Shown here in pieces: positions 1-44,557 of a stretch of 44,557 nucleotides of DNA. How positions within the stretch are numbered: position 1 is the first letter of the stretch; each line of letters begins with the position of its first letter. The stretch is from Ferruginibacter sp. (GTDB taxonomy: Bacteria > Bacteroidota > Bacteroidia > Chitinophagales > Chitinophagaceae), in the NCBI GenBank assembly GCA_017988335.1, contig JAGNRZ010000006.1, positions 1 to 44,557 on the forward strand. Reading direction: 5' to 3'. A model generated the notes under the pieces. The model had not been told where the DNA came from. It saw only the letters and a program-made list of their open reading frames with translations, and did not search any database. Both the position numbers and the translations under genes were made by a program.

Positions 1-2
1 CT

Positions 3-332
3 ATATACATGAATGTAACCAGCAAATTGCCTATACAACATTTAGTAAAAACAATACGAACAGATACACAGCGGTTAATGAAATTAAACGATGATAATAA
101 ACCACATTTTATTTTAGAGCCACATCTTACTATAGCCCGAAAGCTTTTACCATGGCAATACGAACAAGGATGGTTAGAGTATAGCCACAAACATTTTACA
201 GGTAGGTTTATTGCCGATGCAATATTGTTATTAAAACGACCAGTAGGCGAATTAAAATATGAAGTAGCCAAGCGATTTCAATTTGAAAATTTAGCAGTGC
301 CTACAACAATGCAAGGCGAATTATTTATGTAA
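3..332 (+). CDS. 2'-5' RNA ligase family (2H phosphoesterase), 5'-truncated by the window
   Basis: The reading frame is open to the left edge, so the first in-frame ATG (9) need not be the real start and the gene probably begins outside the window. The visible 107 residues contain PHLTIAR, which fits the second H-x-T/S motif of 2H phosphoesterases; the first such motif would lie upstream. Family members (ThpR/LigT type) act on 2'-5' or cyclic phosphodiester ends of RNA. The distance to an RNA-repair island 2.3 kb downstream is suggestive, but nothing links them in one transcript. Alternative: another 2H family such as a bacterial cyclic phosphodiesterase. Confidence 0.6.
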   Translation: MYMNVTSKLPIQHLVKTIRTDTQRLMKLNDDNKPHFILEPHLTIARKLLPWQYEQGWLEYSHKHFTGRFIADAILLLKRPVGELKYEVAKRFQFENLAVPTTMQGELFM

Positions 333-669
333 CAGGCGAACGTAATTCTATTTAACATCGTTGTGAACTTGTTCTGTTAAATATTTACTTCCAGTGGAAG
401 TGAATATTTAATCTCACTTGTACGGCATACCATTATTCATCCCTTCAAACGCAAAGCAATTTTTAAAAACTCATTCATTGCAATAAAAAGAAAAATGAAA
501 TTCATCAAACAGTTTGCATCTAAGAGTAGAATTACCAATGCTGAAGCCACAGTAGTACAACTGATGCACATAGCTGTACGGCAGGAACGGGCTGTCATCG
601 TTCCTGCCTTGACTTTTTTGTTACTTTTTGCGTCAAGGCAAAAAGTAAATAATAAATAAAACAAAAACA
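333..669. other. intergenic region with two strong hairpins and a doubtful short ORF
   Basis: A near-perfect 17-bp hairpin lies at about 376-411 (arms around ACTTCCA / TGGAAGT). A second hairpin, GGCAGGAACG (580-589) with CGTTCCTGCC (599-608), is followed by T-rich sequence and looks like an intrinsic terminator. A third hairpin pairs ACTTTTTG with CAAAAAGT at about 624-649. A 54-codon ORF (495-659) crosses the terminator and has no recognisable family, so I do not call it a gene. The stretch also holds a copy of the dispersed repeat containing CACTTGTACGGCAT (about 412-428). Confidence 0.5.
580..618 (+). terminator. intrinsic terminator-like hairpin
   Basis: A 10-bp perfect stem (GGCAGGAACG / CGTTCCTGCC, 580-589 and 599-608) is followed within a few bases by a run of Ts (612-617). 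It probably ends transcription from the left, upstream of the radical SAM gene. Confidence 0.6.
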
Positions 670-1782
670 ATGGGAAATAACAAACTAAAACAAGACCACC
701 ACAAAGTCTCAACAAAAACACAAGAAGATACTGTGCAATATAAAATTGGTAGAGGTGCCCAATTCAACACCAAAAGCCGCTTTATAAAAAATGAAAGCAC
801 ACAAGAGCATATAGAAGGTGTAGATGATTGGGAACAGCCCAATCCGCAAACTCAGTATATAGAAATGCAAAGTAAAACCATTGTAAACAAGGTGGAAAGT
901 AAAGATGTAGGCATGAGTTACAGCATGAATCCTTACGCTGGTTGTGAGCATGGCTGCATATATTGCTATGCCCGTAATGTACATGAATATTGGGGTTACA
1001 GTGCCGGACTAGATTTTGAGCAAAAAGTATTAATAAAGAAAAACGCCCCACAACTACTGCGTAAATTTTTACAGCACCCCAAGTGGGATGCTACACCCAT
1101 AATGCTTAGTGGCAATACCGATTGCTACCAACCAGCCGAGCAAAAATATAGATTAACCAGAGGCTTGCTAGAAGTGTGTAACGAGTTTAACCAACCTGTA
1201 GGCATACTCACCAAAAATGCTTGGATATTAAAAGACAAAGATGTGTTACAAGAAATGGCAAAGAAAAAAATTGTAAGTGCCATGGTATCTATCACCAGTT
1301 TTAATGAGGATTTACGCCGTACTATGGAACCACGTACAGTAACGGCTAAACGAAAGCTAAAAGTAATAAACGAACTAAGCAGTGCAGGTGTACGTATGGG
1401 CATAATGATGGGGCCAATGATACCCGGCCTTAACGAACATGAAATGCAACGCATAATGCAAGCGGCTGCCGATAACGGAGCCACATTTACAGCTTATACA
1501 TTTATACGATTGAATGGTGCTATAAAATTTTTATTTCATGATTGGTTGTACAAAAACTTTCCTAACCATGCCGATAAAGTGTGGCATTTAATAGAGCAAA
1601 GCCACGATGGAAAAGTAAACGACACCCGATGGGGCGTACGTATGAGAGGCGAAGGACACATTGCACAAATGGTAGCACAGCAATATAAAAAATACGGTAA
1701 GCTATACAATATGAATGCCGAAGAATGGAGTTTAGACACAACAAAATTTAGAGTGCCGGGTGGGCAGGGGAAGTTGTTTTAA
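670..1782 (+). CDS. PA0069 family radical SAM protein
   Basis: The 370-residue protein carries the radical SAM cluster motif as CEHGCIYCYAR (residues about 92-102), in which three cysteines in C-x3-C-x2-C spacing bind a 4Fe-4S cluster and SAM. The surrounding MNPYAGCEHGC and the later MLSGNTDCYQPAE and MMGPMIPGLN segments are typical of the PA0069/SplB-like group. Its substrate is not known; spore photolyase relatives repair DNA, but most members of this group are uncharacterised. Length is normal for the family and the ATG follows an A-rich tract. It stands alone between terminator-like sequences. Confidence 0.88.
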   Translation: MGNNKLKQDHHKVSTKTQEDTVQYKIGRGAQFNTKSRFIKNESTQEHIEGVDDWEQPNPQTQYIEMQSKTIVNKVESKDVGMSYSMNPYAGCEHGCIYCYARNVHEYWGYSAGLDFEQKVLIKKNAPQLLRKFLQHPKWDATPIMLSGNTDCYQPAEQKYRLTRGLLEVCNEFNQPVGILTKNAWILKDKDVLQEMAKKKIVSAMVSITSFNEDLRRTMEPRTVTAKRKLKVINELSSAGVRMGIMMGPMIPGLNEHEMQRIMQAAADNGATFTAYTFIRLNGAIKFLFHDWLYKNFPNHADKVWHLIEQSHDGKVNDTRWGVRMRGEGHIAQMVAQQYKKYGKLYNMNAEEWSLDTTKFRVPGGQGKLF

Positions 1783-1938
1783 TTTTTTGTACTTAGCTTT
1801 AGTATTACTATTAAACATCGTTGTGTCACTCACTTGTACGGCATAACTTTATTGAATTTTTATTATAGCGTAGATTAAGGAATAGTTAATTGCTTTATTA
1901 CTTTAAATTTGTCTATATATTTGAATTCGTAAATAATT

Positions 1939-2307
1939 ATGAATAGACCGAATGAAGTATTGATGGATAGTAAAGAAAAATTTAAGCAGATTATTTTCGA
2001 CTATTACAGAAATCTTGTTGTAGATAAAATACCATTCCTACTGTTAGATAAACTTTGTAACATAATTACGGAATATTATTATGAACAATATTTTCGTTTT
2101 CATAAACAGTATCCAAAGTCATTTAAACGTTATTCAACATTCCAATTAAAAGACCTTAACCATCCACAAACAGCTAAAACTATAATTGACTTTTTTAAAA
2201 CAGAATCAAAATTGAATTATAAAGAGTATAGCAAACTACTATTGAATATAACTGAAGTGGAGTTGGAAAAGATAGAACAATGGTGGAATGATTTTGCAAG
2301 AATGTAA
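1939..2307 (+). CDS. hypothetical protein, 122 aa
   Basis: I do not recognise a family. The protein is soluble and helical-looking, rich in Tyr, Lys and Phe, with no signal peptide, membrane segment or cysteine pair. There are two possible starts, 1939 and an internal Met at codon 9 (1963). It is a single gene between two intergenic stretches with dispersed repeats. Composition resembles its neighbours. Confidence 0.55.
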   Translation: MNRPNEVLMDSKEKFKQIIFDYYRNLVVDKIPFLLLDKLCNIITEYYYEQYFRFHKQYPKSFKRYSTFQLKDLNHPQTAKTIIDFFKTESKLNYKEYSKLLLNITEVELEKIEQWWNDFARM

Positions 2308-2588
2308 AACCGCCAAAATTATTATCCCTTCAAGAGTGCAGCTTAATGGTGATGCTGCCAAGTACAAATGCTTATTATCTTTGCCTTGCTTCGTGTCTTC
2401 ACGAAGCACTCAGCTACTATAAAAGCTCAATAAAGATTTACAAGTACAAGTGAATGACACAACAAAAGCTCAGTAAAGTATAAATGCTTGCTACATAAAT
2501 AAATATTTTTCAATCCGCCACAAATATTGATTTTACTAGTATTTCAGCCAATATGAACTATTGCTGCAAAAATATTTTTTAAAAATTA
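2308..2588. other. intergenic region with a hairpin and a dispersed-repeat copy
   Basis: A perfect 9-bp hairpin occurs at 2387-2408 (TGCTTCGTG, loop TCTT, CACGAAGCA). The AAAAGCTCAATAAAG ... GTACAAGTG dispersed repeat occupies about 2421-2475. No coding sequence is supported. Confidence 0.5.
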
Positions 2589-2621
2589 TTTGGTGGTATC
2601 AAAAAAATAATTTCATCTTTG
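2589..2621 (+). promoter_or_regulatory. Bacteroidota-type promoter of the tRNA/RNA-repair island
   Basis: TTTG (2589-2592), 21 bases, then CATCTTTG (2614-2621) matches the Bacteroidota housekeeping consensus TTTG / TAnnTTTG at the usual 19-21 base spacing, with one mismatch. Transcription would start a few bases after 2621, giving about 25 bases of A-rich leader before the first short ORF. Confidence 0.6.
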
Positions 2622-2653
2622 CACTGCAAAACAAAATTTAAAAACAACAAAAC

Positions 2654-2746
2654 ATGTTACGCATACAACTACATATTGAAGCGATGAATTGTTTTAGTCC
2701 GAAAGGGGATTATAACAATAGCAGGGCATGTTACGCTGATAATTAA
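2654..2746 (+). CDS. leader peptide 1, a 30-residue tRNA sampler (putative)
   Basis: This ATG-initiated ORF sits just behind a promoter and just before an intrinsic terminator. Its first 20 codons specify 17 different amino acids; only Thr, Val and Trp are absent from the whole peptide. Many codons have a matching anticodon in the tRNA array that follows: CTA/TAG, CGC/ACG, AGT/GCT, TGT/GCA, CAT/GTG, GAT/GTC, AAA/TTT and others. The segment TAGCAGGG (2719-2726), late in the ORF, is complementary over 8 bases to CCCTGCTA (2775-2782) in the terminator 5' arm and loop, so it can act as an antiterminator. I infer ribosome-stall attenuation as in amino-acid operon leaders, but for many tRNAs at once. 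Translation is not shown by sequence alone. Confidence 0.6.
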   Translation: MLRIQLHIEAMNCFSPKGDYNNSRACYADN

Positions 2747-2773
2747 AAACTACTTAATTAACTATAACATAAG

Positions 2774-2799
2774 CCCCTGCTACATCGCAGGGGTTTTTT
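2774..2799 (+). terminator. attenuator terminator 1
   Basis: CCCCTGC (2774-2780), loop TACATC, GCAGGGG (2787-2793), then six Ts (2794-2799). The 5' arm and part of the loop can instead pair with TAGCAGGG inside leader ORF 1. Confidence 0.85.
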
Positions 2800-2821
2800 G
2801 TGAGTAACAAAAAATTAGAAA

Positions 2822-2980
2822 ATGCAAACACAACGCATACAATCGTATTTATTTATTGGAGCAGTAATGTTACCTAACGGTAATAGCTATGCCAAGCCGC
2901 AAGTAAATAGCAGTAGTAGGCATAATGAAAAAAATGATTTTAGAAATAAACGACCGAGGTGTAAATATTTGGTGCAGTAA
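2822..2980 (+). CDS. leader peptide 2, a 52-residue tRNA sampler (putative)
   Basis: This is the second short ORF between two intrinsic terminators. It uses 19 of 20 amino acids (only Trp is missing), including Thr and Val, which leader 1 lacks. It shares the codon run CGC ATA CAA with leader 1 near its start. Near its end, GACCG-A-GG (2952-2959) can pair with CCCGGTC in the next terminator (3004-3010), with one bulged A, giving an antiterminator. No protein family is recognisable. It may be a second control point in series. Confidence 0.5.
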   Translation: MQTQRIQSYLFIGAVMLPNGNSYAKPQVNSSSRHNEKNDFRNKRPRCKYLVQ

Positions 2981-3000
2981 CAACACTGCACAAAAAAATT

Positions 3001-3035
3001 AAGCCCGGTCAATTAAAAACGACTGGGCTTTTTTT
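3001..3035 (+). terminator. attenuator terminator 2
   Basis: AAGCCCGGTC (3001-3010), 10-base loop, GACTGGGCTT (3021-3030) with one G-T pair, followed by five further Ts. The 5' arm overlaps the complement of GACCGAGG in leader ORF 2. Confidence 0.85.
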
Positions 3036-3057
3036 ATAGCCCAAAAACAAAACTAAA

Positions 3058-3189
3058 ATGAAAACAATTGCTTTGATTTTGATAGTAAGGTTAGTAATTG
3101 AGTTAACAAAAAATACAAAAACTATCAAAACAGAAAATAGAAACACCATCATACATCCAGCAGAGTTTATGATGAGAGCAGAATATTAG
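3058..3189 (+). CDS. short ORF 3 (43 residues), possible third leader
   Basis: This ATG ORF follows terminator 2 and ends 16 bases before terminator 3. It has 14 amino-acid types and is rich in Ile, Thr and Lys codons, so the sampling signature is weaker than in the first two. GAGAGC (3174-3179) near its end could pair with GCTTTC (3209-3214) of the next terminator (6 pairs, one G-T). It may be a leader by position, but the evidence is modest. A five-codon ATG-TAA ORF (3190-3207) follows immediately. Confidence 0.35.
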   Translation: MKTIALILIVRLVIELTKNTKTIKTENRNTIIHPAEFMMRAEY

Positions 3190-3205
3190 ATGCAGAAGGA
3201 GGAAT

Positions 3206-3242
3206 AAGGCTTTCCCTATGAGATGCAGTGGGGAAGCCTTTT
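3206..3242 (+). terminator. attenuator terminator 3
   Basis: AAGGCTTTCCC (3206-3216), 13-base loop, GGGGAAGCCTT (3230-3240) with one G-T pair, ending in four Ts. It stands directly before the first tRNA gene of the array. AGATGCAG occurs both before the hairpin (3188-3195) and in its loop (3221-3228). Confidence 0.7.
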
Positions 3243-3264
3243 AAAAGTTGGTTGATAAAAAAAT

Positions 3265-3337
3265 ATAGGAGTATTTCAATTGGTAGAATCCGTGTTCTGG
3301 AAACATGAGGTTGTCAGTTCGAGTCTGGCCTTCTATA
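3265..3337 (+). tRNA. tRNA-Pro(TGG)
   Basis: Acceptor ATAGGAG pairs with CTTCTAT (one G-T). The anticodon arm is CGTGT-TCTGGAA-ACATG and the T arm GTCAG-TTCGAGT-CTGGC. The anticodon is TGG. Position 33 is C instead of the near-universal U, so decoding could be impaired. No CCA is encoded. Confidence 0.75.
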
Positions 3338-3344
3338 CAAAATT

Positions 3345-3417
3345 GGTCTGTTGGTCTAAGGGTTTAGGATTTCAAGCTTTCTACTTGAAGATGCCAGTTC
3401 GAATCTGGTACAGACTA
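3345..3417 (+). tRNA. tRNA-Glu(TTC)
   Basis: Acceptor GGTCTGT/ACAGACT, anticodon arm TCAAG-CTTTCTA-CTTGA and T arm GCCAG-TTCGAAT-CTGGT. The body is close to ordinary bacterial tRNA-Glu. Position 37 is T, which is unusual. The anticodon TTC matches GAA in leader 1. Confidence 0.85.
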
Positions 3418-3466
3418 CAAACTCTTGAAAACAAAATAGTGTGCAACGTTGCAGTTGCAGCTATAC

Positions 3467-3537
3467 GGTTTGTTGGTGTAACGGTAACATGTTTGATTGT
3501 CGATCAAATGTAAAGGGTTCAACTCCCTTACAAACCG
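3467..3537 (+). tRNA. tRNA-Asp(GTC)
   Basis: Acceptor GGTTTGT/ACAAACC with discriminator G, as expected for Asp. Anticodon arm TTTGA-TTGTCGA-TCAAA and T arm AAGGG-TTCAACT-CCCTT. Confidence 0.87.
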
Positions 3538-3543
3538 CAAAAG

Positions 3544-3614
3544 TATTGAGTGGTGCAATGGCAGCATATTAAATTTTGAATTTAATGATATTGGTTCGAA
3601 TCCAGTCTCGATAA
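3544..3614 (+). tRNA. tRNA-Gln(TTG)
   Basis: Acceptor TATTGAG/CTCGATA (one G-T), anticodon arm TTAAA-TTTTGAA-TTTAA and T arm ATTGG-TTCGAAT-CCAGT. T1-A72 fits GlnRS preference. Confidence 0.82.
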
Positions 3615-3620
3615 CAAAAT

Positions 3621-3706
3621 GTTGGCTCTAGCTTATCCCGAAATTTCGGGTGGTAAAGCATCCGTCTGTGCAACGGAGGAAAAGGGTTCGAATCCCAGTG
3701 TCAACC
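3621..3706 (+). tRNA. tRNA-His(GTG)-like gene with a palindrome in the D loop
   Basis: Anticodon arm TCCGT-CTGTGCA-ACGGA gives GTG (His). The D stem GCTT/AAGC is interrupted by a 14-bp perfect palindrome CCCGAAATTTCGGG (3637-3650), inserted between AT and TGGTA of an otherwise normal D loop. The acceptor pairs GTTGGCT/TGTCAAC with a T-T mismatch, and the T stem has only three good pairs, so the gene may be decaying or non-functional. Confidence 0.65.
3637..3650. repeat. 14-bp perfect palindrome inside the tRNA-His D loop
   Basis: CCCGAAATTTCGGG reads the same on both strands. Removing it restores an ordinary D loop, which suggests insertion of a small palindromic element. Confidence 0.8.
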
Positions 3707-3708
3707 AA

Positions 3709-3802
3709 TACGGCTTAGTGTTTTGGAAACATAATTATGCCCCTTTCTTTCTGAGAGGTAAGTAGTGCATAATTGTCTTCACTTCGAGTCTGAAAGTCGT
3801 AC
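3709..3802 (+). tRNA. tRNA-like gene with about 23 extra bases in the anticodon loop
   Basis: Acceptor TACGGCT/AGTCGTA forms 7 pairs (one G-T). The D arm is GTGT-TTTGGAA-ACAT and the T arm TTCAC-TTCGAGT-CTGAA (4 of 5 pairs). The anticodon helix ATTATGC (3734-3740) / GCATAAT (3767-3773) is perfect, but it encloses 26 bases, or 30 with the standard 5-bp stem, where 7 are normal. The insert can itself fold (CCTTT / AGAGG). The anticodon cannot be assigned. It could be an intron-like insertion, a decayed gene, or a non-decoding RNA. Confidence 0.55.
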
Positions 3803-3807
3803 AACAA

Positions 3808-3880
3808 TGGTCTATAGCCCAACGGCAGAGGCGATAGTTTTAGAAACTATGTAGTGTGAGTTCGAATCTCACTAGACCAA
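3808..3880 (+). tRNA. tRNA with anticodon TAG (Leu, codon CTA) on a short-variable-loop body
   Basis: Perfect acceptor TGGTCTA/TAGACCA, anticodon arm ATAGT-TTTAGAA-ACTAT and T arm GTGAG-TTCGAAT-CTCAC. The anticodon TAG reads CTA (Leu), yet the variable region is only GTAGT, whereas tRNA-Leu normally has a long variable arm. T1-A72 and the D arm look like tRNA-Gln. The charged amino acid is therefore uncertain. Confidence 0.75.
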
Positions 3881-3893
3881 CTAAAATAAAAAT

Positions 3894-3966
3894 TGGCTTA
3901 TAGCTCAATGGATAAGAATGCTACGCTACGAACGTAGAGATAAAAGTTCGACTCTTTTTAAGCCAA
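3894..3966 (+). tRNA. tRNA-Arg(ACG)
   Basis: Perfect acceptor TGGCTTA/TAAGCCA, anticodon arm CTACG-CTACGAA-CGTAG and T arm AAAAG-TTCGACT-CTTTT. A34 would be edited to inosine by TadA, allowing CGC to be read; CGC occurs in leaders 1 and 2. Confidence 0.88.
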
Positions 3967-3974
3967 CACAAAAT

Positions 3975-4046
3975 TGCGGTTTAGAGTAGTGGTTTACTCA
4001 AAGGTCTCATAAGCCTTGCACACAAGTTCGAATCTTGTAACCGCAA
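3975..4046 (+). tRNA. tRNA-Met(CAT) (or Ile2 after lysidine modification)
   Basis: Perfect acceptor TGCGGTT/AACCGCA, D arm GAGT/ACTC, anticodon arm AAGGT-CTCATAA-GCCTT and T arm ACAAG-TTCGAAT-CTTGT. The sequence alone does not separate elongator Met from Ile2 (codon ATA). Confidence 0.82.
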
Positions 4047-4051
4047 CAATT

Positions 4052-4123
4052 GATGATGTAGCTCAATGGTAGAGTTTTACGCTGATACCGTAAAGGTTAA
4101 ATGTTGAAATCGTTTCATCATCA
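4052..4123 (+). tRNA. tRNA-Ile(GAT)
   Basis: Perfect acceptor GATGATG/CATCATC, anticodon arm TTACG-CTGATAC-CGTAA and T arm AAATG-TTGAAAT-CGTTT. The T loop has G in place of the invariant C56, which would disturb D-loop/T-loop contact. Confidence 0.82.
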
Positions 4124-4128
4124 CAAAT

Positions 4129-4201
4129 TGGCTCGTAGCTCAATGGTAGATGCACCGAGCTTTTAACTCGGGGGCTGTGAGTTCGAATCTCACCGGGCCA
4201 A
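4129..4201 (+). tRNA. tRNA-Lys(TTT)
   Basis: Acceptor TGGCTCG/CGGGCCA (one G-T), anticodon arm CCGAG-CTTTTAA-CTCGG and T arm GTGAG-TTCGAAT-CTCAC. This is the most regular member of the array. Confidence 0.9.
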
Positions 4202-4207
4202 CAAAAA

Positions 4208-4278
4208 GGAAATATAGTTCAACGGTAGAACAATTGGTTGTTAGCCTTTTGATGAATGTTCGAATCATTCTATTTCCG
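4208..4278 (+). tRNA. tRNA-Asn(GTT)
   Basis: Perfect acceptor GGAAATA/TATTTCC with discriminator G, D arm GTTC/GAAC and T arm GAATG-TTCGAAT-CATTC. Loop TTGTTAG gives GTT. The anticodon stem keeps only its inner G-C pairs and has T-T mismatches below. Confidence 0.8.
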
Positions 4279-4285
4279 CAAAACC

Positions 4286-4310
4286 CCGACAGCGGCTAAA
4301 GCCCTGTCGG
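4286..4310 (+). terminator. hairpin between tRNA-Asn and tRNA-Ser
   Basis: CCGACAG (4286-4292), GGC-TAAA-GCC (4294-4303), CTGTCGG (4304-4310): an 11-bp interrupted stem in a very AT-rich array. There is no T run, so it may be an RNA-processing hairpin or a mobile palindrome rather than a terminator. Confidence 0.5.
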
Positions 4311-4324
4311 CGGTTAAAAAATTT

Positions 4325-4409
4325 GGAGAGTTGGCAGAGCGGTAATGCGGCAGCCTGCTAAGCTGTACATCGTTAAATCGGTGCAAAGGTTCAAATCCTT
4401 TACTCTCCG
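4325..4409 (+). tRNA. tRNA-Ser(GCT)
   Basis: Perfect acceptor GGAGAGT/ACTCTCC with discriminator G. Loop CTGCTAA gives anticodon GCT, and a long variable arm follows, as expected for Ser. It reads AGT/AGC, the Ser codons used in leader 1. Confidence 0.88.
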
Positions 4410-4446
4410 CTTTATTCAACAAAGCTTTATGGCATAGTTGAAAAAA

Positions 4447-4519
4447 GTCCTACTGGCAGACATGGCGTATGTATTCGATTGCAAATCGAAAGAAGAAAGT
4501 TCGAATCTTTCGTAGGACT
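4447..4519 (+). tRNA. tRNA-Cys(GCA)
   Basis: Perfect acceptor GTCCTAC/GTAGGAC with discriminator T (U73, the CysRS identity base). Anticodon arm TTCGA-TTGCAAA-TCGAA and T arm GAAAG-TTCGAAT-CTTTC. Confidence 0.9.
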
Positions 4520-4595
4520 CAAAAAAATTGTTTGATACCAAAATTTCGATAATGAGGAAATATGACATCAATCAAAAAAGGTAAAAAACAAAAAC

Positions 4596-4669
4596 GGTGC
4601 TTTGGCAGAATGGATTATATGCACTGGAGTGAAATCCCAGATATCAAGGTTCAATTCCTTGGGGCACCA
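4596..4669 (+). tRNA. tRNA-Phe(GAA)
   Basis: Acceptor GGTGCTT/GGGCACC (two G-T), anticodon arm CTGGA-GTGAAAT-CCCAG (one A-C mismatch) and T arm CAAGG-TTCAATT-CCTTG. The anticodon is GAA with a short variable region. The D arm resembles Leu/Ser types, so Phe is the best but not certain call. Two ORFs crossing it are artefacts of the tRNA. Confidence 0.75.
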
Positions 4670-4771
4670 CAAAAAAATAAAAAAAATGAAAAAAGTAAAT
4701 CAGTTCATAATGACAGCAATAGTAATGGTGCAGTGGCACAAAAGTTTTCGATCAGGAAAAAATAAAACATT

Positions 4772-5512
4772 ATGGACACAAAAATTATTAACCAGTTTGG
4801 AGCAGATATTCTCTGTTATAAACTACGTACTGCAAGGCAGAAAAAGCGTATGCAGTATGAGGATTTTGATAAGCAATTAATACGGCTAGATAAAAAAGAA
4901 AGGGACTTGTATTTGCAAAAAAGAAATTTAGGTTGGGAAGAGTTAAAACCTCCTGTACAAAAAGGTTGGGTAAGACACTTTGTAGTAAGAGACGATGTAG
5001 CTAGAAGTAAGTATGGCGAATTTTTTGAAGGCATTCTGCAAAAAATAAATACCTACAAGTATAGTTGGAAAAAAGACTTTACTAAAAAGAAGCGTAAGCT
5101 AGGCAAGAAAATTTATGTGGTAAGAACACAAGAACTTTTAAAGCCAAGGGAATACGAATTTGTAAAAATGAAATTTACTGATGTAGAAAAACAATTTTTT
5201 ACAGAAGAGTGGGAGTTAAATTGGAATAAGCAGCCTATTAAGAGATACGTTTTTACAGAGCCATGGCGATTTGTATTAAAAGTAAAACCTTATATGATTG
5301 ATAAAGTAAGAATTAATGATGCTGTATTAGAAAAACAGTTAAAAGAAATAGATAATTATTTAGAAAGAAACGATTTTAAAAAACGGTTATGCAAAGTGAA
5401 GCATCGTAGATATAGATACAAAGACTGGAAGCAAAGAGTAAAGTATAATGAAGAGTATGAGTATAAAAACAAAACATTAAATGAGATAAAAGATTTAATA
5501 ATGCAAAATTAA
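4772..5512 (+). CDS. basic hypothetical protein of the tRNA island, 246 aa
   Basis: I do not recognise a family. The protein is very rich in Lys, Arg, Tyr and Trp with a clearly basic C-terminal third (KKRLCKVKHRRYRYKDWK, residues about 200-217), which suggests nucleic-acid binding. There is no signal peptide or membrane span. It begins about 100 bases after tRNA-Phe and ends 4 bases before the YkuK gene, so the two are probably translated from one mRNA. Position inside the tRNA/repair island suggests an RNA-binding role; this is inference. Confidence 0.75.
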   Translation: MDTKIINQFGADILCYKLRTARQKKRMQYEDFDKQLIRLDKKERDLYLQKRNLGWEELKPPVQKGWVRHFVVRDDVARSKYGEFFEGILQKINTYKYSWKKDFTKKKRKLGKKIYVVRTQELLKPREYEFVKMKFTDVEKQFFTEEWELNWNKQPIKRYVFTEPWRFVLKVKPYMIDKVRINDAVLEKQLKEIDNYLERNDFKKRLCKVKHRRYRYKDWKQRVKYNEEYEYKNKTLNEIKDLIMQN

Positions 5513-5516
5513 AAAA

Positions 5517-6005
5517 ATGGAAACACAACAGCGGCAATGGCGTACACTTAGCGGTAAATGGATAAGGCGTTCTATTGCAGAAGAAATTAGCGACACACTT
5601 GCAAAGGAAATTGCTTTGGGCAACCAATTAAAAGTATGTATTGGCACAGATAGCCAGGTAAAAGGAAAGGAAACTGAATTTGCCACAGTAATTGTTTTTG
5701 TACGAAAAGGGAAAGGTGGTTTTATGTACATACACAATGAAACATCAAAACAAAAAATGACTATTAAAGAAAGGATGTTGATAGAGGTAGCAAAGAGTAT
5801 TGAAGTGGCGTATGAATTGTGCAATATATTCAGCAGGTTTAGTGTAGATATGGAAGTACATGCCGATATAAACACCAATCCAAACTTTAAAAGTAACGAT
5901 GCGTTGAAAGAAGCCATGGGCTATATTATGGGAATGGGCTTTGCTTTTAAAGCCAAGCCAGAAGCCTTTGCTAGTAGCAGTTGTGCAAATAAAGTAGTTC
6001 AATAA
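5517..6005 (+). CDS. YkuK family (DUF458) RNase H-like protein
   Basis: The 162-residue protein has CIGTDSQVKGKETEFATVIV (residues about 41-60), the typical first strand and acidic residue of DUF458/YkuK, followed by VFVRKGKGGFMYI and, later, VEVHADIN-type sequence (MEVHADINTNP) with a second acidic site. The family is predicted to have an RNase H fold; its biochemical activity is not established. It lies 4 bases after the basic protein and just before three tRNA-like sequences, which suggests a role on tRNA or other structured RNA. Confidence 0.85.
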   Translation: METQQRQWRTLSGKWIRRSIAEEISDTLAKEIALGNQLKVCIGTDSQVKGKETEFATVIVFVRKGKGGFMYIHNETSKQKMTIKERMLIEVAKSIEVAYELCNIFSRFSVDMEVHADINTNPNFKSNDALKEAMGYIMGMGFAFKAKPEAFASSSCANKVVQ

Positions 6006-6090
6006 AAAGTTCTTTAAAATATTGCGTAAGCAAAAACTAGGTTTATTATTTCTATCACACAAACCAGATGAGTGTTTTAAAAAAGCACCA

Positions 6091-6183
6091 TAGTGCAGTA
6101 GCGGTAGCAACCTGTATGCTGTTGTTGAAGAAATATATGCCTCCACAACCTGTGGGTCATGGGTTCGATTCCCATTCACTTTA
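6091..6183 (+). tRNA. aberrant tRNA-like sequence with 8-base direct repeats
   Basis: It has a D-arm-like segment (TAGTGCAGTAGCGGTAGCA, from 6091) and a perfect T arm ATGGG-TTCGATT-CCCAT (6159-6175), but about 50 bases lie between them. The direct repeat CAACCTGT occurs at 6108-6115 and 6146-6153. CTGTA (6112-6116) could be part of a Tyr anticodon loop, and CCACA-ACC-TGTGG a long variable arm, but CTCCA could equally suggest Trp. The acceptor strands do not pair well. Identity unresolved; probably a pseudo-tRNA or a tRNA with an insertion. Confidence 0.4.
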
Positions 6184-6184
6184 A

Positions 6185-6248
6185 GCGGTGATAGCTCAGA
6201 CTGTTAGAGCAACAGACAATCATGTGGGTTCGAATCCCACTCCCGGTA
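6185..6248 (+). tRNA. tRNA-like sequence lacking the anticodon arm (Met-like body)
   Basis: Acceptor GCGGTGA/TCCCGGT has 5 of 7 pairs, with TA, D arm GCTC/GAGC and a perfect T arm GTGGG-TTCGAAT-CCCAC. Only about 12 bases (ACAGACAATCAT) separate the D stem from the T stem. The flanks resemble an ordinary Met/Val-type tRNA from which the anticodon loop and 3' stem have been deleted. It cannot decode as it stands. Confidence 0.5.
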
Positions 6249-6250
6249 AA

Positions 6251-6300
6251 ATCGGGGTAGCGAAATGGTAAAGCAAAGCACTGAAAATGCTTCGATTAGG
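6251..6300 (+). pseudogene. truncated tRNA-Phe(GAA)-like sequence
   Basis: ATCGGGG-TA-GCGA... is followed by a perfect anticodon arm AAGCA-CTGAAAA-TGCTT (anticodon GAA at 6283-6285). No T arm with TTCGA and no matching 3' acceptor strand follow; downstream there is only a CATCA/TGATG hairpin. This is a 5' tRNA half or decayed gene. Confidence 0.5.
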
Positions 6301-6608
6301 ATGAAGATCATCACTTCTAAAAATGATGAAACAAAAAGCAAGTGTTGCTTCCTCAAAATATAATAGCGGACTGTTGCCGTTTTATATAGAAAAGTTTTGC
6401 AGTTGCCAGCAAAATGAAAATAAGTTATTAGCGATAAGCACTTAACTTTTATAGAGAGTAAAATTATTTTACTAAGTAAAAGCTAACTGTTTAGTCAAAA
6501 GTAATCAACCTTCATTTTCCGTAATAGTAAAATAGAAAGCAACATAAGCTTTTTTTAAAATTATTTAATAATTGCAGAGGCATAAACACATCTGTGTTAA
6601 TCCGTGTC
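6301..6608. other. gap before the slipin gene; possible short ORF
   Basis: A 40-codon ATG ORF at 6323-6445 uses 16 amino-acid types, and a small AAGC/GCTTTTTTT hairpin lies near 6537-6556. By position this could be another leader-terminator unit, but the terminator stem is short and no antiterminator is obvious. The rest is AT-rich with no recognisable feature. Confidence 0.3.
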
Positions 6609-6630
6609 ACCTGCCTGCCGGCAGGCAGGT
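6609..6630. repeat. 22-bp perfect GC-rich palindrome
   Basis: ACCTGCCTGCC followed by its exact reverse complement, in AT-rich DNA 21 bases before the slipin start. It looks like a dispersed palindromic element; as RNA it would form an 11-bp hairpin just upstream of the start codon. Confidence 0.75.
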
Positions 6631-6650
6631 CTGTGAGCAAAAAAAACAAT

Positions 6651-7754
6651 ATGAAACAAGTAAAAATTAACGCCTACCAAATTGGTTTGGTATTTAAAAA
6701 TGGTGTGTACAAAAAAATGTTACCAGCAGGTAATTATTGGATGTGGTTAAATGAAGAAGTAATGGTGTATGATATTACAAAACCATTTTATGCTCCAATA
6801 GAATTGAATATTTTATTGCAAGATGCTGTGTTGGCAAGTGCTTTACAAATTGTAGAAGTAAGCGATAACGAAATTGTATTGCAATACGAAAATGGTTTGT
6901 TAAAGCAAGTATTAACAGCAGGTAGGTATGCTTTTTGGAAAAACGTAGTTAACAATTTTGAATTTGTGAAAGCAGATATTAGCAAAATTGAAATTACCGA
7001 AAACATTAACCGTACTGTGGTGCAAAACAAATTAGTAGCACCATACGTACGTAGCTACACTGTAGAAAACTACGAAAAGGCAATTTTGTTTATTGATGGA
7101 AAATATACTCAAACATTGCAAGCTGGTATTTACTATTGGTGGAAAAATAACATCACCATTGTAGTGGGTAAGGCCGATATGCGTATGCAACAAATTGAAA
7201 TTAATGGTCAAGAAATTTTGACTAAAGACAAAGCTGCATTGCGTATTAATGGTTATGCTCAATATAAAGTGGTAGATATTGAAAAAGCAATTTTACAAAA
7301 CAAGGATTACGAAAAACAATTGTATGTAGCTTTTCAATTAGCTTTAAGGGAGTATGTTGCAGCGTATGGCTTTGATGAATTATTGGAGAAAAAAGAAACT
7401 ATTGCACCATTTATTTTAGAAGCAGTTAAAATGGCTGCCGAAAATTTGGGTGTTGAAGTAAATAACTTTGGTATCCGTGATATTATTTTGCCAGGCGATG
7501 TAAAAGACATTATGAATAAAGTATTGGTAGCAGAAAAAAATGCACAAGCCAATAGCATTATGCGTAGGGAAGAAACAGCAAGTACTCGTAGTTTGTTAAA
7601 CACTGCTAAGTTAATGGAAGATAACACTATGTTGTGGAAATTGAAAGAAATGGAATACATTGAAAAAATTGCCGATAAAATTGGCGAAATTAGTGTAAGC
7701 GGAAATGGTGCATTAATGGAACAGTTAAAGCAAATTTTTGTGGTACAGAAATAA
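6651..7754 (+). CDS. SPFH/Band 7 slipin family protein
   Basis: The start at 6651 (MKQVKINAYQIGLVFKNG) is preferred over the longer frame from 6594, which would cover the palindrome and read low-quality sequence. The 367 residues give the slipin plan: N-terminal strands with paired repeats ending in P/AG-x-Y/YWW, a Band 7 core (about residues 150-285; KDKAALRINGYAQYKVVD, then GIRDIILPGDVKDIMNKV), and a C-terminal helix rich in Glu and Ala. No clear N-terminal membrane helix is present. Slipins are known companions of RtcB/RlaP RNA-repair genes in bacteria, where they may organise the enzymes; the role here is inferred from context. Confidence 0.88.
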   Translation: MKQVKINAYQIGLVFKNGVYKKMLPAGNYWMWLNEEVMVYDITKPFYAPIELNILLQDAVLASALQIVEVSDNEIVLQYENGLLKQVLTAGRYAFWKNVVNNFEFVKADISKIEITENINRTVVQNKLVAPYVRSYTVENYEKAILFIDGKYTQTLQAGIYYWWKNNITIVVGKADMRMQQIEINGQEILTKDKAALRINGYAQYKVVDIEKAILQNKDYEKQLYVAFQLALREYVAAYGFDELLEKKETIAPFILEAVKMAAENLGVEVNNFGIRDIILPGDVKDIMNKVLVAEKNAQANSIMRREETASTRSLLNTAKLMEDNTMLWKLKEMEYIEKIADKIGEISVSGNGALMEQLKQIFVVQK

Positions 7755-7760
7755 AAATTG

Positions 7761-7790
7761 AATTGCTGTGGGCTTAAGCCCACAGCAATT
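7761..7790. repeat. 30-bp perfect palindrome after the slipin gene
   Basis: AATTGCTGTGGGCTT (7761-7775) is followed by its exact complement. There is no T run, so it is either an mRNA-stabilising hairpin between slipin and nucleotidyltransferase or a mobile palindrome. Confidence 0.75.
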
Positions 7791-7840
7791 AATCAAAACC
7801 CTTTGTGCCTTAGTAGTTCAAAAAATAAAAAAATAAAAAA

Positions 7841-8584
7841 ATGGAAAGAGTTAGAGAAATACTAAAGAAAATCGAAACCGACAAAAATGTCAAAATACTA
7901 TATGCTTGCGAAACAGGCAGTAGGGCTTGGGGTTTTCCATCACCCGATAGTGATTTTGATGTAAGGTTTATTTATATGCATGAAAAAGATTGGTATTTGC
8001 ATTTACAAACAAAAAAAGATACTATAGAATTTATGGATGGAGATTGGGATGTAACTGGCTGGGATTTGCGAAAATCACTTTTGCTGTTAAAAAAAAGCAA
8101 TGCTCCATTGATAGAAAGATTTAATTCTCCAATTGAGTATTTTTCTGTCACTAACTTTAAGACTGAATTTAATCATTTAATAAAAACGTATTATTCGCCG
8201 ATAGCTGTTTTTTTTCATCATTATTCATTAGCAATAAAATTTTGGGAGGATGTTAAGGATAAAAACGAGTATAAATTAAAAACTTTTTTCTATTTAGTTC
8301 GTTCCTTGCTATCATGCAACTGGATTCTTAAAGACTCTAATGTGGTGCCGATGGAAATAAGTAAATTAATGAAGTATGGTGACGAGACACTAAATGCAAG
8401 ACTAAACAATTTAATAGTACTAAAAAGTACAGTAAATGAAAAATATTTGCATCCAAAAGATTTGTATCTTTTTGAATGGATAACAAGTGTTTTTGTTGAG
8501 TTGGAAAAAAATAAAAATAATTTGAATGTTTGTAAAGCAGATATCAAAATGTTAAATGAGTATTTTTTAAAAAGTTTGAAATAA
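7841..8584 (+). CDS. RlaP-type nucleotidyltransferase 1 (DNA polymerase beta superfamily)
   Basis: The 247-residue protein carries the pol-beta nucleotidyltransferase signature GSRAWGFPSPDSDFDVRF (residues about 27-44), with the G-S motif and the D-x-D metal ligands, as in COG3541/PF10127 (RlaP, RNA ligase-associated nucleotidyltransferase). A third acidic residue may lie in WDVTGWDL. The superfamily includes CCA-adding enzymes, so template-free addition to damaged tRNA 3' ends is a reasonable guess, but not proven. It is followed after 4 bases by a paralogue, and RtcB lies 1.5 kb downstream. Confidence 0.85.
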   Translation: MERVREILKKIETDKNVKILYACETGSRAWGFPSPDSDFDVRFIYMHEKDWYLHLQTKKDTIEFMDGDWDVTGWDLRKSLLLLKKSNAPLIERFNSPIEYFSVTNFKTEFNHLIKTYYSPIAVFFHHYSLAIKFWEDVKDKNEYKLKTFFYLVRSLLSCNWILKDSNVVPMEISKLMKYGDETLNARLNNLIVLKSTVNEKYLHPKDLYLFEWITSVFVELEKNKNNLNVCKADIKMLNEYFLKSLK

Positions 8585-8588
8585 TAAT

Positions 8589-9644
8589 ATGCTTACAATA
8601 GAGTACATAAAAAATAATGGATGGCTAGTTTTTGAAGTGATAACTGGGAGTAAATCCTATGGATTAAATACACCAAGTTCCGATACTGACATAAAAGGCG
8701 TATTTATATTACCTCAACATATGTATTATGGTTTACAATATGTAGAGCAGGTAAATAATGAAACCAATGACATTGTTTATTATGAACTACGGAGGTTTAT
8801 AGAATTGCTTTTAAAGAATAATCCAAATATTTTGGAAATGTTGAATGTTCCAGATAGTTGTGTTTTATCTAAACATCCTATAATGAATGATGTTAAGCCA
8901 GAACTGTTTTTGTCTAAGCTATGTGAACAAACATTTGCTAATTATGCTTATACACAAATAAAAAAGGCATATGGACTTGAAAAGAAAATAATGCAACCGA
9001 TAGACAAAAAAAGAAAAGCTGTATTAGATTTTTGTTATGTATATAAAGGTAGAAATGCAATATTGTTGGAAAACTATATTACTATCAATGAATTACAATT
9101 GGCTAATGTGGGACTAACTAAAATTCAGCATTTAAAGGATTGTTATAATTTTTATTACTCTGATTCTGATGCTTATTGTGGTGTGACAAAAAATGAAAAT
9201 GCAAATGATGTTTGTTTAAGCAATATACCAAAGGGAAACACTCCGATAGCAATGTTATATTTTAACAAAGATGGATATTCGGCTTATTGTAAACAATATA
9301 AGGAGTACTGGGATTGGGTAGAAAAGAGAAATAACGATAGATTTAATTCAACCATGGCTCATGGTAAAAAGTATGACGCCAAAAACATGATGCATGTGTT
9401 TAGGCTTTTGCATATGGCTAAAGAAATTGCAATTGAAGGGAAAATAAATGTGCATAGAAATGACAGAGATTATTTGTTAGCAATCAAAGAAGGAAAATTT
9501 GAGTATGATGAGTTGGTACAAAAAGCGGAAGCGTTAAAAGGTGAATTACCCTTATTGTATCAGCAATGCTTTTTGCAAGATGAACCGAATATAGAAAGTG
9601 TAAATGAATTATTAATTAAAATGAGGGTGCTTTATTATGGATAA
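8589..9644 (+). CDS. RlaP-type nucleotidyltransferase 2
   Basis: A second, longer (351 aa) member of the same group: TGSKSYGLNTPSSDTDIKG (residues about 19-37) holds the G-S and D-x-D motifs. It diverges strongly from its neighbour, so this is an old pair rather than a recent duplication. The start is 4 bases after the stop of nucleotidyltransferase 1, and its end overlaps the next gene by 8 bases, so translation is probably coupled. The two enzymes may use different nucleotides or different RNA ends; this cannot be told from sequence. Confidence 0.85.
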   Translation: MLTIEYIKNNGWLVFEVITGSKSYGLNTPSSDTDIKGVFILPQHMYYGLQYVEQVNNETNDIVYYELRRFIELLLKNNPNILEMLNVPDSCVLSKHPIMNDVKPELFLSKLCEQTFANYAYTQIKKAYGLEKKIMQPIDKKRKAVLDFCYVYKGRNAILLENYITINELQLANVGLTKIQHLKDCYNFYYSDSDAYCGVTKNENANDVCLSNIPKGNTPIAMLYFNKDGYSAYCKQYKEYWDWVEKRNNDRFNSTMAHGKKYDAKNMMHVFRLLHMAKEIAIEGKINVHRNDRDYLLAIKEGKFEYDELVQKAEALKGELPLLYQQCFLQDEPNIESVNELLIKMRVLYYG

Positions 9645-9993
9645 TACAACATTGTATCCAGAATTGATTGATTACATTTTTGAGTATCAATCAAAATTTA
9701 TGACTAAAAACGAAAAGGCAGCCCAATGGCATGGATTTGCTATGGAAAAAAGTGAAAATGGGAGTAATAAAAGTTTGTATAATTTTTTCAAGGAAAGGAA
9801 TTTGATTTCTTTTGATAAAGAAGTATTAGCACTCTTAAAATTTGGATTTAAGGATTTTAAAGAAAAAGTGGCTACTCGTATTTTCAAAGAGCATAAGGAT
9901 GAATTAGAACTCAACACTTGCCCTAAATGTAATAAAATAGCAAGAACAACTTTAGCAAAGCAATGTAGGTTTTGCCATCACGATTGGCATTAA
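9637..9993 (+). CDS. small protein with C-terminal zinc ribbon
   Basis: The 118-residue protein ends in CPKCNKIARTT...CRFCHHDW, with two C-x2-C knuckles (residues about 95-114) that should bind zinc, a common RNA-contact module. The N-terminal 90 residues are not recognised. Its ATG overlaps the end of nucleotidyltransferase 2 by 8 bases, so it belongs to the same operon, and it precedes RtcB. A partner of the repair enzymes is likely but unproven. Confidence 0.75.
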   Translation: MDNTTLYPELIDYIFEYQSKFMTKNEKAAQWHGFAMEKSENGSNKSLYNFFKERNLISFDKEVLALLKFGFKDFKEKVATRIFKEHKDELELNTCPKCNKIARTTLAKQCRFCHHDWH

Positions 9994-10006
9994 TCTACAC
10001 TTCAAT

Positions 10007-10053
10007 AAAAGCTCAATAGAAGTGTGCCGTACAAGAGTGCGACGCAACAATGA
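10007..10053 (+). repeat. dispersed intergenic repeat, copy A
   Basis: AAAAGCTCAATA followed by GTACAAGAGTGCGACGC (core 10029-10053). The 25-base core is identical to copy B at 12319-12343. Flanking ACACTTC/GAAGTGT form a hairpin. Confidence 0.7.
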
Positions 10054-10093
10054 CGTTATAAAAAAAAGTTGGTATCAAAAAAATGAAAACAAA

Positions 10094-11560
10094 ATGAGTA
10101 AATTAAAATTAACAGGAAAACAAATACGTGCCATTGGTTACCCCGAAGGACCAGTGGTAAGTGTAGCTATGCATACCATGTGTACACACTTTAAGCATAC
10201 TAAGGAAGAAGATGCTTTGCAAATTTTAAAAGATGTATTAGCAGCACCGGAAAATTATTTGGCAGACGAAGTATTAGGAAAAATTGCTGACAAATTAATT
10301 GTAGTTGAAGAAGAAACTACAATTGAAATTCAGTTGAATGAAGTTGGAGTAGAGTATAATGTTTTTGGAGAAAAGCATATTGAAGAAGGTGCTTTACTAC
10401 AAATGCAAACTGCTGCTAAATTGCCTGTAGCTGTTGCTGGGGCTTTAATGCCCGATGCACATCAAGGTTATGGATTGCCAATTGGTGGTGTATTAGCAAC
10501 AAACAATGCCATTATACCTTATGCAGTAGGTGTAGATATTGGTTGTAGAATGTGCTTAAGCATCTTTGCAATTGATGCTGATGAATTGAAAAAAAGAGAA
10601 GCTTATTTTCAAAGGGAATTAGTGGCTAATACATTGTTTGGTGCTGGTAGAGAGTTTAGCAAATTAGATGTGTATGCCGCAGCATCTGCAACCGATGTAC
10701 TGGATAGAAAAGAGTTTAGTGAAATCTCTTTTTTAAATAGTTTACAAAGCAAAGCCATGAAACAACTAGGAAGTAGCGGTAGCGGTAATCACTTTGTTGA
10801 GTTTGGTAAAGTAGAAATTACAGATGCTAATAATCCATTGAAATTGCCTGTAGATAATTACGTAGGCTTACTAAGCCATAGTGGTAGCCGTGGTTTAGGT
10901 GCAAATATTGCTAACCATTACACACAAATTGCTATGCAAAAAACTGTGTTGCCAAAAGAAGCAAAACATTTAGCATGGCTTAGTTTAGATGATGAAGCTG
11001 GTATGGAATATTGGTTGGCTATGAATTTGGCTGGTGATTATGCAAGTGCTTGTCACCACACTATACATGCAAAAATTACAAAAGCTATTGGCGAAAAACC
11101 ATTGGCAATGGTAGAAAACCATCACAACTTTGCATGGAAAGAAATGTACCAAGGTAATGAAGTAATTGTGCATAGAAAAGGTGCAACTCCTGCTGGTAAA
11201 GATGTGTTGGGTATTATTCCTGGTAGTATGACGGCACCGGGTTTTATTGTAAAAGGTAAAGGAGAAATTACTTCTTTAAATAGTGCAAGCCATGGTGCTG
11301 GTCGTAAAATGAGCCGTAGCAAAGCATTGGCAAATATTACGCATGAGGCATTAAAAAAAGAATTGGCAGAGCATGGTGTAAAATTAATTGGCGGAGGATT
11401 AGATGAAGCTCCTTTTGCCTACAAGGATATTAATGAAGTAATGCAAAGCCAAACAACATTGGTTGATGTGTTGGGTAAATTTTACCCTGCTATTGTACAA
11501 ATGGATGGTACTGATCCAAGAAAGTTTAAAAAGAGGAATAGAGATATTGTTGGAGAGTAA
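10094..11560 (+). CDS. rtcB: RtcB-type RNA ligase
   Basis: I choose the ATG at 10094 (MSKLKLTGKQIRAIGYPEG), which begins where RtcB homology begins; the longer frame would read the dispersed repeat. The 488-residue protein shows the RtcB signatures in order: MPDAHQGYGLPIGGV, VGVDIGCRM (metal-binding Asp and Cys), GSSGSGNHFVEFG, SHSGSRGLG, VENHHNFAWKE, HRKGATPA, GSMTAPGF and SHGAGRKMSR, the last containing the His that is guanylylated. RtcB uses GTP and Mn2+ to join RNA 3'-phosphate or 2',3'-cyclic phosphate ends to 5'-OH ends, the products of anticodon nucleases. It closes the repair island and is followed by a strong terminator. Confidence 0.95.
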   Translation: MSKLKLTGKQIRAIGYPEGPVVSVAMHTMCTHFKHTKEEDALQILKDVLAAPENYLADEVLGKIADKLIVVEEETTIEIQLNEVGVEYNVFGEKHIEEGALLQMQTAAKLPVAVAGALMPDAHQGYGLPIGGVLATNNAIIPYAVGVDIGCRMCLSIFAIDADELKKREAYFQRELVANTLFGAGREFSKLDVYAAASATDVLDRKEFSEISFLNSLQSKAMKQLGSSGSGNHFVEFGKVEITDANNPLKLPVDNYVGLLSHSGSRGLGANIANHYTQIAMQKTVLPKEAKHLAWLSLDDEAGMEYWLAMNLAGDYASACHHTIHAKITKAIGEKPLAMVENHHNFAWKEMYQGNEVIVHRKGATPAGKDVLGIIPGSMTAPGFIVKGKGEITSLNSASHGAGRKMSRSKALANITHEALKKELAEHGVKLIGGGLDEAPFAYKDINEVMQSQTTLVDVLGKFYPAIVQMDGTDPRKFKKRNRDIVGE

Positions 11561-11566
11561 TTTACT

Positions 11567-11603
11567 AGACCTATAAGGTTTTCAAAACCTTATAGGTCTT
11601 TTT
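11567..11603 (+). terminator. strong intrinsic terminator after rtcB
   Basis: A 16-bp perfect stem (AGACCTATAAGGTTTT, 11567-11582, and its complement 11584-11599) with a one-base centre, followed by Ts. It marks the end of the island. Confidence 0.85.
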
Positions 11604-11637
11604 ATTTTAAATTGTATTTTTACTTTATAGAATATTA

Positions 11638-12237
11638 ATGATTGGTAAAGAACAACAAAAAGCGGAATTGCTAGAAAACCTGAAACGACAATACATCTCT
11701 ACAAAATATAAAACAATTTTTGTGGAGGAGAGTGAAACTTATATTGCCATAGATGATATACGAATAGATAATAGTGCAAGCCTTGCAAAAGGAATCGGCT
11801 TTTTTTTACGAGAGAGTAGTATTGTTTATATATTATTTATAATCTCTTTTTGTTTTATGATAGGGATAGATTTGTATCCGATAATTTTTAGCAACAAAAA
11901 AGTTAGTGCAGATAATGTTGCAATCTTTTATGGTACAATTGGTCTAATCGTAACTATTTCAAAATATTTTTTACGTAAGCCTCGGCTTAGTATTAATAAT
12001 AACGGCATTTATTTTTACAAATGGAATAATGAAATAGAATGGCATAATGTAGCAATTATATATTATAAAACCACTACAAGTACTAATGAAGACATTTACG
12101 ATACTAAAGAACTTTTAATTCATTACTATTCTGAAGCATATCATACTTATTTGTTGAATATAATATCTATTGCAGATTTTGAAAAAAGACCAGAAGATAT
12201 AATAGCAGCAATAAAATATTTTAAAACCGCTGGGTAA
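11638..12237 (+). CDS. hypothetical membrane protein, 199 aa
   Basis: Two membrane segments are visible: YILFIISFCFMIGIDLYPII (residues about 62-81) and VAIFYGTIGLIVTISKYF (about 99-116). A soluble C-terminal half follows with a LSINNNGIYFYKWNNEIEWHN-type strand pattern, seen in bacterial PH-like membrane proteins. There is no catalytic motif. It stands alone between two terminators. I do not assign a function. Confidence 0.6.
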   Translation: MIGKEQQKAELLENLKRQYISTKYKTIFVEESETYIAIDDIRIDNSASLAKGIGFFLRESSIVYILFIISFCFMIGIDLYPIIFSNKKVSADNVAIFYGTIGLIVTISKYFLRKPRLSINNNGIYFYKWNNEIEWHNVAIIYYKTTTSTNEDIYDTKELLIHYYSEAYHTYLLNIISIADFEKRPEDIIAAIKYFKTAG

Positions 12238-12296
12238 GCCAATAAATTATTTGGTATTTGCTTTAAGTTAAGCTATAACATATTCTACGCTACGAT

Positions 12297-12343
12297 AAAA
12301 GCTCCCCAATGGTATGCTGTACAAGAGTGCGACGCAACAATGA
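12297..12343 (+). repeat. dispersed intergenic repeat, copy B
   Basis: AAAAGCTC followed by the 25-base core that begins GTACAAGAGTGCGACGC (12319-12343), identical to copy A. Confidence 0.7.
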
Positions 12344-12381
12344 TGCCATGAAATTGTAAAGCTGGTAACAAAAAAATACCT

Positions 12382-12417
12382 AACAGCCCTCAACAGTTTG
12401 GGGGCTGTTTTATTTTA
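12382..12417 (+). terminator. intrinsic terminator
   Basis: AACAGCCC (12382-12389) pairs with GGGCTGTT (12402-12409), followed by T-rich sequence. It separates the membrane-protein gene from the kinase fusion. Confidence 0.6.
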
Positions 12418-12445
12418 AACTATTTTTACTTTCTTAAAACTACAA

Positions 12446-13903
12446 ATGACAACTGCCGATAGAATTAAAGAACTGTTTTCTTCTTTTTCAACAGAAGCAA
12501 TAACATCAATAGATAAGTTGCCACAAGCTGGTAGCGAACGCCATTACTACCGCATTAATACAAATGCAAAATCTTTTATTGCCACACATGGTGCTAACAT
12601 AAAAGAAAACGAATCTTTTTTATACTTTACCGAACATTTTGCTAAAAAGAAATTGGCTACACCCCAAGTGTATTGTATTAACAAAGAAAAAGATATTTAC
12701 ATACAGGAAGATTTTGGCGATGCTTCGTTGTTAAATAAATTAGAGGATTTGGGATATACAAAAGAAGTGTATGAGTTGTACAAAAAAAGTTTACATCAAC
12801 TTGCTCTTTTGCAAGTAAAAGGTCACGAAGATTTAAACTATAAAAAATGTCTTACTAATTCATCTTTTGGTAAGCAAGCTATACTGGCAGATTTATTGTA
12901 TTTTAAATATTACTTTTTAGATGCTTTACGCCGACCTTACGACAAGCAAAAATTAATTGATGATTTTGAAGCCTTAAGCAACTACTTATCTCACACCGAG
13001 TATAAATTTTTTATGTTTAGAGATTTTCAAAGTAGAAACATAATGGTGAAAGATAATGGTGATGTGGGTTTTATTGATTACCAAGGCGGAATGAAAGGTG
13101 CACCACAATATGATGTAGCTAGTTTATTATGGCAAGCTAAAGCAAACTTGCCTGATGAATGGAAAAGTTATTTACTAGAGGATTACATGAATTCGTTTGA
13201 AACGATTGTAGAAGAAACGGTGGATAGAGATGTTTTTAAAAGCCAGTACAATGGATATGTATTAATACGTTTATTACAAGTGTTAGGGGCGTATGGTTTT
13301 AGAGGTTTGTTTGAACGTAAAGCACATTTTTTAACAAGCATACCTTTAGCATTGCAAAATTTAAAGTGGTTTGTAAATAATCAAAGCATAGGTATTGCAG
13401 TACCAGAGTTTAAAAAAGTGCTTGATATTTGTATTAGCGATGAAGTAATTCAACAATTTACACCAATACAAGCAACAGAAGATACACCTTTAGTGGTGGA
13501 TGTTTGTAGCTTTTCGTTTATACAACAAGGGTATCCTAAAGATGAAACTAAAAATGGTGGTGGCTTTGTATTTGATATGAGAGGAATTTTAAACCCAGGC
13601 CGTTTTGACGATTATAAACATTTAAGTGGGCTAGATAAACCCGTAAAAGATTTTTTGGAGCAACAAACTAAAATGCCAGAATTTTTAATTGGTGTTTACG
13701 CTGCTATTGATATTTCGGTAGAAGATTATATAAAAAGGGGCTTTGAAAACTTATGCATAAATTTTGGTTGTACTGGCGGCCAACACCGAAGTGTTTATGC
13801 AGCAGAGGCAGTAGCAAGGCATTTAAAAAATAAGTTTAAGGTTAAGATTAATTTAAGTCATACAAATAAAGAAAATTGGAAGAAAAACCCCCAAACCCCC
13901 TAG
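12446..13903 (+). CDS. APH-family kinase fused to a RapZ C-terminal domain
   Basis: The 485-residue protein has an N-terminal phosphotransferase domain (about 1-320) with the kinase loop FRDFQSRNIMV (residues about 190-200) and the metal site FIDYQGG (about 211-217), as in AmgK-type sugar kinases. The C-terminal part (about 350-475) matches the RapZ C-terminal domain: VDVCSFSFIQQG, FDMRGILNPGR and CINFGCTGGQHRSVY. The next gene is MurU-like; AmgK and MurU form a known MurNAc/GlcNAc salvage pair, so peptidoglycan amino-sugar recycling is likely. RapZ in other bacteria senses GlcN6P or related sugars, which could regulate the kinase. The last residues (KKNPQTP) come from a CCCCCTAGAGGGGG palindrome, so the original C-terminus may have been altered. 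Confidence 0.85.
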   Translation: MTTADRIKELFSSFSTEAITSIDKLPQAGSERHYYRINTNAKSFIATHGANIKENESFLYFTEHFAKKKLATPQVYCINKEKDIYIQEDFGDASLLNKLEDLGYTKEVYELYKKSLHQLALLQVKGHEDLNYKKCLTNSSFGKQAILADLLYFKYYFLDALRRPYDKQKLIDDFEALSNYLSHTEYKFFMFRDFQSRNIMVKDNGDVGFIDYQGGMKGAPQYDVASLLWQAKANLPDEWKSYLLEDYMNSFETIVEETVDRDVFKSQYNGYVLIRLLQVLGAYGFRGLFERKAHFLTSIPLALQNLKWFVNNQSIGIAVPEFKKVLDICISDEVIQQFTPIQATEDTPLVVDVCSFSFIQQGYPKDETKNGGGFVFDMRGILNPGRFDDYKHLSGLDKPVKDFLEQQTKMPEFLIGVYAAIDISVEDYIKRGFENLCINFGCTGGQHRSVYAAEAVARHLKNKFKVKINLSHTNKENWKKNPQTP

Positions 13904-13919
13904 AGGGGGCTTAGCCTTA
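13891..13919 (+). repeat. left border palindrome of the DUF559 cassette
   Basis: CCCCCTAGAGGGGG-type palindrome ending in GGGGGCTTAG. A related sequence ending GGGGCTTAG lies at about 14435-14461, on the other side of the DUF559 coding segment. Confidence 0.55.
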
Positions 13920-14040
13920 GCTTCAAATCGTTATTAAAATAGCATAATATTTAGAGGTGCATAGTTATAATTTTAAAGTAGCCATCAATGATAAAATGTT
14001 TTGAATTTAGTTTCTTTTCAGTGGCGTATTAATCTTTTGT

Positions 14041-15174
14041 ATGAAAAGTGGAAATATAAATATGCACTATGGAGCTTCTCATTTAATTTTTAAGAGGGCA
14101 GAAGTGTTAAGAAAATCAATGACTCATGAGGAAGAAATTATTTGGAATGAACTAGCTGGGAATAAACTTGGAGTAAAGTTTAGAAGGCAACACCCTTTAT
14201 TGTTTTATGTTGCAGATTTTTATTGTCATAAATTAAAACTGGTTGTAGAAATAGATGGATTAATACATGGGAAAGAAAATGTAAAAATAAATGATGGAAT
14301 AAGGCAAGCTGAAATTGAAGGTTTGGGCATTAAAGTTATTAGATTTACAAATCGACAAGTTTTATATAATTTAGATGTTGTTATAAAAGAGATTATGAGT
14401 AATATAAAAGAACTTAAAAATAATGGAGACCAAAGTCCCCCTTTAGGGGCGGAGGGGCTTAGAGCAATAATATTCTCAGCAGGCCTTGGCACTCGTTTCA
14501 AACCTTGGACTGAAAAACATCCAAAGGCCTTAGCAATTGTTAACGGCAAATCGTTATTACAACGCAATATTGAATATTTACAACAATACGGCATTGCTGA
14601 TGTGGTGGTAAATATTCATCATTTTCCACAACAAATTATAGATGCCATTGAACAAAACAAGGGCTGGGGAAGTAATGTAATTGTAAGTGACGAAAGCGAT
14701 GAGGTATTAGAAACAGGCGGTGGCTTAATGAAAGCTAGGCATTTGCTTGATGGTAATAAGCCCTTTATTTCTTTAAATGTAGATATACTTACCAATTTAG
14801 ATTTAAATAAATTAATGCAATTTCATTTGCAACATAAACCGCTGGTTACATTTGGTGTTACTAACCGTAAAAGTAGTAGAGTATTATTGTTTGATGACAA
14901 TAATAGATTGTGTGGGTGGAAAAATTTACAAACTGGTGAAACTAAAATTTCTATTGATAAACCAAATCTTGTTGAAAAGGCTTATAGCTGTGTAGTAATT
15001 TACGAACCCAAAATATTCTCTTTAATAAAACAAACAGGTAAGTTTTCTATAATGGATAGCTATTTAGACCTAGCTGCCGAACATACTATTTTAGGGTACG
15101 ACCATAGCGGTGATAATTTAGTAGATGTAGGTAAACCAGAGAGTGTAGCTGTTGCGGAGAAGTTGTTTAATTGA
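14041..15174 (+). CDS. DUF559 endonuclease-like domain fused to a MurU-like nucleotidyltransferase
   Basis: Residues about 10-125 are a DUF559 domain (RKSMTHEEEIIWNELAG, then KFRRQHPLLFYVADFYC and LVVEIDG), related to very-short-patch-repair and restriction-type nucleases. A junction QSPPLGAEGL follows, translated from a CCCCCTTTAGGGGC palindrome. Residues from about 141 are a complete sugar-1-phosphate nucleotidyltransferase: IIFSAGLGTRFKPWTEKHPKAL with the G-x-G-x-R and Lys motif, and LNVDILTNLD. This resembles MurU, which makes UDP-MurNAc. The MurU part has no start codon of its own: CTT replaces the expected ATG before AGA GCA ATA. The fusion probably arose by cassette insertion. Confidence 0.8.
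   Translation: MKSGNINMHYGASHLIFKRAEVLRKSMTHEEEIIWNELAGNKLGVKFRRQHPLLFYVADFYCHKLKLVVEIDGLIHGKENVKINDGIRQAEIEGLGIKVIRFTNRQVLYNLDVVIKEIMSNIKELKNNGDQSPPLGAEGLRAIIFSAGLGTRFKPWTEKHPKALAIVNGKSLLQRNIEYLQQYGIADVVVNIHHFPQQIIDAIEQNKGWGSNVIVSDESDEVLETGGGLMKARHLLDGNKPFISLNVDILTNLDLNKLMQFHLQHKPLVTFGVTNRKSSRVLLFDDNNRLCGWKNLQTGETKISIDKPNLVEKAYSCVVIYEPKIFSLIKQTGKFSIMDSYLDLAAEHTILGYDHSGDNLVDVGKPESVAVAEKLFN
14432..14461 (+). repeat. right border palindrome of the DUF559 cassette
   Basis: CCCCCTTTAGGGGC followed by GGAGGGGCTTAG, translated in frame as the linker of the fusion. It shares GGGGCTTAG with the left border. Confidence 0.55.
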
Positions 15175-15176
15175 TT

Positions 15177-15566
15177 TTACTCTGTTATAAGTAGGCTTAT
15201 CGAAATTAATTTATCATTATTAAAAGCAGCAACTAATTCGGCATAATTAGTATCCTTTAATTTATTATTTTTTCTATTACAATTTGCGTAAACTTTGTAT
15301 ACGTATAACTGATCCCTGTTGATTTTATTTGGTGTGCCAAATAAAGAGAGAAACTCTTTTATATGTATGCCTATAATTTTTTCATTATTTTCTAACTTAC
15401 GGGCATGAGAACTTCGTAATTTCTTACAACCATACTTGTCTTTCTTCCAGTCATCCAAAATCTGCTTCTCTAAACCATACTTACTTATTAGGGAATCAAT
15501 TTTAGTTGTTTGCGAATACAGGTTAATTGAAAAGAATAAACAAAAAATTATAGAGATTAGTTTCAT
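15177..15566 (-). CDS. small exported hypothetical protein, 129 aa
   Basis: A signal peptide is clear (MKLISIIFCLFFSINLYSQ, with cleavage near residue 19). The mature part contains IKEFLSLFGTPNKINRDQLYVY, a pattern seen in SmpA/BamE-like or PepSY-like small periplasmic proteins, but I cannot assign it. It converges with the MurU fusion gene (2-base gap) and lies 26 bases after the TonB-type barrel gene on the same strand. Confidence 0.6.
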   Translation of the reverse strand: MKLISIIFCLFFSINLYSQTTKIDSLISKYGLEKQILDDWKKDKYGCKKLRSSHARKLENNEKIIGIHIKEFLSLFGTPNKINRDQLYVYKVYANCNRKNNKLKDTNYAELVAAFNNDKLISISLLITE

Positions 15567-15592
15567 TTACTAATGAAAATTTATTTACAAAA

Positions 15593-17995
15593 TTAATTAA
15601 CCTTATTCTCCACATTACCACCAAACTCACTATTTTCTTTAGGTTTGCTTAAGCCAAAATTATATCTAAAGGTTAACCCAACTCTACGAGTATCGTTTAA
15701 GCGATTACCGCTTGCACTTACATTGGCCTGATTTAATGCAAAGCGTTGTTGGTTGGTTCTAAACACATCGTTTATTGATAGAATAAGATTGCCTTTTTTG
15801 TTCAAAATACTTTTATTGGCAGAAATATATAATCCACCAAAGTTATCAAGCTCATAAAAATTTTGTAACCCTTTCGTACGCATGAATCCTTGTAAGTTTA
15901 ATGTTAATCCATTATTTGGTTTATACTCTTGATACATAAAAAATACCCAACTACCTCTTTTATAGTTTAACGGCTGATTTGCATAAAACCCATTGTACTC
16001 ATTTAAATTATGCTGTACACCCATGTAAAAAAAGTATTTGCCACCAGGCGGAATACCTCCTACTGCTCTAAAATAAAATTCTTTGTTTTTTCCTAAATTA
16101 TCATAAGTTCTAAAAGCAATTTTTCTAGCATCATCTTGATAGGTTACGTTTGTAAAAATATCTTTAGTTTCATTTACACCAACAGCAAATACCGGAAAAT
16201 CTTCAAACATAATATTAAACTCATAGTTAGTAGTAAACTGTGGTTTTAAATTTGGGTTACCTACATCAAATAAATATTGATCTACAAATTTTGGAAAAGG
16301 ATTTAATACTTCATAGTAAGGCCTTCTTATACTTCTACGATAAATAGCATTACCTACTAACTGCATACCAAACAGTTTAAATAAATTATGTCGTAAAAAA
16401 ACATAAGGAAATAAATCGGTACGTTTAATAGACAATGAAGTGTCGTAAGGAATAATTTGTCTGCCGCTGATATTAGTAGTTTCTAAACGCAAGCCTGGTT
16501 TTAATGTAAAACCCCAAAAGGTTTTTGAAAGTTGTAAATAAGCTGCATTTATAGTTTCGTTGTACTTAAATGTATTGGTTTGATAGTTGTCTACTTTTCT
16601 TCCTGTACTTGCACTATCAATAAAATAGTTTGCACCGTTTCTGCTATTACTAATGGTGGTTTTTACACCAGCTTCTATATTAAATACTTTAGGAATTTTA
16701 TAAACTAAATCGGTTTGTGCTGTAAATACATTTTTGTTGTTTTCGTTTTTTCCATCACCTAGTGTAGGAGGTTTAATGGGAAGGTATGAGTTATTTATAT
16801 AGTCTTGATTATTGTTGTTTTTATAATAGTTGTAACTCAGCTCTGTTGTCCATTCGCTACCAAGGCTATCTATTTTGTATTTTGAAGAAATGCTATTGCC
16901 TAAGAATAATGAATTGTTTTTATTATTGATTAGTGATAAGTTATCGCCTGTTAAAGCTTGGGTAGTAGTTTTAATAATGTCACTTGCATTGCTGGCATGG
17001 CTTTTACCATTGTTTTGGCTAATACGTAAATCGTAACCAATATTAAATTTTTTGGTAAAAGCAATATCAATTCCTCCGCCAAAATAATTATTAATGCTTG
17101 GGTAAGTTGTATAAGCTCTTTGTGAAACCAAGGAAGTGTCAAATCCAATCTTTCTATCAGTATTTAATTCTTCAAAATTGTTACGCTTTGTAAATTGATA
17201 ACTAAAATAACTATTTACTTTACCTGCACTTTTATTAATATTTACACCAGCAGTTTGTGTGCTATATTTTCCTTGAAAATATCCAATATTTGCACTACCA
17301 CTACTGCCTAGCTTTACTCCTTTTTTTAAAACAATATTTACAATACCACCACTACTAGCAGCATCATACTTAGCTGATGGGTTTCGTAAAATTTCAACTT
17401 TGCTAACGCTACCTGCTGGCAAGCTTTTTAATAGCGATGCAATATCGGCACTGCTTAATTTCATTTCTCTACCATTAATAAAAACGGTGGCAGGTGTCAT
17501 GCTACTTAAATATACATTGCCATCTTGGTCAACAATGGCACCAGGCGTTTTTTCTAAAACTTCGTATGCGTTGGTACTGCTATTGGCTAAAACAGTAGCA
17601 TCTACAATGGTTTTATCATCTTCTTGTTTTATTAATGGCTTTTTGCTTTGTACAACTACTGTTTGTAAAGATTTTGTATTGTTATTTAAAAATATAGAAG
17701 TGCTTATAGGTTTATCTGTAATATTTATAGTTCGTTCAACATCACTATATCCCACACTAGAAACTTTTATTAAATACTTTGATAGTTGTGAAACAGTAAA
17801 CTGAGCTTTATTTTTTGATGTAATTAATGTATTTGCTAAAACAGAATCTGGCCAACTAAGTAATTGTACTGTAGCACTAATAGCAGTATCTTGTTTTTGA
17901 TTTTTTACACTTACGGTAAGTGTAGTTGTTTTTTGAGCATAGCAAAAATTGGTAGCAATAAAAAACAAGAATAGTAGCGTAAAATTTAGTTTCAC
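15593..17995 (-). CDS. outer-membrane beta-barrel protein, TonB-dependent receptor type
   Basis: 800 residues with a signal peptide (ends FCYAQ), a carboxypeptidase-D regulatory-like beta-sandwich (about 25-105), and a plug domain (about 115-225; VLEKTPGAIVDQDGNVYLSS, VFINGREM, VEILRNPSAKYDAASSGGIVNIVLKKG). A long barrel ends in FRYNFGLSKPKEN. This plan is that of the Bacteroidota outer-membrane barrel family (OMP_b-brl_3), whose substrates are mostly unknown. It lies downstream of an HlyD/TolC pair on the same strand, with a hairpin in between, and could be co-expressed. Confidence 0.85.
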   Translation of the reverse strand: MKLNFTLLFLFFIATNFCYAQKTTTLTVSVKNQKQDTAISATVQLLSWPDSVLANTLITSKNKAQFTVSQLSKYLIKVSSVGYSDVERTINITDKPISTSIFLNNNTKSLQTVVVQSKKPLIKQEDDKTIVDATVLANSSTNAYEVLEKTPGAIVDQDGNVYLSSMTPATVFINGREMKLSSADIASLLKSLPAGSVSKVEILRNPSAKYDAASSGGIVNIVLKKGVKLGSSGSANIGYFQGKYSTQTAGVNINKSAGKVNSYFSYQFTKRNNFEELNTDRKIGFDTSLVSQRAYTTYPSINNYFGGGIDIAFTKKFNIGYDLRISQNNGKSHASNASDIIKTTTQALTGDNLSLINNKNNSLFLGNSISSKYKIDSLGSEWTTELSYNYYKNNNNQDYINNSYLPIKPPTLGDGKNENNKNVFTAQTDLVYKIPKVFNIEAGVKTTISNSRNGANYFIDSASTGRKVDNYQTNTFKYNETINAAYLQLSKTFWGFTLKPGLRLETTNISGRQIIPYDTSLSIKRTDLFPYVFLRHNLFKLFGMQLVGNAIYRRSIRRPYYEVLNPFPKFVDQYLFDVGNPNLKPQFTTNYEFNIMFEDFPVFAVGVNETKDIFTNVTYQDDARKIAFRTYDNLGKNKEFYFRAVGGIPPGGKYFFYMGVQHNLNEYNGFYANQPLNYKRGSWVFFMYQEYKPNNGLTLNLQGFMRTKGLQNFYELDNFGGLYISANKSILNKKGNLILSINDVFRTNQQRFALNQANVSASGNRLNDTRRVGLTFRYNFGLSKPKENSEFGGNVENKVN

Positions 17996-18020
17996 AATTA
18001 GGTTTTAGTAATAAAAGAAA

Positions 18021-18054
18021 TGCCGATTAAAATCGGATGTATTTTTAATCGGCA
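18021..18054 (-). terminator. hairpin between adaptor and barrel genes
   Basis: TGCCGATTAAAA (18021-18032) pairs perfectly with TTTTAATCGGCA (18043-18054). Read on the minus strand it lies between the HlyD-type gene and the barrel gene and may reduce read-through. Confidence 0.5.
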
Positions 18055-18110
18055 AATAAAATGCCATTACAAGGCTATACAATTATTTTTTAAATTAATT
18101 AACAATTCAA

Positions 18111-19508
18111 TTATTTGTCAAATAAATCTTTTTTCTCAACTTTTTTTACTTTGTCTTTTTCTTTAAGTGTTTTGCTAATTAATTCATAAGGGCCAGTAAT
18201 AACTTCATCGCCTTCTTTTAATCCTTCGGTTACTTCTATGTAGTTAATATCTTGTATATCTGTTTTAACTTTTACTTTTTTAACAGTGCCGTCTTTTTGT
18301 AAAATAAAGGCAACAACATCTAAATCATCGGCATCTACACTTGTAGCTTTTGCATCGCTATCATCTTTTTTCTTTTTATCACTATCAGTTTTTGTACTAT
18401 CTACTTTTTCTCTTGTAGTTACAGCATTAATGGGTACACTTAAAACATTGGCATGCGTTTTTGTTTGAATGTCGGCACTAGCACTCATACCAGGTCTAAA
18501 TGGAAATGTACCCTTCCCTAACAAATCGGCATAGCTATCTGGTAAAATTCTAATGTACACTTTGTATTGTGTAACATCGCTTGTAGCATTGCTTAATGCA
18601 TTTTGTGCAGCAGCACCATTATTACTACTAGCTATTTGTGTAACTAAACCTTTAAATTTTTTGCCACTATAAGCATCTACTTCTACCAAAGCACTATCGC
18701 CTAATTTTACTTTTGGTATATCGTTTTCTCCTACATCTACACGTACTTCAATTTTTTGCATATCGGCAATACGCAAAATTTCGGTACCTACGTTAAAGCT
18801 ATTACCAGCTACGCTTTCACCTTTTTTTACATTTAATAAACTTACCACGCCATCGCTAGGTGCTGTAATAATAGTGCGGCTTAAATCTTTATTGGCTCTT
18901 TGTAAATTAGCTTGCGATTGTTGCACAGCGGCTCTTGCGCTTTGCACATTTGCACTAGCACCTTTTATACCTTGCACCGCAGCGTTGTAATTAGCTTTTG
19001 CACTACGTAGGCTGGCTTCGGCCACATCCAACTCACTACGGCTAATTACTTTTTCATCAAATAATCTTTTTAATCTATCATAATTGCGTTGGCTTTGTTC
19101 CATTTGAGCATTTAATGCGTCTAATGCCGCTTGTGAGTTGTTTACTTGTGCTTGTGAGCTACTAACCTGGGCACTAGATTGTGCTACACCACCAGCAGCT
19201 TGGCTGCGTTGTATATTATATTGGTCAGCATCAATACGAGCTAGTACTTGACCTTTTTTAACAGTATCACCTTCTTGCACATTTAACTCTGTAATAATGC
19301 CACTAATTTCAGGGCTTACTTTTACTTCTATTTCAGGATAAATTTTTCCACTGGCATTTACTAATTCAATAATAGTGCGTTTTTGTACTTTTTCGGCAGT
19401 TACTTTTTTGCCTTCATCTTTGCCAAACATACCAGCTTTGCTAAGTACAGTTAATAGTACTAACAAAATGCCCAAACTAATTAAAATCCATTTTAGTTTT
19501 TTACTCAT
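18111..19508 (-). CDS. HlyD/MacA-type periplasmic adaptor (membrane fusion protein)
   Basis: I take the start MSKKLKWILISLGILL at 19508 rather than the frame start at 19535; it places an N-terminal membrane anchor at residues about 5-24. It has the usual adaptor plan: lipoyl half-motifs (VSPEISGIITELNVQEGDTVKKGQVLARID and IITAPSDGVVSLLNVKKGESV), a long coiled hairpin rich in Gln, Ala and Ser between them, and a beta-barrel region. A charged Asp/Lys/Ser insert (about residues 395-420) lies before the last domain. It follows TolC in the operon. The inner-membrane ABC or RND partner is not in the window. Confidence 0.88.
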   Translation of the reverse strand: MSKKLKWILISLGILLVLLTVLSKAGMFGKDEGKKVTAEKVQKRTIIELVNASGKIYPEIEVKVSPEISGIITELNVQEGDTVKKGQVLARIDADQYNIQRSQAAGGVAQSSAQVSSSQAQVNNSQAALDALNAQMEQSQRNYDRLKRLFDEKVISRSELDVAEASLRSAKANYNAAVQGIKGASANVQSARAAVQQSQANLQRANKDLSRTIITAPSDGVVSLLNVKKGESVAGNSFNVGTEILRIADMQKIEVRVDVGENDIPKVKLGDSALVEVDAYSGKKFKGLVTQIASSNNGAAAQNALSNATSDVTQYKVYIRILPDSYADLLGKGTFPFRPGMSASADIQTKTHANVLSVPINAVTTREKVDSTKTDSDKKKKDDSDAKATSVDADDLDVVAFILQKDGTVKKVKVKTDIQDINYIEVTEGLKEGDEVITGPYELISKTLKEKDKVKKVEKKDLFDK

Positions 19509-19557
19509 AAGTTTATTTTTTGTGAGCCTAACCAATTATCTTTTTTCACCTTCATTG

Positions 19558-19600
19558 GCGTCGCACTCTTGTACTTTTTATCTTTATTCAGCTTTTATCT
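19558..19600 (-). repeat. dispersed intergenic repeat, copy C
   Basis: On the minus strand: AAAAGCTGAATAAAG then GTACAAGAGTGCGACGC (19558-19574). Same family as copies A and B. It lies between the TolC-type and HlyD-type genes. Confidence 0.65.
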
Positions 19601-19704
19601 TAGCGTATTTTCACACCACGAAACAAAGTTTACAAAGTTCACTACGTAGTTTTTTGTGCTCCTTTGTGCCTTTGTGCCTTTGTGTCTTTGTGGGATGTAA
19701 TCAT

Positions 19705-21135
19705 TTAGAATTTCAACCCCATGCCTTTATAAAACTCCAGCACTTTCATTTTAAAAACATAATCAAATTGATTTAGTGCATATTCTAATTTTGCTCTTAA
19801 TAAATTATTTTGATTTGTAATTAATTCTAATGTAGTTAACATGCCAATTTCGTAACGGCGGTTAGCAAAGCCATAACTACGTTCTGCAGTTTCCACACTT
19901 TTTTTGCTAGCATTAAATTTTTCTAAAGCAACAACTGCAGCGTTGTAGGCTTGATAAATATCTTGTTTTAGTTTTTGATTGTCTAAATCTTTTTGAAGTT
20001 GAAGACTTTGTATGTTTATCTTACTTCTTTCATAATTAGTTTTTAAGCTACCTCCGTTAAAAATTGGAACACTTAAGCTTAATCCTATACTTTGATTAAA
20101 GTTTTCGTTTAACTGACTTAATAGTGGAGTTTTATCAAAAGTGTAATTTGTGAACGGCACAAGTGGAAAAACATCATAAGCTGTAGAGCCGATCGTAACG
20201 TTACCTATTGGGGCGTTTATTTTTTGTGAACTAGTAATTTGTGTAGCTCTGTTATTAAACCTGCTACCTAAACTACCAAATGCTGAAATGGTTGGATACA
20301 TAGCTCCTTTTGCTGCATCTTTTGATTTTTCTGCAGCCTTTATTTTAAAATCATTAAAACGTTGTTGTGGCATATTAGCAATTGCAGAGGCGTATACAAT
20401 CTCTGGTAGTAAGTCTCCAATTTTTTCAACAAAAATTTTATCTGCTGGCGGATTGTCAATATCAAAATTTGTTGCAGCATCAAAACCCATACTACTTTTT
20501 AAAGATAAAAGACCTTGCTCCACACTTCCTTTTGCAGCAATTAAATTAGCGCTGTCTCTTGCAACTTGTGCTTCTAACTCGGCGGCATTTAATTCTGGCA
20601 AACTACCAGCATTCACCAGCTTACGAGTATTTATTAGTTGGGCTTTTGATTGTTGCAGTTGTACATCTGCTATTTTTTGTTGCTCTTTTGCTAATAAAAT
20701 TTGCAAATAAGCATTTGCTACAGATAATGCTATATCATTTTTTAATTTATCTGTACTTGCTTTAGTTGCTTCTACTTCAAAACCATTTGCTGCAATAGTG
20801 TTTTTTTTGCTATACCAATTAAAAATATCGGCACTGCTTTGTAATTGCATATTTGCCGATAAATAAGTTTGCGTAATTAATGTAAATGTAGTGGGATCTT
20901 GATTTCTACCACTGCTAACTCCAGTACTTGCACTAAAATTTGCATTAGGGTATTGGCTTAACTTACTCTGTTTATATTGCAATTCTGCCAAGTTAGTTTG
21001 TAAACTTGTTTGCTTAATAGTAATATTATTATCCATTGCATAGTTTACACAATCCAACAAACTCCACTTTTTTTGTGCAGATGCAGTAATACTAAAAGTA
21101 ATAATAAACAGTAACGAGTTAAAAATGTAACGCAT
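19705..21135 (-). CDS. TolC family outer-membrane channel protein
   Basis: 476 residues with a signal peptide (ends ITASAQ), then two repeated TolC halves with long Gln/Ala/Lys-rich helices (LLDCVNYAMDNNITIKQ; a mirrored block from about residue 360, IYQAYNAAVVALEKFNASKKSVETAERSY). The length is normal. It is the first gene of the TolC-HlyD-barrel set and probably forms the outer-membrane duct for the adaptor encoded next. Confidence 0.9.
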   Translation of the reverse strand: MRYIFNSLLFIITFSITASAQKKWSLLDCVNYAMDNNITIKQTSLQTNLAELQYKQSKLSQYPNANFSASTGVSSGRNQDPTTFTLITQTYLSANMQLQSSADIFNWYSKKNTIAANGFEVEATKASTDKLKNDIALSVANAYLQILLAKEQQKIADVQLQQSKAQLINTRKLVNAGSLPELNAAELEAQVARDSANLIAAKGSVEQGLLSLKSSMGFDAATNFDIDNPPADKIFVEKIGDLLPEIVYASAIANMPQQRFNDFKIKAAEKSKDAAKGAMYPTISAFGSLGSRFNNRATQITSSQKINAPIGNVTIGSTAYDVFPLVPFTNYTFDKTPLLSQLNENFNQSIGLSLSVPIFNGGSLKTNYERSKINIQSLQLQKDLDNQKLKQDIYQAYNAAVVALEKFNASKKSVETAERSYGFANRRYEIGMLTTLELITNQNNLLRAKLEYALNQFDYVFKMKVLEFYKGMGLKF

Positions 21136-21189
21136 ACAACAAAAATATAACAGTATTTGGTAAAGAAGTGTTGTATTTTATACAAACGG

Positions 21190-22572
21190 TTATTTATGGG
21201 TATTAGTAATACGATTAAGTATAAAATATAGCCCCATAAAAGCTGCCATTACACCCAATCCTATAGCCGCTGCATAGTTATTTTTTTCATAATCAAGTGC
21301 TATGCTTATGGCCACAAATACATAAGCAACAATAAATATAAGTGGTAGTATAGGAAATAGTTTCATTTTGTAAATGCCACTATCATCTAAATGCTTAGTT
21401 TTTTTACGTAGTATAAATATAGTAGCTGCAGAAAGTGCCATACCAAAGCAATCTAAAAAAATGGTAAAGCTTAATATTTTATCAAACTCCTTAGCCCAAA
21501 AAACTATAAAAATACAAATGGCAGCAAAAACAGTTAATGAAATAGTAAGCACATCTGTTTTGGGGTTACGCTTTCCAAAAGCCGCAGGTAAAATTTTATC
21601 CTCACTCATGGCAAACATTACCCTAGGGTTACTCATTAATAACACATTTACATAAGCCAATACACTTAAAAATAAAAAGCCTGATAGTATTCTTTCTGCA
21701 TTTATACCAAATACCTTTGATGCCATTACGGCCGCAATATTTTTGGTGTCTTTTAAATTTTCAAAACCTATAACTTTTATGTAAGCATAATTAATAGTTA
21801 GGTATAAAATGATGATGATTGCAATGCCAAAAAATATTCCTCTCGGCACATTTTTATTTGGCTTATCTACCTCTGCACCAAAATTTATAGTTTGCTGATA
21901 GCCTCCGTAGGTAAAGCTTACAGCTACTAAGCCTATACCAAATGCCTTAATATACTCAGTAAATGTTGGCGAAATAGCCAAAGTGTTTATTGTTGGGTTA
22001 ACGGCTTGTGCATCTGCAAAAAACAAAGGCGTAATAAGTAGCAGAATTAAAATTATTTTAATAACAGTTAATACATTTTGAGTTTTAGCACTCATTTTTA
22101 AACCCAATAAGTTTACGCCATAAAAAATAACAATAGCAACTATGGCAATTATTATTTGTAAGGTTTGAATATAGCTAGCATTGGCTGCAATTTTCATCCA
22201 TTCGGCATCCTTACTTAAAGGAACAAAAATGGCAGTAATATACTCGCCGCCTACTAAGGCTACCATAGCTAGCGATGCAGCATTGCTCACTAATATTACA
22301 CAGTTAATAGCAAACGCAATACTTGGGTGATAGGCATAGGAAAACACTTTGTAATAACCTCCAGTTACTGGCAATCGGCTACCAATTTCAGCATAGGTTA
22401 AAGCACCACAAAGTGCTACTAATCCGCCAGCAATCCAAGCTGCAAAAAATAAAAAAGTATCTGGCGACTCCGCCGCTACATTTTTGGGAGTTCTAAAAAT
22501 GCCCATGCCTATTACTAGGCTTACCACTATCATGGTAAAGTCAAATAAGGTTAGTTTTGATTTTGTAGCCAT
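21190..22572 (-). CDS. APC superfamily amino-acid permease
   Basis: 460 residues, about 12 hydrophobic spans. Segment 1 has VIGMGIFRTPKNVA (residues about 20-33), the unwound GxGIF motif of APC transporters that binds the amino-acid backbone. GALTYAEIGSRLPVTGGYY (about 56-74) is the second typical motif. Substrate not predictable. Transcribed from the minus strand, divergent from the riboswitch region. Confidence 0.88.
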   Translation of the reverse strand: MATKSKLTLFDFTMIVVSLVIGMGIFRTPKNVAAESPDTFLFFAAWIAGGLVALCGALTYAEIGSRLPVTGGYYKVFSYAYHPSIAFAINCVILVSNAASLAMVALVGGEYITAIFVPLSKDAEWMKIAANASYIQTLQIIIAIVAIVIFYGVNLLGLKMSAKTQNVLTVIKIILILLLITPLFFADAQAVNPTINTLAISPTFTEYIKAFGIGLVAVSFTYGGYQQTINFGAEVDKPNKNVPRGIFFGIAIIIILYLTINYAYIKVIGFENLKDTKNIAAVMASKVFGINAERILSGFLFLSVLAYVNVLLMSNPRVMFAMSEDKILPAAFGKRNPKTDVLTISLTVFAAICIFIVFWAKEFDKILSFTIFLDCFGMALSAATIFILRKKTKHLDDSGIYKMKLFPILPLIFIVAYVFVAISIALDYEKNNYAAAIGLGVMAAFMGLYFILNRITNTHK

Positions 22573-22649
22573 GCTTTAAAGATAATTTTTTTTGTTCACT
22601 ATTTGTGGAGATTATTAATTATAAAGTTTCACATCAAGCTATTACATTT

Positions 22650-22900
22650 GCACCAGATTTGGTTTCCGATTTCAAAACGGAATTAATAGGGAATCCTGTT
22701 AAAATCAGGAGCTATCCCCGTAGCTGTAAAACCCCAAACCCCTAAAGGGGCTTTTGGTTTCTAACAAATAAAACCACTGTTCACTCATTATAGTGAATGG
22801 GAAGGTTGTTAGAGATGGGTTGAGCCAGAAGACCTGCCAAATTCAATTCATATTATTCAGCTTTCGGGTGAAAGGCTTGAGGATATTAGGATGTAGGGCA
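22650..22900 (+). promoter_or_regulatory. cobalamin riboswitch
   Basis: The B12 box GCCAGAAGACCTGCC (22824-22838) is nearly canonical. Upstream are GCTATCCCCGTAGCTGTAA, CCACTGT...GGGAAGG and a CTAACAA/TTGTTAG stem, all in riboswitch order. A BtuB-like receptor begins 80 bases downstream, as expected for B12 repression. A hairpin built on CCCCTAAAGGGG (22739-22750) is inserted in a peripheral loop. Ends are approximate. Confidence 0.88.
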
Positions 22901-22979
22901 TTCTTTTATTTTCGCCGTAATTGATAATCTTCAATTACATTTTTCCAGAAAGCAGTCACAACAAAAAAAATTTCAAAAA

Positions 22980-24926
22980 ATGAAAAAGAAAATTTTTATT
23001 GCGGCTGCTGTAATTATTAGCAGCACTGCACAAGGGCAAGACAGTACAAAACTTTTAAATGAAGTGGTTATTACGGCCGCAAAGTTTCCATTAAAAACAT
23101 CTGCCACAGGCAAAGTAGTAAATGTAATTACTAAAGATGAATTACAGAAAGCTGGCGGTAGAGATATTACACAGTTAATTACCGAAAAAACAGGTGTTTA
23201 TATTAATGGATTTAATAGCAATATGGGTAAAGATAAAAGTGTGTATGTACGTGGTGCTAATATAGCCTATACTTTAATAACTATTGATGGCATACCTGTT
23301 TACGATGCTAGTGGTATTGGCGGTAATTTTGATTTACGTAATATGGCAATAGATAATGTAGAACGTATTGAAATTTTAAAAGGTAGCCAAAGTACATTGT
23401 ATGGTAGCGATGCCATTGCTGGTGTAATAAATATTATTACTAAAAAAGGCGGTAATAAAATCGTAGGTGTTAATGGCTTAGCCAGCTATGGTAGCAATAA
23501 TACTTTTAGAGGTAACATAGGTGTTAATGGTGCAAAAGATAAAGTTGATTATAATATAAACTACAGCAATACCACTACAAAAGGCATTAATGAAACCATA
23601 TCTACCAATGGCGATAAAGATGGTTACAAGCAAAATAGTGTACAAGCTAATGTAGGTTTTAAAGCTACTAATAAAGTGTATTTGCAACCATTTTTTAGAT
23701 ACACACAAATAAATGGCGATATTGACCAAGGCGCTTTTACAGATGAGCAAGACTATACCTACAAACAAAAAAGTACACAAGTAGGAATTAAAACAACTGT
23801 TGACTTAAAGAAAAGAAAATTAAATATTTTATATAGTCACAATGTTATTGACAGAGTTTTTATTGATGATAGTACTAAAAGTAGAAATGGGTATGATATT
23901 TTTGCAAAAGGTATATACAAAGGCAATGAACATTTTTTTGAAACCTTTGCTGGTATTGATGTAAATAAAAATGTTAAGTTAACTGTTGGAGGAGATTTTA
24001 GAGCTTCAAATACAGATCAAACGTATAGCTCTGTAGGTTTTTTTGGACCTTATAAAACTGAATTAGGAAAAGATAGTTTAAAACAAAACCAAGTAGGTAT
24101 ATATGCTGCTGCAAATATCTCCACACAAAAAGGGTTTAATATAGAATTGGGTAATAGGTTAAATATCCACTCGGAGTATGGAAGCAACTATGTATTTAAT
24201 ATCAATCCATCTTACTTAATAAATAATAAAGTAAAACTATTTGCTAATTTATCAAGTGGGTATAGAGTGCCATCTTTATATCAACTTTACTCAGAATATG
24301 GTAATAAGCAATTAAAGCCAGAGTCTTCGATAAATTCAGAAATTGGTGCACAGTATTTTAGTAAGGATAATCAATTTAATGCAAGAGCCGTTTACTTTAA
24401 TAGAACTATAAAAGAAGTAATATTTTTTTACTTTAATTCCACTACGTTTCAATCGCAATACATAAATCAAGATAAACAAAAAGATAATGGATTGGAATTA
24501 GAAGCAGCTTATACTGGCATCAAAAATCTTTCGATAAAATCTTTTTTTAATTTTGTGGATGGAAATATTAGCACAAAAACTGGTGCAGGAAAAGACACTA
24601 CTTTCTTTAATTTACTCCGCCGTCCAAAAACTAGCTTTGGTGTAAACATAGGTTATCAGGCAACTAAACAATTTTACGTAAGCACTAATATTGCAGCATT
24701 TGACAAAAGAGAAGATGCCTATTTTGATAATACTACATTTACTACAAAATACGTAACCCTTCAAAGCTATGCATTACTTAATGTGTATGCACAGTACACT
24801 TTTTATAAAAATAAGCTTACTCTGTTTGCAGATGTAAGAAATATTTTAGATAGCGATTATACAGAAGTTAGTGGTTATAATACTTTAGGCACTACCTTTT
24901 TTGGTGGCCTACGATTTAATTTTTAA
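22980..24926 (+). CDS. btuB: TonB-dependent vitamin B12 receptor (BtuB-like)
   Basis: 648 residues: signal peptide (to about TAQGQ), TonB-box-like NEVVITAAKF (about 27-36), plug domain with RGANIAYTLITIDGIPVYD and VERIEILKGSQSTLYGSDAIAGVINIITKKG, and a barrel ending in FFGGLRFNF with a C-terminal Phe. There is no carboxypeptidase-like N-domain, so it is of classic BtuB size. Placement directly after a cobalamin riboswitch is the main evidence for the corrinoid substrate. Confidence 0.88.
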   Translation: MKKKIFIAAAVIISSTAQGQDSTKLLNEVVITAAKFPLKTSATGKVVNVITKDELQKAGGRDITQLITEKTGVYINGFNSNMGKDKSVYVRGANIAYTLITIDGIPVYDASGIGGNFDLRNMAIDNVERIEILKGSQSTLYGSDAIAGVINIITKKGGNKIVGVNGLASYGSNNTFRGNIGVNGAKDKVDYNINYSNTTTKGINETISTNGDKDGYKQNSVQANVGFKATNKVYLQPFFRYTQINGDIDQGAFTDEQDYTYKQKSTQVGIKTTVDLKKRKLNILYSHNVIDRVFIDDSTKSRNGYDIFAKGIYKGNEHFFETFAGIDVNKNVKLTVGGDFRASNTDQTYSSVGFFGPYKTELGKDSLKQNQVGIYAAANISTQKGFNIELGNRLNIHSEYGSNYVFNINPSYLINNKVKLFANLSSGYRVPSLYQLYSEYGNKQLKPESSINSEIGAQYFSKDNQFNARAVYFNRTIKEVIFFYFNSTTFQSQYINQDKQKDNGLELEAAYTGIKNLSIKSFFNFVDGNISTKTGAGKDTTFFNLLRRPKTSFGVNIGYQATKQFYVSTNIAAFDKREDAYFDNTTFTTKYVTLQSYALLNVYAQYTFYKNKLTLFADVRNILDSDYTEVSGYNTLGTTFFGGLRFNF

Positions 24927-24928
24927 GT

Positions 24929-25129
24929 ATGTGCCAACACGAACAAAAATATTGCCCATCTTGCCATCAAAAATTTGAGTGTAAGGTGGGCAGTATTCAT
25001 TTATGCCAATGCAGTGCTATAAAATTAACAGAGGTAGAAAAAAATTTTATTCAATCTAACTATGATGATTGCCTTTGTATAAGTTGTTTATTGAACATAG
25101 AAGAGCAATTGAACAAGGCCAAAAATTAA
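24929..25129 (+). CDS. cysteine-rich CWC family protein
   Basis: A 66-residue protein with CPSCHQKFECKVGSIHLCQC and a later CLCISCL, the cysteine pattern of CWC proteins, likely to bind zinc. It starts 2 bases after btuB and so is probably B12-regulated with it. Function unknown. Confidence 0.75.
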   Translation: MCQHEQKYCPSCHQKFECKVGSIHLCQCSAIKLTEVEKNFIQSNYDDCLCISCLLNIEEQLNKAKN

Positions 25130-25200
25130 GTTTTAGCTATCTAAATTTAATAAGTATAGCATTTACAAATTCCCCTTTTATCTTTGTAAAAAATAGTATT

Positions 25201-25791
25201 ATGGATTTTAGTGAAATAGCAATAAAAGAAATACTTACAGTATCATTTACATTATTTGCGGTAATTGATATGCTGGGCTCTATACCCATTTTAGCAGCAC
25301 TAAGAGAAAAAATGGGAGGTGTAATAAAATCAGGGCAAGCAACATTAGTTAGCGGGGGTCTTATGATTTTATTTTTGTTTTTAGGACAAGAGTTTTTAAA
25401 ATTATTAGGGCTTGATGTAAAAAGTTTTGCGGTAGCAGGTAGCATAGTAATTTTTATTTTAGGGTTAGAAATGGTGTTGGGCTTAGAGTTTTTTAAACCT
25501 GATCAAAATGCAAAAAGCGGAAATATTGTACCCATAGCATTTCCATTAATTGCAGGTAGTGGTACACTTACTACCATTATGAGTTTAAAAGCTAATTATG
25601 GCGATATAAATATTTTGATAGGTATTTTAATTAATTGTATTGTAATTTATTTAGTATTACTATCACTAAAGTGGATTGAAAAAGTATTAGGACCAAATGG
25701 CATGGCAGTAGTACGTAAATTTTTTGGTGTAATATTATTAGCCATAGCAGTAAAAATATTTGGTAGTAATATTGTAAAGTTTGGCAGATAA
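25201..25791 (+). CDS. MarC family integral membrane protein
   Basis: The start at 25201 (MDFSEIAIKEIL) is chosen over 25069, which would overlap the CWC gene and give a non-homologous N-terminus. The 196 residues form six membrane helices with the MarC signatures AVIDMLGSIPIL and IAFPLIAGSGTLTTIM. Transport substrate unknown; the family is no longer thought to cause multidrug resistance. Confidence 0.87.
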   Translation: MDFSEIAIKEILTVSFTLFAVIDMLGSIPILAALREKMGGVIKSGQATLVSGGLMILFLFLGQEFLKLLGLDVKSFAVAGSIVIFILGLEMVLGLEFFKPDQNAKSGNIVPIAFPLIAGSGTLTTIMSLKANYGDINILIGILINCIVIYLVLLSLKWIEKVLGPNGMAVVRKFFGVILLAIAVKIFGSNIVKFGR

Positions 25792-25796
25792 TACCA

Positions 25797-25885
25797 TCTT
25801 CGATGTTAGATGTGTGATGTACGTCTTTGAAAAAATTTATTGAGTATTTGTACATCCAACATCGTACACCTAACATCATACATCT
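25797..25885. repeat. imperfect inverted repeat of ATGT/ACAT words
   Basis: GATGTTAGATGTGTGATGTAC (about 25803-25823) is mirrored by GTACATCCAACATCGTAC and CCTAACATCATACATC (about 25850-25885). Together they can form a large imperfect hairpin between the marC-like gene and tRNA-Arg; it may terminate transcription or be a dispersed element. Confidence 0.5.
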
Positions 25886-25888
25886 TTT

Positions 25889-25960
25889 GGCTCCTTAGTT
25901 TAATGGATAAAATTTCAGATTCCGATTCTGAAGATACAGGTTCGATTCCTGTAGGGGCTA
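25889..25960 (+). tRNA. tRNA-Arg(CCG)
   Basis: Acceptor GGCTCCT/AGGGGCT (two G-T), anticodon arm TCAGA-TTCCGAT-TCTGA and T arm ACAGG-TTCGATT-CCTGT, discriminator A, CCA not encoded. A single regular chromosomal tRNA outside the array. Confidence 0.92.
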
Positions 25961-25969
25961 CAAAAAATA

Positions 25970-27001
25970 CTACTTTAATCCAGTAGATTCTCTTACGATT
26001 AATTCTGACTTAAGCACTGTGGTAATAAATTCACTAATGGGTCGTTTACTTTCAATTAAGTTTAATAAAAGTTGAGTAGCAATTTTACCCATTTCAAAAG
26101 CTGGTTGTTTTATAATAGATAATGATGGTTGAAGAATATCGGTAAGTTCATTATTAGAAAATCCAATTACTTTAATATCTTTTGGCACTTTTATTTTTTC
26201 TTTCTTCAATAACTTAATGCAGCCTGTAGTAAGCTGATCTGATAAGCCTAAAATGCCATCAGGCTTTGGATTTTGTTTAAGTATTTTTTTTACAGCTTGT
26301 TCATTTTTTGGAGTAAACAACTCACTAGGCTTACAGTGATAAATTAATTTAGGATTAAACTTAATGCCATAATCAAACAAAGCAGCTTTATACCCAGCCA
26401 AACGTTCTTTGGTAATAGATAAAAACGCCACATTAGCTAACGCAAAAATATTTTTACAACCATTTTTTATCAAATGTTCTGTAGCCTCATATGCCCCTTT
26501 ATAATTATCAACTATAACTTTGTGTGTGTTTATTTCATTTACTATTCTATCAAAAAAAACAATGGGCAATCCCTTTGTACTAAGCTCTTTTAAGTAGTTA
26601 TAATTATTGGTTTCTGCAGATACTGATAGTAAAAGTCCATCAACTGATCGGCTAGTGAGTTGCCTTATACTTACTATTTCTTTATCAAAATTTTCGTGGC
26701 TTTGCGAAATAATTACCGTGTAATCATTTTGATTAGCTACCGATTCTATACCATCTATAGCTTGTGAAAAAAAACTGTTAGCAATTTCGCCAACTACCAC
26801 ACCAATAGTATGGCTTTTTCGTTCCTTTAAACTTAATGCAATGGGGTTGGGTTCATAATTAATTTTTTTGGCATAATCCAATATCATTTTTTTAGTAGCA
26901 GCACTTATTTCATAACTATCCCGTAATGCCCTTGATATGGTAGATGTAGATAAGCCTAATGCTTTTGCAATATCTTTTATGGTGACAGCCTCAAACTTCA
27001 T
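25970..27001 (-). CDS. LacI family transcriptional regulator
   Basis: 343 residues: helix-turn-helix IKDIAKALGLSTSTISRALRD (residues about 8-28), hinge, and a periplasmic-binding-type sensor domain (VGEIANSFFSQAIDGIE, FFDRIV, ILGLSDQLTTG, VIGFSNNELTDILQPSLS). It is divergent from susC and probably controls the pectin/hexuronate locus. A LacI-type operator occurs before susC and again before uxaC. Confidence 0.92.
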   Translation of the reverse strand: MKFEAVTIKDIAKALGLSTSTISRALRDSYEISAATKKMILDYAKKINYEPNPIALSLKERKSHTIGVVVGEIANSFFSQAIDGIESVANQNDYTVIISQSHENFDKEIVSIRQLTSRSVDGLLLSVSAETNNYNYLKELSTKGLPIVFFDRIVNEINTHKVIVDNYKGAYEATEHLIKNGCKNIFALANVAFLSITKERLAGYKAALFDYGIKFNPKLIYHCKPSELFTPKNEQAVKKILKQNPKPDGILGLSDQLTTGCIKLLKKEKIKVPKDIKVIGFSNNELTDILQPSLSIIKQPAFEMGKIATQLLLNLIESKRPISEFITTVLKSELIVRESTGLK

Positions 27002-27105
27002 AATGTTAAGGTATGCAATTATATTAAACTAAATAAATCAACTAAGTATAAATTTATTGCTAAACGCAATAGTAATAAAGCCTTGGTAAAGATATATGGG
27101 TTGGG

Positions 27106-27117
27106 AACGATTGCGTA
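27106..27117 (+). promoter_or_regulatory. putative LacI-type operator upstream of susC
   Basis: AACGATTGCGTA, with partial dyad ACG-N4-CGT, lies between the divergent lacI-type and susC genes. The same 12 bases occur upstream of uxaC. Confidence 0.5.
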
Positions 27118-27226
27118 AAAATTTAATAACCCTATTCTTAAAATGTTGAAATTTAGCATCAAATTGATTGACCAAAAATTCAATTAACGATTGTAAATTT
27201 TATTTCATCACAAAACAAACAGCTAT

Positions 27227-30200
27227 ATGAAGCATTTGATGTTATCATGCCTGCTTTTGATTTCTTCACTTTTACTTACAGCACAAACAAAACAAATTTC
27301 GGGTAAGGTAGTGGACGAAAACGGCAGTCCAATTGCAGGTGCCAACATTATTACCAAAAAACTAAAACAAGGGGCACAAACGGATAAGGAAGGAAATTTT
27401 ACCTTATCTGTTACGGGTAATCCTCCTTACGACTTAATTATATCTTCTGTTGGCTATGGGTCAAAAATTGTAACTACAAGCGGAGATAATATTGGTTCAG
27501 TTCAATTAACAAAGGAAACCGTAACTGGCGAAGATGTAGTAGTGGTGGGTTATGCCACAGTAAAAAGAAAAGATTTAACAGGTACTGTATCATCAGTTAA
27601 TGCAAAACAATTAAAGGATATTCCTTTATCATCTGCTGCCGAAGCCTTGCAAGGAAGATTAGCAGGTGTACAAGCCATTAGTAGCGAAGGTGCACCGGGT
27701 GCAGATATTATTATAAGAGTAAGAGGAGGAGGTTCTATCACTCAAGATAACTCACCTATGTATATTGTTGATGGAATACAAGTAGAAAACGCACTTTCTG
27801 TAATCTCCCCACAAGATATTCAATCAATAGATGTATTGAAAGATGCTTCTACTACTGCTATTTATGGTGCAAGAGCGGCAAATGGCGTAGTTATGATAAC
27901 AACAAAAACGGGCAAGCCCGGAAAAACGCAAGTAGCTTACAATGGCTCATTTGGTATTAGGCAATTGCCTAAAAAAATGGAAGTGCTTAGCCCTTACGAT
28001 TTTGTACTTTGGCAATGGGAAAGAACAAGAGGTTCATCTACAGATAGCTCAAGCTTTGCTCAAACTTATGGTACCACTTGGGATACATTAAGTAACTATA
28101 AAAATGTAACGCCAATTGATTGGCAGGGAGAAGTGTTTGGCAGAAATGCAAAATATCAAAATCATAATCTATCTATAAATGGCGGTAACCAAGCTACTAC
28201 TTTCAACTTAAGCTTAACAGCTAATAGAGAAGATGGAATACAATTAGAAAGTGGCTTTGATAGAAATTTAGTAAACTTTAAATTAGATCATAAAGTTTCC
28301 GACAAAGTAAAAGTAGGGATGACAGCCCGTTATTTAGACCAAACCGTAAGAGGTATTGGTACCAGCAATAGCGGAACAAAAGCTACTAACAGATTACGTC
28401 ATTCAATTTTTTATCGCCCTTTTGAGTTAAATACACCAACTGGCGGTATTGATGATTTTGATGAAAACTATTATTTATTATCAAACTTTGCTACTAACCC
28501 TATCATTTTAACGCAAGCTGAGTACAGACGTCAATATACAAAAGGTACTTATTTAACAGGGTACTTAAACTTTAATATTCTTAAAAATCTTACGTTTAGA
28601 AGTACAGTAGGTTTTGATAATGTAGTAACACAGCAAGACTTATTTTTTAGTAAAATAACTGGTACGGCTCGTAATGCTGCATCATTACCAGTAGCATCTA
28701 TTGGTTACCAATACAACAGATCAATAAGTAATTCTAATACATTACAATACACAGTTAACAACTTTAAAAAGCATCACGATTTTACAGCGTTAGTAGGGCA
28801 AGAGATTATTGATGTAAGAGTATCAAACTCTTTAAATCAAACTAATTTTTTTCCTGCAGATATCACCCCTGAAAAAGCATTAGCTAATATGGGCTTAGGT
28901 ACACCACCTCCAGGTTCTACTCAACCAGCAGGCTTTACATTTACTAATCCTCCTAGCCGTATTGCCTCTTTCTTTGGAAGATTAAATTACGCTTATGATG
29001 ATAAGTACTTAGCTACTTTTAATCTACGTTCAGATAGGTCATCTAAATTTAGTCCTACTAATGGTAACTTAGTATTTCCATCAGCTTCAATAGCTTGGCG
29101 TTTTACCAAAGAAAAATTTGCTCAAAATTTAAAATGGTTGGATGATGGTAAAATTAGATTTGGCTATGGATCTGTAGGTAATAATCGGATAAGCGATTTA
29201 TTATACATGCAATTGTATGGTGTTTCAGGACAGTATGCAATTAATCACTCTATATTACCAGGATTTTCCCCTTCATCTTTAGCTAATCCAAATTTAAGAT
29301 GGGAAGAAAATACAACCCAAAATTTTGGTTTAGACTTGTCGTTATTCAAAAGCAAAGTACAGCTTACAGTTGATGTATATAAAAACAGTGCAAAAAATTT
29401 ATTGTTAGATGTAGCCATTCCTCCAACAACTGGATATAATAGTCAAATACAAAATATTGGAGCTACATCAAACCGTGGTGTAGAAGTTCAAATAAATGCT
29501 ACTCCCATTGCTAAAAGAAGTTTTACTTGGACATCTAATTTTAATATCGGATTTAATAAAAATAGAGTGGAAAGTTTAGGGGGTGTAAGTCAAATTGAAA
29601 GAAACTCTGGATGGCAAGGAAGCGATGGGCAGCCCGATTATTTGGTAAAAGTAGGCGACCCTGTTGGTCAAATGTATGGGTTTGTTACAGATGGTTTTTA
29701 TAAAGTAGAAGACTTTGATTACAACGCAACTTTAAAAACATATACTTTAAAAGCAGGCATTCCATCAATAACTATTAATGGTGCACCACAGCCTGGTGTA
29801 GTAAAGTGGAAAGATTTAGATGGCGATGGTGTAATTTCTGCAGATAAAGACAGAACTATTATTGGTAACGCTAATCCTAAATTTACAGGTGGTTGGAATA
29901 ACCAATTTGCATACAAAGGATTTGATATGAGTGTGTTTGTAAACTTTGTAGTGGGTAATGATATTTACAATGCTAATAAAATTGAATGGACAGATGGCTC
30001 ATTCCCCAATAATAATTTGTTAGGTATAATGAAGGATAGATGGACTAATATTAACCCTACAACTGGTGCTGTAGTTACAGACCCTACAGAGTTAACCAAT
30101 CTTAATGCCAATGCAAAAATTTGGACACCAGTAAGAACACAACGTTGGTGGTTACACTCTTGGGCAATTGAAGATGGCTCTTATTTAAGAATTAATAATG

Positions 30201-30421
30201 TTACATTAGGTTATACTTTACCAAAAACATTAACTAACAAAGCCAAAATTTCTAGCTTTAGATTATATGCTACCGTAAACAATTTAGCTACTATTACAAG
30301 CTATACTGGTTACGACCCTGATGTTACAGCAAGAAGAACAGACCCATTAACACCGGGTGTTGATTTTGCTGCATATCCTCGTTCAAGAACTTGGGTGTTT
30401 GGTGTAAATGTTACTTTCTAA
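27227..30421 (+). CDS. susC: SusC/RagA family TonB-linked outer-membrane transporter
   Basis: 1064 residues with a signal peptide (to LLLTAQ), a carboxypeptidase-like domain (about 22-105; ISGKVVDENGSPIAGANI), the SusC linker DVVVVGYATVKRKDLTGTVSSV, a plug with LQGRLAGVQ and DASTTAIYGARAANGVVMITTK, and a barrel ending in TWVFGVNVTF. It imports oligosaccharides delivered by its SusD partner, encoded next. The neighbouring enzymes suggest pectin- or glucuronate-containing glycans. Confidence 0.93.
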   Translation: MKHLMLSCLLLISSLLLTAQTKQISGKVVDENGSPIAGANIITKKLKQGAQTDKEGNFTLSVTGNPPYDLIISSVGYGSKIVTTSGDNIGSVQLTKETVTGEDVVVVGYATVKRKDLTGTVSSVNAKQLKDIPLSSAAEALQGRLAGVQAISSEGAPGADIIIRVRGGGSITQDNSPMYIVDGIQVENALSVISPQDIQSIDVLKDASTTAIYGARAANGVVMITTKTGKPGKTQVAYNGSFGIRQLPKKMEVLSPYDFVLWQWERTRGSSTDSSSFAQTYGTTWDTLSNYKNVTPIDWQGEVFGRNAKYQNHNLSINGGNQATTFNLSLTANREDGIQLESGFDRNLVNFKLDHKVSDKVKVGMTARYLDQTVRGIGTSNSGTKATNRLRHSIFYRPFELNTPTGGIDDFDENYYLLSNFATNPIILTQAEYRRQYTKGTYLTGYLNFNILKNLTFRSTVGFDNVVTQQDLFFSKITGTARNAASLPVASIGYQYNRSISNSNTLQYTVNNFKKHHDFTALVGQEIIDVRVSNSLNQTNFFPADITPEKALANMGLGTPPPGSTQPAGFTFTNPPSRIASFFGRLNYAYDDKYLATFNLRSDRSSKFSPTNGNLVFPSASIAWRFTKEKFAQNLKWLDDGKIRFGYGSVGNNRISDLLYMQLYGVSGQYAINHSILPGFSPSSLANPNLRWEENTTQNFGLDLSLFKSKVQLTVDVYKNSAKNLLLDVAIPPTTGYNSQIQNIGATSNRGVEVQINATPIAKRSFTWTSNFNIGFNKNRVESLGGVSQIERNSGWQGSDGQPDYLVKVGDPVGQMYGFVTDGFYKVEDFDYNATLKTYTLKAGIPSITINGAPQPGVVKWKDLDGDGVISADKDRTIIGNANPKFTGGWNNQFAYKGFDMSVFVNFVVGNDIYNANKIEWTDGSFPNNNLLGIMKDRWTNINPTTGAVVTDPTELTNLNANAKIWTPVRTQRWWLHSWAIEDGSYLRINNVTLGYTLPKTLTNKAKISSFRLYATVNNLATITSYTGYDPDVTARRTDPLTPGVDFAAYPRSRTWVFGVNVTF

Positions 30422-30440
30422 ATGTATAAAATTGTTTTTT

Positions 30441-32291
30441 ATGAAAAATAATATCAATAAAATAATTATAACAACAGCCATCATTACAGGATTGGCATTG
30501 TTTACTGGATGTAAAAAATTTACTGAAGTAGAGCCTGTTTCACAATTTAGTATTGCCGAAGCATTTTCCGATGTGTCAAACGCTACAACCGCCTTAATTG
30601 GGGTGTACGACGAGTTACAAGGCGATAATGGCTACGGTATTCGTATTAGTATGTATTACCCTTACGATACAGATGAAGGTATTGTATCGGGAAATTTAGA
30701 TAATGGAAGAAGAGGTGTAGGAAGATACCAACTTTTATTAAGTAATGCAGAAATTGCAAATCCATTTCGTCAGCTTTATCGAGGATTAGAAAAAGCAAAT
30801 TTGTGTATAGAGCAAATTCCGCTAATGAAACAATATACTAGTGGTACTGCGGCAGAGCAAGCAGCAGTAAAGCGTTTGCATGGCGAAGCATTAACATTAA
30901 GAGCACAATACTTATTCGAGTTAATAAGAAATTGGGGCGATGTACCAGCACCTATGATTCCTGCTTACAAGCAAACCAATTTATTTATACCTACTACAAA
31001 TAGAGATTCTACGTATGATAAAATATTAGCAGATTTAGCCATTGCAAAAGATTTAGTGCCTTGGCGTACAGATGCTGGGGCTAGAAATGAAAGAATTACA
31101 AAAGGAGCAATAAAAGCATTAATGGCAAGAATTGCTTTATTTAGAGGAGGTTATTCATTAAGGTCAAACCTAGCTGGTACTGGCTTAGGTACTATGGAAC
31201 GTAAGGCTGATTATTTAACTTACTATGCCATTGCCAAACAAGAGTGTGAAGAGTTAATGGCAAGAAGAGATCAACATACACTTAATCCCAATTACGAAGA
31301 TATTTGGAGAAAGGTTACATCGTTTGTTTTTGATCCTCAAGCCGAAATACTTTTTGAAGTAGGTGCAGGTGGTGGTAATGCTAATAGCGATAGTCGTATG
31401 GGTAATTACGATGGACCAAATTTAAGTAACGCATCAAGATATGGTGCTGGTGGCGGTGGTATTCAAATGTTGCCCAACTATTTTTATGCGTTTGATTCTG
31501 TTGATACCAGAAGAGATATTACATTAACACATTACCAAGTAACCTCGTCAACAAATATCAAAAGTCAACGTAGGTTAGGTGAATTAAATACAGGTAAGTA
31601 TCGTAGAGATTGGAGGGTGCCATTGTTGCCTGGCACAATATTAAATGTTGGTTATAATTGGAGTGTGATAAGATTTAGCGATGTGTTACTAATGTATGCA
31701 GAAGCAGTAAATGAAATTAATAATGGGCCAGATGCTGCAGCTATAACTGCTTTTGAGGAAGTAAGAAGAAGAGCTTATAGAGGTAACACAAGTTTAATTG
31801 GTGTAACACCTACAAGCAAAGCTGCTTTTTTTGATGCTATAGTAAACGAACGCTTTTTAGAGTTTGGGCATGAAGGGATTAGAAAATACGATTTGCTACG
31901 TTGGAATTTGTTAGGTACAAAAATTGCAGAAGCCAGAACAAAAATTCAACAAATAAGAGACAGAATAGGCTCATACACAAATGTGCCACAATATATTTAT
32001 TGGAAAAATGCAGGAGAAGAAATTCAATTTTTTGCAGGTACAAATACTGCTCTTAATGCACAACCTTTTTGGCGTCCTACGCAAATACCATCACCAACTA
32101 CAGGGTGGACAAGAGCCGATTGGGCACAAAACTTAACGGCTAATGTATTAGTGGTTGATGGATCGCCAGCTAAACCAATTTGGCAAGCAATGGCTTTTTA
32201 TTTTACACCTGGCAAAAGCGAATTGCTACCTTACGATCAAGGTACAATTGCAAGCTATCAAGGGTTGTTAAAACAAAATCCGGGATATTAA
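30441..32291 (+). CDS. susD: SusD/RagB family glycan-binding lipoprotein
   Basis: The start at 30441 (MKNNINKIIITTAII) gives a lipoprotein signal ending LFTGC, with the lipid-bearing Cys at about residue 24; the longer frame from 30408 overlaps susC and lacks this arrangement. The body has the tetratricopeptide-rich SusD fold (LHGEALTLRAQYLFELIRNWGDVP, VIRFSDVLLMYAEAVNE, NERFLEFGHEGIRKYDLLRW). It binds glycan at the cell surface and caps SusC. Confidence 0.93.
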   Translation: MKNNINKIIITTAIITGLALFTGCKKFTEVEPVSQFSIAEAFSDVSNATTALIGVYDELQGDNGYGIRISMYYPYDTDEGIVSGNLDNGRRGVGRYQLLLSNAEIANPFRQLYRGLEKANLCIEQIPLMKQYTSGTAAEQAAVKRLHGEALTLRAQYLFELIRNWGDVPAPMIPAYKQTNLFIPTTNRDSTYDKILADLAIAKDLVPWRTDAGARNERITKGAIKALMARIALFRGGYSLRSNLAGTGLGTMERKADYLTYYAIAKQECEELMARRDQHTLNPNYEDIWRKVTSFVFDPQAEILFEVGAGGGNANSDSRMGNYDGPNLSNASRYGAGGGGIQMLPNYFYAFDSVDTRRDITLTHYQVTSSTNIKSQRRLGELNTGKYRRDWRVPLLPGTILNVGYNWSVIRFSDVLLMYAEAVNEINNGPDAAAITAFEEVRRRAYRGNTSLIGVTPTSKAAFFDAIVNERFLEFGHEGIRKYDLLRWNLLGTKIAEARTKIQQIRDRIGSYTNVPQYIYWKNAGEEIQFFAGTNTALNAQPFWRPTQIPSPTTGWTRADWAQNLTANVLVVDGSPAKPIWQAMAFYFTPGKSELLPYDQGTIASYQGLLKQNPGY

Positions 32292-32304
32292 TTTGTTAAA
32301 TAGT

Positions 32305-32337
32305 GAAAAAGCTGCTGCATTTGTAGCAGCTTTTTTC
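32305..32337. terminator. terminator after susD
   Basis: GAAAAAGCTGCT and AGCAGCTTTTTTC form a hairpin with an 8-base loop and a T run; the A/T symmetry means it could work in both directions. It may lower expression of the enzyme genes relative to susCD. Confidence 0.8.
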
Positions 32338-32356
32338 TTTTCCATAATAGTATAAA

Positions 32357-33334
32357 ATGAAGGCTACATTTTTTTTGTTAGTGTGTTTTGTAAGTACAAT
32401 CGCTTTTTCACAAAAGCAGATATATCCATCATCATTTACTGTGGTTAAAGATGGTAGCGGAAATTTTAAAACCATACAAGAAGCCATTTTTGCTGTTAGA
32501 GATTTATCGCAACAAAAAGTAACTATTCTTATTAAAAATGGAACCTACAATGAAAAAATTATTATCCCAAGTTGGAAAACAAATATTGTATTATTAGGTG
32601 AAAGTAAAGACAGTACTATTATAACTTATAATGATTATGCTGGCAAAAAATTATCCTCCCCTTCTTATTTTTTAAAAACAGATACAGTAAGAACATACAC
32701 TTCATATACTGTTTTAATACAAGGAAACGATTGTAGCATAGAAAATATAACCATAAAAAACACTGCTGGCAGGTTAGGGCAGGCTGTGGCGTTACATGTA
32801 GAGGGAGATAGGTTTGTAGCAAAAAAATGTAGATTAGTAGGTAATCAAGATACTTACTATGCAGCTACAGAAAATAGTAGGCAATACCTTACAAATTGTT
32901 TTATTGAAGGCACAACCGATTTTATTTTTGGCGAAGCTGTATTGGTAATGCAAAGCTGTACTATTAAAAGCTTAACTAATTCTTTCATTACTGCAGCAGC
33001 AACAAGGCCATCACAAAAATTTGGTTTTATTTTTTTTAATTGTAAACTAATTGCAGATACCGCTGCAAAAAAAGTATATTTAGGGAGGCCATGGCGACCT
33101 TATGCAAAAACTGTTTTTATTAACACGGAAATGGGTAATCATATCGTAAAGCAAGGTTGGGATAATTGGCGAAATAGTGATAATGAAAAAACAACTTTTT
33201 ATGCCGAATACAATAGCACTGGCGAAGGTACAAGTAAAAAGGAAAGAGTAAGTTGGGCTAAGCAATTAACTTTAAGAGAAGCAAATAAATTTACATTAAA
33301 AAATATTTTTAACGGGTGGATGCCAGCATTATAA
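32357..33334 (+). CDS. pectinesterase (carbohydrate esterase family 8)
   Basis: 325 residues with a signal peptide (ends TIAFSQ) and the parallel beta-helix of CE8. Motifs in order: VVKDGSGNFKTIQEAI, GNQDTYYA (catalytic Asp in QDT), GTTDFIFGEAV (second Asp), and LGRPWRPYAKTVF (Arg/Trp). It removes methyl esters from homogalacturonan, so it prepares pectin for cleavage. No polygalacturonase or lyase is visible in the window. Confidence 0.92.
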   Translation: MKATFFLLVCFVSTIAFSQKQIYPSSFTVVKDGSGNFKTIQEAIFAVRDLSQQKVTILIKNGTYNEKIIIPSWKTNIVLLGESKDSTIITYNDYAGKKLSSPSYFLKTDTVRTYTSYTVLIQGNDCSIENITIKNTAGRLGQAVALHVEGDRFVAKKCRLVGNQDTYYAATENSRQYLTNCFIEGTTDFIFGEAVLVMQSCTIKSLTNSFITAAATRPSQKFGFIFFNCKLIADTAAKKVYLGRPWRPYAKTVFINTEMGNHIVKQGWDNWRNSDNEKTTFYAEYNSTGEGTSKKERVSWAKQLTLREANKFTLKNIFNGWMPAL

Positions 33335-33336
33335 AT

Positions 33337-34920
33337 ATGTCAAAAAATAAATTTGTAAAAATAGGGGTAACAATAATTATTGTATTAGCAAGTAATATAT
33401 GCTTTGCTCAATCTTTTACAAATCCTATTATTCATGCAGACTATAGCGACCCTGATGCTATAAGAGTGGGAGATGATTATTATATGGTTTCATCAAGTTT
33501 TACATCGGTTCCAGGCTTACCCATTTTGCATTCAAAAGATTTAGTGCATTGGAAATTAATTGGCCATGCCTTACAAGAGTTAGTACCTAAAGATTATTTT
33601 TCCTCAGTGCGGCATGGGGCTGGTGTTTGGGCACCCTCTATTCGGTATCATAAAAATGAATTTTATATTTTTTATCCCGATCCTGATTTTGGCATTTATG
33701 TCATCAAATCAAAAACAATTACAGGTGGTTGGTCGCCACCTAAATTAATTCAAAAAGGAAAAGGTTTAATTGACCCTTGCCCCTTATGGGATGACAATGG
33801 AAAAGTTTATTTAGCTCATGCGTATGCAGGTAGCAGGGCAGGTATAAAATCAGTAATTATAATTAAAGAGTTAAATGCAAATGCAGATAGTGTAATTAGT
33901 AAACCTGTTTTGGTTTATGATGGACATTTACAAGATGGCACAATAGAAGGGCCAAAACTTTACAAACGTAATGGATACTATTACATTTTTGCACCAGCTG
34001 GTGGCGTAAGTACGGGTTGGCAAACAGTATTACGTAGTAAAAATATTTATGGGCCGTACGAAAGAAAAATTGTAATGCACCAAGGTAAAACTATAGTTAA
34101 TGGACCACATCAAGGAGCTTGGGTTCAGGATAAAAAGGGGAATGATTTTTTTATACATTTTCAAGATAAAGAAGCCTATGGTAGAGTGGTGCATTTACAA
34201 CCTATGCAATGGAAAAATAATTGGCCTATAATAGGTAGTGATGAAGATGGAGACGGCATTGGAGAGCCTGTTAGTAAAATTAATAACATAGCAAGTTCAA
34301 ATAATACTAAGGATTTTATTGTTGCAGATAGCGATGAGTTTAATGCAACACAATTAGGTTTGCAATGGCAGTGGCAAGGCAATGCGGCCGAAACTTGGGG
34401 TTATCCTACACCAGATGGCTATTATCAAATGTTTGCATATTATCAACCCGATAGTATTTTAGTTTGGAATTATCCCAACATTTTATCCCAAAAATTTCCT
34501 TACGAAACTTTTGATGCCACCTTAAAATTTTCATTTCACCCCAATATAGTAAATGAAAAATTTGGCTTTACTATTTTAGGTACATCCTATGCTTTTTTAG
34601 CAGTATCAAAAAAAGAAGATGGATTAGTTATTTCATACACTGAGTGTGACAATGCAGAAAAGGGTGCAAAAGAAATAACAAAACAAATAGAAAAGAGTAA
34701 TACAAACGAACTGTTTTTTAAAATAGAAGTTAATAAAGGTGCTGTATGTAACTTTAGCTATAGTGTGGATGGCATTAAGTTTACCAAAATTGAAAATTCA
34801 TTTACAGCAAAGCCAGGTAAATGGGTTGGGGCTAAAATTGGTATGTTTTATACACGTAACGAAAAAACAAACGATGGTGGTTTTGCCAAAATTGATTGGA
34901 TAAGATTTAAACAAAAATAA
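33337..34920 (+). CDS. glycoside hydrolase family 43 with C-terminal lectin-like domain
   Basis: The start at 33337 gives a clean signal peptide (ends NICFAQ); the longer frame overlaps the pectinesterase gene. The five-bladed propeller begins NPIIHADYSDPDAIRVGDDYYM, with the catalytic Asp in SDPD, and contains the acid Glu in GTIEGPKLYKRNGYYYIF. A C-terminal beta-sandwich (about 345-525) resembles the GH43 C2 domain. Likely activity is beta-xylosidase or alpha-arabinofuranosidase on side chains. Confidence 0.9.
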   Translation: MSKNKFVKIGVTIIIVLASNICFAQSFTNPIIHADYSDPDAIRVGDDYYMVSSSFTSVPGLPILHSKDLVHWKLIGHALQELVPKDYFSSVRHGAGVWAPSIRYHKNEFYIFYPDPDFGIYVIKSKTITGGWSPPKLIQKGKGLIDPCPLWDDNGKVYLAHAYAGSRAGIKSVIIIKELNANADSVISKPVLVYDGHLQDGTIEGPKLYKRNGYYYIFAPAGGVSTGWQTVLRSKNIYGPYERKIVMHQGKTIVNGPHQGAWVQDKKGNDFFIHFQDKEAYGRVVHLQPMQWKNNWPIIGSDEDGDGIGEPVSKINNIASSNNTKDFIVADSDEFNATQLGLQWQWQGNAAETWGYPTPDGYYQMFAYYQPDSILVWNYPNILSQKFPYETFDATLKFSFHPNIVNEKFGFTILGTSYAFLAVSKKEDGLVISYTECDNAEKGAKEITKQIEKSNTNELFFKIEVNKGAVCNFSYSVDGIKFTKIENSFTAKPGKWVGAKIGMFYTRNEKTNDGGFAKIDWIRFKQK

Positions 34921-34921
34921 A

Positions 34922-35350
34922 ATGAAATTTATTTATTTAATTATGTTTTGTGCATTTTGCACAACCATACAAGCACAAAAAAAAGCAAAGCTGCAAGTAG
35001 AAGAAGCAGTAAAAAAATTAACCACGGCTATGGTAAATGCAGACTCTGCCATGTTGGACGATTTATCATCTTCAGCATTAAGTTATGGGCATAGTGGTGG
35101 TGCAGTAGAAGATAAAAAAGCATTTATTGAAAAAATTGTAAGTGGCAAATCTGATTTTGTAAGTATTAACATAACAGAACAGCAAATAACAATTAATAAA
35201 AAAGTAGCCATAGTTAGGCATAAGTTAGATGGTACTACAAATGATAAAGGAAAACAATCTGGCGAAGTGCATTTAAAAATATTGTTGGTGTGGCAAAAGC
35301 AAAATGGAAAATGGAAATTAGTAGCAAGGCAAGCCGTAAAAAATGTATAG
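34922..35350 (+). CDS. exported NTF2-like (DUF4440) protein
   Basis: 142 residues, signal peptide ending TTIQAQ, then an NTF2-like fold (VEEAVKKLTTAMVNADSAMLDDLSSSALSYGHSGG ... LLVWQKQNGKWKLVARQAVK). It starts 1 base after the GH43 gene. Function unknown; such proteins often accompany glycan-use loci in Bacteroidota. Confidence 0.75.
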   Translation: MKFIYLIMFCAFCTTIQAQKKAKLQVEEAVKKLTTAMVNADSAMLDDLSSSALSYGHSGGAVEDKKAFIEKIVSGKSDFVSINITEQQITINKKVAIVRHKLDGTTNDKGKQSGEVHLKILLVWQKQNGKWKLVARQAVKNV

Positions 35351-35380
35351 AATCAAATAGAGATTAATAATTATTTAGGA

Positions 35381-36553
35381 ATGAATTATTCAATGATACA
35401 AACCATGCGGTGGTATGGCCCAAATGACCCAGTAAGTTTAATGGATATTAAGCAAGCAGGATGTACTGGTGTAGTTACAGCATTGCATCATATAAAAAAT
35501 GGTGAGGTGTGGACTGTAGATGAAATTAAAAAAAGAAAAGATGAAGTTGAGAAGGCTGGTTTAACTTGGAGTGTAGTAGAAAGTGTACCAGTACACGAAG
35601 CCATAAAAACTCAAAACGAAAACTTTGAAAGTTATATTGAAAACTATAAAACATCAATACAAAATTTAAGTGCTTGCGGTATTAATATAGTCACTTATAA
35701 TTTTATGCCAGTGCTAGATTGGACAAGAACTGATTTGAGCTATACAATGCCCGATGGCAGTAAAGCACTGCGTTTTGAAAAAGCCGCTTTTATTGCCTTT
35801 GACTTATTTATTTTAAAAAGAAAAAATGCAGAGCAAGATTACACTGTAACCGAAATAAAAAGGGCAAATGATAGATTTGCTAAAATGAGCGATGATGAAA
35901 AACTGCAATTGCAACAAAACATAATAGCTGGCTTACCTGGCAGTGAAGAAAGTTTTACTATTCAGCAATTTCAACAAGCATTAGATACATACATTGGCAT
36001 TGATGCAAACAAATTACGAGCCAATTTAATTTATTTTTTGCAACAAATAATACCAGTTGCAGATGCCTGTGGTGTAAAAATGGTAATACATCCCGATGAC
36101 CCACCCTACTCTATTTTAGGTTTACCAAGGGTAGTGAGTACGGCTAATGATATCAAAGAATTAATAAAAGCTGTTCCATCTTTAAATAATGGTTTATGCT
36201 TTTGTACTGGCTCATTTGGTGTAAGAGCCGATAATGATTTGCCAGCCATTGTTAAGCAATTTGGTGATAGAATAAACTTTATTCATCTACGCAGTACAAA
36301 ACGAAATGAATATGGAGATTTTTTTGAGGATAATCATTTAGAAGGTGATGTAGATATGTATGCCGTAGTAAAAGAAATTATTACAGTAATGAAACAAAGA
36401 AATGTTTCAATACCTATGCGTCCAGACCATGGTCACCAAATGCTGGATGATTTGAAAAAGAAAACAAACCCAGGGTATAGTGCTATTGGAAGATTAAGAG
36501 GACTAGCGGAATTACGAGGATTAGAAATGGGCATACAAAAATCATTTCCTTAG
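35381..36553 (+). CDS. uxuA: mannonate dehydratase
   Basis: 390 residues, full length. Recognised by [19 protein letters not shown] near the N-terminus, [35 protein letters not shown] with its metal-binding Cys/His environment, [20 protein letters not shown] and [12 protein letters not shown]. It dehydrates D-mannonate to 2-keto-3-deoxygluconate, the step before KdgK. Confidence 0.95.
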
Positions 36554-36571
36554 CTACCAAAAGTAGTCGGA

Positions 36572-36583
36572 AACGATTGCGTA
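36572..36583 (+). promoter_or_regulatory. putative LacI-type operator upstream of uxaC
   Basis: AACGATTGCGTA, identical to the site before susC, in the 90-base gap between uxuA and uxaC. It suggests a second start of transcription controlled by the same regulator. Confidence 0.5.
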
Positions 36584-36642
36584 GTTTTATATGACTACAA
36601 GTAAAGTATTAGCTATTTTACAATAAATATTTGTGAGCCAAC

Positions 36643-38043
36643 ATGAAAAAATTTTTAGACGAAAACTTTTTATTAAGTAATAAAACTGCAGTTGAATTAT
36701 ATTATGCGTATGCCAAGGATATGCCTATAATTGATTATCATAATCATTTACCTCCACAACAAATAGCTGATGATATAAACTTTGAAAACATTACACAAGC
36801 TTGGTTGTATGGCGATCATTACAAATGGAGGGCTATGAGGACAAATGGTATTGCTGAAAAATATTGCACAGGCAATGCTACCGATTTTGAAAAATTTGAG
36901 CAATGGGCAGCCACTGTGCCTTATACATTACGTAACCCATTGTATCATTGGACGCATTTAGAACTACAAAGATATTTTGACGTAAATACTGTATTAAACC
37001 CAAACAGTGTCAAAGCTATATATGATGAATGTTCGGCAAAATTACAAACTAAAGAATATAGCGTAAAAGGGTTGTTGCAAAAAATGAATGTAAAAGTTAT
37101 TTGCACAACAGATGACCCTATTGATGATTTAGCCTATCATCAAAAAATACAAAGTGATAACTGGGAAACTAAAGTGTTGCCAGCATTTAGGCCAGATAAA
37201 GCTATGAATGTAGATGATGCTACAGCCTTTAATGCTTATCTGCAAAAATTAGAGGAGGCTTCTAATACTACAATAACTACATTTGATGATTATATTACTG
37301 CATTGCAAAATCGTCATCAATACTTTGCAGACAATGGAGCATCGGTAAGCGATCATGGGTTAGAAGAAATATATGCTGAAGATTTTACAGAAGCAGAGAT
37401 TAAATCCATTTTTACTAAAATAAAAAATGGTAATCATCTTTTGTTAGATGAGAATAAAAAATTTAAATCGGCTATGTTGTTACAATTTGCCGAGTGGGAT
37501 TATGAAAAAGGATTTGTACAGCAGTATCATTTAGGAGCATTGCGTAATAACAATAGCCGAATGATGCAGCAATTAGGTGCAGATACTGGCTGGGATAGCG
37601 TTGGCGATTTTAGTCAGGCAAAAGCATTAGCTAAATTTTTAAATACACTCGATAAAAAAAATAAACTAGCAAAAACAATTATCTACAACCTAAACCCAGC
37701 CGATAATGAAGTGTTTGCAACCATGATTGGTAATTTTAACGATGGCTCAAGTGCAGGCAAAATTCAATGGGGTAGCGGTTGGTGGTTTTTAGATCAAAAA
37801 GATGGAATGACAAAACAACTTAATGCACTAAGCAATATGGGTATGTTATCAAAATTTGTAGGCATGCTTACAGATAGTAGAAGTTTTCTATCGTTTCCAA
37901 GGCATGAATATTTTAGGCGAATATTGTGCAATATATTTGGCGAAGAAATTGAAAATGGCGAAATGCCAAACGATATACAATGGACAGGTAAAATAATACA
38001 AGACATTTGTTTTAACAATGCAAAACAATACTTTAACTGGTAA
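36643..38043 (+). CDS. uxaC: glucuronate/galacturonate isomerase
   Basis: 466 residues, usual length. DYHNHLPPQQIADD (about 28-41) carries the metal-binding H-x-H, followed by FENITQAWLYGDHYKWRAMR and CTTDDPIDDL. The end has FPRHEYFRRILCNIFGEEIENGE. It converts glucuronate to fructuronate and galacturonate to tagaturonate. The reductases needed next (UxuB/UxaB) are not in this window. Confidence 0.95.
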   Translation: MKKFLDENFLLSNKTAVELYYAYAKDMPIIDYHNHLPPQQIADDINFENITQAWLYGDHYKWRAMRTNGIAEKYCTGNATDFEKFEQWAATVPYTLRNPLYHWTHLELQRYFDVNTVLNPNSVKAIYDECSAKLQTKEYSVKGLLQKMNVKVICTTDDPIDDLAYHQKIQSDNWETKVLPAFRPDKAMNVDDATAFNAYLQKLEEASNTTITTFDDYITALQNRHQYFADNGASVSDHGLEEIYAEDFTEAEIKSIFTKIKNGNHLLLDENKKFKSAMLLQFAEWDYEKGFVQQYHLGALRNNNSRMMQQLGADTGWDSVGDFSQAKALAKFLNTLDKKNKLAKTIIYNLNPADNEVFATMIGNFNDGSSAGKIQWGSGWWFLDQKDGMTKQLNALSNMGMLSKFVGMLTDSRSFLSFPRHEYFRRILCNIFGEEIENGEMPNDIQWTGKIIQDICFNNAKQYFNW

Positions 38044-38044
38044 T

Positions 38045-38875
38045 ATGAAAATACAATTTGCTATAAGTAAAAAAGAAACTTCGGCTATGCCTACAGACGA
38101 ATTAAGAGAAAATTTCTTAGTTCAAAATTTAATGACTAACGATACTATTCAATTGGTGTATACCCATTACGATAGAATGATTGTGGGTGGAGTAAAGCCT
38201 GTTGCAAAAACAATAACACTGCCTAATGAACATGAGCTTAGAGCTGAATATTTTTTAGAAAGAAGAGAGCTAGGTATAATTAATGTAGGAGGCGATGGCG
38301 TAGTTATAGCAGATAAAAAAGAGTTTGTATTAAATAAAATGGATTGCGTTTATTTAGGCAAAGGAACAAAGGATGTAAAATTTAAATCGGTAAATAAAAA
38401 AAATCCAGCATTGTTTTATTTATTATCTGCACCAGCTCATCATAGCTATCCTAATAAAATAATGAAAAAAGAAAAAGCGGCACCTGTACAATTAGGGGTA
38501 GCCGAAACAGCAAATAAAAGAACCGTATATAAGTATATACATTTAGAAGGGATAAAAAGTTGCCAACTGGTTATGGGCTTAACAGTGTTAGAGCAAGGTA
38601 ATGTTTGGAATAGTGTGCCACCACACACACATACTAGGCGAATGGAAGTTTACTATTACTTTGATTTACCAGCAGAGCAAAGAATTTTTCATTTTATGGG
38701 AGATCCACAACAAACAAAACATTTAGTGGTGGCAAATAACGAAGCTGTAGTATCACCACCATGGAGTACACATTTTGGATGCGGTACAAGTAGCTATGGT
38801 TTTATTTGGGGTATGGCTGGCGAAAACTTGGTATATACCGATATGGATGTAGCCCCAGTACAAACGTTATTGTAA
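38045..38875 (+). CDS. kduI: 5-dehydro-4-deoxy-D-glucuronate isomerase
   Basis: The start at 38045 (MKIQFAISKKE), one base after the uxaC stop, is preferred to 38018 inside uxaC. 276 residues of cupin fold; the zinc site is visible in VPPHTHTRRMEVYYYFDLP and SPPWSTHFGCGTSSYGFIWGMAGEN. It isomerises the unsaturated uronate product of pectate or alginate lysis. KduD, its usual partner, is absent here. Confidence 0.93.
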   Translation: MKIQFAISKKETSAMPTDELRENFLVQNLMTNDTIQLVYTHYDRMIVGGVKPVAKTITLPNEHELRAEYFLERRELGIINVGGDGVVIADKKEFVLNKMDCVYLGKGTKDVKFKSVNKKNPALFYLLSAPAHHSYPNKIMKKEKAAPVQLGVAETANKRTVYKYIHLEGIKSCQLVMGLTVLEQGNVWNSVPPHTHTRRMEVYYYFDLPAEQRIFHFMGDPQQTKHLVVANNEAVVSPPWSTHFGCGTSSYGFIWGMAGENLVYTDMDVAPVQTLL

Positions 38876-38901
38876 ATTTTAAAAATAAAAAATATAAAAA
38901 A

Positions 38902-39921
38902 ATGAAAGTTGTAACAATGGGAGAAATTATGCTCCGTTTATCTACACCAGATTATAAGCGTTTTGTACAAGCAGATAGCTTTGATGTTACCTATGGTGGC
39001 GGCGAAGCTAATGTAGCTGCGGCTTTATGTAATTATGGATTAAATGGCACCTTCCTTAGTAAAGTGCCTAACAATGCAATTGGGCAATCTGCCATTAATC
39101 ATTTAAGAAGATATGGAGTAGATACTCAATTTGTAGCAAGAGGTGGGGATAGATTAGGTATTTATTTTTTAGAAACAGGAGCAAGCATGAGAGCATCTCA
39201 AGTTATTTATGATAGGGCTGGTGCTTCAATAGCTGATGTAGATGCTAGTGAGTTTGATTTTGATAAAATTTTTGAAGGTGCAAAATGGTTTCATACTACA
39301 GGTATTACACCTGCACTTAGCGATAAAGCTGCTGCACTTACAATGGCTGCATTAAAGGCTGCAAAAGCTAAAGGCATTACTACAAGTATAGATTTAAACT
39401 ATAGAAAAAAACTATGGAGTAAAGAAAAAGCTCAAGAAGTAATGAGCCAACTATGTCAATATGTAGATGTTTGTATAGGTAATGAAGAAGATGCTGATAC
39501 TTGCTTAGGCTTTAAAGCTGCAAATACAGATGTAACAAAAGGGGAGTTAAATTTAGATGGCTTTAAAGATGTGTTTAAACAAATGCAAGCAAAATTTGGC
39601 TTTAAATTTATTGCATCATCTTTAAGAGAAAGCCATAGTGCAAGCGATAATGGATGGAGTGCATTAGTTTATGATGGCACAAATTTTCATCACACAAAAC
39701 AATACGAAGTAAGAATAGTAGATAGAGTAGGAAGCGGCGATAGTTTTGCAAGTGGGCTAATTTATGGCTTAGTTACAGGTATGCCAATGGCTGAAGCTGC
39801 TGAGTTTGGTGTAGCTGCAAGTGCATTAAAACACACTATTCCCGGCGATTTAAATCATGCTACGTTAAGCGATGTAAAAGATTTAATGAAAGGAGATGGA
39901 AGCGGTAGAGTACAACGTTAA
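38902..39921 (+). CDS. kdgK: PfkB family sugar kinase, 2-keto-3-deoxygluconate kinase
   Basis: The start at 38902 (MKVVTMGEIMLRLS) follows an A-rich tract; the longer frame overlaps kduI. 339 residues with the PfkB signatures GGGEANVAAALCNYG (about 34-48) and DRVGSGDSFASGLIYG, with the catalytic Asp in GSGDS. Phosphorylates KDG to KDPG, the substrate of the aldolase two genes down. Confidence 0.92.
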   Translation: MKVVTMGEIMLRLSTPDYKRFVQADSFDVTYGGGEANVAAALCNYGLNGTFLSKVPNNAIGQSAINHLRRYGVDTQFVARGGDRLGIYFLETGASMRASQVIYDRAGASIADVDASEFDFDKIFEGAKWFHTTGITPALSDKAAALTMAALKAAKAKGITTSIDLNYRKKLWSKEKAQEVMSQLCQYVDVCIGNEEDADTCLGFKAANTDVTKGELNLDGFKDVFKQMQAKFGFKFIASSLRESHSASDNGWSALVYDGTNFHHTKQYEVRIVDRVGSGDSFASGLIYGLVTGMPMAEAAEFGVAASALKHTIPGDLNHATLSDVKDLMKGDGSGRVQR

Positions 39922-39950
39922 ATTAATTTTTATAAATAATTCATCATTTT

Positions 39951-40400
39951 ATGATAGTAGATACATTGCACAATGCATCAAAATATTTTGCTGTTCACCC
40001 ACTTTTTGAAAAAGCCTTTCAATATATAAATAGTATTGATTTGCAAAATCAGGCAGATGGTAAGTTTGAAATAGCCGAAAGCCTAAAAGCAATTTTTAGT
40101 AATGCACAAGGCAAATTAAAAGAAGACAGTATAGCAAAATTTGAATGCCACAATAGTAATATTGACATTCAACTTTGTATTAATGGAGTGGAAACAATAG
40201 GTTGGAAACCAAGAGAAAAATGCCAAACACCAAACGGTGAGTTTAATACAGAAAAAGATGTGCAGCTTTTTAGCGATGTGCCAGATATGTATTTTCAATT
40301 AACCAATGGGCAGTTTGCTATTTTTTTTCCGGAAGATGTGCATGCACCAATGATTGGTGATGCTGAAATAAAAAAACTGGTAATTAAAGTAAAAAAATAA
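39951..40400 (+). CDS. YhcH/YjgK/YiaL family protein (DUF386)
   Basis: 149 residues, cupin-like barrel. FPEDVHAPMIGD is the typical metal-site motif, and PREKCQTPNGEFNTEKDVQLF precedes it. The family often sits in hexuronate or sialic-acid operons and may act on anomers of the sugar; the exact reaction is not settled. Confidence 0.85.
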   Translation: MIVDTLHNASKYFAVHPLFEKAFQYINSIDLQNQADGKFEIAESLKAIFSNAQGKLKEDSIAKFECHNSNIDIQLCINGVETIGWKPREKCQTPNGEFNTEKDVQLFSDVPDMYFQLTNGQFAIFFPEDVHAPMIGDAEIKKLVIKVKK

Positions 40401-40403
40401 ATT

Positions 40404-41066
40404 ATGAAAAATACTGAAGAAATAACTACTGCCATTATAGCCCAAGGCATGTTGCCTTTATACTTTAATGCAAGTGAAGAGGTATCGCTTGATGTGTTAA
40501 AAGCCATTTATAAAGCTGGAGTAAAAGCTGTAGAATATACTAATCGTGGCGAAGCAGCTTTGCATAATTTTAGTAAAATGGTAGCGTTAAGAAATGCCCA
40601 AATGCCAGACTTGTTTTTAGGAGTAGGTACAATTAAAAACCTGCAACAAGCAAAAGATTATTTAGCGGTAGGTGCCGATTTTTTAGTAAGCCCGGGTTTT
40701 GTACCAGAGGTAGCAGCACATTGTGTAGCAAACAATATTTTTTATGCACCAGGTTGTATGACACCAACTGAAATTATTGCTGCCGAAAACGCAGGCATAA
40801 AGTTTATTAAGTTATTCCCAGGTAATATGCTTGGGCCAGACTTTTTAAGTGGCATTAAAGATATTTTTCCAAAATTATTATTTATGCCAACAGGCGGTGT
40901 AGATACTACAAAAGAAAATATAGAAGGATGGTTTAAAGCCGGAGTTTGTGCTGTAGGTATGGGAAGTAAATTAATAAGTAAAAAATTAATGGAAGAAAAA
41001 GACTATGTTGCTATTGAAAGTAGCACAAAAGAAGTTTTATCGCTTATTACATCTGTAAAAAAATAA
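40404..41066 (+). CDS. eda: KDPG/KHG aldolase
   Basis: 220 residues, class I aldolase barrel. GVGTIKN, FLVSPGFVPEV, APGCMTPTEI and FIKLFPG (Schiff-base Lys in the last) are all present in order. It splits KDPG into pyruvate and glyceraldehyde 3-phosphate. It starts 3 bases after the previous gene. Confidence 0.94.
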   Translation: MKNTEEITTAIIAQGMLPLYFNASEEVSLDVLKAIYKAGVKAVEYTNRGEAALHNFSKMVALRNAQMPDLFLGVGTIKNLQQAKDYLAVGADFLVSPGFVPEVAAHCVANNIFYAPGCMTPTEIIAAENAGIKFIKLFPGNMLGPDFLSGIKDIFPKLLFMPTGGVDTTKENIEGWFKAGVCAVGMGSKLISKKLMEEKDYVAIESSTKEVLSLITSVKK

Positions 41067-41070
41067 AAAC

Positions 41071-42372
41071 ATGAACGAAAAAATAACAAAGTACAGATGG
41101 ACAATTTGTGGGTTGATATTTTTTGCAACAACTGTTAACTATTTAGATAGAGCAGTAATTAGTTTGCTTAAACCTTATATTGCAGAAGATTTTAAGTGGG
41201 ACAAGGTAGCAGAAGCAGCTAATTATGCAAACATAGAAATAGCATTTAAAGTAGCCTATGCTTTTGGTATGTTAGGTGCAGGTAGATTTATTGATAAACT
41301 TGGAACTAAAATTGGTTATGCTATTGCCACAGCATTATGGAGTATAGCGGCTATTTGTCATGCACTAGCAACTGGCGTTACAGGATTTAGTATTGCTAGA
41401 ATTTTTCTCGGAATAACAGAGGCTGGTAATTTCCCTGCAGCTATAAAGGCAACAGCAGAGTGGTTTCCTAAAAAAGAAAGAGCCTTGGCTACTGGTATTT
41501 TCAATAGTGGTTCAAATATTGGTGCTATTATAGCACCTCTTAGTGTACCCTTTATTGCAAAAAACTGGGGTTGGGAGTGGGCATTTATATTAACAGGGGC
41601 TGTAGGTTTTATTTGGTTAATACTTTGGTTTGTTTATTATGAAATACCTAGTAAACAAAAGCGGTTATCCGAAGCTGAATTTGCTTATATACATAGCGAT
41701 AAAGATGAAGTACAAGATGATAATAGCCCTAAACTTTCATGGGCTAAGTTGCTAACGTTTAAACAAACGTGGGCTTTTGCAATAGGGAAATTTTTAACCG
41801 ACCCCATTTGGTGGTTCTATCTTTTTTGGCTACCCGATTTTTTAAAAAAGCAATATCATCTTACAAACGAAGGTGTGGCTTTCCCTACAGCAATGGTTTA
41901 TATTATTGCAAGTTTTGGTAGCGTATTTGGGGGCTGGTTACCCATGAAATTAATTAATAATGGCATGCCTGTTTTTAAAGCTAGAAAAACCAGTATGTTA
42001 ATATATGCCTTTTGTGTAGTACCCATTGTTTTTGCACAATTAGCTGGTCAAGCAAATATGTGGTTTGCTGTATTAATTATTGGCTTTGCTGCTGCGTCAC
42101 ACCAAGCATGGAGTGCAAATATTTTTACCACAGTAAGCGATATGTTTCCAAAAAAATCTACAGCATCTGTAACAGGTATTGGTGGTTTATTTGGCGGTTT
42201 AGGCGGCATCCTTTTATCTGCTTTGGTACAAAAACAAATGTTTGTGCATTTTGAAAAAATAGGGAAGATAGAAACGGCTTATTATATCATGTTCTTTATT
42301 TGTGGTGCAGCTTATTTAACAGGATGGCTCATCATGCATTTTTTAGTTCCTAAAATGAAACGAGTGGAGTAA
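41071..42372 (+). CDS. MFS transporter, hexuronate (ExuT-like) type
   Basis: 433 residues with about 12 helices. FATTVNYLDRAVISLLKPYI at the N-terminus and GITEAGNFPAAIKATAEWFPKKERALATGIFNSGSNIGAIIAP are typical of the anion:cation symporter branch that includes ExuT. It starts 4 bases after eda and most likely imports glucuronate or galacturonate across the inner membrane. Confidence 0.9.
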   Translation: MNEKITKYRWTICGLIFFATTVNYLDRAVISLLKPYIAEDFKWDKVAEAANYANIEIAFKVAYAFGMLGAGRFIDKLGTKIGYAIATALWSIAAICHALATGVTGFSIARIFLGITEAGNFPAAIKATAEWFPKKERALATGIFNSGSNIGAIIAPLSVPFIAKNWGWEWAFILTGAVGFIWLILWFVYYEIPSKQKRLSEAEFAYIHSDKDEVQDDNSPKLSWAKLLTFKQTWAFAIGKFLTDPIWWFYLFWLPDFLKKQYHLTNEGVAFPTAMVYIIASFGSVFGGWLPMKLINNGMPVFKARKTSMLIYAFCVVPIVFAQLAGQANMWFAVLIIGFAAASHQAWSANIFTTVSDMFPKKSTASVTGIGGLFGGLGGILLSALVQKQMFVHFEKIGKIETAYYIMFFICGAAYLTGWLIMHFLVPKMKRVE

Positions 42373-42375
42373 AAT

Positions 42376-42402
42376 AAAAAGCAGCGTTAATGCTGCTTTT
42401 TT
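42376..42402 (+). terminator. terminator of the hexuronate locus
   Basis: AAAAGCAGC (42377-42385), loop GTTAAT, GCTGCTTTT (42392-42400) and further Ts. Confidence 0.8.
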
Positions 42403-42598
42403 ATTAGTTATAAATTCTTATCCTTTCATACATCGTCATTTCAATAGCTTTGTGTGCAAGACAAGGAAGTTGTGTTATATTCAAAAAGTTGTTATAATTT
42501 ACCAAGGCCTATCAACAGCTTTGTTTATTGTATTTAATTCATTGCTACTACTACTTTTGATTTTAACTCCATTATGTTTTTGGTACACCATCACACAT

Positions 42599-42748
42599 TT
42601 AGCTATGTTTCAATACATAACAATGGCAAAGAATTCCGAATGCCAACCTACCAATAATCAGCATCTTTGTTACTGCTGTATTGTTTAAACATTCAAAAAG
42701 AACGCCTTCGCCTACCATTCCTGTTACTCCTGTTATTATTACTTTCAT
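42599..42748 (-). pseudogene. N-terminal fragment of an NAD-dependent epimerase
   Basis: From 42748 leftward the frame reads MKVIITGVTGMVGEGVLFEC, the Rossmann nucleotide-binding motif G-x-x-G-x-x-G of epimerase/dehydratase proteins, then loses homology after LIIGR. About 30 residues of a family of 200-300 remain, so this is a truncated remnant. It lies just downstream of the interrupted bestrophin gene on the same strand. Confidence 0.7.
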
Positions 42749-42758
42749 TTTTTTAATT

Positions 42759-43778
42759 TTACAATAAGACGTCGTTAACTGGTTGTATTGGCTCTGGTAA
42801 ATTGGTTTCGCCAATCATTTTCAGCAAATCTATTTCTATAGTTCGGCAAATAGATAACATTGGTATATCAGTTCCTAAACCTTCAAAAGGATTTTCTCAA
42901 TAGTCGCCAATTAATTCCATTACAACATACACCCAGCCCACAATTGCCCCCAATGGCACCATTATCCAAACCCCAAAATTCGCAATTTTTGCGAACTCAC
43001 CCACAATGCCTAATGGTAATAGAAAAATAAAAATACAAGTGAAAATGAAACTTAAACTGGCGTATTGACGTGGCAAAGGAAATTTTTTAATGCGTTCAGC
43101 TTTGCCTTGATGGTCATTAAATTCACTTACTATTTTTTGCATTTCTATTTGGCGAAACAAATTGAGTGACTCATTTTGTTCGAGTGTTGCCAATAATTTT
43201 GATTGCAAATGAAGGATATATGTTGCTTGGTTTGGTGCTGTTTCCCACTCTTTAATTTCTGCAAAATATTTCTTGGTTTGCTCTTGGCTTAAATATTCAT
43301 TGAATTGTCCAACACCATATTTTTCTCTACGTTTTGTGGTAAGCCAAGTATGCATCCCTCCTAAACTTACGTGTTCCCATTGTGTAGGTACAAGCAACTG
43401 TTCTCTAAAAGTGTATAGCCAAGCAATGTGCCTATAAATTAATTTAGATTTTATGGTTTTAATTTCGTCAGCAGATAATTGTGTATTTTGAATGTAGGTG
43501 TCCACTAAATTGCCCCAACTTCTAGAGCTATTTACAATGCCACCCCAAATTTTTCGAGCTTCCCACACTCTATCGTACGATTGATTGTTTTTAAAACCAA
43601 CATAAAAAGCAACAGCAGTACCAATTAACGACACTGGCAACCAAGGGATAGAAAGCCAATGCCATCCTACAACTTTGTACAACACTGCTATAATAAGCAT
43701 GTGAGCTACAAGCCACCAAATATGATGTCCGGCAAAAAGTAGTATGGATTTAAAAGTTATATTTTTTCTTATAATCAT
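42759..43778 (-). pseudogene. bestrophin family channel protein, interrupted by one in-frame TGA
   Basis: From 43778 the frame encodes 293 residues of a bestrophin/UPF0187 anion channel (FKNNQSYDRVWEARKIWGGIVNSSRSW, ending VVMELIGDY) and stops at TGA (42897-42899). The next 45 codons, in the same frame, continue the family: ENPFEGLGTDIPMLSICRTI and a further conserved tail to TAA (42759). TCA (Ser) to TGA is the simplest explanation. The truncated protein lacks the cytosolic C-terminal tail, so it may be non-functional, unless read-through or a sequence error applies. Confidence 0.8.
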
Positions 43779-43802
43779 AATTCTATTGGATTATTTTTCT
43801 TG

Positions 43803-43985
43803 TTAATTTTTAATTGTGGGTTCTGATAGTCTTGCATTAACGGCTTTGAGCTTGTATTTCGGTTCCACTTTTGGTAAACCCATGTTAGCGTAAATAACGC
43901 TACTTGTGTTTTCGTTTTCTCTTAAATGCCCTATTAATAAGGGTTTATAGTTTTTTCTAATGCAAATAAAAGCAGAATAAAGCAC
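43803..43985 (-). CDS. doubtful small ORF, 60 aa
   Basis: This frame precedes the bestrophin gene on the same strand. It shows no family I recognise; NMGLPKVEPKYKLKAVNARL could be a remnant of a larger protein. No signal peptide or motif. It may be noise between the bestrophin and the recombinase. Confidence 0.2.
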   Translation of the reverse strand: MLYSAFICIRKNYKPLLIGHLRENENTSSVIYANMGLPKVEPKYKLKAVNARLSEPTIKN

Positions 43986-43993
43986 ATAAAATA

Positions 43994-44024
43994 TTGATTT
44001 GTTGTACTAATTGTTGTACCTTTG
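43994..44024 (+). promoter_or_regulatory. Bacteroidota-type promoter of the recombinase gene
   Basis: TTG (43994-43996), 20 bases, then TACCTTTG (44017-44024), a perfect match to TAnnTTTG. It would leave an untranslated leader of about 80 bases before the recombinase ATG. Confidence 0.6.
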
Positions 44025-44112
44025 TATTGTATTTCTTCCAATTGCATAACCCAATATTTGCAAGGGAAATTTCGGAGAAATCAAAAGTATAAATTTCAAA
44101 ATAGTACAAGAT

Positions 44113-44557
44113 ATGGCAAGCGTAAAATTAATATTAAGACAACACCAAGTAGACAAGGCGGGGCATAGTCCTTTGTATTTGCGAGTTATTAAAGACCGTA
44201 AAACCAAATTCATTACGACAAGTGTTAAGTTATTATCCACCGAATGGGACGAAGCAAAACAGAAGATAAAAAAGAACCACCCCAATAGTGCCAGGTTAAA
44301 TGCTTTCCTATCTCAACAGGTAGCAGATGCAGAAGGGCAAGTAGCAGACCTTGTAAGAAAGAAAAAATCTGTTTCAGCTAAGAAGTTAAAAGAAGCTATC
44401 AAAGGAAAAGACAGTAGTAATTTTTTTACTTATGCTTATGACCGTTGCGAAAAAATCAAAAGTACATTGGCATTAAGAACCTATATGAATTACAAAAGGT
44501 ACACAGAGAAGTTTGAAAAATTTGCAGGTACTAAAGAATTGTATTTTGATGATATTA
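44113..44557 (+). CDS. tyrosine recombinase/integrase, 3'-truncated by the window
   Basis: The frame opens at ATG 44113 and runs off the right edge (148 codons). The N-terminal domain has the arm-binding pattern of Bacteroidota transposon/phage integrases (MASVKLILRQHQVDKAGHSP, LYLRVIKDRKTKFITTSVKL, STEWDEAKQKIKK). The start of a SAM-like core-binding domain follows (FFTYAYDRCEKIKSTLALRTYMNY). The catalytic Arg/His/Tyr region lies outside. It may mark a mobile element that begins near here. Confidence 0.85.
   Translation, partial: MASVKLILRQHQVDKAGHSPLYLRVIKDRKTKFITTSVKLLSTEWDEAKQKIKKNHPNSARLNAFLSQQVADAEGQVADLVRKKKSVSAKKLKEAIKGKDSSNFFTYAYDRCEKIKSTLALRTYMNYKRYTEKFEKFAGTKELYFDDI

Follow-up and report, generated by a model that had tools for sequence, protein, structure and literature searches.

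The window, the whole 44,557-nucleotide stretch of DNA analyzed here, is a Bacteroidota contig placed in or near Chitinophagaceae by the nearest named relatives of its PF04308 protein. The features of interest lie on its forward strand. A promoter-like stretch read from the sequence (TTTG ... ATCTTTGCA, 2589-2623), whose consensus we take to be of the Bacteroidota type and which is a putative promoter, precedes an ORF encoding a 30-codon leader peptide (ORF1, MLRIQLHIEAMNCFSPKGDYNNSRACYADN and a stop codon, 2654-2746). Codons 2-20 of ORF1 (2657-2713) are the predicted sensing zone, in which 19 codons fall into 19 different tRNA classes, and codons 23-25 contain GCAGGGC (2721-2727), the predicted 5′ strand of an antiterminator. 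ORF1 is followed by a predicted intrinsic terminator (terminator 1: GCCCCTGC, a loop and GCAGGGG TTTTTT, 2771-2799), whose 5′ arm GCCCCTGC is predicted to double as the partner of the antiterminator strand. The sequence CATGTTACGC occurs at both ends of ORF1 (2653-2662 and 2727-2736), and its two copies pair with each other when the full leader is folded.

Further downstream, a second leader of 52 codons (ORF2, 2822-2980, read by eye) carries its own antiterminator 5′ strand (GACCGAGG, 2952-2959), which in the RNA fold is base-paired to terminator 2's 5′ arm, and terminator 2 itself is predicted at 3001-3036 (AAGCCCGGTC, a loop and GACTGGGCTT TTTTT). A small ORF of 43 codons with a hydrophobic start and an HPAEF motif (ORF3, 3058-3189) and a third hairpin that is no clear terminator (AAGGCTTTCCC...GGGGAAGCCTT, 3206-3240) follow; by eye, ORFs resembling ORF3 and hairpins like the third one are present in some relatives, and the stretch at 3058-3245, with ORF3 and then the GGAGGAATAAGG...GAGATGCAG hairpin, resembles some relatives' versions. 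Next is a tRNA array at 3265-4670, in the order Pro, Glu, Asp, Gln, His, Leu, Arg, Met, Ile, Lys, Asn, Ser, Cys and Phe, found with ARAGORN and the Rfam tRNA model, with His read by eye. It is followed by genes for a 246-aa protein with no Pfam or NCBIfam match (4772-5512), a PF04308 RNase H-like protein (5517-6005), an SPFH/Band 7 protein (6651-7754), an RNA-repair nucleotidyltransferase of the RlaP family (7841-8584), a second RlaP-like protein (8589-9644) and the RNA ligase RtcB (10022-11560).

ARAGORN placed 13 tRNAs within 3265-4670 and a distant Arg(CCG) at 25889, and the Rfam tRNA model returned the same 13 together with a weak match at 6185-6248. ARAGORN miscalled the His(GTG) gene at 3622-3706 ('???'), whose anticodon stem-loop TCCGT-CTGTGCA-ACGGA is readable by eye. 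With 13 called tRNAs in 1.4 kb, set apart from the ordinary set, this dense run has the form of a tRNA array unit. Among the tRNA matches covered elsewhere in the genome, 21 further tRNAs were read, in which 8 of the 13 array anticodons recur, and the anticodon arms of array and chromosomal copies with the same anticodon differ. In these eight comparisons, the anticodon stems and some loop bases of the array tRNAs (3265-4670) are unlike those of their chromosomal counterparts, a pattern that tRNAs evading anticodon nucleases might be expected to show; the array copies may serve as working tRNAs, decoys or nuclease-resistant spares. The array tRNA-Leu(TAG) gene (3808-3881) is 74 nt long and has no long variable arm; the two chromosomal tRNA-Leu genes read are 85 and 87 nt. 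Small palindromes (CCCGAAATTTCGGG, CCCGAAAGCTTTCGGG) sit inside array tRNA genes, in the D-loop of the His gene (3637-3650) and in several tRNA-like stretches of a related locus (L015, 1240-1900). Three Chitinophaga loci (L086, L092 and L099) share a mini-array composed of Ile(TAT), Gln(TTG) and His(GTG), and their leaders have 14-15 distinct residues. Array tests used ARAGORN with -ps90, which misses degenerate tRNAs; a tRNA finder of our own was set aside, as it recovered 421 of 490 ARAGORN calls and gained little.

The original prediction described ORF1 as sampling 17 amino acids in its first 20 codons, which the sequence at 2654-2746 bears out. Thr, Val and Trp are indeed missing from these codons, and the array likewise has no called tRNA for any of the three. 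The array tRNAs were also said to have their codons in ORF1, and this is the case for all 13 called by ARAGORN when wobble is allowed, and for the His tRNA read by eye; within codons 2-20, an exact Watson-Crick match is available for 5 of the 13. The window's array is covered equally well by 1 of 43 other leaders at the codon level and by 3 of 43 at the amino-acid level. The amino-acid diversity itself is beyond chance: 17 distinct residues in codons 2-20 are found in none of 1359 N-termini, taken from six-frame ORFs of at least 150 aa in the fetched loci, and in 0.03% of internal windows. Beyond that prediction, and stronger than the residue count, is the number of tRNA classes. Because the repeated Leu and Ile residues use different isoacceptors (TTA/CTA and ATA/ATT), the 19 codons represent 19 classes, as assigned by standard decoding rules rather than by the organism's measured tRNAs, a score reached by 0 of 937 N-termini (ORFs of at least 200 aa in related loci) and by 0.012% of 8095 internal windows.

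Homologous leaders were collected as follows. A search with the PF04308 protein yielded the best 80 of 305 candidates, and the 246-aa protein had matches in 15 of 396 genomes of the order. ORF1 homologues were picked by a detector that looks for a short ORF, an upstream TTTG, a downstream terminator and complementarity of the ORF end, and that is blind to the make-up of codons 2-20; its picks and two hand additions (L078 and L092) amount to 70 ORF1s. Of 79 distinct PF04308 loci, 57 have an ORF1, and the detector yielded none at the other 22. TTTGCA lies upstream of 64 of the 68 detector-picked ORF1s. Before counting, we removed detector hits in L021 and L095, a minus-strand hit in L071, those in the second region of L131, those at alternative starts in L045, L048 and L073, and any second ORF of a single locus; an earlier hit in L107 was retained as a second ORF1, and L040 and L016 were skipped because they duplicate L015 and L051, respectively. 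L107 has two ORF1-type attenuators (4684-4773 and 8554-8646).

A further search used a covariance model (R1) spanning codon 20 to the terminator, which matches 83 of 394 genomes of the family at E<1e-8; at E<=0.001 it matches 168 genomes, the weaker part of which includes ordinary terminators. In the window's own genome, the window copy is the sole strong match (4e-12), the next being 4e-4; genome G247 has two strong matches on different contigs. From the strongest matches, passing over some that were already known or near contig ends, 60 regions were fetched (all with E of 2e-10 or better, except G247:C1 at 1e-9). They gave an ORF1 pick in 56 cases, 27 of them exact repeats and 29 new, and none in four. 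The total is thus 99 ORF1s, 94 of which are 29-31 codons long; some of the 29 new ones are near relatives of one another, and many loci are related overall. Within the fetched sequence of up to 12 kb, the 99 ORF1s are followed by PF04308 in 82 cases, an array of at least two called tRNAs in 76 and RtcB in 62, and at least one of the three is present in all 99; such a neighbor was no search condition for the 29 ORF1s found by the RNA model. Pfam also identifies, in related loci, a Ro60-like TROVE/vWA protein and a divergent WYL-domain protein (L015, 6024-7544 and 4884-5897) and an AAA ATPase (L016, 10537-11619, and also L121).

Across these homologues, the variety of codons 2-20 is high. The mean number of distinct residues is 15.2 for the 70 ORF1s, 14.8 for the 29 new ones and 15.09 for all 99, compared with 11.1 (sd 1.5) for the 1359 N-termini and 11.5 for internal windows. 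When the columns of 51 leaders of 30 codons were shuffled, none of 5000 shuffles reached the observed mean (15.51, versus 13.63 with sd 0.14), and diversity remained above every column shuffle after thinning to 15 leaders under 60% identity; the excess implies that residues compensate for each other across sites. Very unlike sequences, such as L127 and L221, have the same variety. Moreover, the variety extends to isoacceptors. The 99 leaders represent a mean of 17.19 tRNA classes in 19 codons, versus 13.2 in the null, and repeated residues are read by different isoacceptors in 239 of 325 pairs, where 155.8 (sd 8.7) are expected; in 45 non-redundant leaders, the corresponding figures are 109 of 158 pairs and 74.2 (sd 6.3). 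For example, Leu2 and Leu6 fall in one class in 0 of 28 loci, the orders TTA...CTA and CTN...TTA both being common, and Ile4 and Ile8 do so in 4 of 30. The full set of residues is not present in every ORF1: Cys occurs in 27 of the 99, Met in 29, Trp in 39, Val in 49 and Ala in 50. Overall, these comparisons support the conclusion that the ORF1 peptide samples tRNAs and is under selection to do so.

The substitution pattern suggests that ORF1 is translated. Across 20 disjoint close pairs, codons 2-20 show 39 changes at first, 46 at second and 70 at third codon positions. Of the 86 codons with a single change, 39 are synonymous where 20.6 are expected, comparative evidence that a short translated ORF lies upstream of the operon. 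That ORF1 is a chance ORF whose diversity is a by-product of leader RNA structure would fit a structured leader whose antiterminator constrains the final third of ORF1; the synonymous excess, the narrow range of lengths and the recurrence of the same property in sequences as different as L127 and L221 make this reading extremely improbable.

The end of ORF1 appears to be one half of a switch. The model calculations place an intrinsic terminator between ORF1 and the genes it would regulate, and they indicate that the ORF end can pair alternatively with the terminator's 5′ arm, being exposed for this only when a ribosome waits early in the ORF. In particular, complementarity to the 5′ arm is greater for the ORF1 end (median position, nt 66) than for codons 2-16 at 68 of 68 loci, the two hand-added loci being left out of the pairing and ribosome-position folds (68 of 70 and 97 of 99 loci used). 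Compared with shuffled ORF ends, the complementarity is significant (p<0.05) at only 52 of the 68 loci (p of 0.04 for the window), and, as complementarity was used in picking the homologues, pairing is enriched by construction; its dependence on codon position is not. The pairing is kept in diverged loci (GCAGGG/CCCTGC in the window, CAGGGC/GCCCTG in L063 and GCAGGGC/GCCCTGC in L086), with mismatches within the 7-base core in L084 and L087.

When the RNA left uncovered by a ribosome waiting at each codon in turn was folded as far as the last base of the 5′ arm, assuming a footprint edge 13 nt past the first base of the waiting codon, the antiterminator was predicted in 96-97 of 97 loci for codons 2-18, in 90 for codon 19, in 32 for codon 20, in 16 for codon 21, in one for codon 24 and in none from codon 25 onward. 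The variety lies in the same codons as this predicted sensing zone (2-19 or 20) and drops in windows reaching past codon 23. RNAalifold on 38 aligned leaders returned only four terminator pairs and missed the antiterminator. Mutual exclusion of the two structures and register shifts of the terminator arm are the probable causes; the per-locus pairing and the ribosome-position folds were used instead. Within 2300-6600 of the window, no T-box or other known leader was found at Rfam thresholds, the tRNA family being the only one to reach them.

ORF2 and terminator 2 repeat the design of ORF1 and terminator 1 in tandem. In the window, codons 2-40 of ORF2 hold 18 residue types, supplying the Thr and Val missing from ORF1 and no Trp. 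A script for ORF2 found it in 31 of the 70 homologous loci and not in the other 39, and it missed the window's own ORF2, whose pairing is bulged and which was read by eye. In the 31 loci, the residues before the ORF2 antiterminator include a mean of 18.65 of the 20 amino acids, compared with 15.75 in the null, and all 20 in 11 loci; the pick in L126 is probably the end of another gene, and the mean is 18.70 without it.

Whether the leader follows the array was tested in nearest relatives. In 26 disjoint nearest-relative pairs (52 loci), a locus's own leader fits its own array better in 12 pairs, worse in one and equally well in 13 (sign-flip P of 0.001, and 0.003 when set sizes are kept); amino acids that differ within pairs agree 22 times and disagree 6 times. 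An earlier set of 22 pairs (44 loci), whose loci are all among the 52, gave P of 0.0025 and 0.010. Counted by stretch, better and worse fits stand at 12 and 1 (codons 2-20), 8 and 3 (codons 2-18), 7 and 3 (the control codons 21-30) and 11 and 3 (codons 2-30), so that the contrast with the control codons is one of degree. Over the 44 loci with at least four called tRNAs, 415 of 449 array entries are covered by the locus's own leader, compared with 393.8 when leaders are swapped, a difference inflated by kinship. Permuting leaders among all loci or within protein clusters was rejected as too lenient, single-linkage protein clusters having merged almost all loci at two of the three cut-offs, and the nearest-pair tests were relied on. 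Sequence comparison thus points to a leader-array match that is a real tendency of moderate strength.

Counts over the homologous loci indicate that the putative sensor is broader than the supply. Downstream of 23 of the 99 leaders there is at most one called tRNA, and these leaders, which precede RtcB, PF04308 or both, still average 16.35 classes, compared with 17.63 for those with arrays of at least four. Diversity is slightly reduced with small or absent arrays: distinct residues average 15.64 with at least four tRNAs, 14.67 with two or three and 14.29 with none or one. Of 44 leaders with arrays, 31 contain Thr; the 44 arrays themselves have no called Thr tRNA, and the enlarged set of 99 loci has one in only two (L131 and L220). 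The original prediction that the peptide measures exactly the tRNAs that the array supplies therefore stands in part: the check at homologous loci that it called for shows that leader content tracks array content modestly, significantly and beyond kinship; the exactness fails, as leaders occur without arrays. As a strict rule, exact matching is contradicted by the array-less broad leaders and by Thr. As a reading of the locus, it has the 13 of 13 matches in the window and the 12 relative pairs of 26 that fit better, with one worse, in its favor; set against broad leaders with no array or with three tRNAs and against the Thr counts, it is improbable.

The layout of the locus, the selected diversity of its leader, the competing pairings and their conservation, all evident at the sequence level, point to a ribosome-mediated transcription attenuator: ORF1 with terminator 1, joined by ORF2 with terminator 2, very probably responds to a shortage of almost any tRNA. 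With all tRNAs present, the leading ribosome, its translation coupled to transcription, would reach the ORF1 stop codon and cover GCAGGGC and the bases after it; terminator 1 would then form, and transcription would halt ahead of the tRNA array. If a tRNA were missing, for example after cleavage by an anticodon nuclease, the ribosome would wait at the codon in need of it within codons 2-20. GCAGGGC would then be free to pair with the 5′ arm of the terminator, and RNA polymerase would read onward through ORF2 and the array to the repair genes, those of RtcB, RlaP, PF04308 and SPFH, provided that co-transcription extends as far as RtcB. Since each codon of the zone is read by a different tRNA, the loss of any one would be enough. 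Array tRNAs, if active, would replenish the pool and RtcB would re-seal cut tRNAs, after which the attenuator would close. We consider it likely that the leader is a tRNA roll call, selected to hold one codon per tRNA species and as many as fit into the exposed zone; a single terminator would report the integrity of most of the tRNA pool and, by feedback, free reserve tRNAs and RNA repair, and the reserve set and the roll call would co-evolve.

The trp, his and ilv leader peptides are the classical cases of ribosome-mediated transcription attenuation, with codons repeated for one or few amino acids. The locus shares with them a short ORF, an ORF end that pairs with a terminator arm, and a terminator before an operon. 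In contrast to them, ORF1 avoids repeating any tRNA, having 19 classes in 19 codons in place of codons rich in one regulated amino acid, and it precedes tRNA and RNA-repair genes. Attenuators classically sense tRNA charging, which, together with a diversity visible at the amino-acid level, is what speaks for a sensor of general amino-acid starvation whose leader gauges the charging of all amino acids. Such a sensor would have no need to sample isoacceptors, as the leaders do with Leu TTA and CTN codons (in the same class in 0 of 28 loci), and its outputs would be expected in biosynthesis rather than in tRNAs and an RNA ligase; we regard it as unlikely.

The main rival to the tRNA-shortage attenuator is a general sensor of ribosome stalling or antibiotics, of the whiB7 and toiL type, in which any slow ribosome early in ORF1 would trigger the switch and the codon mix would be incidental. 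As described in the parts of PMC12121999 and PMC10287673 considered here, the whiB7 and toiL uORFs sense broad translation stress through ribosome stalling, and whiB7, which answers many drugs, is raised when the toxin VapC5 cuts tRNA-Ser; those parts describe no isoacceptor-complete codon design, and the outputs there are a transcription factor or a toxin-antitoxin operon. At the present locus, the uORF and terminator precede tRNAs, PF04308, SPFH, RlaP and RtcB rather than a whiB7/wblC gene.

Relatives of the 246-aa protein bear on this rival as well. Beyond the order, the protein is present in 9 of 395 genomes of the phylum besides the window's own, and the nine fetched loci had no called tRNA and no attenuator by the strict detector. 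With a looser script and by eye, seven of them (L266, L268-L271, L273 and L274) have a leader of 25-28 codons with bulged terminator complementarity before the operon; L267 has only an unlike ORF and L272 has none. These leaders, such as MFVLNLTSQNITSELDSVVMCLRGFSQS, lie 250-340 bases upstream of the gene for the 246-aa protein and have 9-12 distinct residues, that is, no excess diversity. RtcB and PrfH were found by family search in L266 only. On this sequence evidence, the relatives beyond the order are a natural contrast, with a similar switch, no roll call and no called tRNA array. That a similar layout precedes 246-aa protein and RtcB operons in other families of the class, with so few distinct residues in its seven leaders, favors a stall sensor; codon variety is unneeded for drug stalling, however, and within the ORF1 family diversity exceeds that of column-shuffled controls and repeated residues take different isoacceptors, which makes a mere stall sensor rather improbable.

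Other known systems resemble the proposed tRNA-shortage attenuator in its outputs. Burroughs and Aravind reportedly treated RNA repair systems in 2016. RtcB lies near the regulated start (10022-11560), as in an RtcR-type operon, and a scan of selected proteins gave no match to an RtcR activator with a CARF domain. In the Salmonella RNA repair operon, as far as it is set out in the part of PMC7790460 considered, RtcR induces the RtcB operon in response to broken tRNAs; there, a CARF-domain protein binds tRNA fragments, whereas here a translating ribosome would be the sensor. The Anabaena trn operon is, according to the portions of PMC10272220 considered, a silent reserve tRNA array that is held by TrcR and induced by translation stress, and rtcB and a slipin gene are among the genes raised without TrcR; a protein repressor acts there, and the words 'leader' and 'attenuation' are absent from the main text of that paper. 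As far as they are described in the portions considered, the Salmonella, Anabaena, whiB7 and toiL systems all lack a leader under selection for varied tRNAs. Mycobacterial tRNA array units are dense tRNA clusters, described in 2026 work as a putative antidefense system (PMC5966550, PMC12803027), and the titles and abstract openings mention no leader attenuator. By the same measure of titles and abstract openings, no such leader appeared to be described in the papers listed by the literature searches, which is no proof that it has gone undescribed.

The textbook attenuator senses one amino acid or a few. Selection of a leader for maximal tRNA variety would make it a general alarm for tRNA damage, written in 20 codons. 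The putative alarm is present in many species of one bacterial family, where it would be wired to spare tRNAs and an RNA ligase. How bacteria could notice tRNA-cutting toxins, or anticodon nucleases triggered by phage, without a protein sensor would thereby have a testable answer. Further, the proposed alarm suggests a purpose for the tRNA arrays that lie beside RtcB, and the leader may serve as a natural reporter for the shortage of any tRNA.
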